Positions 1-34,522 of a stretch of 34,522 bases of DNA are shown here, piece by piece. A program made the position numbers and the translations under genes. The notes under the pieces are model-generated. The model saw only the letters and a program-made list of their open reading frames with translations. It did no database searches and was not told where the DNA came from. Position 1 is the first letter of the stretch, and each line of letters begins with the position of its first letter. The stretch is from Achromobacter pulmonis (GTDB taxonomy: Bacteria; Pseudomonadota; Gammaproteobacteria; Burkholderiales; Burkholderiaceae_B): the NCBI RefSeq assembly GCF_902859765.1, contig NZ_CADIJV010000041.1, positions 1 to 34,522 of the forward strand, written 5' to 3'.

Positions 1-1311
1 CTGGCCACCACGATGTGGCCGCTGAAGCCGGCGCTGCCGCTGACCGCCGGCCCCGATCCGACCTTGTACTCGGCGCAGGCGATCGAGCGCGGCCGCCTGG
101 TGGCCGCGGCGGGCGACTGCGTTGCCTGCCACACGGCGCCGGGCGGCGCCCGCAATGCCGGCGGCCTGGCCTTGGACACGCCGTTCGGCGTCATTTACAC
201 CACCAACATCACGCCCGATCCGCAGACCGGCATCGGCCGCTGGTCATTCGCGGCATTCGAGCGCGCCATGCGCCACGGCGTGCACCAGGATGGCCGCCAG
301 CTGTATCCGGCGTTCCCGTACACCGCCTACGCCAAGCTCAGCGACGCGGACATGCAGGCCTTGTATGGCTACCTCATGTCGCAGCCGGCGGTGGCGGCCA
401 CGCCGCCGCGCACCGAGCTGGGTTTCCCGTTCAACCTGCGGCCGCTGCTGGCTGGCTGGAACCTGTTGTTCCATGATCCCAAGCCGTTCACCCCGGATCC
501 GTCGCGGGATGCCGCCTGGAACCGCGGCGCGTACCTGGTGGAAGGCGTGGGGCATTGCGCCGCCTGCCATTCGCCGCGCAGCGCGCTGGGCGCGGAGAAG
601 GGCGGCCTTGCCTACCTGGCCGGCGGTCAGGCCGAAGGCTGGAACGCGCCGGCCCTGAACCGGCTGGCCAGCGGCGAGCGCGCGTGGTCGGGCGAGGAAC
701 TCTACCACTATCTGCGCACCGGCTATTCGCCGCGCCACGGCGTGGCCGCCGGCCCCATGGCGCCGGTGATCCACGGCCTGGCCGAACTGCCGGACAGCGA
801 CCTGCGCGCCATCGTCACCTACTTGACGGCACTGCCGGGGCAGGTCCGGCCGGCGACGCCGCCAGCGCCCGCGACCGGCGCGGCCATCGCGGCGGCGTCG
901 TCCCGCGCGGCCGCCAGCGCCGACGCGGACAGCGCGTCCATCGCCGTCGATGCCGAGACGACGCGCACGCTGCGCCGCGCCAGCGGCGAGCGCATCTACC
1001 AGAGCGCCTGTGCCGTCTGCCATGAACCGGGCAGCGGTCCCACCCTGTTCGGCGCCAAGCCGTTGCTGGCCCAGAACACCAATCTGCATGCCGCATCGCC
1101 CGACAACCTGGTCCAGGTGATCCTGCATGGCATCCAGGCGCCGGCCGACGACGCCCTGGGCTACATGCCGGGGTTCGGCGACAGCCTGGATGACAGGCAG
1201 ATCGGCGATTTGATCGACTATTTGCGCGCGCGCTTCGCGCCGGAGGAAAAGGCTTGGCCAGTTGATACGACGACCATAGGCAGGCTGCGCCAGCACGCGC
1301 CGCCACAGTAA
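1..1311 (+). CDS. Triheme c-type cytochrome, 5' end outside the window (dehydrogenase electron-transfer subunit or NicB-type C-terminus)
   Basis: The frame is open to base 1, so the gene begins upstream; the first ATG is at base 13. Counting from that ATG there are three CXXCH haem sites: CVACH at 36-40, CAACH at 182-186 and CAVCH at 333-337. An alanine-rich linker of about 30 residues separates the second and third haem domains. The family passes electrons from a periplasmic or membrane dehydrogenase to the respiratory chain. The first domain resembles cytochromes paired with, or fused to, molybdopterin hydroxylases such as nicotinate dehydrogenase NicB, and those of membrane alcohol dehydrogenases. 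The WPLKPALPL stretch before haem 1 looks like the sequence that follows a membrane anchor. The next gene is a NiaP-like transporter, which favours the nicotinate reading. Whether this is a free cytochrome or the tail of a fused enzyme cannot be seen here. Confidence 0.85.
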   Translation: MATTMWPLKPALPLTAGPDPTLYSAQAIERGRLVAAAGDCVACHTAPGGARNAGGLALDTPFGVIYTTNITPDPQTGIGRWSFAAFERAMRHGVHQDGRQLYPAFPYTAYAKLSDADMQALYGYLMSQPAVAATPPRTELGFPFNLRPLLAGWNLLFHDPKPFTPDPSRDAAWNRGAYLVEGVGHCAACHSPRSALGAEKGGLAYLAGGQAEGWNAPALNRLASGERAWSGEELYHYLRTGYSPRHGVAAGPMAPVIHGLAELPDSDLRAIVTYLTALPGQVRPATPPAPATGAAIAAASSRAAASADADSASIAVDAETTRTLRRASGERIYQSACAVCHEPGSGPTLFGAKPLLAQNTNLHAASPDNLVQVILHGIQAPADDALGYMPGFGDSLDDRQIGDLIDYLRARFAPEEKAWPVDTTTIGRLRQHAPPQ

Positions 1312-1423
1312 GGGGAAAACGAGGCAGCGGACCGGCCCATGACGGGACCGACCGCGTCTCGCAATACAACATCGCGCGCATCGGTTTGCCCTCGGCGCGC
1401 GGCACACAAAGGGAATCACGCAT

Positions 1424-2740
1424 ATGTCAGCTTCATTCATCACGGTGGAACAGGGCATCAAGACCGCCGGCGTCGGCAAGTTCCAGTACCGGCTGTTCAT
1501 GATCTTCGGGCTGGTCTGGCTGGCCGACGCCATGCAGGTACTGTCGATCGGCTTCAGCGCGCCCTCCATCGCTCGCACCTTCGGCATTCCGGTGCCCGAG
1601 GCCTTGCAGACCGGCACCGCGTTCTTCGTCGGCATGCTGATCGGCGCTTTTTTCTTCGGCCGGCTGGCCGACCGCATCGGCCGCCGGCCGGTGCTGATGA
1701 TGGCGGTGGTCATCGACGCCTGCGCCGGCGTGGCCTCGGCCTTCGCGCCCGACTTCGCCTGGCTGCTGCTGCTGCGCTTTGTCACCGGCATCGGTGTCGG
1801 CGGCACGCTGCCGGTGGACTACACCATGATGGCCGAGTTCCTGCCGAGCGAACGCCGCGGCCGCTGGCTGGTGCTGCTGGAATCGTTCTGGGCCCTGGGC
1901 ACGATCTGCCTGGCGCTGCTGGCCCTGGCGGCGCTGTCGTGGGGCGATGACGCCTGGCGCGTGATCTTCTTCGTCACGGGCCTGCCGGCGCTGATCGGCG
2001 TGGTGCTGCGCTTCTACATTCCCGAGTCGCCGATGTACCTGAACCGCAACGGCAAGTCAGGCCAGGCGCGCAAGGTGCTCGAACGCGTGGCCCGCGTCAA
2101 TGGCCGGCCCGCCGATATCCCCGAGCTCAAGCCCGAGCTGCACGAGCGCAAGCCGTTGTCGGCGCTGTTCTCGGCCAGCCTGCGCCGCCGCAGCGTGGCG
2201 CTGTGCCTGGCCTGGGCGTTGATCTCGATCGCCTATTACGGGGTCTTTGTCTACCTGCCGATCAAGCTCAGCAGCCAGGGCTTTGCCTTCATGCGCGGCC
2301 AGGAATTCCTGGTGCTGCTGGCGCTGGTGCAGTTGCCGGGCTTCGCGCTGTCCGCCTATGGCGTGGAACGCTGGGGCCGCAAGCCGACGCTGGTGGGTTT
2401 CCTGATCCTGAGCGCGGTGGGTTGCATGCTGTACAGCTTCGGCACCTCCAGCTTCCTGGTGGTGGGTTCCACGCTGCTGATGAGCTTCGCGCTGCTGGGC
2501 ACCTGGGGCGCGCTGTACGCCTTCACGCCCGAGGTCTATCCGACCGACCTGCGCGCCAGCGGCATGGGCCTGGCCGGCGCCGTGGCGCGCTTTGGCGGGC
2601 TGTTCGCGCCGGCCATCATCGCGCCCATCATGGCCACGCATTTCACGCTGGCGCTGGCGGTGCTGGCGAGCATGCTGGTGGCGGCGGCCTTCGCCATCCG
2701 CGCGGTCGACGTCGAATCGCGCAATCGCGCGCTGGATTGA
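1424..2740 (+). CDS. MFS transporter, NiaP (niacin)/SVOP-like
   Basis: A 438-residue major facilitator with 12 predicted membrane segments. The MFS loop 2-3 signature is clear (GRLADRIGRRP, about residues 79-89). The stretch around residue 125-145 (FVTGIGVGGTLPVDYTMMAE) fits the sugar-porter/SVOP branch that includes the niacin transporter NiaP. The start at 1424 is preceded by AAAGGGA at 1408-1414, nine bases upstream, a good ribosome-binding site. The gene lies 112 bases after the cytochrome on the same strand and may be co-transcribed. A convergent MarR gene resembling NicR/BpsR follows. Nicotinate or a related aromatic acid as substrate is inferred from family and neighbours. Other aromatic-acid or sugar-acid substrates are possible. 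Confidence 0.8.
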   Translation: MSASFITVEQGIKTAGVGKFQYRLFMIFGLVWLADAMQVLSIGFSAPSIARTFGIPVPEALQTGTAFFVGMLIGAFFFGRLADRIGRRPVLMMAVVIDACAGVASAFAPDFAWLLLLRFVTGIGVGGTLPVDYTMMAEFLPSERRGRWLVLLESFWALGTICLALLALAALSWGDDAWRVIFFVTGLPALIGVVLRFYIPESPMYLNRNGKSGQARKVLERVARVNGRPADIPELKPELHERKPLSALFSASLRRRSVALCLAWALISIAYYGVFVYLPIKLSSQGFAFMRGQEFLVLLALVQLPGFALSAYGVERWGRKPTLVGFLILSAVGCMLYSFGTSSFLVVGSTLLMSFALLGTWGALYAFTPEVYPTDLRASGMGLAGAVARFGGLFAPAIIAPIMATHFTLALAVLASMLVAAAFAIRAVDVESRNRALD

Positions 2741-2741
2741 T

Positions 2742-2757
2742 CCGCCCGAGCGGGCGG
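2742..2757. terminator. GC-rich hairpin between convergent genes
   Basis: A perfect inverted repeat with 7-base arms (CCGCCCG at 2742-2748, CGGGCGG at 2751-2757) and a two-base centre starts right after the MFS stop codon. It lies between the convergent MFS and MarR genes. No clear T tract follows, so termination is inferred from position and stem. Confidence 0.45.
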
Positions 2758-2792
2758 CACGAGGCCGGGCGGACGCGCGCCGCCCGGGCGCC

Positions 2793-3260
2793 TCATGCGG
2801 CGTCGTCGCCCTCGATCATCTTGCGCAGCAGGAAGTCCAGCGCCAGGCGCTCGGCGGGATTGAGCCGGCCGTAGGTGCTTTCGGTGATCTGTTGGGCGAA
2901 GGGTTCCATCTTGCGCACCAGTTCCTGGCCTACCGGGGTGAGGCTGATCACGACCTTGCGGCGATCGTGCGGGTCGTGATCGACCCGCACCAGCTCGCGC
3001 TGCCTGAGCCGGTCGACCACGCCACGCACCGTGGCCTGGTCGATGACGGTGGCCTTGACGATGTCCGCCAGCGAACTGCCCTGGTTGTCACGCACCGAGC
3101 ACAGCACGACGAACTGCGCGGCGGTCAGCTGCGAGTCGGGGATGTATTGCTGGAACAGGGCGGTATGCCGTTGGTACACCCGCCGCAGCAGGTGCCCAAT
3201 CTGGTCGGAGAACAAGTAGCTGTCCTTGTCGGGGGCGGACGTGTTTTTCACATTTCGCAT
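2793..3260 (-). CDS. MarR-family transcriptional regulator, NicR/BpsR-like
   Basis: A 155-residue winged-helix regulator. I chose the ATG at 3260 (MRNVKNTSAPDKDSYLF) because the MarR fold begins just after it; the open frame extends upstream to 3416 but that extension is arginine-rich and unlike the family. The core has the dimerising N-terminal helices (SDQIGHLLRRVYQRH), a recognition helix region (VIDQATVRGVVDRL), and the wing (DPHDRRKVVISLT). The ending LRKMIEGDD is like NicR of Pseudomonas and BpsR of Bordetella, repressors of nicotinate catabolism that respond to 6-hydroxynicotinate. This is remembered resemblance, not an alignment. The gene lies 130 bases downstream of a DHA2 exporter on the same strand and converges with the NiaP-like transporter, so it could control either one. 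Confidence 0.85.
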   Translation of the reverse strand: MRNVKNTSAPDKDSYLFSDQIGHLLRRVYQRHTALFQQYIPDSQLTAAQFVVLCSVRDNQGSSLADIVKATVIDQATVRGVVDRLRQRELVRVDHDPHDRRKVVISLTPVGQELVRKMEPFAQQITESTYGRLNPAERLALDFLLRKMIEGDDAA

Positions 3261-3390
3261 AAGCCTATCCGAAGCGGTGCCCAGGGCATGATGATCTATC
3301 TCAATGGCAATGTCCGGAAGTTTACGGGGCTTGCCGCCTTTGTGCCGGGCGCGACCGGCTTTTTCGCGGCGCGGCAGGCGCGCGGCGCCA

Positions 3391-4764
3391 TCAGCGCGCC
3401 GCGGCCACGCGGCCATTGCCGCGCAGGCGGTTCAGCAGCACCAGCGCGGCGGTGCCCAGCAGCAGGAGAGCGGCTGTCGCGATGACCACGGCATAACCCG
3501 CGTCGAAGGCATCGCGCGCCGATTGCGCCAGCGACGCGCCGCGCTCGCCGGACAGGCGCTCGGCCAGCAACAGCGCCTGGTCCAGGCTGTCGCGCGCCGC
3601 CGCCGGCACCCCGGCGGGCGCGTCCAGCGTATGCGCATAGACGCCCGACAGGATCGACCCCATCAGCGTCACGCCCAGCGCGCCGCCGTAGCTGAACAGG
3701 TAGCCGCCCATGCCCAGGCCGGACACCAGCAGCGAGACAAACAGCAGGCGCGCGCTGCCCGCCTTCGGCAGCAACCAGCCGGCCAGCGGGCCGGCGATGA
3801 ACGCGGCCAGCGGCAGCGGCAGGATATACAGCGCGGCTTGGAGCGGCGACATGCCCAGCACCAGTTGCAGACGCTGGCTCAATACCAGTTCCAGGCCCAG
3901 CAGGGCGGCCGCCGCGAACAGGGCCGAGGCCACCGCCGAACTGAAGCCGCGATTGCGGAAAATGGCGAAGTCGATCAAGGGATAGGGGCGCGCGCGCTGG
4001 CGCCGGGCGAAGATGGCCAGCATCGCGGCGCCGCCGGCGCAGGCCAGCGTGGCGTCCAGCCAGGACGGCTGGGCGCGGCCCAGTTCCTTGAGCGCATAGG
4101 CGGTCAGGATCAGGCCGGCCATCACCTGCAGCGAGCCGACCAGGTCCCAGGGGCGCTGGTGCTCGGGCTTGCTGGCGGGGATGTAGCGGCGTGCCAGCGG
4201 CAGCGCGACGAGCACGATGGGCAGGTTGATCAGGAACACCGAGCCCCACCAGAAGTGTTCCAGCAGGATGCCGCCGATGACCGGCCCCAGCGCCGCGCCG
4301 CCCGAGGCCACCGAGGCCCACACGCCGATGGCGATGGCGCGCTCGCGCTCGTCGGCGAAGGTCAGGCGCAGGATCGACAGCGTGGCCGGCATCATCATGG
4401 CCGCGCCCACCGCCAGCACCGCGCGCGCCGCGATCAGCGCCGCCGGATTGGGCGCATAGGCGGCCGCCAGCGAGGCCGCGCCGAACACGGCCAGGCCCAT
4501 CATGAACAGGCGCTTGTGGCCCAGGCGGTCGCCCAGCGTGCCCATGCCCAGCAGCAGGCCGGACACCACCAGGGCGTAGATGTTGACGATCCAGAGCTTG
4601 GACGAGGCGGTCACGCCCAGATCGTGCGTGAGGCGGGGCAAGGCGGTGTAAAGCACTGTCATGTCCACCACGATCAACAACAGGGCGCTGGAAACAATGG
4701 CCAGCACCAGCCAGCGGCCGGGGACCGCCGGGGCGAGGGCGTATACAGGATTGGGCTGCGTCAT
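3391..4764 (-). CDS. MFS drug exporter, DHA2 (14-TMS) SmvA/EmrB-like, apparently missing one TM segment
   Basis: A 457-residue inner-membrane antiporter of the drug:H+ antiporter-2 family. The ATG at 4764 is preceded by GGAG at about seven bases and is preferred over one 39 bases further upstream. Matches to SmvA-type exporters include LGDRLGHKRL (loop 2-3), the motif C region (GGAALGPVIGGILLEHF) and WGSVFLINLPI. Family members are near 490-500 residues. Here the segment reading GYLFSYGGALGVTLMG joins what should be TM11 directly to TM13; the helix and loop expected between them, about 45-55 residues, are absent, while the reading frame stays intact (junction near 3685-3697). The C-terminal helix is present. 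A divergent LysR gene with a strong palindrome in between is the likely regulator. Whether the shortened protein works is unknown. Confidence 0.85.
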   Translation of the reverse strand: MTQPNPVYALAPAVPGRWLVLAIVSSALLLIVVDMTVLYTALPRLTHDLGVTASSKLWIVNIYALVVSGLLLGMGTLGDRLGHKRLFMMGLAVFGAASLAAAYAPNPAALIAARAVLAVGAAMMMPATLSILRLTFADERERAIAIGVWASVASGGAALGPVIGGILLEHFWWGSVFLINLPIVLVALPLARRYIPASKPEHQRPWDLVGSLQVMAGLILTAYALKELGRAQPSWLDATLACAGGAAMLAIFARRQRARPYPLIDFAIFRNRGFSSAVASALFAAAALLGLELVLSQRLQLVLGMSPLQAALYILPLPLAAFIAGPLAGWLLPKAGSARLLFVSLLVSGLGMGGYLFSYGGALGVTLMGSILSGVYAHTLDAPAGVPAAARDSLDQALLLAERLSGERGASLAQSARDAFDAGYAVVIATAALLLLGTAALVLLNRLRGNGRVAAAR

Positions 4765-4817
4765 AGGTCTGCTCCGATGGGGGAGCCATTTTCTATCTGC
4801 CAATCGAAATCAAAAAG

Positions 4818-4846
4818 TTGGAATGAATCTATAAAATAGATACATT
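4818..4846. promoter_or_regulatory. LysR-type operator palindrome and probable lysR promoter
   Basis: ATCTAT (4827-4832), AAA, ATAGAT (4836-4841) is a perfect inverted repeat containing the LysR T-N11-A pattern (T4828, A4840). Outer arms AATG (4822-4825) and CATT (4843-4846) extend the dyad to 25 bases with one mismatched pair. For the plus-strand LysR gene, TTGGAA (4818-4823) and TACATT (4841-4846) lie 17 bases apart and could be the -35 and -10, putting the dyad in the spacer. It is in the 105-base gap between the divergent MFS and LysR genes. Confidence 0.7.
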
Positions 4847-4869
4847 GAACACCTCCATCGGGAGCATCG

Positions 4870-5745
4870 ATGAACTGGACCCTGGATCAACTCAGGCACT
4901 TCGTGGCCGCGGCCGACGCCGGCTCGTTTTCGGCGGCGGCGCGCCACTTGGGCCGGGTGCAGTCGGCCGTCAGTACCTCGCTGGGCCTGCTGGAAGCCGA
5001 CCTGGGCGTGGAGCTGTTCGACCGTTCGCGCCGCAACGCCACGCTGACGCGCGCCGGCGCAGTGCTGCTGCAAGAGGCGCGCGAGTTGCTGCGGCAGGCG
5101 GCGGCGCTGGAACAGCGCGCCCGGTCGTTCGCGGCCGGCCAGGATGCGCACCTGAGCGTGGCCCTGGATGAGGCCTTGCCCGACCGGGTGCTGGGCGTGC
5201 TGGTCAAGGAGGTCTCGGCGCGCTTTCCGGCGCTGGAACTGACCCAGCTGAACGGCACGGCCACCGAAGTCGCGGAGTATGTCTCGCAAGGCCGCGCCAG
5301 CGTGGCCTTCCACTTCGACCGCGGCGATCCGGGTGCGGCGTTCGCCCATCGCTACCTTGGCGACGTGGGCCAGGGCATTTTCGTGGCGCGCGACCACCCG
5401 CTGGCCGCCTTGCCCGAGGTCACGCGCAATGACCTGGCGCGCCATCGCCAGCTGGTGATGCGGATGGAGGGGGTGGAAGATGTGGTGATGAGTCCGTCGG
5501 CCTGGCGTTCAGACAGCTTCTACAGCATCGCGGCGATGGTGGCCGACGGGCTGGGGTGGGCGATCCTGCCGCTGAACATCGCCGAGTACGAGGGCTACCG
5601 CAAGGATCTGGCCAACGTGCCCTGCGCCGGCCTGTCGCTGCCGCCGCTGCCGGTGCGCACGCTATGGCTGCAGGGCCGCACGCCGACGGCCACCGAGCGC
5701 TGGATCCAGGAGCGTATGGAGCAATTGCTGCATCCGGGGGCGTGA
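4870..5745 (+). CDS. LysR-family transcriptional regulator
   Basis: A 291-residue LysR protein of normal length. The N-terminal winged helix-turn-helix is clear (LRHFVAAADAGSFSAAARHL, then RVQSAVSTSLGLLEADLG and LFDRSRR). A linker helix (about 60-90) and a periplasmic-binding-like effector domain (about 90-290) follow. The start at 4870 has GGAG five bases upstream. It is transcribed away from the SmvA-like exporter across a 105-base gap with a T-N11-A palindrome, so it probably controls that exporter and itself. The inducer cannot be predicted. Confidence 0.92.
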   Translation: MNWTLDQLRHFVAAADAGSFSAAARHLGRVQSAVSTSLGLLEADLGVELFDRSRRNATLTRAGAVLLQEARELLRQAAALEQRARSFAAGQDAHLSVALDEALPDRVLGVLVKEVSARFPALELTQLNGTATEVAEYVSQGRASVAFHFDRGDPGAAFAHRYLGDVGQGIFVARDHPLAALPEVTRNDLARHRQLVMRMEGVEDVVMSPSAWRSDSFYSIAAMVADGLGWAILPLNIAEYEGYRKDLANVPCAGLSLPPLPVRTLWLQGRTPTATERWIQERMEQLLHPGA

Positions 5746-5756
5746 GCCGGCGGCCG

Positions 5757-5788
5757 GTCCGCGCGCCCGCCGGACGGGCCGCGCGGAC
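5757..5788. terminator. Long GC hairpin between convergent genes
   Basis: Arms GTCCGCGCG (5757-5765) and CGCGCGGAC (5780-5788) are perfectly complementary, and CCCG/CGGG extend the stem inward with a one-base bulge around a short loop. It lies in the 52-base gap between the convergent LysR and universal stress protein genes, so it may stop transcription from both sides. There is no T tract. Confidence 0.5.
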
Positions 5789-5797
5789 GGGGCGGCA

Positions 5798-6244
5798 TCA
5801 GGCTTTCTTGCGGTACACCAGCACCGGAATGGTGGAGTGCGCCAGCACCTTCTGCGTCTGGCTGCCCAGCACCACGGCGGCCATGCCGCGGCGCCCGTGC
5901 GAGGCCATGGCGATCAAGTCGCAGTGGCGTTCGCGGGCGGTGTCGATGATGGCCTGGTACGGGTCTTCATGGGTGGCGCGCAGGGTTTCGCAGGGTACCC
6001 CGGCCTCGCGCGCCTGGGTGGCGGCCGCGCTCAGCAGGCGTTCGGCCTGGGCGCGGATCTGGTCCTGGTATTCGCTCAGGCTGTTGGCCACCTGCGCCGC
6101 GCCCATGGCGAAGACGTGGAAGGGTTCCTCGACCGTGACGATGGTGGCCTTGGCGCCCAGCGACTTGGCCAGGTCCAGGCTTGCGACCAGGGCTTCCGAG
6201 GACAAGGGCGAGCCGTCCGTGGGAATGAGAATGTGCTTGTACAT
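5798..6244 (-). CDS. Universal stress protein, UspA family
   Basis: A 148-residue single-domain UspA protein of typical length. It opens with MYKHILIPTDGS, the first beta strand with the conserved aspartate, and ends with the nucleotide-binding motif G-R-R-G-(6)-GS (SHGRRGMAAVVLGSQTQKV) and the strand IPVLVYR. The glycine motif suggests it belongs to the ATP-binding subgroup. These cytoplasmic proteins accumulate in starvation and stress, and their precise action is usually unknown. The start has GGGAGA about six bases upstream. It is monocistronic between a convergent LysR gene and a GntR gene. Confidence 0.93.
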   Translation of the reverse strand: MYKHILIPTDGSPLSSEALVASLDLAKSLGAKATIVTVEEPFHVFAMGAAQVANSLSEYQDQIRAQAERLLSAAATQAREAGVPCETLRATHEDPYQAIIDTARERHCDLIAMASHGRRGMAAVVLGSQTQKVLAHSTIPVLVYRKKA

Positions 6245-6377
6245 GGTGTCTCCCGTGTTTTTACCGCGGCCGCCACGACGCGCGGCGGTTACATCACACT
6301 GTATCGGGGGACGGCAGGGGCGCAGTTGCGCGGAATCAAACTTTGCGCGCGGTCAAGCCGGCGCCGCCGGGGCGGTG

Positions 6378-7064
6378 TCAGCGCAACAGGGCGGCCACCA
6401 GGTCGCCGCCGGCGCGGTCGGCCTCGCTGAAGTCCAGCGCGGTCTGCACGTGTTCCAGGTGTTCGTCCATCAGCGCGCAGGCGCGCTCGATGTCGCCGCC
6501 ACGGGCCGCCTCGATGAAGGCGTGATGCTCGCGCGAGGAGCAGCTGGCGTCATGCGAGCTCTGGTACAGCACGGTGATCACGGCGCTGCGCGCCGACAGC
6601 TCGCGCAGCATGCCGGTCAACACCGAATTGCCGACGGCCTCGGCCAGCAGGATGTGGAAGTCGCCCAGCAGCCGGTTACGGGTCTGCACGTCGCCGCTTG
6701 CCACCGCCGCGCGCTCCTCGGCCAGGTGGGCGTCGATGCGGCGGTAGTCGGCCGCCGTGGCGCGCGTGACGAATTCGCGTGCCAGCGCGGCTTCCAGGAT
6801 GCGCCGCACCGCGTAGACCTCGCGCGCTTCGTTGGCGTCGGGCTTGCTGACGAAGGCGCCCTTGTCGGGCACGATGTTGATCAGCTTGTCCTTGGACAGC
6901 ATCAGCAGGGCGGCGCGGATCTTGGTGCGGCTGACCTTGTAGACGCGCGCCAGGGCCTCTTCGCGCAGCCGCGTGCCGGGCGGCAGCCGATGCGCCACGA
7001 TGGCGGCGGCGATTTCGCGGGCGATGTCGTCGGCGCTGGGGTCGGGGAGGGCTTCCTGGGTCAT
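6378..7064 (-). CDS. GntR-family regulator with FCD effector domain
   Basis: A regulator of 228 residues from the preferred ATG at 7064 (MTQEALPDPS). An in-frame ATG at 7127 would add 21 residues that look like upstream DNA; neither start has a strong ribosome-binding site. The N-terminal winged helix (about 10-75) holds LPPGTRLREEALARVYKVSR and GAFVSKP. The all-helical FCD domain (about 85-225) has the metal-site histidines in positions typical of the family (FHILLAEAVGN, EHHAFIEA). FCD regulators usually repress catabolic genes and respond to organic acids. It follows the Bug receptor gene on the same strand with a gap of about 180 bases and could belong to the dicarboxylate-type operon upstream. 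Confidence 0.88.
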   Translation of the reverse strand: MTQEALPDPSADDIAREIAAAIVAHRLPPGTRLREEALARVYKVSRTKIRAALLMLSKDKLINIVPDKGAFVSKPDANEAREVYAVRRILEAALAREFVTRATAADYRRIDAHLAEERAAVASGDVQTRNRLLGDFHILLAEAVGNSVLTGMLRELSARSAVITVLYQSSHDASCSSREHHAFIEAARGGDIERACALMDEHLEHVQTALDFSEADRAGGDLVAALLR

Positions 7065-7129
7065 GAAACGCGGCGGCGGAGAGACGGGATGGGAAGCCAG
7101 TCTATCAAAATCCCGCCCCGGCAACATTT

Positions 7130-7141
7130 ATTGCATACGAA
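7130..7141. promoter_or_regulatory. Possible GntR/FCD operator upstream of the GntR gene
   Basis: TTGCATACGA at 7131-7140 matches the FCD-subfamily half-site pattern T-N-G-T-N-N-A-C-N-A with one mismatch. It lies in an AT-rich patch just before the GntR start, as expected for autoregulation. This is a weak, motif-only call. Confidence 0.25.
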
Positions 7142-7247
7142 AATTGTCGGCGATCCGGCCGGGGGCGCCGGCCGCCTCGCGCAGGGATTGGCCGGCGCCG
7201 GCACGGGGGGGCGCCAGCGGCCCGCCGCGCCGCCGCCGCCGCCGCGA

Positions 7248-8234
7248 TCAGTTCTTGGCCATCAGGCCCAGATACTCGATCAGCCCTTTTTCCTTCACAT
7301 AGGTGGTCTGCGCCCAGGCCTTGTAGTCGGCGCTGTTGCGGTAGGCCGGCTCCTGGTTCAGCTGCTTCATGACTTCCATGCTGGCCGGGTCGAACAGGGC
7401 CTTCTTGAAGGCGTCGTGCAGGGTCTTGACCACCGCGGGGTCCATGCCCTTGGGGCCGGCCAGGCCATAGGGCGAGGTCGACACGACCTTGTAGCCCAGT
7501 TCCTGCGCGGTGGGCACGTCAGGCCAGCGCGTGGTGCGTTTTTCGCCGAACGTCACCAGCAGCCGCATCTTGCCCGAGTCCACGAACTGGTCCCAGCCGG
7601 TGGCGTCGCTCTGTGCCATGACATGACCGCCCAGCAGCGCCTGCTGCATGTCGGCGTTGCCCTTGTAGGGCACGTGGTTGAGCTTGACCTTGGCGTTGAT
7701 GGCGATTTCCTCGATCAACAGGTGCGGCGACGAACCGACCCCGGTCGAGCCATAGTCGATGGTGCCCGGGTTCTTGCGCGCGGCCTCGATGTACTCGTTG
7801 AACGTCTTGTAAGGCGAATCGGCGCGCACCGTGAAACCGAAGGTGTAGCCCGACAAGCCGATGATGAACGTGAAGTCGTTGATCGGGTCCCATGAGGTCT
7901 TCTGCATGTACGGCATGCGCAGCATCGCCAGCGTGTACAGGGCGATGGTGTAGCCGTCGGGCTTGGCGGTGCGTGACATGGTGGCCGTGCCCAGCGTGCC
8001 GCCGGCGCCGGGACGGTTTTCCACGATGACGGGCTGGCCCAGGTACTTGGATGCGTCCTGCGCCACGATGCGCAGGTGGCGGTCGGTGGAGCCGCCGGCC
8101 GGGAACGGCACGATCAGCGTGATGGGCTTGCTGGGAAAGGCGGTTTGCGCCAGGGCCGCGGGCGCCAGCGCGCCGCCGGCCAGCGTCAGCAGCAGGGCGC
8201 CCAGGCAGGCGCGGCGCAGGGGTTGGTGGGTCAT
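7248..8234 (-). CDS. Bug/TctC-family periplasmic solute-binding receptor
   Basis: A 328-residue tripartite-tricarboxylate-type receptor with a Sec signal peptide (hydrophobic LGALLLTLAGGALAPAALA, cleavage near residue 29). Family signatures are present: FPSKPITLIVPFPAGGSTD after the signal, VIVENRPGAGG, PDGYTIAL, and WPDVPTAQELGY. Such receptors bind carboxylates or related small molecules in the periplasm. No membrane partners (TctA/TctB) are nearby, as is usual for the many orphan Bug genes of Bordetella relatives. It follows the acyl-CoA synthetase by only 50 bases at the end of a pim-like operon. The related receptor AdpC of Rhodopseudomonas binds medium-chain dicarboxylates, so a dicarboxylate ligand is a reasonable inference. 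Confidence 0.92.
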   Translation of the reverse strand: MTHQPLRRACLGALLLTLAGGALAPAALAQTAFPSKPITLIVPFPAGGSTDRHLRIVAQDASKYLGQPVIVENRPGAGGTLGTATMSRTAKPDGYTIALYTLAMLRMPYMQKTSWDPINDFTFIIGLSGYTFGFTVRADSPYKTFNEYIEAARKNPGTIDYGSTGVGSSPHLLIEEIAINAKVKLNHVPYKGNADMQQALLGGHVMAQSDATGWDQFVDSGKMRLLVTFGEKRTTRWPDVPTAQELGYKVVSTSPYGLAGPKGMDPAVVKTLHDAFKKALFDPASMEVMKQLNQEPAYRNSADYKAWAQTTYVKEKGLIEYLGLMAKN

Positions 8235-8284
8235 GGGCTTGTCTCCGATGGTGTTGTTATGAAATACCGGTGATGGGCTGCCGG

Positions 8285-10216
8285 TCAGTCGCGCAAGGCG
8301 ACCTTGACCGGCAGGCGGTGCAATGCCGCGCGCAACTGCTCCTTCAGTGGCGCGGGCAGGGTGGCGTCGAGTTCTACGGCGACGTCCGGCTGCGCGTCGG
8401 CCTGCACGCGCAGCAAAGGGCTGTCCGGCGGCAGGCCGGCCTGTTCGAGCAACGGCGCCGCCAGGGTCCGCACCGCCACGGCGGTGGCCAGGCGGCGCAG
8501 GTCGGGCTTGTAGATCTTGCCGACGTTGGTCATCGGCATGGTCTCGAGCACCACCACGCGCTTGGGCCGGGCGGGGGTCTCGTCGACATGGGCGGCGGCG
8601 TAGGCGATCAGCTCGGCCTCGGTCACCTCGGCATCCTCGGCCAGGGTGACGAAGGCGATCGGCAGTTCGCCCGCGTAGGGGTCGGGCGCGCCCACGGCGG
8701 CGCAGATGCGCACCGCCGGGTGCGAGGCCAGCGCGTCCTCGATGGTCTTGGGATCGATGTTGTGGCCGCCGCGGATGATCAGGTCCTTGGCGCGGCCCTG
8801 CAGGTGCAGGCGGCCGTCGGCATCGAGGAAACCGACGTCGCCGCTGATCAGCCAGCCGTCCTCGGTGAAGGCGCGGGCGGTGTCCTCGGGGTCGAGGAAT
8901 CCGGGAATCACGTTGGGCGACTTGAACAGCAGCATGCCGGCCTGCCCCGGCGGCAGGTCGCGCGCCGGCTGGCCGGCGGGGGCGTCCAGGCCGACCACGC
9001 GCACTTGCACGTAGGGCAGCGGAAAGCCCACGCAGTTGACCGGGAAGCGTGAGCCGGGCGGGGTGATGGAGGTGATGCCGGCCATCTCCGTCATGCCCAG
9101 GCTTTCGTTCACATGCAGCCCGAACAGGCGTTCGAAGCGCGCCGCCAGTTCCGCCGGCAGCGGCGCAGCGCCGGTGCGGCAGTAGCGCAGCGAGGAGATG
9201 TCGGCGCCATCCAGCGGGATCTCGGCCAGCGCCGCCAGGATGGTCGGCACGCCCTGCAGCGAGGTGGCGCGGTGGCGTTCGACCAGGCGCCAGTAGTTGC
9301 GCAGCACCTCGCGGTTGCGCAGCAGCAGCGTGGTCGGGATCACGGTCTGGACGCCGGCCGACAGCGCCGCCAGCGAGGCCGGCAGCACCCCGGCCACGTG
9401 GAACAGCGGATAGCCATTGATGACCACGTCGCCCGGCCCCGCGCCCTGTAGTTGCACGGCCGCCCAGGCCGTGAAGACCTGGTTGGCGTGGGTGTGGATG
9501 GCCAGCTTGGGCGCGCCGGTGGTGCCGCCGGTATGGAAATACGCGGCCACGTCCCCGGCGCGGATCACACGTTCGCTCAACAGCCGGTCCGCCGGCTGGG
9601 CGGCGCGGGCGCTGTTGAAGTCGAGTGCGTGGTCCGGCAGGGCGGGGCGCCGCGACAGGGGCTCATCGTGCGGCGCCACGCGCAGCAGCGTGCGCAGGGT
9701 GGGCACGCGCTCGCGCAGCCGCAGCGCCTTGGACCAGGATTCGCATTCGGTGTCCGAACCATAGGCGATCAATACCTTGGCCTTGGCGGTGGTCAGCAGC
9801 GAGGCCAGCTTGTCTTCGGTCAGCAGCGGATTGAGCGGCTGCACGATGCCGGCGGCTTCGCCGCCCCACAGCGCCAGGTGGTATTCGAGGCAGCCGGGCA
9901 GCAGCACCCCGACCGCGTCCGCCGGGCCCAGCCCCAGGCTGTGCAGCAGGTTGGCGGTCTGGTGGATGCCGGCCAGCAGCTCGTCGTAGCTCCAGCTGAT
10001 GGCCGCTTCGTCCGGATCGGCGCTGCGCAGGAAGGTCAGCGCGGTGCGCGCGCCGAAGGCGGCGGCCGAGTTGCGGAAGATCTCGTAGGTGCTTTGCACC
10101 GTCAGCGTCTCGGCCAGCGGCCGCGCCGCCAGGCGCCGCACGTCGTCGATGGAACGCACCGGAAACGGCGCGGCAAAGGGCGGGGCCGGGGGCGGGGCGG
10201 TGTAGGCCTGCGTCAT
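8285..10216 (-). CDS. AMP-forming acyl-CoA synthetase (PimA-like role)
   Basis: A 643-residue ANL-superfamily ligase that activates a carboxylic acid through an acyl-adenylate to its CoA thioester. The P-loop is YFHTGGTTGAPK (about 227-237); the adenine motif is SLGMTE (372-377); the hinge and ribose aspartate are in WLISGDVGF; the catalytic lysine is in VGKIYK (K567). About 75 residues extend past that lysine. I chose the ATG at 10216, which has GAGGA about eight bases upstream, over a GTG at 10237 that would overlap the previous gene. It lies 17 bases after the small acyl-CoA dehydrogenase subunit in a five-gene beta-oxidation operon. From context the substrate may be a dicarboxylic acid such as pimelate or adipate, but a fatty or aromatic acid cannot be excluded. 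Confidence 0.9.
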   Translation of the reverse strand: MTQAYTAPPPAPPFAAPFPVRSIDDVRRLAARPLAETLTVQSTYEIFRNSAAAFGARTALTFLRSADPDEAAISWSYDELLAGIHQTANLLHSLGLGPADAVGVLLPGCLEYHLALWGGEAAGIVQPLNPLLTEDKLASLLTTAKAKVLIAYGSDTECESWSKALRLRERVPTLRTLLRVAPHDEPLSRRPALPDHALDFNSARAAQPADRLLSERVIRAGDVAAYFHTGGTTGAPKLAIHTHANQVFTAWAAVQLQGAGPGDVVINGYPLFHVAGVLPASLAALSAGVQTVIPTTLLLRNREVLRNYWRLVERHRATSLQGVPTILAALAEIPLDGADISSLRYCRTGAAPLPAELAARFERLFGLHVNESLGMTEMAGITSITPPGSRFPVNCVGFPLPYVQVRVVGLDAPAGQPARDLPPGQAGMLLFKSPNVIPGFLDPEDTARAFTEDGWLISGDVGFLDADGRLHLQGRAKDLIIRGGHNIDPKTIEDALASHPAVRICAAVGAPDPYAGELPIAFVTLAEDAEVTEAELIAYAAAHVDETPARPKRVVVLETMPMTNVGKIYKPDLRRLATAVAVRTLAAPLLEQAGLPPDSPLLRVQADAQPDVAVELDATLPAPLKEQLRAALHRLPVKVALRD

Positions 10217-10233
10217 GATGCCGTCCTCGCCGT

Positions 10234-11367
10234 TCACGCCCGCCCCAGCGCGATATAGCGCCGCAGGTGGTGGTCTTCATCGCCCAACTGGTGGTCGATC
10301 ATCACCAGCCGCTTGGCGTAGTGCGCCAGCGGCAGTTCCCAGGTCATGCCGATGCCGCCGTGCAATTGGATGCTCTCTTCGGCCACCAGCGTGCCGATGC
10401 GGCCGATGGTGTACTTGGCGGCCGACAGCGCGCGTTCGCGCGTGGCGCGGTCGGGGTGGTCGAGGGCGGCGGCGGCGTTGATGACCGCCGAGCGCGCCTG
10501 TTCGATTTCCAGCAGCACGTCGGCCATGCGGTGCTGCAGCGCCTGGAAGCTGCCGATCGGCACGCCGAACTGGCGCCGGGTGCGCAGGTATTCCAGGGTG
10601 GCGTCGCGGGCGCAGTCCATCGCGCCCACGGCCTCGGCGCACAGCGCCAGAATGCCGCGGCCGGTGGCATGCTCCAGCAGCGCGAAGCCGGCGCCGGCGT
10701 CGCCCAGCAGGCTGTCGGCGCCCAGCGCCACGTGCGCGAACGTCAGTTCCGCCGCGCGGCCGCCGTCGATCAAGTCGTAGCCGCGCGCGGCCAGGCCCGG
10801 CGTACCGGCGCTGACCAGGAACAGGCTGATGCCGGCCTCGTCGTCCTCGGCGCCGGCGGTGCGCGCCGACACCAGGAACAGGTCGGCATGCTCGCCGCCC
10901 GTCACCACGGCCTTGGCGCCGTTCAGCACCCAGCCGTCGCCGCTGCGCTCGGCGCGCGCGCGCACTTCGTTCAGCGCGTAACCGGATTCGGGTTCGGCCG
11001 CGGCCAGCGCGGCGGTGATGTCGCCCGCGATCAGGCCGTCCAGCGCCTCGCGCTGCGCCGGCTTGCCGGCGCGGGCGATGGCGCTGCCGACCATCAGCGC
11101 GTCCAGGAACGGTTCCAGCACGAGGCCGCGGCCCAGCGCCTCGAACACCACGCTGATGTCGAAGCCCGCGCCGCCCAGGCCGCCGTGTTCCTCGGCGAAC
11201 AGCGCGCCGATGGCGCCCAGTTCGGCATAGCGCCGCCAGAATTCGGGGTTGTAGCCTTGCGGCATCGTGGCGTGGCGTTCGCGCGTGGCGAAGTCGTATT
11301 GTTCGGCGACAAAGCGGCGCAGCATGTCCGAGAGCATGCGCCGGTCTTCGGTGTGTTCAAAGTTCAT
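10234..11367 (-). CDS. pimD: Acyl-CoA dehydrogenase, small subunit (PimD-like)
   Basis: A 377-residue acyl-CoA dehydrogenase fold: N-terminal helices, beta middle domain and C-terminal helices with RRQFGVPIGSFQALQHR and LHGGIGMTWE. The C-terminal end KRLVMIDHQLGDEDHHLRRY is like the small subunit of pimeloyl-CoA dehydrogenase. At the place where homotetrameric enzymes have the catalytic glutamate of the YEGT motif there is none, and no glutamate lies in the alternative helix-G position either. This fits a subunit that needs a partner. The partner gene, with a candidate base, lies nine bases upstream. Start ATG at 11367 has AAAGG upstream. The heteromeric assignment is inferred. Confidence 0.85.
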   Translation of the reverse strand: MNFEHTEDRRMLSDMLRRFVAEQYDFATRERHATMPQGYNPEFWRRYAELGAIGALFAEEHGGLGGAGFDISVVFEALGRGLVLEPFLDALMVGSAIARAGKPAQREALDGLIAGDITAALAAAEPESGYALNEVRARAERSGDGWVLNGAKAVVTGGEHADLFLVSARTAGAEDDEAGISLFLVSAGTPGLAARGYDLIDGGRAAELTFAHVALGADSLLGDAGAGFALLEHATGRGILALCAEAVGAMDCARDATLEYLRTRRQFGVPIGSFQALQHRMADVLLEIEQARSAVINAAAALDHPDRATRERALSAAKYTIGRIGTLVAEESIQLHGGIGMTWELPLAHYAKRLVMIDHQLGDEDHHLRRYIALGRA

Positions 11368-11376
11368 GGCCGGCCT

Positions 11377-12573
11377 TTACAGTCCCAGAATCATCTTGGA
11401 GATGATGTTCTTCTGGATTTCGTTGGAGCCGCCGAAGATCGACAGCTTGCGGTTGTTGAAGTACTGCGCCGCGGCGCTGTCGGCGCCCTCGGGGCCGATC
11501 GGCGCGGCGTCGTAGCCGTCGTGCAGGGCCGCGGCCACGAAGGGGCGGGCGTAGGGCCCCATGGCGCGGCGGTTCAGCGCCGTGATCTCCTGACGTATCT
11601 GGGTGCCGCGGATCTTCAGCATCGAGCTCTCGGCGCCGGGCGCGCCGCCGCCGGCCACCGCCGCCACCACGCGCAGGTTGGTGGTGCGCATGTTGGCCAG
11701 CTCGATCTCCACCCGCGCCAGGCGCGCGGCGAAGTCGGGGTCCTCGGCCAGCGGCCGGCCATGCTTCTTCTGGCTGGCGGCCACCGCCTTCAGACGCTCC
11801 AGCGCCGCGGTCGACTGGCCGACGCCGGCGATGTTGGTGCGCTCGTAGGTCAGCAGGTACTTGGCGCAGGTCCAGCCCCGGTTTTCCTCGCCCACCAGGT
11901 TCTCGACCGGCACCCGCACATCCGAGAAGAACACCTCGTTGACCTCGTGCTCGCCGTCCAGCGTGATGATGGGGCGCACCTGCACGCCCGGGCTGGCCAT
12001 GTCGATCAGCAGGAAGCTGATGCCTTCCTGGCGCCGGCCCTCGCTGGAGGTGCGCACCAGGCAGAAGATCATGTTGGCGTGCTGGCCCAGCGTGGTCCAG
12101 GTCTTCTGGCCATTGACGATGTAGTGGTCGCCGTCGCGCACCGCGGCGGTCTTGACCGAGGCCAGGTCGGAGCCCGCGCCGGGCTCGGAGTAGCCCTGGC
12201 ACCACCAGTCCGTGCCATCCAGGATGCGCGGCAGCCAATGGCGCTTCTGCGCCTCGTTGCCGTACTTGATCAGCACCGGGCCCAGCATGCTCAGGCCGAA
12301 CGGCACGATGCGCGGCGCGCCGGCCAGCGCGCACTCGTTGTCGAAGATGTATTTCTGTGTGGCGCTCCAGCCGGTGCCGCCGTACTCCACCGGCCAGTGG
12401 CTGGCGAGCCAGCCCTGGCGGTTGAGGATGGCGTGCCATTCGACCATGTCGGCGCGCGTGAGCAGCTTGCCGTGCGTGACCTTGGCCGACAGGCGCGCCG
12501 GCAGGTGGGCGGCCAGGAAGGCGCGCACCTCGTCGCGGAAGGCGTTTTCTGCGGGGGTGAATTCCAGATCCAT
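11377..12573 (-). CDS. pimC: Acyl-CoA dehydrogenase, large subunit (PimC-like)
   Basis: A 398-residue FAD-dependent acyl-CoA dehydrogenase. The open frame runs far upstream, but the ATG at 12573 (MDLEFTPAENAFRDEVRAF) has GAGGAA eight bases before it and matches the family start. The flavin motif is WCQGYSEPGAGSDLASV (124-140). The usual C-terminal YEGT glutamate is replaced (SIFGGSNEIQ), while E244 in LLTYERTNIAG lies at the helix-G position used as catalytic base in heteromeric enzymes such as FadE26/FadE29. Sequence features FNNRKLSIFGGSNEIQKNII resemble pimeloyl-CoA dehydrogenase large subunit. It sits between the thiolase (gap 11) and the small subunit (gap 9), so the two subunits are probably made together. 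Confidence 0.88.
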   Translation of the reverse strand: MDLEFTPAENAFRDEVRAFLAAHLPARLSAKVTHGKLLTRADMVEWHAILNRQGWLASHWPVEYGGTGWSATQKYIFDNECALAGAPRIVPFGLSMLGPVLIKYGNEAQKRHWLPRILDGTDWWCQGYSEPGAGSDLASVKTAAVRDGDHYIVNGQKTWTTLGQHANMIFCLVRTSSEGRRQEGISFLLIDMASPGVQVRPIITLDGEHEVNEVFFSDVRVPVENLVGEENRGWTCAKYLLTYERTNIAGVGQSTAALERLKAVAASQKKHGRPLAEDPDFAARLARVEIELANMRTTNLRVVAAVAGGGAPGAESSMLKIRGTQIRQEITALNRRAMGPYARPFVAAALHDGYDAAPIGPEGADSAAAQYFNNRKLSIFGGSNEIQKNIISKMILGL

Positions 12574-12584
12574 CGGGCGATTCC

Positions 12585-13766
12585 TCAGTAGATTTCGAAC
12601 AGGCCGGCCGCGCCCATGCCGCCGCCCACGCACATGGTGACGACGGCGTAGCGCGCGCCGCGGCGGCGGCCTTCCAGCAGCACATGGCCGGCCAGGCGGG
12701 CGCCGGTGACGCCGAACGGGTGGCCCAGCGCGATCGAGCCGCCGTTCACGTTCAGCCGCTCCATCGGGATGCCCAGCCGTTCCTGGCAGTACAGGGCCTG
12801 CGAGGCGAAGGCCTCGTTCAGTTCCCACAAGTCGATGTCGTCGACCTTCAGGCCGTGGCGCGCCAGCAGCTTGGGCACGGCGTAGACCGGGCCGATGCCC
12901 ATTTCGTCGGGTTCGCAGCCGGCGATCGCCAGGCCGCGGAAGGCGCCCAGCGGACGGATGCCGGCGCGCTGCGCCTCGGCCGCTTCCATCAGCACGCAGG
13001 CGGCCGCGCCGTCCGACAACTGCGAGGCGTTGCCTGCCGTCACGAACTGGTCTGGGCCGCGCACCGGCGCCAGCTTGGCCAGCGCCTCGACGGTGGTGCC
13101 GGGCCGGTTGCAGGTGTCCTGGTCCACGGTGACCTCGCGTTCCGACACGGCGCCGGTGGCGCGGTCGGTGACGGTCATGGTGGTGGTGACGGCGATGATC
13201 TCCTCGCGGTAGCGGCCGGCGGCCTGGGCGGCCTCGGTGCGCGCCTGGCTTTGCGCGGCGAAGCGGTCCTGCGCCTCGCGGCTGATGCCGTAGCGCGCGG
13301 CGACGATATCGGCGGTCTCGATCATGGGCAGGTAGAGTTCGGGCTTGTTGGCCACGATCCACGGGTCCATGCCGCTGACGCCGTCGTCGCGCGTGCGGAT
13401 CTGCGAGACCAGCTCGACGCCGCCGGCGATCATGGCGGGCGCGCCGTCCATGACAATGCGCGCCGCGGCCGAGGCGATGGCCTGCAAGCCCGAAGCGCAA
13501 TAGCGGTTGACGGTGGCGCCGCCGATGCTGACCGGCAGGCCGGCGCGGATCACCGCCTGGCGGCCGATGTTGCGGCCGGTGGCGCCCTCGGGGTAGCCGC
13601 AGCCGATGAAGGCGTCCTCGATTTGAGCGGGGTCGATGCCGCTGCGTTCGACCGCGGCGCGCACCGCGTGGGCGGCCAGGGTCGGTCCGGCGATGAGGTT
13701 GAATTCGCCACGCTGCGCCTTGGTGATGGGCGTGCGGGCGGTGGAGACGATGACGGCTTCGCGCAT
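12585..13766 (-). CDS. Acetyl-CoA acyltransferase (beta-ketothiolase, PimB-like)
   Basis: A 393-residue thiolase of normal length, catalysing CoA-dependent cleavage of a 3-ketoacyl-CoA. All catalytic elements are present: nucleophile C90 in [15 protein letters not shown] at 317-320, H349 in [11 protein letters not shown], and C379 in MCVGGGMG. The start at 13766 matches the conserved [14 protein letters not shown]. The gene lies 35 bases after the hydratase/dehydrogenase and 11 bases before the large dehydrogenase subunit. The operon lacks anabolic genes, so a degradative thiolase is more likely than a biosynthetic one. Confidence 0.93.
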
Positions 13767-13801
13767 GTCGGTTTCCGGTGAGTGTCCGTTGATGAATGGG
13801 G

Positions 13802-15922
13802 TCAGGCGGTCTGGTTCAGGCTGGAGAAGTCGCGGCCGGATTCGGCCAGTTCCACCAGCAGCGGCGACGGCTTCCAGAACGCCGGGTCTTCCTGGGCAAA
13901 GCTGCGGATGTCCGCCAGCACCTGGGCCAGTCCGACGCGGTCGGCATAGTGCATCGGGCCGCCGCGATGACGCGGAAAGCCGTAGCCGGACAGGAACACC
14001 ATGTCGATGTCCGACGGCCGCAGCGCGATGCCCTGGTGCAGCACGTTGGCCGCCTCGTTGATCATGGCGGCCAGGTAGCGGCGCTGGATGTCCTCGATGC
14101 CGAAGGCGCGCGCGGTGACGCCGGCACGTTGGCGCTCGGCGTCGATGATGGCCAGCACTTCCGGGTCGGGCGTGCCTTGGCGCGCGCCATCGGGATACAG
14201 GTAGAAGCCGCGGCCGGTCTTCTGGCCGAACCAGCCGCGCTCGCACAGGCGGTCGGGGATCTGCACGTAGCGCAGCGCCGGATCGCGCGTGGCGGCGCGG
14301 CGCTTGCGGGTGGCCCAGCCGATGTCGCCGCCGGCCAGGTCGGCCATCTGGTACGGACCCATGGGGTAGCCGAAGTCGCGCACCGCCGCGTCGATCTCAT
14401 AGGGCGAGGCGCCGTCCTCCATCATCATGTCGGCCGCCTGGCGGTGCACCGCCAGGATGCGATTGCCGATGAAGCCGTCGCAGACGCCGGCGCGCACCGG
14501 GATCTTGCGCAGGCGGCGCGCCAGTTCGAAGCCGGTGGCCACGGTGTCGGCGGCGGTCTGGCGGCCCACCACCACTTCCAGCAGCTTCATGATGTTGGCC
14601 GGCGAGAAGAAGTGCAGGCCCAGCACGTCCGCCGGGCTGCGCGTGGCCTGGGCGATGCGGTCCACGTCCAGGTATGAGGTATTGGTGGCCAGCACCGCGC
14701 CCGGCTTGGCCACGCGGTCCAGTTGCGCGAACACCGCCAGCTTGACGTCCATGTCCTCGAACACGGCTTCGATGATCAGGTCGGCCGCGCCCAGGGCGGC
14801 ATAGTCGGTGGCGCCGGTCAGGCGCGCCAGGCGGGCGGCGCGTTCATCGGCCGTCATGCGGCCCTTGCCGACCAGCAGGTCGTAGACGTGCTCGACGCGC
14901 TGGCGACCGCGTGCCAGCGCGGCGGCGTCCTGTTCCACCATGATCACCGGCAGGCCCGCGTCCAGCACCGCCACGGCGATGCCCGCGCCCATGGTGCCGC
15001 CGCCGATCACGCCGACACTGTCGAGCCGGCGCGGCGCGGCTTGCTTCAATTCGGGGATCTTGGCGGTTTCGCGCTCGGCGAAAAAGGCGTGGACCAGGCC
15101 GGCGCGCTGCGGGCTGTCCAGGCATTGCAGGAACAGCGTGCGCTCGGCGCGCAGGCCCTCGTCGAACGGCAGTTCGACGGCGGCGCGCACGGCGTCCAGG
15201 ATCTTGGCGGGCGAAAACAGGCCGCGCGTGCTGGCGGCGATGCGCTGGCCGGCGGCGTCCACCGCGGCCAGGGCGGCGGCCTTGTCGGCCAGCGCCTGGC
15301 CGTCGCGGCTGCGGCGCGGCGTGGCGCCTTCGGCCAGCAGCCGGCGGGTGTAGTCCAGACCGGCGGCCAGTGGATCGGTGCCGGCCGCCAGTTCATCGGC
15401 CAGCCCGGCCGCGACGGCGGCCTGCGCCGTCATCGGTTTGCCCGACAGCATCAGGTCCAAGGCGGCCGCGGCGCCGATCAGGCGCGGCGTACGCTGGGTG
15501 CCGCCGGCGCCGGGCAGCAGGCCCAGCGTCACTTCCGGCAGGCCCAGCTTGGCGCCGGGCAGCGCCACGCGGTAATGCGCCGCCAGCGCCACTTCCAGGC
15601 CACCGCCGAGCGCGGCGCCGTGCAGCGCGGCCACCACCGGCTTGGCGCAGGCTTCGATCTGGTTGCAGACATCGGGCAGGGCGGGCGGACGCGGCGGCTT
15701 GCCGAATTCGCGGATATCGGCGCCGGCGATGAAGTTGTTGCCGGCGCCGGTCAACAGCACGGCCCGCACCTGCGGCTCGCCCTGGGCCTGCTCGATGGCG
15801 CGCGCCAGACCGGCGCGCACGTCGGCGCTGAGGGCATTGACGGGGGGATGATCGATGGTGACGACAAGAATGTCGCCGTCGCGGCGCGTATGCACCGCGC
15901 CGGCGGGTGCGCTGGCTGTCAT
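13802..15922 (-). CDS. Bifunctional enoyl-CoA hydratase / 3-hydroxyacyl-CoA dehydrogenase (FadJ/PimF-like)
   Basis: A 706-residue two-domain beta-oxidation enzyme. The N-terminal crotonase domain (about 1-190) has the oxyanion regions [11 protein letters not shown] and [10 protein letters not shown] and both catalytic glutamates, E110 and E130 ([16 protein letters not shown]). The dehydrogenase domain begins at about 300 with the NAD motif [13 protein letters not shown] and has catalytic H437 ([17 protein letters not shown]) with partner E449. Two C-terminal dehydrogenase domains follow. It therefore hydrates the double bond made by the adjacent dehydrogenase and oxidises the alcohol. It is the first gene of the operon; ATG 15922 has GGAGAC about eight bases upstream. 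A divergent LysR gene is 281 bases away. Confidence 0.93.
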
Positions 15923-16098
15923 GGGACAGTGTCTCCGTTAAGGTCGCCGCCCGCGCCGGCCGGGCCGGGGCGGATCGACCGGGCCGAACGGACTCGGCGG
16001 ATCGGCGCGCCCCGGAGCGGACGCGGCGCCGTCGCGGCGCCTGGCGGGCCAGGAACGGCCCGTCTTGTATCTGCGTATTCTTTCCCAGCAAAGAAGTC

Positions 16099-16145
16099 TT
16101 GACAATGCCATCAATAATTGACATTGACGATAAAAAAAATTGACA
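16099..16145. promoter_or_regulatory. AT-rich control region with four TTGAC words between divergent lysR and pim-like operon
   Basis: In an otherwise GC-rich gap, 16099-16145 holds TTGACA at 16099, 16118 and 16140 and TTGACG at 16124. TCAAT (16111-16115) and ATTGA (16117-16121) form a small perfect dyad, and CAATG (16103-16107) pairs with CATTG (16122-16126). Such clustered dyads between a LysR gene and its divergent target are typical of LysR binding sites overlapping promoters. I could not assign exact -35/-10 pairs. Confidence 0.5.
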
Positions 16146-16203
16146 ATCGCCGTCGGGGTGACGGGTTCCAGGGGGAAATGCCGGCCGCCCCGGGAGATTC
16201 GAT

Positions 16204-17130
16204 ATGGACACGAAAGCGCTGACCCTGCTGGTGGAGATCCTGGACGCCGGCAACCTGAGCGAAGCCGCGCGCCGCCTGAAGATGACGCGGGCCAATGTCA
16301 GCTATCACCTGACCCAGCTGGAACGCGCGGTCGGCATGCAACTGCTGCGGCGCACGACGCGCCACGTCGAGCCCACCGAGATCGGCCTGAAGCTGTACCA
16401 GCACGGCCGCAGCATCCAGGACGAACTGGCGGCCGCGCGCGAAGCGGTCGAGTCCCTGGGCAAGACGCCGCAGGGCAAGGTGCGGCTGAGCGTGCCCAGC
16501 GGTTACGGCCAGTTCGTGATGACCCCGTGGCTGCTGGAATTCAAGCGCGCCTACCCGGACATTGTGCTGGACGTGCTGTTCGAGAACAGCGTCGACGACC
16601 TGCTGCGCGACGAGGTCGACATCGCCGTGCGCATCATGTCCGAGCCGCCGCACAACCTGGTGGCGCGCGAACTGGGCCAGGTGCGCTACGTGGCCTGCGC
16701 CTCGCCCGCTTTCGTGCGCGAGCGCGGTCTGCCGGACAAGCCGGCCGAGCTGGCGCGCCTGCCGGTCATCAGCGCCGCCGTCATCGGCCGGCCGCTGCGG
16801 CTGTCGGCCTATTACGGCGGCCAGCCGCGCCAGCACGTGGTGCTGGAGCCCACCATCATCTCGCGCAACTACGCTTTCCTGCGCGACGCCATGCTGGCCG
16901 GGCTGGGCATCGGCGTGGTGCCGGACTACGTGGTGCATGACGACATCGCGCGCGGCGACCTGATTGCCGCTTTGCCGCAATGGCGCCTCAGCATCTTCGG
17001 CCGCGGCATGTACATGCTGTACATGCCCAACCGTCACCATCCGCGCGCCATCGCGATGATGATCGAATTCATCCAGCAGCGCGCCCGGGCCGCGCACGAA
17101 GGGCGGCCCGGGCTGTTGGGCGCGGCATAG
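16204..17130 (+). CDS. LysR-family transcriptional regulator of the adjacent pim-like operon
   Basis: A 308-residue LysR protein. The winged helix covers about residues 1-60 (LLVEILDAGNLSEAARRL, TRANVSYHLTQLERAVG, LLRRTTRHVEPTEIG), followed by a linker helix and an effector domain starting near 90 (GKVRLSVPSGYGQFVMTPWL). It belongs to the group whose effector domain has the R-I-M...LVARELG pattern, often linked to catabolic or stress genes. It is divergent from the beta-oxidation operon with an AT-rich control region in between, which suggests it regulates that operon. It ends before a strong hairpin at 17151. Confidence 0.92.
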   Translation: MDTKALTLLVEILDAGNLSEAARRLKMTRANVSYHLTQLERAVGMQLLRRTTRHVEPTEIGLKLYQHGRSIQDELAAAREAVESLGKTPQGKVRLSVPSGYGQFVMTPWLLEFKRAYPDIVLDVLFENSVDDLLRDEVDIAVRIMSEPPHNLVARELGQVRYVACASPAFVRERGLPDKPAELARLPVISAAVIGRPLRLSAYYGGQPRQHVVLEPTIISRNYAFLRDAMLAGLGIGVVPDYVVHDDIARGDLIAALPQWRLSIFGRGMYMLYMPNRHHPRAIAMMIEFIQQRARAAHEGRPGLLGAA

Positions 17131-17150
17131 GGCAGGCCGGCCCGGGCGCT

Positions 17151-17172
17151 GAGCGGCCGGGTCCGGCCGCTC
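17151..17172. terminator. Perfect 10-bp hairpin between convergent lysR and DUF2000 genes
   Basis: GAGCGGCCGG (17151-17160) and CCGGCCGCTC (17163-17172) are exact reverse complements separated by GT. It lies 20 bases after the LysR stop and 25 bases after the end of the convergent DUF2000 gene. Position and stem strength suggest a bidirectional terminator, though no T tract follows. Confidence 0.55.
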
Positions 17173-17197
17173 GCCGCGACCGATCAATCAACGCCTG

Positions 17198-17644
17198 TCA
17201 ACGCAGCATTGGCAGGCTGCCGCTCAGGGCATTGACCCAGCGCCGGGGCCCAGCCAGGCCCACGCCAAGCAGCGGCTGGTCGCGATGCGAGGTCTGCCGA
17301 TGCCGGGTCCAGTATTCGGCGGCCTCGTGGATCTGGCGCGCGTACGCCGGAAACAGCGTCATGCAGGCGCCATCCGGCAGCGGCTGCGCCAGCCGCTCGC
17401 GCAACTGCGCCATGCGGGGTTCGTCGGCCGTCAGCACGATGATGGGCAGGTGCGAGATCGCCGCCGACGCCATGCCATCGGCATCGCGCAAGGGCTCACC
17501 TGCCCAGGCGGCCTGCCGCGCCGCCAGGCCGGCGGCCAGGCAGGCCGAGGCGTTGGCGGCCTGGCCCTGGTCCAGCCCCGCCGCCAGCACGATCACGACT
17601 TTGTCTGGCTGGGCGGGGGCGAGGGGGGCGGGTTGGACAGTCAT
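17198..17644 (-). CDS. DUF2000-family protein
   Basis: A 148-residue protein from the ATG at 17644 (MTVQPAPLAP), which has AGGAG seven bases upstream; an ATG 27 bases further up lacks one. The pattern KVVIVLAAGLDQGQAANASA, then AAGLAAR, HLPIIVLTAD, and LLGVGLAGPRRWVNALSGSL matches DUF2000, a family with a peptidyl-tRNA hydrolase II-like fold and unknown function. The middle (DADGMASAAISHLPIIVL) fits the second strand. It lies 84 bases downstream of the enolase paralogue on the same strand and may be co-transcribed. No catalytic role can be stated. Confidence 0.7.
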   Translation of the reverse strand: MTVQPAPLAPAQPDKVVIVLAAGLDQGQAANASACLAAGLAARQAAWAGEPLRDADGMASAAISHLPIIVLTADEPRMAQLRERLAQPLPDGACMTLFPAYARQIHEAAEYWTRHRQTSHRDQPLLGVGLAGPRRWVNALSGSLPMLR

Positions 17645-17728
17645 GCGGGGCTCCTGGGCAAAAAGCGCCATGGTCCGCCGCTGCGCCGCCGCTGTCTTGA
17701 ACGCCTGTGAACGCGCCCCGGCACATCG

Positions 17729-19036
<1,308 letters not shown>

Positions 19037-19149
19037 TCAGGTAAATCAAATAAATGAAATCGTTGCCGGCCCGGCGCCGCCATGTCGATGGGGGTTCCAG
19101 GCCCGGATTCAATGCCGCCATGCTAAAAACAGGCCTGCCCGCCGACAAT

Positions 19150-19183
19150 GCAGTTTTTCTGCTACTTCGTCAGTTTTCCTGAC
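19150..19183. promoter_or_regulatory. Two near-identical dyad boxes 20 bp apart upstream of the GcvA-like gene
   Basis: CAGTTTTTCTG (19151-19161) and CAGTTTTCCTG (19171-19181) match at 10 of 11 positions and start exactly 20 bases apart, on one face of the helix. Each is a dyad: GCAG-N5-CTGC (19150-19162) and GTCAG-N5-CTGAC (19169-19183); the second also has T-N11-A (T19170, A19182). The second ends eight bases before the LysR ATG, so binding would cover the LysR translation start and could serve the divergent enolase promoter. Confidence 0.65.
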
Positions 19184-19191
19184 CAATAACC

Positions 19192-20061
19192 ATGCGCCAG
19201 CTTCCACCCCTGTCCGCCGTCCGCGCCTTCGAGGCCATCGCCCGCAGCGGTTCGGTCACGCGCGCCGCCGAGGAACTGTGCCGCAGCCATGGCGCGATCA
19301 GCCGCCATCTGCGCCTGCTGCAGGAACACGCCGGCGTGGCGCTGTTCGAAAAGGACGGCACCGGCCTGCGCCTGACGCAGGCTGGCGCCACCTTCTACGC
19401 CGCGGTGCGGGCGGCCTTCGACCAGTTGGAAAACGCCTACGAACGCCTGGCGCGCGAGTCGCAGGCGCCCGGGCTGCACGTGGCCTGCAGCGCCACCTTC
19501 GCCATGCGCTGGCTGGTGCCGCAACTGGCCGTGTTCTACCGCAAGCATCCCGAGATCCGCATCCGCCTGTCGATGACCTCGGCGCGCGAGATGCGCAACG
19601 AAGGCGCCGACCTGATCCTGGCCTGGGACCTGTCCGGCTACGCCGAGGCCGACCGGCGCCGGGCGTTGGCGCTGGCGCCGGTGCGCTTCGGCGCGGTCTG
19701 CACGCCGGCCTATGCGCGCAGGAAGCCGGCCGCGCGCGCCCGCATTGCGCATGAATACACCTCCAGCGCCTGGGACCAATGGGAGGCCATCACCGGCCAG
19801 CCGGCAGCGCTGGGCGACACATTGGCGTTCCCGCATACCCACTTGTGCATCGAAGCGGCGCTCTCGGGCCTGGGAGTGGCCCTGGTCGAGCGGCGCCTGA
19901 TCGCGCGCGAATTGCAGGACGGCCTGCTGGTGGCGCCCCATGGCTTCGTGCCCTTCGAGGGCGGCCTGTGCGCGGTGCCGGCCGCCGGCCGCGCGCGCAC
20001 CGCCCATGCCGACGCCTTCATCGCCTGGCTGCGCGGCGCGCTGGCCGGCGACGGCGACTGA
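19192..20061 (+). CDS. LysR-family transcriptional regulator, GcvA-like
   Basis: A 289-residue LysR protein of the GcvA branch, recognised from LPPLSAVRAFEAIARSGSVTRAAEEL at the N-terminus, HGAISRHLRLLQEHAGVALF in the recognition helix, and the effector domain opening GLHVACSATFAMRWLVPQL (about residue 92). The ATG at 19192 has no good ribosome-binding site and the upstream dyad boxes run to eight bases before it. The gene is divergent from the enolase paralogue, which it probably controls together with the DUF2000 gene. Confidence 0.9.
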   Translation: MRQLPPLSAVRAFEAIARSGSVTRAAEELCRSHGAISRHLRLLQEHAGVALFEKDGTGLRLTQAGATFYAAVRAAFDQLENAYERLARESQAPGLHVACSATFAMRWLVPQLAVFYRKHPEIRIRLSMTSAREMRNEGADLILAWDLSGYAEADRRRALALAPVRFGAVCTPAYARRKPAARARIAHEYTSSAWDQWEAITGQPAALGDTLAFPHTHLCIEAALSGLGVALVERRLIARELQDGLLVAPHGFVPFEGGLCAVPAAGRARTAHADAFIAWLRGALAGDGD

Positions 20062-20114
20062 CGCCGCGGCCGGCCCGCTTGGTATGCTGGGCGGGCATTT
20101 GCGCTGGAGATTCC

Positions 20115-21476
20115 ATGACCGAGACGCCGCCTTCCGCCAGTCCCTCCGCCAACGCGTTCGCCCCCCGTTCGGCGCTGGCATCGCAGGCGCGCCGCGCGCA
20201 GCTGCGGCGCATGAAGATCCTGGCGCTGGCGCTGCTGGCGGCCATGATCAGCGGTTTCATCACCAGCCACCTGATGGGCGGGCAGGGCGCCTGGGCCTGG
20301 GTGCGGGCCTTCTGCGAAGCGGCCACGGTGGGCGCGCTGGCCGACTGGTTCGCGGTGGTGGCGCTGTTTCGCCGGCCCATGGGCCTGCCGATTCCGCACA
20401 CCGCCATCATTCCCAGCAACAAGGATCGCATCGGCGACAACCTGGCGGTGTTCGTGCGCGACCACTTCCTCGATCCGGACGCGCTGATGGAAAAGCTGCG
20501 CGGCTTCGACCCGGCCGCGCGCCTGTCGCGCTGGCTGGCGCGGCCCAGGCAGGCGCGCGCGCTCAGCGACGGCGCGCGCCGGGTGGCCTTGCAGACGCTG
20601 GACCTGCTGGATGACCAGGCGGTGCGTGGCGTCATCCAGGAATTCGTGGTGAAGAACCTGCGGCGCTGGGACGCGGCCGGCACCGCCGGCGAGGTGTTGG
20701 GCCTGCTGACGCGCGATGGCCGCCACCAGCAATTGCTGGACGCGGCGATGGAGCGCCTGGGCGGCTACCTGGGCGACGAGGACGTCAAGGAGCGCGCCTC
20801 GGCGCTGCTGGTGAAGTTCGCGCGCAAGGAGTGGCCGCGCATCATCAAGGCGGTGGATGTGATCGGCTCGGTCGAGGGCATCGCCGACAACCTGGCCGAC
20901 CGCCTGGCGCGGGCGCTGGTGCAGGAACTGCGCGACGTGCTGTCGGAGCCGGACCACCCGGTGCGGCGCGACTATGAGGCCTGGGTGCTGGACTACATCG
21001 CGCGCCTGCGGACCGACCCGGCACTGGCCGCGCAGGTCGAAGCCATGAAGCAGCGCGCCATCGACCACCCCCAGGTGCAGGAGTATGTGCAGGGGCTGTG
21101 GGACGACATCCATGCGGCGCTGCGGCGCGACCTGAGCGACGAACAGTCGGCCTTGGCGGCGCACCTGGAAAGCGCCTTGCTGGCGCTGGCGCGCAAACTG
21201 GGCGAAGACCCGGCGCTGCGCGAGGCCATCAACGGCCATGTGCTGGGCGCGGCGCGCCGGCTGACCGGACGGCTGCGCATCGGCGTGACCGAACACATCG
21301 CGCGCACCGTCAAATTGTGGGACGAACGCCACCTGGTCGACGAGCTGGAACTGAGCGTAGGGCGCGACCTGCAATACATCCGCTTCAACGGCACGCTGGT
21401 CGGCGGCCTGATCGGCGTGTTGCTGCACGCGGCGGTGTTGCTGGCGGCGGGCTCGGGGGCTGTTTCCCCACCCTGA
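20115..21476 (+). CDS. DUF445 family membrane protein (YjiN-like)
   Basis: A 453-residue protein with N-terminal membrane segments (about 35-55, ILALALLAAMISGFITSHL, and about 65-95, FCEAATVGALADWFAVVALF) and one C-terminal segment (about 425-447). The hallmark ADWFAVVALFRRPMGLPIPHTAIIP and the following IPSNKDRIGDNLAVFV are typical of DUF445. The region between is a long helical domain predicted to lie on one side of the membrane. Function is unknown. The ATG at 20115 has GGAGA four bases upstream. The open frame reaches further upstream into the LysR gene, but that part is not in keeping with the family. It is 53 bases after the GcvA-like gene. Confidence 0.9.
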   Translation: MTETPPSASPSANAFAPRSALASQARRAQLRRMKILALALLAAMISGFITSHLMGGQGAWAWVRAFCEAATVGALADWFAVVALFRRPMGLPIPHTAIIPSNKDRIGDNLAVFVRDHFLDPDALMEKLRGFDPAARLSRWLARPRQARALSDGARRVALQTLDLLDDQAVRGVIQEFVVKNLRRWDAAGTAGEVLGLLTRDGRHQQLLDAAMERLGGYLGDEDVKERASALLVKFARKEWPRIIKAVDVIGSVEGIADNLADRLARALVQELRDVLSEPDHPVRRDYEAWVLDYIARLRTDPALAAQVEAMKQRAIDHPQVQEYVQGLWDDIHAALRRDLSDEQSALAAHLESALLALARKLGEDPALREAINGHVLGAARRLTGRLRIGVTEHIARTVKLWDERHLVDELELSVGRDLQYIRFNGTLVGGLIGVLLHAAVLLAAGSGAVSPP

Positions 21477-21646
21477 CATACACCTCGCGCGGGCCGGTCA
21501 TCGAGCGCCAGGCAGGGCGCGGTCGCCGTCGCGCATTTACGGACGTATCCGATGTATCAGGAACGAAGATTGCTGGCGAAGCGCCTTGGCGCGGTGCTAT
21601 TGTCGTTGGCAGTCCCCGGGCCTGCCCGGCGGGTTCCGGGACGACC

Positions 21647-21664
21647 GCCGCCCGGCCGGGCGGC
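21647..21664. other. 18-bp perfect GC palindrome in the sodC leader
   Basis: From 21647 to 21664 the sequence is its own reverse complement (centre CCGG-CC at 21655/21656). It lies 35 bases before the sodC start and 170 bases after the DUF445 stop. It may be the terminator of the upstream gene, a structure in the sodC leader, or a protein site. Confidence 0.35.
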
Positions 21665-21699
21665 CCGTATCACGCGCATCACTCCCAGGAGGCAAGTCC

Positions 21700-22227
21700 A
21701 TGAAGAAATTCTCGATCCTCATTGCAACATTGGCGCTGGCCGGCGGTTCGGCCGTCGCCCAGGCCGAGAGCGTCACGATGTCATTCCTGAACGACGACGG
21801 CTCCGTGGGCAAGAGCGCCGGCACCATCACGCTGGAACAGACCAAGCAAGGCCTGAAGTTCACCCCCAAGCTGATGGGCCTGCCGCCCGGCGAGCACGGT
21901 TTCCATGTGCATGAAAAGGGATCCTGCGCGTCGACCACGGTCGATGGCAAGGTGGTGCCGGGCGGCGCCGCGGGCGGCCACCTGGACCCCCACAACACCA
22001 AGGCGCACAAGGGGCCCCTGGCCACCGATGGCCACCTGGGCGACCTGCCCTTCATCACGGTGGCGGCCGACGGTTCGGCCAAGACCGCCGTGGTGGCGCC
22101 GCGCCTGAAGCTGGCCGATGTGAAGCAGCGCGCGCTGATGATCCACGTGGGCGCCGACAACTACAGCGATACTCCCAAGCCGTTGGGCGGCGGGGGCGGG
22201 CGCATGATCTGCGGCGTGATCAAGTAA
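21700..22227 (+). CDS. sodC: Periplasmic Cu/Zn superoxide dismutase
   Basis: A 175-residue superoxide dismutase, converting superoxide to peroxide and oxygen in the periplasm. The ATG at 21700 has AGGAGG upstream at 21687-21692; a longer open frame from 21586 lacks this and would bury the signal peptide. The Sec signal MKKFSILIATLALAGGSAVA is followed by a likely AQA cleavage. Metal ligands are H69 and H71 (HGFHVHEKG), bridging H94 (GGHLDP), H103, H112 and D115 (DGHLGD), and H149 (MIHVGADNYSD). C76 and C171 form the conserved disulphide, and R168 is the active-site arginine (GGRMICGVI). It is preceded by a GC palindrome in a 223-base gap and converges with a GST gene. Confidence 0.96.
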   Translation: MKKFSILIATLALAGGSAVAQAESVTMSFLNDDGSVGKSAGTITLEQTKQGLKFTPKLMGLPPGEHGFHVHEKGSCASTTVDGKVVPGGAAGGHLDPHNTKAHKGPLATDGHLGDLPFITVAADGSAKTAVVAPRLKLADVKQRALMIHVGADNYSDTPKPLGGGGGRMICGVIK

Positions 22228-22287
22228 ACGGCGCGCGCCACGCAAAACGCATGACGGGCGCGGCGGGGCCGGGCAGGCCGGATCGCG

Positions 22288-22929
22288 CTACGCCGTGCCG
22301 TTGCGGCCATGCTCGCGGTAGCCCGGCCGCTCGGCCAAGCGGTCGTAATACGCGGCGACCGCCGGCAGGTCGGGCCGCAAGGCGCTATCCAGCGGCGTCT
22401 GGAACCACCGGTTCACCGACAGGCCGATTGCAATATCGGCCAGCGTGAAGGCCTCGCCGGCGACATAGGCGCCGGTCTCTTGCAGGCGCCGTTCCAGGAT
22501 TCCCATGAAATGCCCCCAGTCGCGGCTGGAGGCCGCGATGGCGGCCGCGTCCTGGTGCGCGGGCGATTGCCGCGCCAGCGCCATGAAGGCATAGCTCCAG
22601 GCACGGTTCAGGTCGGCCGCCTGCCAGTCCAGCCATTGGTCGACCCGGGCGCGGCGGCGCGGCTCGGCCGGGTACCAGGCCGGGTTGCGCGTGCCGCCGT
22701 ACTGGTTGGCCAGGTAACGGATGATGCTGTTCGATTCCCACAGCACGAAGTCGCCATCGCGCAGCACCGGCACCATCGCGTTCGGATTGAGCGCCAGGAA
22801 GGCGGGCTCGCTGGTCGCGCGGAAACCCGCGCCCCAGTCTTCGCGCGTGAATGGCAGCGCCAGTTCGACGCAGGTCCAGAGCACTTTGCGGACGTTGATG
22901 GAAGCGGCTTTTCCCAGGATATTCAGCAT
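22288..22929 (-). CDS. Glutathione S-transferase family protein
   Basis: A 213-residue cytoplasmic GST. The thioredoxin-like N-domain (1-80) has [17 protein letters not shown], the cis-proline [14 protein letters not shown] and the glutathione gamma-glutamyl site [11 protein letters not shown]. The helical C-domain (about 90-205) has the conserved [17 protein letters not shown] serine or asparagine near residue 10-12 (ASIN) would activate glutathione, as in beta/theta-like bacterial enzymes. The substrate is unknown. No strong ribosome-binding site precedes the ATG at 22929. It converges with sodC across 60 bases, so both being stress genes may be a coincidence of place. Confidence 0.92.
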
Positions 22930-23109
22930 GGCGCAAGCGGGGCAGGGACACGGGGGACGCCGCGCGGGGCCAACCGGGCCCGTTGACGGCGATAATTCAG
23001 TCTAGTGGCCGTTGCCGGCTGGCGCCAGATACAGATCGGCCCTTGCGCGGCCGCAACAGATCTATTCAGTCCCAGGCGCGCCGCGGCCGTCCGCGCGCAG
23101 CCCGTTGCT

Positions 23110-24330
23110 TCAGCCCGCCACGGGCTCCGGCTGGTGCCGCAGCCGCGGCACCGGCGATACCGCCAGCACCACGAACTGCGCCACGAACCCGGCGCTGGAG
23201 ACCCACAGGCAGGCTTCCAGCCCCAGCCGTGAAGCCAGCGCCGCGCCGATCAGCGCGCCCACCGGCCGGGCGCCGAAGGTGGCCGTGACGATCACGGCCG
23301 ACACCCGCCCGAGCAGCACGTTCGGCGTGACGGCCTGGCGCAGCGTGGTGGTGGCGATGGTCCACAGGATCGGCCCGGCGCCGAACAGGAAGAAGCCCAG
23401 CCCGGCCCAGATCGCGGACGGCAGCGCCAGCGTCGACAGCAGCATCAGGCTGGCCGCCAGCGCGCACAGCGGCCCCGCGGCGATCAAGGCGCCGAACGGC
23501 AGCCGGCTGGCCAGCCAGGGCGCCGCCAGCGCGCCGGCCAGCATGCCGGCGCCGTAGATGCCGAGCGTGATGCCGACGCCCGCCGCGTCCAGCCCCAGCC
23601 GCGATACCGCGTACACCACATAGACCGCCTGCAGCACGAACCAGGCGAGGTTGAAGAACACTGCCGTTACCAGCACCGGCCGCAGCAGCGGGTGGCCCGC
23701 CACGAAGGCGGCGCCATCGCGCAGCTCGTGCCACAGGTGGCGCCGCGTGGCGGCGCGCGGCGTCTCCGGCGGCAGGCCCGCGAGCAGGCCGGCGGCCAGC
23801 AGCGACAGCAGCGTCGCCAGGCCGTAGGCGACCGCCGCGCCGATGCCGCCGACCAAGGCGCCGCCCAACGCCGGCCCGGCCGAGAAGGCCGCGCTGCGCG
23901 CCAGTTCCAGCCAGCGATTGGCCTGGCCCAGGAAGGGCGCGGGCACCAGGGTCGGCAGCAGCGCCGGCGCGGCGACGTTGTAGGCCACGGTGCCGACCGC
24001 GCCCAGGAACCCCAGCGCCGCCAGCCAGCCCAGGCTCAAACCGTCCAGCGCCAGCAGGGCCAGCAGCGCCAGCAGACTGGCGGCGCGCACGCATTCGGCG
24101 CAGGTCATCAGGGTACGGCGCGGCAGGCGGTCGGCTAGCACGCCGGCGGGCAGCGACAGCAGCAGGAACGGCAGAGTCTGCGCGGTCTGCAGGTAGCCGG
24201 TCTGGGTGGCCGTGGCGCCCAGCGCCAGCACCGCCACCAGCGGCGCCGCCGCCAGGGCGATCTGTTCGGAGAACTGGGCCGCCAGGTTGGAACGGGCGAG
24301 CCGGCCAAAGGCCGGGGGCAGGGTGGACAT
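23110..24330 (-). CDS. MFS transporter, DHA3-like (EntS/MefA type)
   Basis: A 406-residue transporter with 12 predicted helices. The start (LARSNLAAQFSEQIALAAAPLVAV), the loop GVLADRLPRRTLM (motif A, about residues 63-75), and LGQANRWLELARSAAFSAGPALGGALVG near 135-165 are typical of the MFS_3 group that includes the enterobactin exporter EntS and macrolide exporter MefA. A substrate cannot be named from the sequence. The gene is monocistronic: the map transcript upstream ends in a good intrinsic terminator at 24352-24384. Confidence 0.9.
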   Translation of the reverse strand: MSTLPPAFGRLARSNLAAQFSEQIALAAAPLVAVLALGATATQTGYLQTAQTLPFLLLSLPAGVLADRLPRRTLMTCAECVRAASLLALLALLALDGLSLGWLAALGFLGAVGTVAYNVAAPALLPTLVPAPFLGQANRWLELARSAAFSAGPALGGALVGGIGAAVAYGLATLLSLLAAGLLAGLPPETPRAATRRHLWHELRDGAAFVAGHPLLRPVLVTAVFFNLAWFVLQAVYVVYAVSRLGLDAAGVGITLGIYGAGMLAGALAAPWLASRLPFGALIAAGPLCALAASLMLLSTLALPSAIWAGLGFFLFGAGPILWTIATTTLRQAVTPNVLLGRVSAVIVTATFGARPVGALIGAALASRLGLEACLWVSSAGFVAQFVVLAVSPVPRLRHQPEPVAG

Positions 24331-24351
24331 GGGCAGCGCGCGGGGGGCCGC

Positions 24352-24384
24352 GAAAACGACAAGGGCCCGATCATGGCCGGGCCC
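24352..24384 (-). terminator. Intrinsic terminator of the parD-like/map transcript
   Basis: Reading the minus strand, GGGCCCG (24384-24378), an eight-base loop and CGGGCCC (24369-24363) form a 7-bp GC stem. It is followed at once by TTGTCGTTTTC (24362-24352). Stem plus T-rich tail, 45 bases after the map stop codon, is a normal rho-independent terminator. Confidence 0.75.
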
Positions 24385-24428
24385 CGTGCGCGCCGCACTC
24401 CGTTAATTGCCGTCGCCGGCGGGGGGCG

Positions 24429-25220
24429 TCAGGGAATCGGCGGGTAGTCGCCGAAGCCGTCCGGCCAGGACGTCAGGACGTCATAGCCGGTGTCGGTGAC
24501 GACCACCATGTGCTCCCACTGCGCCGACAGCGAGCGGTCCTTGGTGACCACGGTCCAGCCGTCGGGCAACTGCTTGGTTTGCGGCTTGCCGGCGTTGATC
24601 ATGGGCTCGATGGTGAACATCATGCCCGGCTGCAGCACCAGACCCTCGCCCGGGCGGCCATAGTGCAGCACCTGCGGCTCGTCGTGGTAGATCTGGCCGA
24701 TGCCATGGCCACAGTACTCGCGCACGATGCTGAAGTGCTCGCGTTGCGCGACCGTCTGGATGGCGTGGCCGATATCGCCCAGCGTGGCGCCGGGCCTGAC
24801 CGCCATGATGCCGGCGCGCATGGCTTCGTAAGTGGTGTTGACCAGGCGCCGCGCCAACGGGCTGGGCTGGCCGACGAAATACATGCGGCTGGTATCGCCG
24901 AACCAGCCGTCCTTGATGACGGCCACATCGATGTTGAGGATGTCGCCGTTCTTGAGCACCTTGGCCGACGGGATGCCGTGACAGATCACGTGGTTGGCCG
25001 AGGCGCAGATGGTCTTGGGAAAGCCGTGGTAGCCGACGTTGGCGGGAATCGCCTTTTGCACGTTGACGATGTAGTCATGGCAGATGCGGTCGAGTTCGTC
25101 CGTGGTGACGCCGGGGCGCACATGCTCGGCGATCATGTGCAGCACGTCCGCGGCCAGGGCGCCGGCCTTGCGGGCCATGGCGATGTCGGCGGCGGACTTG
25201 ATGGAAACCTTGCGCGCCAT
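24429..25220 (-). CDS. map: Methionine aminopeptidase, type I
   Basis: A 263-residue type I enzyme that removes the initiator methionine from new proteins. The metal ligands are all present: D98 (NIDVAVIKDGWFGDT), D109, H172 (YCGHGIGQIYH), E205 (FTIEPMINAG) and E236 (AQWEHMVVVT); H81 (VICHGIP) is the substrate-contact histidine. Its ATG directly abuts the stop codon of the preceding ParD-like gene (TAAATG), so the two are translationally coupled and share a promoter. The essential map gene usually sits beside rpsB; this copy does not, so it is probably a second paralogue. A terminator follows at 24352. Confidence 0.95.
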   Translation of the reverse strand: MARKVSIKSAADIAMARKAGALAADVLHMIAEHVRPGVTTDELDRICHDYIVNVQKAIPANVGYHGFPKTICASANHVICHGIPSAKVLKNGDILNIDVAVIKDGWFGDTSRMYFVGQPSPLARRLVNTTYEAMRAGIMAVRPGATLGDIGHAIQTVAQREHFSIVREYCGHGIGQIYHDEPQVLHYGRPGEGLVLQPGMMFTIEPMINAGKPQTKQLPDGWTVVTKDRSLSAQWEHMVVVTDTGYDVLTSWPDGFGDYPPIP

Positions 25221-25466
25221 TTACGCGGCCTCCCGCTGGCTGGTGGCCGCCTGCCCCTGGGAGAGGGCGGCGATGCTGAAACCTTCCGCCTGCTCGATGC
25301 GGATCAGCAACTGGCAGATGTCGGCGTGGCGCAGTTCGGGATAAAGCTCGGACAGCATGCCGATGCGCATCCAATGTTCGGCCTGCGCATTGATCGAGCG
25401 GCTGAGCGCGCCGCTGGCCACGCGCAGGTTTTCGTGCATCTGCTCGGAAATCTTGACGATGCCCAT
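25221..25466 (-). CDS. ParD-like antitoxin-family protein
   Basis: An 81-residue protein of the ParD-like family, with MGIVKISEQMHENLRVASGALSRSINAQAEHWMRIGML as its N-terminal half: a beta strand followed by two helices in the ribbon-helix-helix manner. No ParE toxin gene is next to it. Instead the stop codon runs straight into the map start codon. The 10+10 bp palindrome at 25474-25500 lies eight bases upstream of its ATG and over its promoter, as expected for autorepression by a ribbon-helix-helix dimer. A role in regulating map is inferred from the arrangement. The ATG has little ribosome-binding site. Confidence 0.82.
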   Translation of the reverse strand: MGIVKISEQMHENLRVASGALSRSINAQAEHWMRIGMLSELYPELRHADICQLLIRIEQAEGFSIAALSQGQAATSQREAA

Positions 25467-25473
25467 AAGGGTT

Positions 25474-25500
25474 GTTCCATATACGATTTATATATGGAAC
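25474..25500. promoter_or_regulatory. Operator palindrome of the parD-like/map operon
   Basis: GTTCCATATA (25474-25483) and TATATGGAAC (25491-25500) are exact reverse complements with a seven-base spacer. It overlaps the -10 element of the minus-strand promoter and ends eight bases before the ParD-like start codon. Its AT-rich, symmetrical form suits a ribbon-helix-helix dimer pair, most simply the ParD-like protein itself. Confidence 0.75.
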
Positions 25501-25514
25501 GTATGTTATCGCAA
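25487..25514 (-). promoter_or_regulatory. Sigma-70-like promoter of parD-like/map
   Basis: On the minus strand TTGCGA (25514-25509) and TATAAA (25492-25487) are 16 bases apart, close to the sigma-70 consensus. The -10 lies in the operator palindrome, so binding there would block transcription. Confidence 0.6.
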
Positions 25515-25616
25515 TCGCGAGGCCGGATGCAAATCCCGCACGGCCGTGGCGCGGCGTGCCGACGTAGGGCAGGGGCGCTTCCGGAGGCTCAGGCGGGCGG
25601 CAGACGCCGCGCATAA

Positions 25617-25659
25617 ATTTAATCCGGGTAATATTGACGCGACTATTTAATCCGGGTAA
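25617..25659 (+). promoter_or_regulatory. Exact 15-bp direct repeat upstream of the carotenoid oxygenase gene
   Basis: ATTTAATCCGGGTAA occurs exactly at 25617-25631 and again at 25645-25659, 28 bases apart. Each copy is an imperfect dyad around CCGG. The second copy overlaps the likely -10 of the gene starting at 25695. The arrangement suggests a repressor site; I do not recognise the regulator and see no candidate gene adjacent. Confidence 0.6.
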
Positions 25660-25662
25660 AAA
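25634..25662 (+). promoter_or_regulatory. Probable promoter of the carotenoid oxygenase gene
   Basis: TTGACG (25634-25639) and TAAAAA (25657-25662) are 17 bases apart, 33 bases before the start codon. The -35 lies between the two direct repeats and the -10 at the edge of the second. The -10 is only a moderate match. Confidence 0.45.
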
Positions 25663-25694
25663 TAGAGGCTTCTCCCCTCCCCAAGGAAACAAGC

Positions 25695-27035
25695 ATGACG
25701 ACGTTCGACTTGAACGCCGGCGCCACGGCGCCGTTGGCAGACGAAGCCGACCTGACCGACCTGGCCGTGGACGGCACACTGCCGCCCGGGCTGGACGGGG
25801 TGCTGGTTCGCAACGGGCCCAATCCCTTGCGCGGCCGTTTCGAGGGCAACGACGTGCTGTCGTGGTGGCCGCAGCCGGCGATGCTGCATGCCATTGATTT
25901 TCGCGACGGACGCGCCAGCGGCTACCGCAACCGCTGGGCGCGCACCCGGATCTGGGCGCGCGAATATGCCCCGCAGGCCGTGGCCGCGCTGCCCGACACC
26001 AATCCCAACGTCAATGTGCTGCGCCATGCCGGCGAAATCCTGGCGCTGGCCGAGGGCGGGGCGCCGCTGGCGATGACGCCGGCGCTGGAATTCCTGGGCG
26101 CCAGCCGCCGCCATCCCGGCCTGGCGGGCGGGATGACAGCGCATCCCAAGGTGGACCCGGAGACTGGCGAATTGATGAGTTTCCGCGCCCATTGGGAGCC
26201 GCCCTGGCTGCGCTACGGCGTGACGGACGCCGACGGCCGCCAGCGGGTGGATCAGCGGATCGAGGTGCCGGGGCCGTCGATGATGCATGACATGGCGATC
26301 ACGGCGCGCTACAGCATCCTGCTGGACTTGAACGTCGCCTACGACTTTTCGATGTTGTCGCGCGGCTACCGCATGCCGCTGCGCTGGCATGACGAACGCC
26401 CGTCGCGGGTGGGCGTGATTGCGCGCCATGGCGGTCCGGTGCGCTGGTTCGAGGTGGCGCCATGTTTCATCCTGCATGTGGTGAATGCGTACGAGGCCGA
26501 CGCGTCGACGCTGGTGCTGGACGTGGTGCGCTATCCGGAATACCTGCGGCTGGCGCGCCATGGCACGGGTTTCGAGGACAATCCGCTGGGCGTGTTGTGG
26601 CGCTACGAGATCGACCTGGACGCCGGCCGTGTCGCCGGACGCGCGCTGGACGATGCCGGCATCGAATTGCCGCGCATCAACGAAGGCAGGACCGGCCGCG
26701 CCTACCGCTACGGTTATGCGGTGGAGCAACCCAACAACCGCGAGATGCGAGGCGTGGTGCGCTACGACCTGGAGAGCGGCGCGCGGCAGCGCTACCGGGT
26801 GCCGCCGGGCGACCAGAACAGCGAGCCCGTGTTCGTGCCGCGTCCTGAGGGGCGCGCCGAGGACGACGGCTGGGTGCTGGTGTGCGTGTATCGCCAGGCC
26901 AGCGATACCAGCGATGTGGTGGTGCTGGACGCGCGTGACCTGGCGGCCGGGCCGCTGGCGACGGTGCGTCTGCCCCGGCGGATTCCGGCGGGTTTCCATG
27001 GCGCCTGGCTGCCGCGCGAGGCGGGCGGCGGCTGA
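25695..27035 (+). CDS. Carotenoid oxygenase (RPE65/CCD) family protein
   Basis: A 446-residue non-haem iron dioxygenase of the family that cleaves carotenoids, apocarotenals or stilbenes at a double bond. The four iron-binding histidines of the seven-bladed propeller are visible: H150 (GMTAHPKVD), H198 (SMMHDMAI), H261 (FILHVVNAYE) and H435 (AGFHGAWLP). The N-terminus LPPGLDGVLVRNGPNPL is typical. No signal peptide is seen, so it is cytoplasmic. AGGAAA lies about eight bases before the ATG at 25695. No carotenoid or lignin-related gene is nearby, so a carotenoid is only one possible substrate; a plant apocarotenoid or stilbene is equally possible. It is divergent from the parD-like/map operon. 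Confidence 0.93.
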   Translation: MTTFDLNAGATAPLADEADLTDLAVDGTLPPGLDGVLVRNGPNPLRGRFEGNDVLSWWPQPAMLHAIDFRDGRASGYRNRWARTRIWAREYAPQAVAALPDTNPNVNVLRHAGEILALAEGGAPLAMTPALEFLGASRRHPGLAGGMTAHPKVDPETGELMSFRAHWEPPWLRYGVTDADGRQRVDQRIEVPGPSMMHDMAITARYSILLDLNVAYDFSMLSRGYRMPLRWHDERPSRVGVIARHGGPVRWFEVAPCFILHVVNAYEADASTLVLDVVRYPEYLRLARHGTGFEDNPLGVLWRYEIDLDAGRVAGRALDDAGIELPRINEGRTGRAYRYGYAVEQPNNREMRGVVRYDLESGARQRYRVPPGDQNSEPVFVPRPEGRAEDDGWVLVCVYRQASDTSDVVVLDARDLAAGPLATVRLPRRIPAGFHGAWLPREAGGG

Positions 27036-27050
27036 GCGGGGCCGGGCATC

Positions 27051-27077
27051 GCCACCGTGCGCGGCGCCCGTGGTGGC
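27051..27077. terminator. Hairpin between convergent carotenoid oxygenase and DUF2894 genes
   Basis: GCCACC (27051-27056) pairs with GGTGGC (27072-27077) around a GC-rich loop in the 50-base gap between the convergent stops. The stem is short and there is no T tract, so this is tentative. Confidence 0.35.
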
Positions 27078-27085
27078 CTTGTCCC

Positions 27086-27826
27086 TCAGCGGCTCTTGGC
27101 GCGCGCGCTTTTCCGCGCGCCCGCGCGCGGCGCTTCCTTGGCGGGCGGCGCTGCCGCCGCCGTCAACTGCTCCATCCAGGCCAGCGCCTCGGTGTAGCCC
27201 ACGAACTGTTGCAGGTAGCCCGGCGACAGTTCGCGCATCAACGACAGCGCGCGGTGCACCAGTTGGTTGGAGTTGAGCGGGCCGGCGTTCTTGTGCACCT
27301 GTTCCTGCGACTGGCGCACTTGACGGTCGGCGCTCAGGCCCGACCAGATCTCGCGCAGTCCGTCCAGCACTGGCAGGTCGGGGTAGGCATCGCGGCGCGC
27401 CTGCGCCGCGATGGCGTCGGGGTCGTCGCCGGGGGCGCCGGGGTAGGCGAGGTATGCCGCCAGTTCTGCCAGCGGGCCGCGCGTGGCGGCCGCGGGCGCC
27501 ATGGCGGGCGTGGGCGAGTCGGCTTCGTCCGCCCCGGTGGCGGAGACCGTGGCGCGGGCCGCGGCGGCCTCGGCGATGCGCGCCGCATACGCGTCCAGCA
27601 ACGCCGCCAGGCGCGCGTCCAGCCTGGCGCGGGCCGCGCCAGCGTGGGCGGCGGCGCGCCGGGCCAGCGCTTCGATGAATTGGAAGCCGACCGGATCGAG
27701 GCGGTCGTCGCCGCGCTCGCGCCAGGCCTGCAAGGCGGCGAGCGTGGCGTCGCCGGGCGGTTCGGCCGGCGCTGCCGGTTGCGCGCCGTCCATCAGCGCC
27801 GGGCCAAGACCGCCATCACTGGCCAC
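27086..27826 (-). CDS. DUF2894-family protein, last gene of the DUF802/OmpA operon
   Basis: A 246-residue protein beginning with a GTG at 27826, with GGAG about seven bases upstream; the gene overlaps the end of the OmpA-like gene by 11 bases, so translation is coupled. There is no signal peptide or membrane helix. The N-terminal half (about 25-110) is alanine-rich and helical; the conserved core is at about 115-220 (PDLPVLDGLREIWSGLSADRQ, GPLNSNQLVHRALSLMREL, SPGYLQQFVGYTEALAWMEQL). The last 17 residues are rich in Ala, Lys and Arg, like a nucleic-acid-binding tail. The family is unknown. It always seems to go with an OmpA/MotB-like gene, so a cytoplasmic accessory or effector of that membrane complex is likely, by inference. 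Confidence 0.78.
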   Translation of the reverse strand: MASDGGLGPALMDGAQPAAPAEPPGDATLAALQAWRERGDDRLDPVGFQFIEALARRAAAHAGAARARLDARLAALLDAYAARIAEAAAARATVSATGADEADSPTPAMAPAAATRGPLAELAAYLAYPGAPGDDPDAIAAQARRDAYPDLPVLDGLREIWSGLSADRQVRQSQEQVHKNAGPLNSNQLVHRALSLMRELSPGYLQQFVGYTEALAWMEQLTAAAAPPAKEAPRAGARKSARAKSR

Positions 27827-28472
27827 GCGGGGTCTCCGTGCCGTTGGACGGCTTGGGAATCGGCGTGATTTCGACCCGGCGGTTCTGCGCGCGGCCGTCC
27901 TCGTCGGCGTTCGAGGCCACCGGCTGCTCGGCGCCGAAAGCGGCGGCGAACACCAGCGACGACGGCACGCCTTCGTCGATCAGGGCGCGGGTGACGGTCA
28001 GCGCGCGTTGCGCCGACAGGTCCCAGTTGTCGGCAAAGCGCCGGTTGCCTTCGCGCACCAGTTGGTCGTCGGTAAAACCGCTGACCATCAGGATCTCGTC
28101 GTTGTTCTTCAGATAGGCCGACAGCGGCGCGATCAGGCTTTGCAGCACCTCGCGGCCTTGCGGCTGCAACTGGTCGGAATTGAGCGCGAACAGCACGCTG
28201 CCGCTGATGCCGATGCGGCCGTTGATCAGCGTCACGCGGCCGGCCGCCAGCGGCGCGGCCAGGGCCTGTTCCAGTGTCTGGCGGCGCTGGGTCTCCTCCT
28301 GGCGCTGTTTGACCTCGCGTTCGAGCTGGGTCGACAGCTCCAGCTGCACGGCCACCACGCTCACCAGGATCAGCACGAAGGCGCCCAGCAGTACCGACAT
28401 CAGGTCGCCGAACACGGCCCAGGTCGGCACCGCCGGTTCGACGCCGCCGTCGATGTCCTCGCCCGCGCTCAT
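27816..28472 (-). CDS. OmpA/MotB-like peptidoglycan-binding protein with one transmembrane helix (ZorB/MotB-type stator subunit)
   Basis: A 218-residue protein. A short cytoplasmic N-terminus leads into one transmembrane helix (about 21-43, following PTWAVFGDLMSVLLGAFVL). D23 sits at its cytoplasmic edge, where MotB, TolR, ExbD and ZorB have the proton-carrying aspartate; the tryptophan before it is MotB-like. A coiled stretch (about 45-75) leads to an OmpA domain (about 85-205) with SGFTDDQLV and NWDLSAQRALTVTRALI, containing the Asp and Arg that hold meso-diaminopimelate. Its ATG overlaps the stop of the DUF802 gene by four bases (ATGA). It should anchor the DUF802 complex to the cell wall and carry ions. 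Confidence 0.9.
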   Translation of the reverse strand: MSAGEDIDGGVEPAVPTWAVFGDLMSVLLGAFVLILVSVVAVQLELSTQLEREVKQRQEETQRRQTLEQALAAPLAAGRVTLINGRIGISGSVLFALNSDQLQPQGREVLQSLIAPLSAYLKNNDEILMVSGFTDDQLVREGNRRFADNWDLSAQRALTVTRALIDEGVPSSLVFAAAFGAEQPVASNADEDGRAQNRRVEITPIPKPSNGTETPRGQ

Positions 28473-31400
28473 GCCGCTTGCGCTCCGGCGCTGGCAGCGC
28501 GCTGGCTGGCCAGCTCGCGCAGGTTCTCGACGATCTGCTTCTGCGACATGGTGCTCAGGTCGACCACCTCACGCGCCTGCGCCACGTAGTAGGCCAGTTG
28601 CTCGTCGCCACGCGCGATCGACTTGTCCAGCGCCGCCTCGATGCGCTCCAGATGCGCCACCAGCTTGTCGTTGGATTCGCCGAACAGGCGCACCGCGGCG
28701 CCGAAGGCTTCGCCCAGGCTGGCCACCTCGGCCGCGCCGCTGGTCACCTGCGCGGCCACGTCGTCCAGGCGCTCGGTTTCGGCTTCAACCTGCTGGGTGA
28801 ATTGCGCGCCGACCCGGTCCAGCAAATCCGAGGACGACGACACCAGCGCGTCCACCGCGCTGCGCTGCTCGCTGGAGGCGTGGTTGACCGCGTCCAGCAG
28901 CGTCGCCAGCGTGTCCAGCAGGCGGTTGCGCTCTTCCAGCATGGCGTTGTCGTAGGCCAGGCTGTCGGACAGTTTCTGCCGCAGTTCGCCGATGACCTCG
29001 GCGGCCGCGCGTGGCGCCTCGGAGGCGGCCTGCACCAGCTGGCCGATTTCGGCGATGGTGCCGCTGGCGTGGGCTTCGGTCTGGACGGCGATGTCCTGGG
29101 CGGTCTGCGCCAGGGTGGCGCAGATCTCCTGCTGCAGGGCGGCGCTGCGTGCGCCGGCCTGTTCCCATTCGTGGCGCAGCGCCTCGGCCATGCGGCCCAG
29201 CTCGCCGGTCCAGGCGGCCAGGCGTTCCTGGTCGCGCGCGGCCAGTTCGGCCTGCAGGCCGGCCTGCGACTGGCCCAGGGTCTGCAGTAGCGATGCCGAA
29301 TGCTGCTCGAAGGCGGCCGCGGCGGTGGTCAGGGCCTGCTGATTGTCGCTGGCCAGTTTCTCGTTGGCCAGTTCCTGGCGCACCTGGGCATCGCTCCAGG
29401 CCTGCGTGACGCCGCCGGCCGCCGTTTCCAGGCGAGCCGAGAGGTTTTCCAGCAGCGCGGCCTGCGCCTGGGTCTGGGTGGTGAGGTCTTGCGCGGTGCG
29501 CGCCAGCAACTGTTCCAGTTCCTGGTGGCGGGCGGCGGTGAGTTCGCCGGCCTGGCGCCATTCGCGGCCCAGATCGGTGGCGATGGCGCCGAGCGAGGCG
29601 TGCCAGGCCGCCAGGCGCTCCTCGTCCCGCGAGGCCAGGGCGGCCTGCAGGTCGGCATGCGACTGGTCCAGCGTGCGCAGCAGCGAGGCGGAATGTTGTT
29701 CGAAAGCGGCGGCCGCGGCGGCCAGGGCCTGCTGCGTGTCGCCGGCCAGCTTTTCGCTGGTCAGTTCCTGGCGCACCTGCGCCTCGGTCCAGGCCTGGGT
29801 CACGCCGCTGGCGGCCGATTCGATGCGGGTGGCGACCGTGTCCAGCAGCGCGGCCTGTGCTTCGGCACGGGTCGTCAGGTCCTGCGCGGTCTGCGCCAGC
29901 GTCTGGCTGACTTCCTGCTGGCGGGCGGCGGCTTGCGCGCCGGCCTGCTCCCATTCGCGGCCGAGCTTGTCGGTGAGGGCGCCGAGCGTGCCGGCCCAGG
30001 CGGCCAGGCGCTGCTCGTCGCGGGACGCCAGGGCGGCCTGCAGGTCGGCGTGCGACTGGTCCAGGGTGCGCAGCAGCGTCGAGGCGTGTTGCTCGAAGGT
30101 GGCGGCGGCGGCGGCCAGGGCCTCGCGGTTGTCGCCGGCCAGCTTTTCGCCGACCTGCGCCTGGCGTTCCAGCGCCTCGTGCCATTGCGCCGAGACGTTG
30201 CCGGCGGCGCTTTCCAGGCGGGCCGAGACGTTCTCCAGCAGGCCGGCCTGGGTCTGCGCGCGCTCGGTCAGTTCCTGCGCGGTGTGGGCCAGCGCCTGGT
30301 TGATTTCCCGCTGGCGTTCGGCGGCCTGCGCGCCGGCCTGCTGCCATTCCTGGCGCAGGGTGGCGGACAGGGCGCCCAGGGTTTCGGTCCACGCGGCCAG
30401 GCGTTGCTGGTCGCGCGAGGCCAGCTCGGATTGCAGGGCGGTGTGCGATTGGTTCAGCGTGCGCAGCAACGACGCCGAATGCTGCTCGAAGCTGGCGGCG
30501 GCGGCCGTCAGCGCCTGCAGGTTGTCGCCGGCCAGTTTCTCACTGGCGCGTTCCTGGCGGCTCAGCGCCACGTTCCAGGCCTCGGACATGCTGCCCGAGG
30601 ACGCTTGCAGGCGCTCGGACACGCTGTCCAGCAGGGCGGCCGAGCGTTGTTCGAAGGTCTGGGCGAAGCGTTCCAGCGAATCGCGCAGGTCCTGCGCCAG
30701 CGTTTCGCTGGCGCGCTGCTGGCCGGCCAGTGCCTGGTTCCAGATGCCCGCCACGTCGCGGGTGGCGGCTTGCAGGCCGGCGGTCATGCCGTCCAGTTGG
30801 CGCTGCACCGCCTGGGTCACGTTGTCATGCAGCGAGGCGGTCTCGCGCGACAGACCAGCCATGGTGGCTTCGACCGCCGGTTGCAAGGCCGCGCCGGCCG
30901 AACGGGCGCTTTCGGCCACGCTCTCCTTCATCGATTGTTCCAGCACGGCGGCCAGGCGCGCGTAGGCGGCCTCGGCCTTGCCCTGGAACGCGTCCTGGCT
31001 GGCGAGCTGGCGCTCGTTCAGGGTGTGGTTCTGCTGTTCCAGGTTGCGCATCATGGCGTCCAGGCGGTCGACCAGCGCGGGCATGGTCTCGGCCTGCTGT
31101 TGCAGCACTTCGGCCTGGCGTTGCAGCAGCTTGAAGCTCTCTTCGCGCTGGTGCGCCTGGCTGTACAGGCGCAGCGTGGTGGCGGCCTTGGCGTCGAGCA
31201 GTTGCGCGGCCAGGATGCGGTCGCGCCGGCACAGGGCGGCCAACAGGCCGAGCATGGCCGAGGTGGCCACGCCGGCGATCGAGGTGCCGAAAGCGAAGCC
31301 CAGGCCCTTGACCGGGGCGGCCAGCGAGGCACGGATGGCGGCCAGGTCGGTGGCGCTTTCCAGGGCGGTGCCGGTGCCGCGCAGCGTCACCACCATGCCC

Positions 31401-31768
31401 AGGAAGGTGCCCAGCATGCCCAGCAGCACCAGCAGGCCGACCAGGTAGGGCGTGAGCGCCGGGCCGGGCAGGCCCACGCGTTCGCCTTCGATGCGCAGCC
31501 GCACCGGATTGCGCAGCGCGGCGGGCAACTGGTCGAGCCAGCCCCCCAGGCTGGCGGGCGCTTCCGACAGCTTGCCGACCGCGCCCCGCAGGGACGAGGT
31601 GGCCTGCTGGTAGCGCAGCAATTCGAGCGCGCCGGCCAGGTAGCAGGCGCAGATCAGCAGCGTGACGGCCAGGGCCAGGGGATTGGTGCCCGCGTAGCCC
31701 GCGCCGATCCAGCCGGCCACAGCCAGGCCACCGAGGAAAACAACAATATTGATCAGGTATTTGGACAT
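28469..31768 (-). CDS. DUF802 protein: MotA/TolQ/ZorA-like membrane unit with very long helical tail
   Basis: A 1,099-residue protein from the ATG at 31768 (MSKYLINIVVF). Four membrane helices are predicted at about 5-27, 31-52, 106-128 and 155-180. The third and fourth, with GLLVLLGMLGTFLGMVVTL (about 111-129) and KGLGFAFGTSIAGVATSAML (154-173), resemble MotA, TolQ, ExbB and ZorA ion-channel helices, with polar residues T121, T162 and S163 inside. After about residue 190 everything is alpha-helical and rich in Gln, Ala, Leu and Glu. Residues 372-426 are a first, short unit and residues 427 to about 905 contain four near-perfect 131-residue repeats (starts 427, 558, 689, 820). The last 190 residues are a different helical region. 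It is 10 bases after the DUF3348 gene and overlaps the OmpA-like gene by four bases. Confidence 0.88.
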   Translation of the reverse strand: MSKYLINIVVFLGGLAVAGWIGAGYAGTNPLALAVTLLICACYLAGALELLRYQQATSSLRGAVGKLSEAPASLGGWLDQLPAALRNPVRLRIEGERVGLPGPALTPYLVGLLVLLGMLGTFLGMVVTLRGTGTALESATDLAAIRASLAAPVKGLGFAFGTSIAGVATSAMLGLLAALCRRDRILAAQLLDAKAATTLRLYSQAHQREESFKLLQRQAEVLQQQAETMPALVDRLDAMMRNLEQQNHTLNERQLASQDAFQGKAEAAYARLAAVLEQSMKESVAESARSAGAALQPAVEATMAGLSRETASLHDNVTQAVQRQLDGMTAGLQAATRDVAGIWNQALAGQQRASETLAQDLRDSLERFAQTFEQRSAALLDSVSERLQASSGSMSEAWNVALSRQERASEKLAGDNLQALTAAAASFEQHSASLLRTLNQSHTALQSELASRDQQRLAAWTETLGALSATLRQEWQQAGAQAAERQREINQALAHTAQELTERAQTQAGLLENVSARLESAAGNVSAQWHEALERQAQVGEKLAGDNREALAAAAATFEQHASTLLRTLDQSHADLQAALASRDEQRLAAWAGTLGALTDKLGREWEQAGAQAAARQQEVSQTLAQTAQDLTTRAEAQAALLDTVATRIESAASGVTQAWTEAQVRQELTSEKLAGDTQQALAAAAAAFEQHSASLLRTLDQSHADLQAALASRDEERLAAWHASLGAIATDLGREWRQAGELTAARHQELEQLLARTAQDLTTQTQAQAALLENLSARLETAAGGVTQAWSDAQVRQELANEKLASDNQQALTTAAAAFEQHSASLLQTLGQSQAGLQAELAARDQERLAAWTGELGRMAEALRHEWEQAGARSAALQQEICATLAQTAQDIAVQTEAHASGTIAEIGQLVQAASEAPRAAAEVIGELRQKLSDSLAYDNAMLEERNRLLDTLATLLDAVNHASSEQRSAVDALVSSSSDLLDRVGAQFTQQVEAETERLDDVAAQVTSGAAEVASLGEAFGAAVRLFGESNDKLVAHLERIEAALDKSIARGDEQLAYYVAQAREVVDLSTMSQKQIVENLRELASQRAASAGAQAA
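29056..30490 (-). repeat. Tandem 393-bp in-frame repeats within the DUF802 gene
   Basis: Four head-to-tail units of 393 bases (131 codons) begin with FEQH at minus-strand positions 30490, 30097, 29704 and 29311, the last one fading near 29056. Units 2 and 3 are the most alike (LLRTLDQSHADLQAALASRD in both). Each unit carries two heptad-like parts, one resembling the short unit at residues 372-426. Confidence 0.85.
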
Positions 31769-31778
31769 AGTGTCCCGG

Positions 31779-32663
31779 TTAGCTGGCGCGAAGGGCGGCA
31801 AGCAGCCCTTCGACCGGTTGTAAACGAATATCCAGTTCGGCCAGCAGCACGCTGCGCATATCCTTGCGGAACGTCTCCAGCCACGCGCCCGGCGTGGGCG
31901 CGGGTCGTACGGGCGACGGCGCGCCGACTGGCGCCGCCACGCCCGGGCCCGCGCCGTTCTGCGGGCTGCCGTCGGGCGCATCCAACGCCTCGGCGTCGGC
32001 CGGCGCGTCAGCCCCGGCTGCGGCGGGCGTTTCGGCCGCGGCTTGCGCGTCAGTCTGTGCCGCCGCTTCCAGCGCGGCCTGTTCGGCCTGCCGCAGCCGG
32101 TCGAAATGCCCTTGCAGCAGCTTCGGAATCGCGCCCAGCAGGGTCCGCTCGCGCGGCAGCAGGGCGCGGTCCATGATGGCGTCCACCACCGCCAGCCGCG
32201 TCATTTCCGGCGTCTTGGCCGCGACCATGCCGCGCAGGCGGCTGCGCAGATTGCCGATACTGGTTTCCATCGTGTGCTGCAACGACAGATAGCGCTGACG
32301 GAAATTCGAATAATCGGCTTCGTCGGACTGCAGCGCCGCCACCTTGGCGGCCACCTGGCCCGGCATCATTCGTTTGGCGGCCGTGGCCGCGGTGTCGCTG
32401 GCGATGGCATCGGCCAGCGTGACGCGCACGCGTTCGCACTCGCGCTCTTCGGCGCTGCTGAACCTGCGCGCGCCGGGCGCGATCGCCGGCGGGCGGTTGT
32501 TCAGGGCCGCGGACAGGGCAATCGCGTCGGTCCAGCCGAGCCATTGGCTCAGATGATCGGACAACGGTTGCCGGGATTGCGGCGCGTCGACATCCGTCAG
32601 GCGAGTCAGCAAGCGAATGAGCGTCGGGCCGCTTAAACCTGTGCGCTGTGGGGCTTGCAACAT
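31779..32663 (-). CDS. DUF3348-family protein, first gene of the motor-like operon
   Basis: A 294-residue soluble protein from ATG 32663 (MLQAPQRTGLSGPTLIRLLTRLTD), with GGTGG just before the start. No signal peptide or membrane helix. Residues 1-205 are helical and conserved in the family (LSDHLSQWLGWTDAIALSAAL, YSNFRQRYLSLQHTMETSIG, LRSRLRGMVAAKTPEMTRLA). An alanine/proline linker (about 206-262) leads to a short C-terminal helix (FRKDMRSVLLAELDIRLQPVEGLLAALR), a common way to tether a protein to a partner. The gene starts the operon, 10 bases before the DUF802 gene. Function is unknown; a cytosolic partner of the membrane motor is inferred. Confidence 0.8.
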   Translation of the reverse strand: MLQAPQRTGLSGPTLIRLLTRLTDVDAPQSRQPLSDHLSQWLGWTDAIALSAALNNRPPAIAPGARRFSSAEERECERVRVTLADAIASDTAATAAKRMMPGQVAAKVAALQSDEADYSNFRQRYLSLQHTMETSIGNLRSRLRGMVAAKTPEMTRLAVVDAIMDRALLPRERTLLGAIPKLLQGHFDRLRQAEQAALEAAAQTDAQAAAETPAAAGADAPADAEALDAPDGSPQNGAGPGVAAPVGAPSPVRPAPTPGAWLETFRKDMRSVLLAELDIRLQPVEGLLAALRAS

Positions 32664-32775
32664 ACCACCAGAGTCAAAAAGGGGGGAGTTTACACGCTGG
32701 CGGCGGCTCGCTGGGGCGGGAAAAGGCCGCCGCGCCTGGACCTGCAACAATTTGTCAGGGCGGCGCGGCGGCGCG

Positions 32776-32794
32776 GGTCTGAAAAAAGCAGACC
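32776..32794. other. Small inverted repeat after the beta-propeller gene
   Basis: GGTCTG (32776-32781) and CAGACC (32789-32794) are complementary with a loop of AAAAAAG. It is four bases beyond the beta-propeller stop codon and 113 bases upstream of the DUF3348 start. In the minus strand the T run is in the loop rather than after the stem, so it is not a textbook terminator. The rest of the 134-base gap holds the probable DUF3348 promoter, which I could not define. Confidence 0.3.
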
Positions 32795-32797
32795 GGA

Positions 32798-33439
32798 TCA
32801 GGATGCCGTGCTCGGACGGCGCACCGCGCGCAGCCGGCCGCTGTTGCCGCCGCCGCAATAGAACACGCCATCGCCATCCGATTCGAGGCCGGAAATGCCT
32901 ACGCCGGCGGGCATCTGCAGGCGCTCCAGCACCTCGCCGTTGGCCGGATCGACCCGCCGTAATTCGCTGGCGTCGTTTTCCCAGGTGGCGTGCCATAGGC
33001 CGCCATCGACCCAGCTGACCCCGGTTACGTAGCGGTCGGATTCGAGGGTGCGCACGATGGCGCCGGTGGCCGGGTCGACCTGGTGGATCTTGCGGTCGGG
33101 ATAGCGGCCGATCCACAGCATGCCTTCGGCCCAGGCCATGCCGGAATTGCCTTCGCCAGGGGGCGCGGGCACCGTCGACAGCACCTGGCCCGAGGCCGGG
33201 TCGATCTTCTGGATGACGTCGCCGGCGATCTGGTAGAGGTGCGTGCCGTCAAAGGCGGTGCCGGCGCGCGCGGCCACGTCGATGGTCTGTATCACCGCGC
33301 CGCTGGCCGGGTCCAGGGCGTGCAGCTTTTCGCCGACGGCGATCCAGACGCGGCCGCCATCGTAAGACACCCCGTGCACGTCGCTGACGCCGGGGAAGGG
33401 ACCGTATTCGCGGAGGATTTCTGCGGGTTTGGCTTTCAT
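32798..33439 (-). CDS. Small beta-propeller protein (Vgb/YncE-like repeats)
   Basis: A 213-residue protein with no signal peptide. It contains repeated blade motifs about 42-47 residues apart: LDPASGAVIQTID, IDPASGQVLSTVP, VDPATGAIVRTLE and VDPANGEVLERLQ, each followed by a WxA/WIG-type strand. That is the pattern of Vgb, YncE or glutamine-cyclotransferase-like propellers, but four to five blades is short for a closed ring, so it may form a small ring or pair up. No catalytic site is recognisable. The start at 33439 has AGGAC seven bases upstream. A regulator gene lies 36 bases upstream on the same strand, so the two are likely a pair with a sensing or enzymatic role. Confidence 0.8.
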   Translation of the reverse strand: MKAKPAEILREYGPFPGVSDVHGVSYDGGRVWIAVGEKLHALDPASGAVIQTIDVAARAGTAFDGTHLYQIAGDVIQKIDPASGQVLSTVPAPPGEGNSGMAWAEGMLWIGRYPDRKIHQVDPATGAIVRTLESDRYVTGVSWVDGGLWHATWENDASELRRVDPANGEVLERLQMPAGVGISGLESDGDGVFYCGGGNSGRLRAVRRPSTAS

Positions 33440-33475
33440 GTCGATGTCCTGTTCAAGAAAGAAGACGTCTCCATC

Positions 33476-34522
33476 CTAGGCATCCGGCGGCGGCAGCGGG
33501 AGTAACAATGTCGTCGCGAAACCCGGCAGCGGCGGAGTGATCCAGCGCCGGGCGCGGCCGTGGCCGAACGGCTGCGCCCGGCCGCCAGCGGCCAATGCCT
33601 CCAGGGCGCGCTGCATCTGACGCTGGCTCGTGCCCGTGGCCAGGGCCAGGGCCGAACTGGACCACGCCTGGCCATCGGCCAGCAGCGCCAGCACCGCGGC
33701 ATGCCGCTCCCGCACCGGCGGCGCCAGTACCGCGACGGCGCCATCCGGCGGCGTCAGCGCAAACCCCTGCCGGGTAGCGCGGATCTGCGCCAGCGGCCCC
33801 AGCATCGCACGCAGCCGGCCGATCTCCACGCGCAGACGGGCGCGGTGGGTTTCGTCCGGATGGCGGCTGCGGAACGCCTGTGATATCAGCGCCTCGCGCG
33901 GCGCATCGCCGGGCCAGGCCTGCCCCAGGGCCTGCGCCAGGGTGAACAGCACCGGCCGGCTGGCCAGCGACACGGTCACGCCCGCGCCGTGCACGGCATA
34001 GCGGCAGGCGTCGATCACCAGCAGGTCCGACGCCAGCAGCGCCTCGACCTGCGCCAGGCGCAACTCCCGGGTCTGGCCGGCCATGTCCAGGCGCGCGGCC
34101 GGCGCCTCCAGTTGTGCGTGGGCCTGCCGCACTTCGGCTTGCAGGGCGGGAATGCCGGCTTGCGCGGCGGCCTGCCCGGCACGTGCCAGCGCGGCGCGCG
34201 CGGCGCCGGCCTGCACCCGGCGCAGGGCAATGCCGGCCAGGGTCAACTCATGCACCGCGCGCAGCGCGGGGGGAAAGGATGCGGGGTCCAGTTCCGCCAG
34301 CAGCTTTTCCGCCGGCCCCAGGTGCCCGATCAGCACCAGGCGGCGGCCCGCCAGATAGGCCGCATACGCCGCGTTGCGCGCATCGCCATGCCTTGCCAGC
34401 GTGTCGCGCGCCGCGTCCAGCGCGGCGCTGGGCCAGCCCAGGTCGCGCGCGGCCAGCGCGATCTCGGCCTCGGCCACGACGCAGCGGGCCCGCGCCACCG
34501 GCTCGGTGGCGCCAAAGGCGCG
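33476..34522 (-). CDS. Transcriptional regulator with helical N-domain and two winged-helix domains (5' end missing)
   Basis: The frame is open through the right edge, so the start is beyond base 34522; at least 348 residues are present. The N-terminal part consists of short alanine-rich helix pairs in the TPR manner (about 130 residues). Next comes an OmpR/SARP-like winged helix (VSLASRPVLFTLAQALGQA, DETHRARLRVEIGRLRAMLG, RATRQGFALTP). A second helix-turn-helix near the C-terminus (AWSSSALALATGTSQRQMQRALEALA) has a wing GHGRARRWI. This combination suggests a DNA-binding activator with its own sensing repeats. It lies 36 bases upstream of the beta-propeller gene in the same direction. The ligand and target are unknown. 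Confidence 0.75.
   Translation of the reverse strand, partial: RAFGATEPVARARCVVAEAEIALAARDLGWPSAALDAARDTLARHGDARNAAYAAYLAGRRLVLIGHLGPAEKLLAELDPASFPPALRAVHELTLAGIALRRVQAGAARAALARAGQAAAQAGIPALQAEVRQAHAQLEAPAARLDMAGQTRELRLAQVEALLASDLLVIDACRYAVHGAGVTVSLASRPVLFTLAQALGQAWPGDAPREALISQAFRSRHPDETHRARLRVEIGRLRAMLGPLAQIRATRQGFALTPPDGAVAVLAPPVRERHAAVLALLADGQAWSSSALALATGTSQRQMQRALEALAAGGRAQPFGHGRARRWITPPLPGFATTLLLPLPPPDA

Follow-up and report, generated by a model that had tools for sequence, protein, structure and literature searches.

Does the operon described here from Achromobacter pulmonis, in which a MotA-like membrane protein with a very long tail is paired with a MotB-like partner, encode a new kind of ion-driven motor or a known one, and is phage defence its main role in this genus? 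All four of its genes lie on the minus strand of the window (the whole stretch of 34,522 nucleotides that was analyzed) and occupy exactly the interval 27086-32663 assigned to them by an earlier, sequence-only reading, in the order DUF3348, DUF802/MotA-like, MotB/OmpA-like and DUF2894. The DUF3348 gene (31779..32663) encodes a protein of 294 aa (Pfam PF11828, 304 bits, 1e-90; PADLOC ZorG3, 523 bits over 1-294) and is followed by a DUF802 gene (28469..31768) whose 1099-aa product is matched over 1-1099 by PADLOC ZorA3 (1821 bits) and in five stretches by Pfam DUF802 (1e-57). The third gene (27816..28472) encodes a protein of 218 aa with an N-terminal membrane helix (PADLOC ZorB3, 387 bits over 5-213), whose proposed OmpA-like peptidoglycan-binding domain is borne out by Pfam (OmpA, 5e-18), and the fourth, with a GTG start (27086..27826), a DUF2894 protein of 246 aa (Pfam PF11445, 189 bits, 1e-55; PADLOC ZorF3, 422 bits over 12-246). 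The gene coordinates confirm the ATGA overlap said to join the middle genes, ZorA and ZorB, and the DUF2894 gene overlaps the ZorB gene by 11 bp.

The operon is an intact Zorya type III locus of ordinary make-up, and the system type is already known. ZorA with a long tail, ZorB with an OmpA domain and a membrane-helix Asp, DUF3348 and DUF2894 are all present, and the PADLOC type III models cover most of the length of all four proteins. The gene content is identical to that of the type named by Payne et al. in 2021 for 6,401 loci of the same make-up (PMC8565338). The association of DUF3348 and DUF2894, taken earlier for two unknown partners, is already described for Zorya type III in the available text of that paper, with names that are swapped between sources: DUF3348 is ZorF in the text of PMC8565338 and ZorG3 in PADLOC-DB, and DUF2894 is ZorG in the former and ZorF3 in the latter. 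NCBIfam places ZorB in a hypothetical-protein model (384 bits) and matches ZorA only with weak ZorA models, at 22 bits versus a cut-off of 250. Zorya types I and II carry ZorC/ZorD or ZorE, where the window operon has DUF3348 and DUF2894 instead; as had been stated, the operon is without these three, and no PADLOC match to ZorC, ZorD or ZorE occurs among the 14 window proteins scanned, which sets the locus outside types I and II. The OmpA domain is common to both of those types and the window ZorB. Phage defence, one of the roles first considered, gains support from a type III relative: with the system of S. nitritireducens, at least one phage plaqued less well on E. coli BL21-AI, and the type III test published in the available text is of this single Stenotrophomonas relative, plasmid-borne and in a foreign host (PMC8565338).

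The PADLOC ZorA3 and ZorB3 matches bear out the earlier recognition of a motor of MotAB/ZorAB type whose cytosolic tail is very long. The ZorA membrane motor core (residues 1-216; 31121..31768), supported by an alignment of 26 ZorA cores and a PDB sequence match to 8vvn_C, contains the motifs GMLGTFLGM and GFAFGTSIAG, correctly picked out before, at residues 117-125 and 157-166. Across 26 aligned sequences T121, T162 and S163 are invariant, and T121 and S163 recur in the two type I ZorA proteins from the genus, with which the core motifs align. A 19-residue scan, a measure of hydropathy and no topology test, peaks from residues 5, 33 and 109 and more weakly from 162, which fits four putative membrane helices. 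Kinship of the core was only partly as foreseen: the profile of 26 cores found type I ZorA, 8vvn_C being its sole PDB sequence match at E<=1 (E 1e-4), but no MotA, TolQ or ExbB chain at that threshold. The ExbB/ExbD and TolQ/TolR pairs belong to the same broad channel family by the PADLOC description MotA/ExbB/TolQ, and the OmpA domain of the window ZorB distinguishes it from them, as the long cytosolic tail distinguishes the window ZorA from the flagellar stator MotA/MotB. The ZorB profile (27 rows), for its part, matched the periplasmic domains of MotB and PomB in PDB and further domains of OmpA type; its positions 8-201 matched 8vvn_B. The MotB-type Asp proposed for ZorB, D23 (codon 28404..28406), proved to be conserved within the motif W..F.DL in 76/76 complete relatives among the best 80 of 488 matches, and two type I ZorB proteins from the same genus have an Asp in the corresponding alignment column. 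Two of the outcomes named beforehand as refuting the motor reading, a membrane part with no motor relative in profile searches and a D23 that varies among homologues, did not occur. PDB structures of Zorya types I/II are 8vvn, 8vvi and 8qyd, the last of E. coli origin.

Conservation of the operon was assessed in the best 80 of 488 confirmed matches in genome contigs, a sample that for this reason leans to near relatives and is chiefly drawn from Achromobacter, Paraburkholderia, Caballeronia and Cupriavidus. All four genes occur in the same order in 76/80 of these loci, the remaining four (L084, L085, L088, L127) being truncated where their contigs end. Of the 76, all but L080 keep the 4-bp overlap of ZorA and ZorB (75 loci), and 72 keep the 10-bp gap between DUF3348 and ZorA. 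Mean column identity is 83% for the ZorA core (26 rows), 86% for ZorB (27 rows), 43% for DUF3348 (16 rows) and 40% for DUF2894 (26 rows), values that are comparable only roughly since the row sets differ. The DUF3348 proteins of A. dolens and A. insuavis are 82% identical to that of the window. In L080 (13898-14926), likewise from A. pulmonis, the ZorA frame ends ~1 kb short of ZorB, unlike in the 75 other complete loci, owing either to a split tail or to an assembly error.

About 870 residues follow position 230 of the window ZorA, versus 236-696 and 100-378 in type I and II proteins. Self-comparison peaks at offsets of 131, 262 and 393 residues and reveals a shaft of 131-residue repeats (~residues 380-909; 29042..30631), in which identity at offset 131 is 40-82% in 40-residue stretches over residues 380-780. 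The earlier estimate of ~130 nm for 900 helical residues is sound as arithmetic, and proline is absent between residues 297 and 919. The hydrophobic period of the tail, 3.65 residues, is hendecad-like, near 11/3 (power 20.6 at 3.65 versus 0.33 at 3.5 in the window protein; means of 11.1 versus 0.70 over 76 relatives from the best 80 of 488 matches). Within that same best 80 of 488, the internal period that fits best is 131 residues in 15/16 Achromobacter proteins and 87 in 29/60 others; 47 of 75 ZorA lengths (L080 left out) fall within 3 residues of 698+87k, versus 6.0 expected if uniform, with 28 outside; and 10 of 15 Achromobacter lengths are 1098, 1099 or 1229, differing by 131, while the remaining five measure 1076, 1200 (in three cases) and 1207, all of these counts being descriptions and not probabilities because the relatives are not independent. 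Tail length, then, often differs between species by steps of 87 or 131 residues. These steps equal 8 and 12 hendecads to within one residue, and hence changes in tail length seem to preserve the phase of the helix. Beyond the shaft, the last 190 residues (910-1099; 28472..29041) are as conserved as the motor core, with a mean majority-residue fraction of 0.88 as compared with 0.86 for residues 1-216 and 0.75 for residues 217-416 (76 proteins from the best 80 of 488), a pattern suggesting that this tip may dock the partner proteins.

Those partners, DUF3348 and DUF2894, gave no match to nuclease profiles in Pfam, NCBIfam or PADLOC and, unlike ZorD and ZorE, would therefore be expected to serve as adaptors or inhibitors in some process of host or phage, or to recruit another host protein; any such action is a guess, since their structures are predicted with intermediate confidence (mean pLDDT 76 and 70). 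Our search of the literature found no account of what the two proteins do. In two genomes (G185 and G186) the match to the DUF3348 gene is weak and broken into three segments, a hint of a distant subfamily.

The best explanation overall, to which we assign a probability of roughly 0.75, is that of a type III Zorya locus in Achromobacter with an ion-driven motor, a shaft and a partner-handling tip. In types I and II, ZorA and ZorB assemble in a 5:2 ratio with a pentameric rod, and the Asp, the tail and binding to peptidoglycan are all required (PMC11890865, available text). By analogy, five ZorA and two ZorB subunits would make up an inner-membrane ion channel and rotary unit, anchored to peptidoglycan by ZorB. 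Disturbance of the envelope, for example by phage entry, might cause ZorB to grip peptidoglycan and ions to flow, whereupon ZorA, with its five-stranded shaft of ~130 nm, would turn or strain; the conserved tip could then recruit or release DUF3348 and DUF2894, which would act in the cytosol. Phage infection of B. cenocepacia K56-2 alters the transcript level of one or two genes at the start of its Zorya III operon (PMC12584637, available text). How an ion-driven motor could signal over ~100 nm, and whether its function is defence or lies at the envelope, might be approached through the conserved tip, a shaft whose length changes in steps, and the genus-wide fixation described below.

Within Achromobacter, DUF3348 is single-copy in 41/43 genomes and is held by 40/40 good ones, the two misses being only 78% and 57% complete. 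Among controls in the genus, N6_Mtase was found in 26/40 good genomes, with many matches weak, and the ZorA model that was run, ZorA_1, matched 3/43 genomes, none above its cut-off. Two of these three matches are type I Zorya by PADLOC, which is thus found in 2/43 genomes; the third (G023), adjoining a DUF3348 gene, is most likely the type III ZorA of that genome. The two type I loci (L173, 3344-11646; L174, 6526-14768) belong to genomes that also carry type III, and in one of the pair the ZorA gene lies ~15 kb from an N6_Mtase gene. Type III Zorya, by its distribution, looks fixed in Achromobacter, unlike a mobile add-on, and we found no report of this fixation in the literature searched. At the scale of the family, DUF3348 occurs in 94/222 good genomes and 15/42 sampled genera, and type III Zorya is therefore dispensable there. 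Samples of the order and class gave 29/392 genomes (two of them below the family cut-off) and 8/364, respectively; a Burkholderiaceae-like genus (that of G509, by kin) gave 47/54, and a sample of the family of G815 gave 78/196 genomes and 16/46 genera. The distribution of the three Zorya types has been called typical of anti-phage systems (PMC11890865, available text).

Patchy presence and an island context, as would mark a mobile defence system, were not found. None of the 10 neighbouring window proteins scanned has a PADLOC match. Flanks were compared in six genera of the family with at least two loci fetched, and four of the six share flanking genes, numbering ~8-10 (g8), 7 (g7), 10 (g31) and 11 (g34); the pairs from g9 and g5 have none in common at the threshold used. 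Copies occur in 27/72,556 plasmid records; every one of these replicons measures 0.37-3.5 Mb, and 7/27 are predicted to be mobilizable. DUF3348 is held by 0/50,697 phage records, a count that does not separate Zorya types because type I ZorC is also at 0, and 57 pattern matches in viral contigs included no relative. In a quick tree of 97 rows, 18 Achromobacter rows fall on one side of a branch with support of 94, and g7, g8, g31 and g34, with two or three rows apiece, are likewise set apart (support 99-100). Paraburkholderia, Burkholderia and Caballeronia are mixed in this tree, and Dyella with Rhodanobacter is nested among them; that nesting within Burkholderiaceae, together with the scattered Burkholderia rows, suggests some transfer.

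Several other accounts of the operon were weighed against these data. The sequence-only reading held it to be a fifth type of MotA/MotB-like motor with two unknown partners, and the absence of ZorC, ZorD and ZorE from the operon, along with a tail longer than in solved systems, would agree with this; yet the gene set is exactly that of published Zorya type III, by the PADLOC models and the available text of PMC8565338, which refutes the claimed novelty, and the core profile matched only ZorA at E<=1, leaving such a motor very improbable. Even less credence attaches to the idea that the reading frames came together by chance or have decayed. Long shadow frames do occur, such as one of 958 aa antisense to ZorA (window 29300-32176, plus strand), most likely a by-product of GC-rich coding sequence, but the four proteins belong to curated families, their gene order is fixed in 76 of the best 80 of 488 matches, and the ZorB column identity of 86% adds to a conservation that refutes this account.

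A more serious contender, although in our estimate an unlikely one, is that type III Zorya serves mainly as a resident envelope module for peptidoglycan or membrane stress, the anti-phage effect in E. coli being a side effect or a facet. The same distribution that is unlike that of a mobile defence system, and so weighs against defence in the explanation preferred above, speaks for this module: a single DUF3348 copy in all 40 good Achromobacter genomes, its frequency in the Burkholderiaceae-like genus (47/54), flanks in common within four of six genera, no PADLOC match among the 10 window neighbours scanned, and no relative in phage records or viral contigs. A CRISPRi screen in B. cenocepacia K56-2 points the same way, in that knock-down of predicted defence genes was without effect in the available text, where the authors also list limits of the screen (PMC12584637). 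On the other hand, core defence systems exist: one survey found 13.6% of complete defence systems in 90% or more of the genomes of a species, and prints the type III Zorya of R. solanacearum as an example (PMC13064858, available text). Reduced plaquing was, moreover, measured (PMC8565338), flanks differ within two of six genera, the tree points to some transfer, only 15/42 sampled family genera hold DUF3348, and the phage records are equally empty of type I ZorC. We entertain, with comparable reserve, a broader proposal in which type III Zorya would be a resident, mostly vertically kept modular motor, with motor and tip fixed and the shaft evolving by helical units of ~87/131 residues, whose tip might drive the two partners, neither of them acting as a nuclease; through these, strain on peptidoglycan or the envelope would be passed on to a host process, phage resistance being one outcome.

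The outer upstream gene of the window (33476-34498), with a weak helix-turn-helix match, is present in the fetched upstream flank of 15/17 Achromobacter-named loci, in either orientation and up to ~9 kb away, and the aminopeptidase gene beside the window operon lies downstream in 12/17. Between the operon and the aminopeptidase gene, the window also contains a gene for an RPE65-type carotenoid oxygenase (25695-27035), a relative of which adjoins the operon in L057, L058 and L059 alone among the 17 Achromobacter-named loci.
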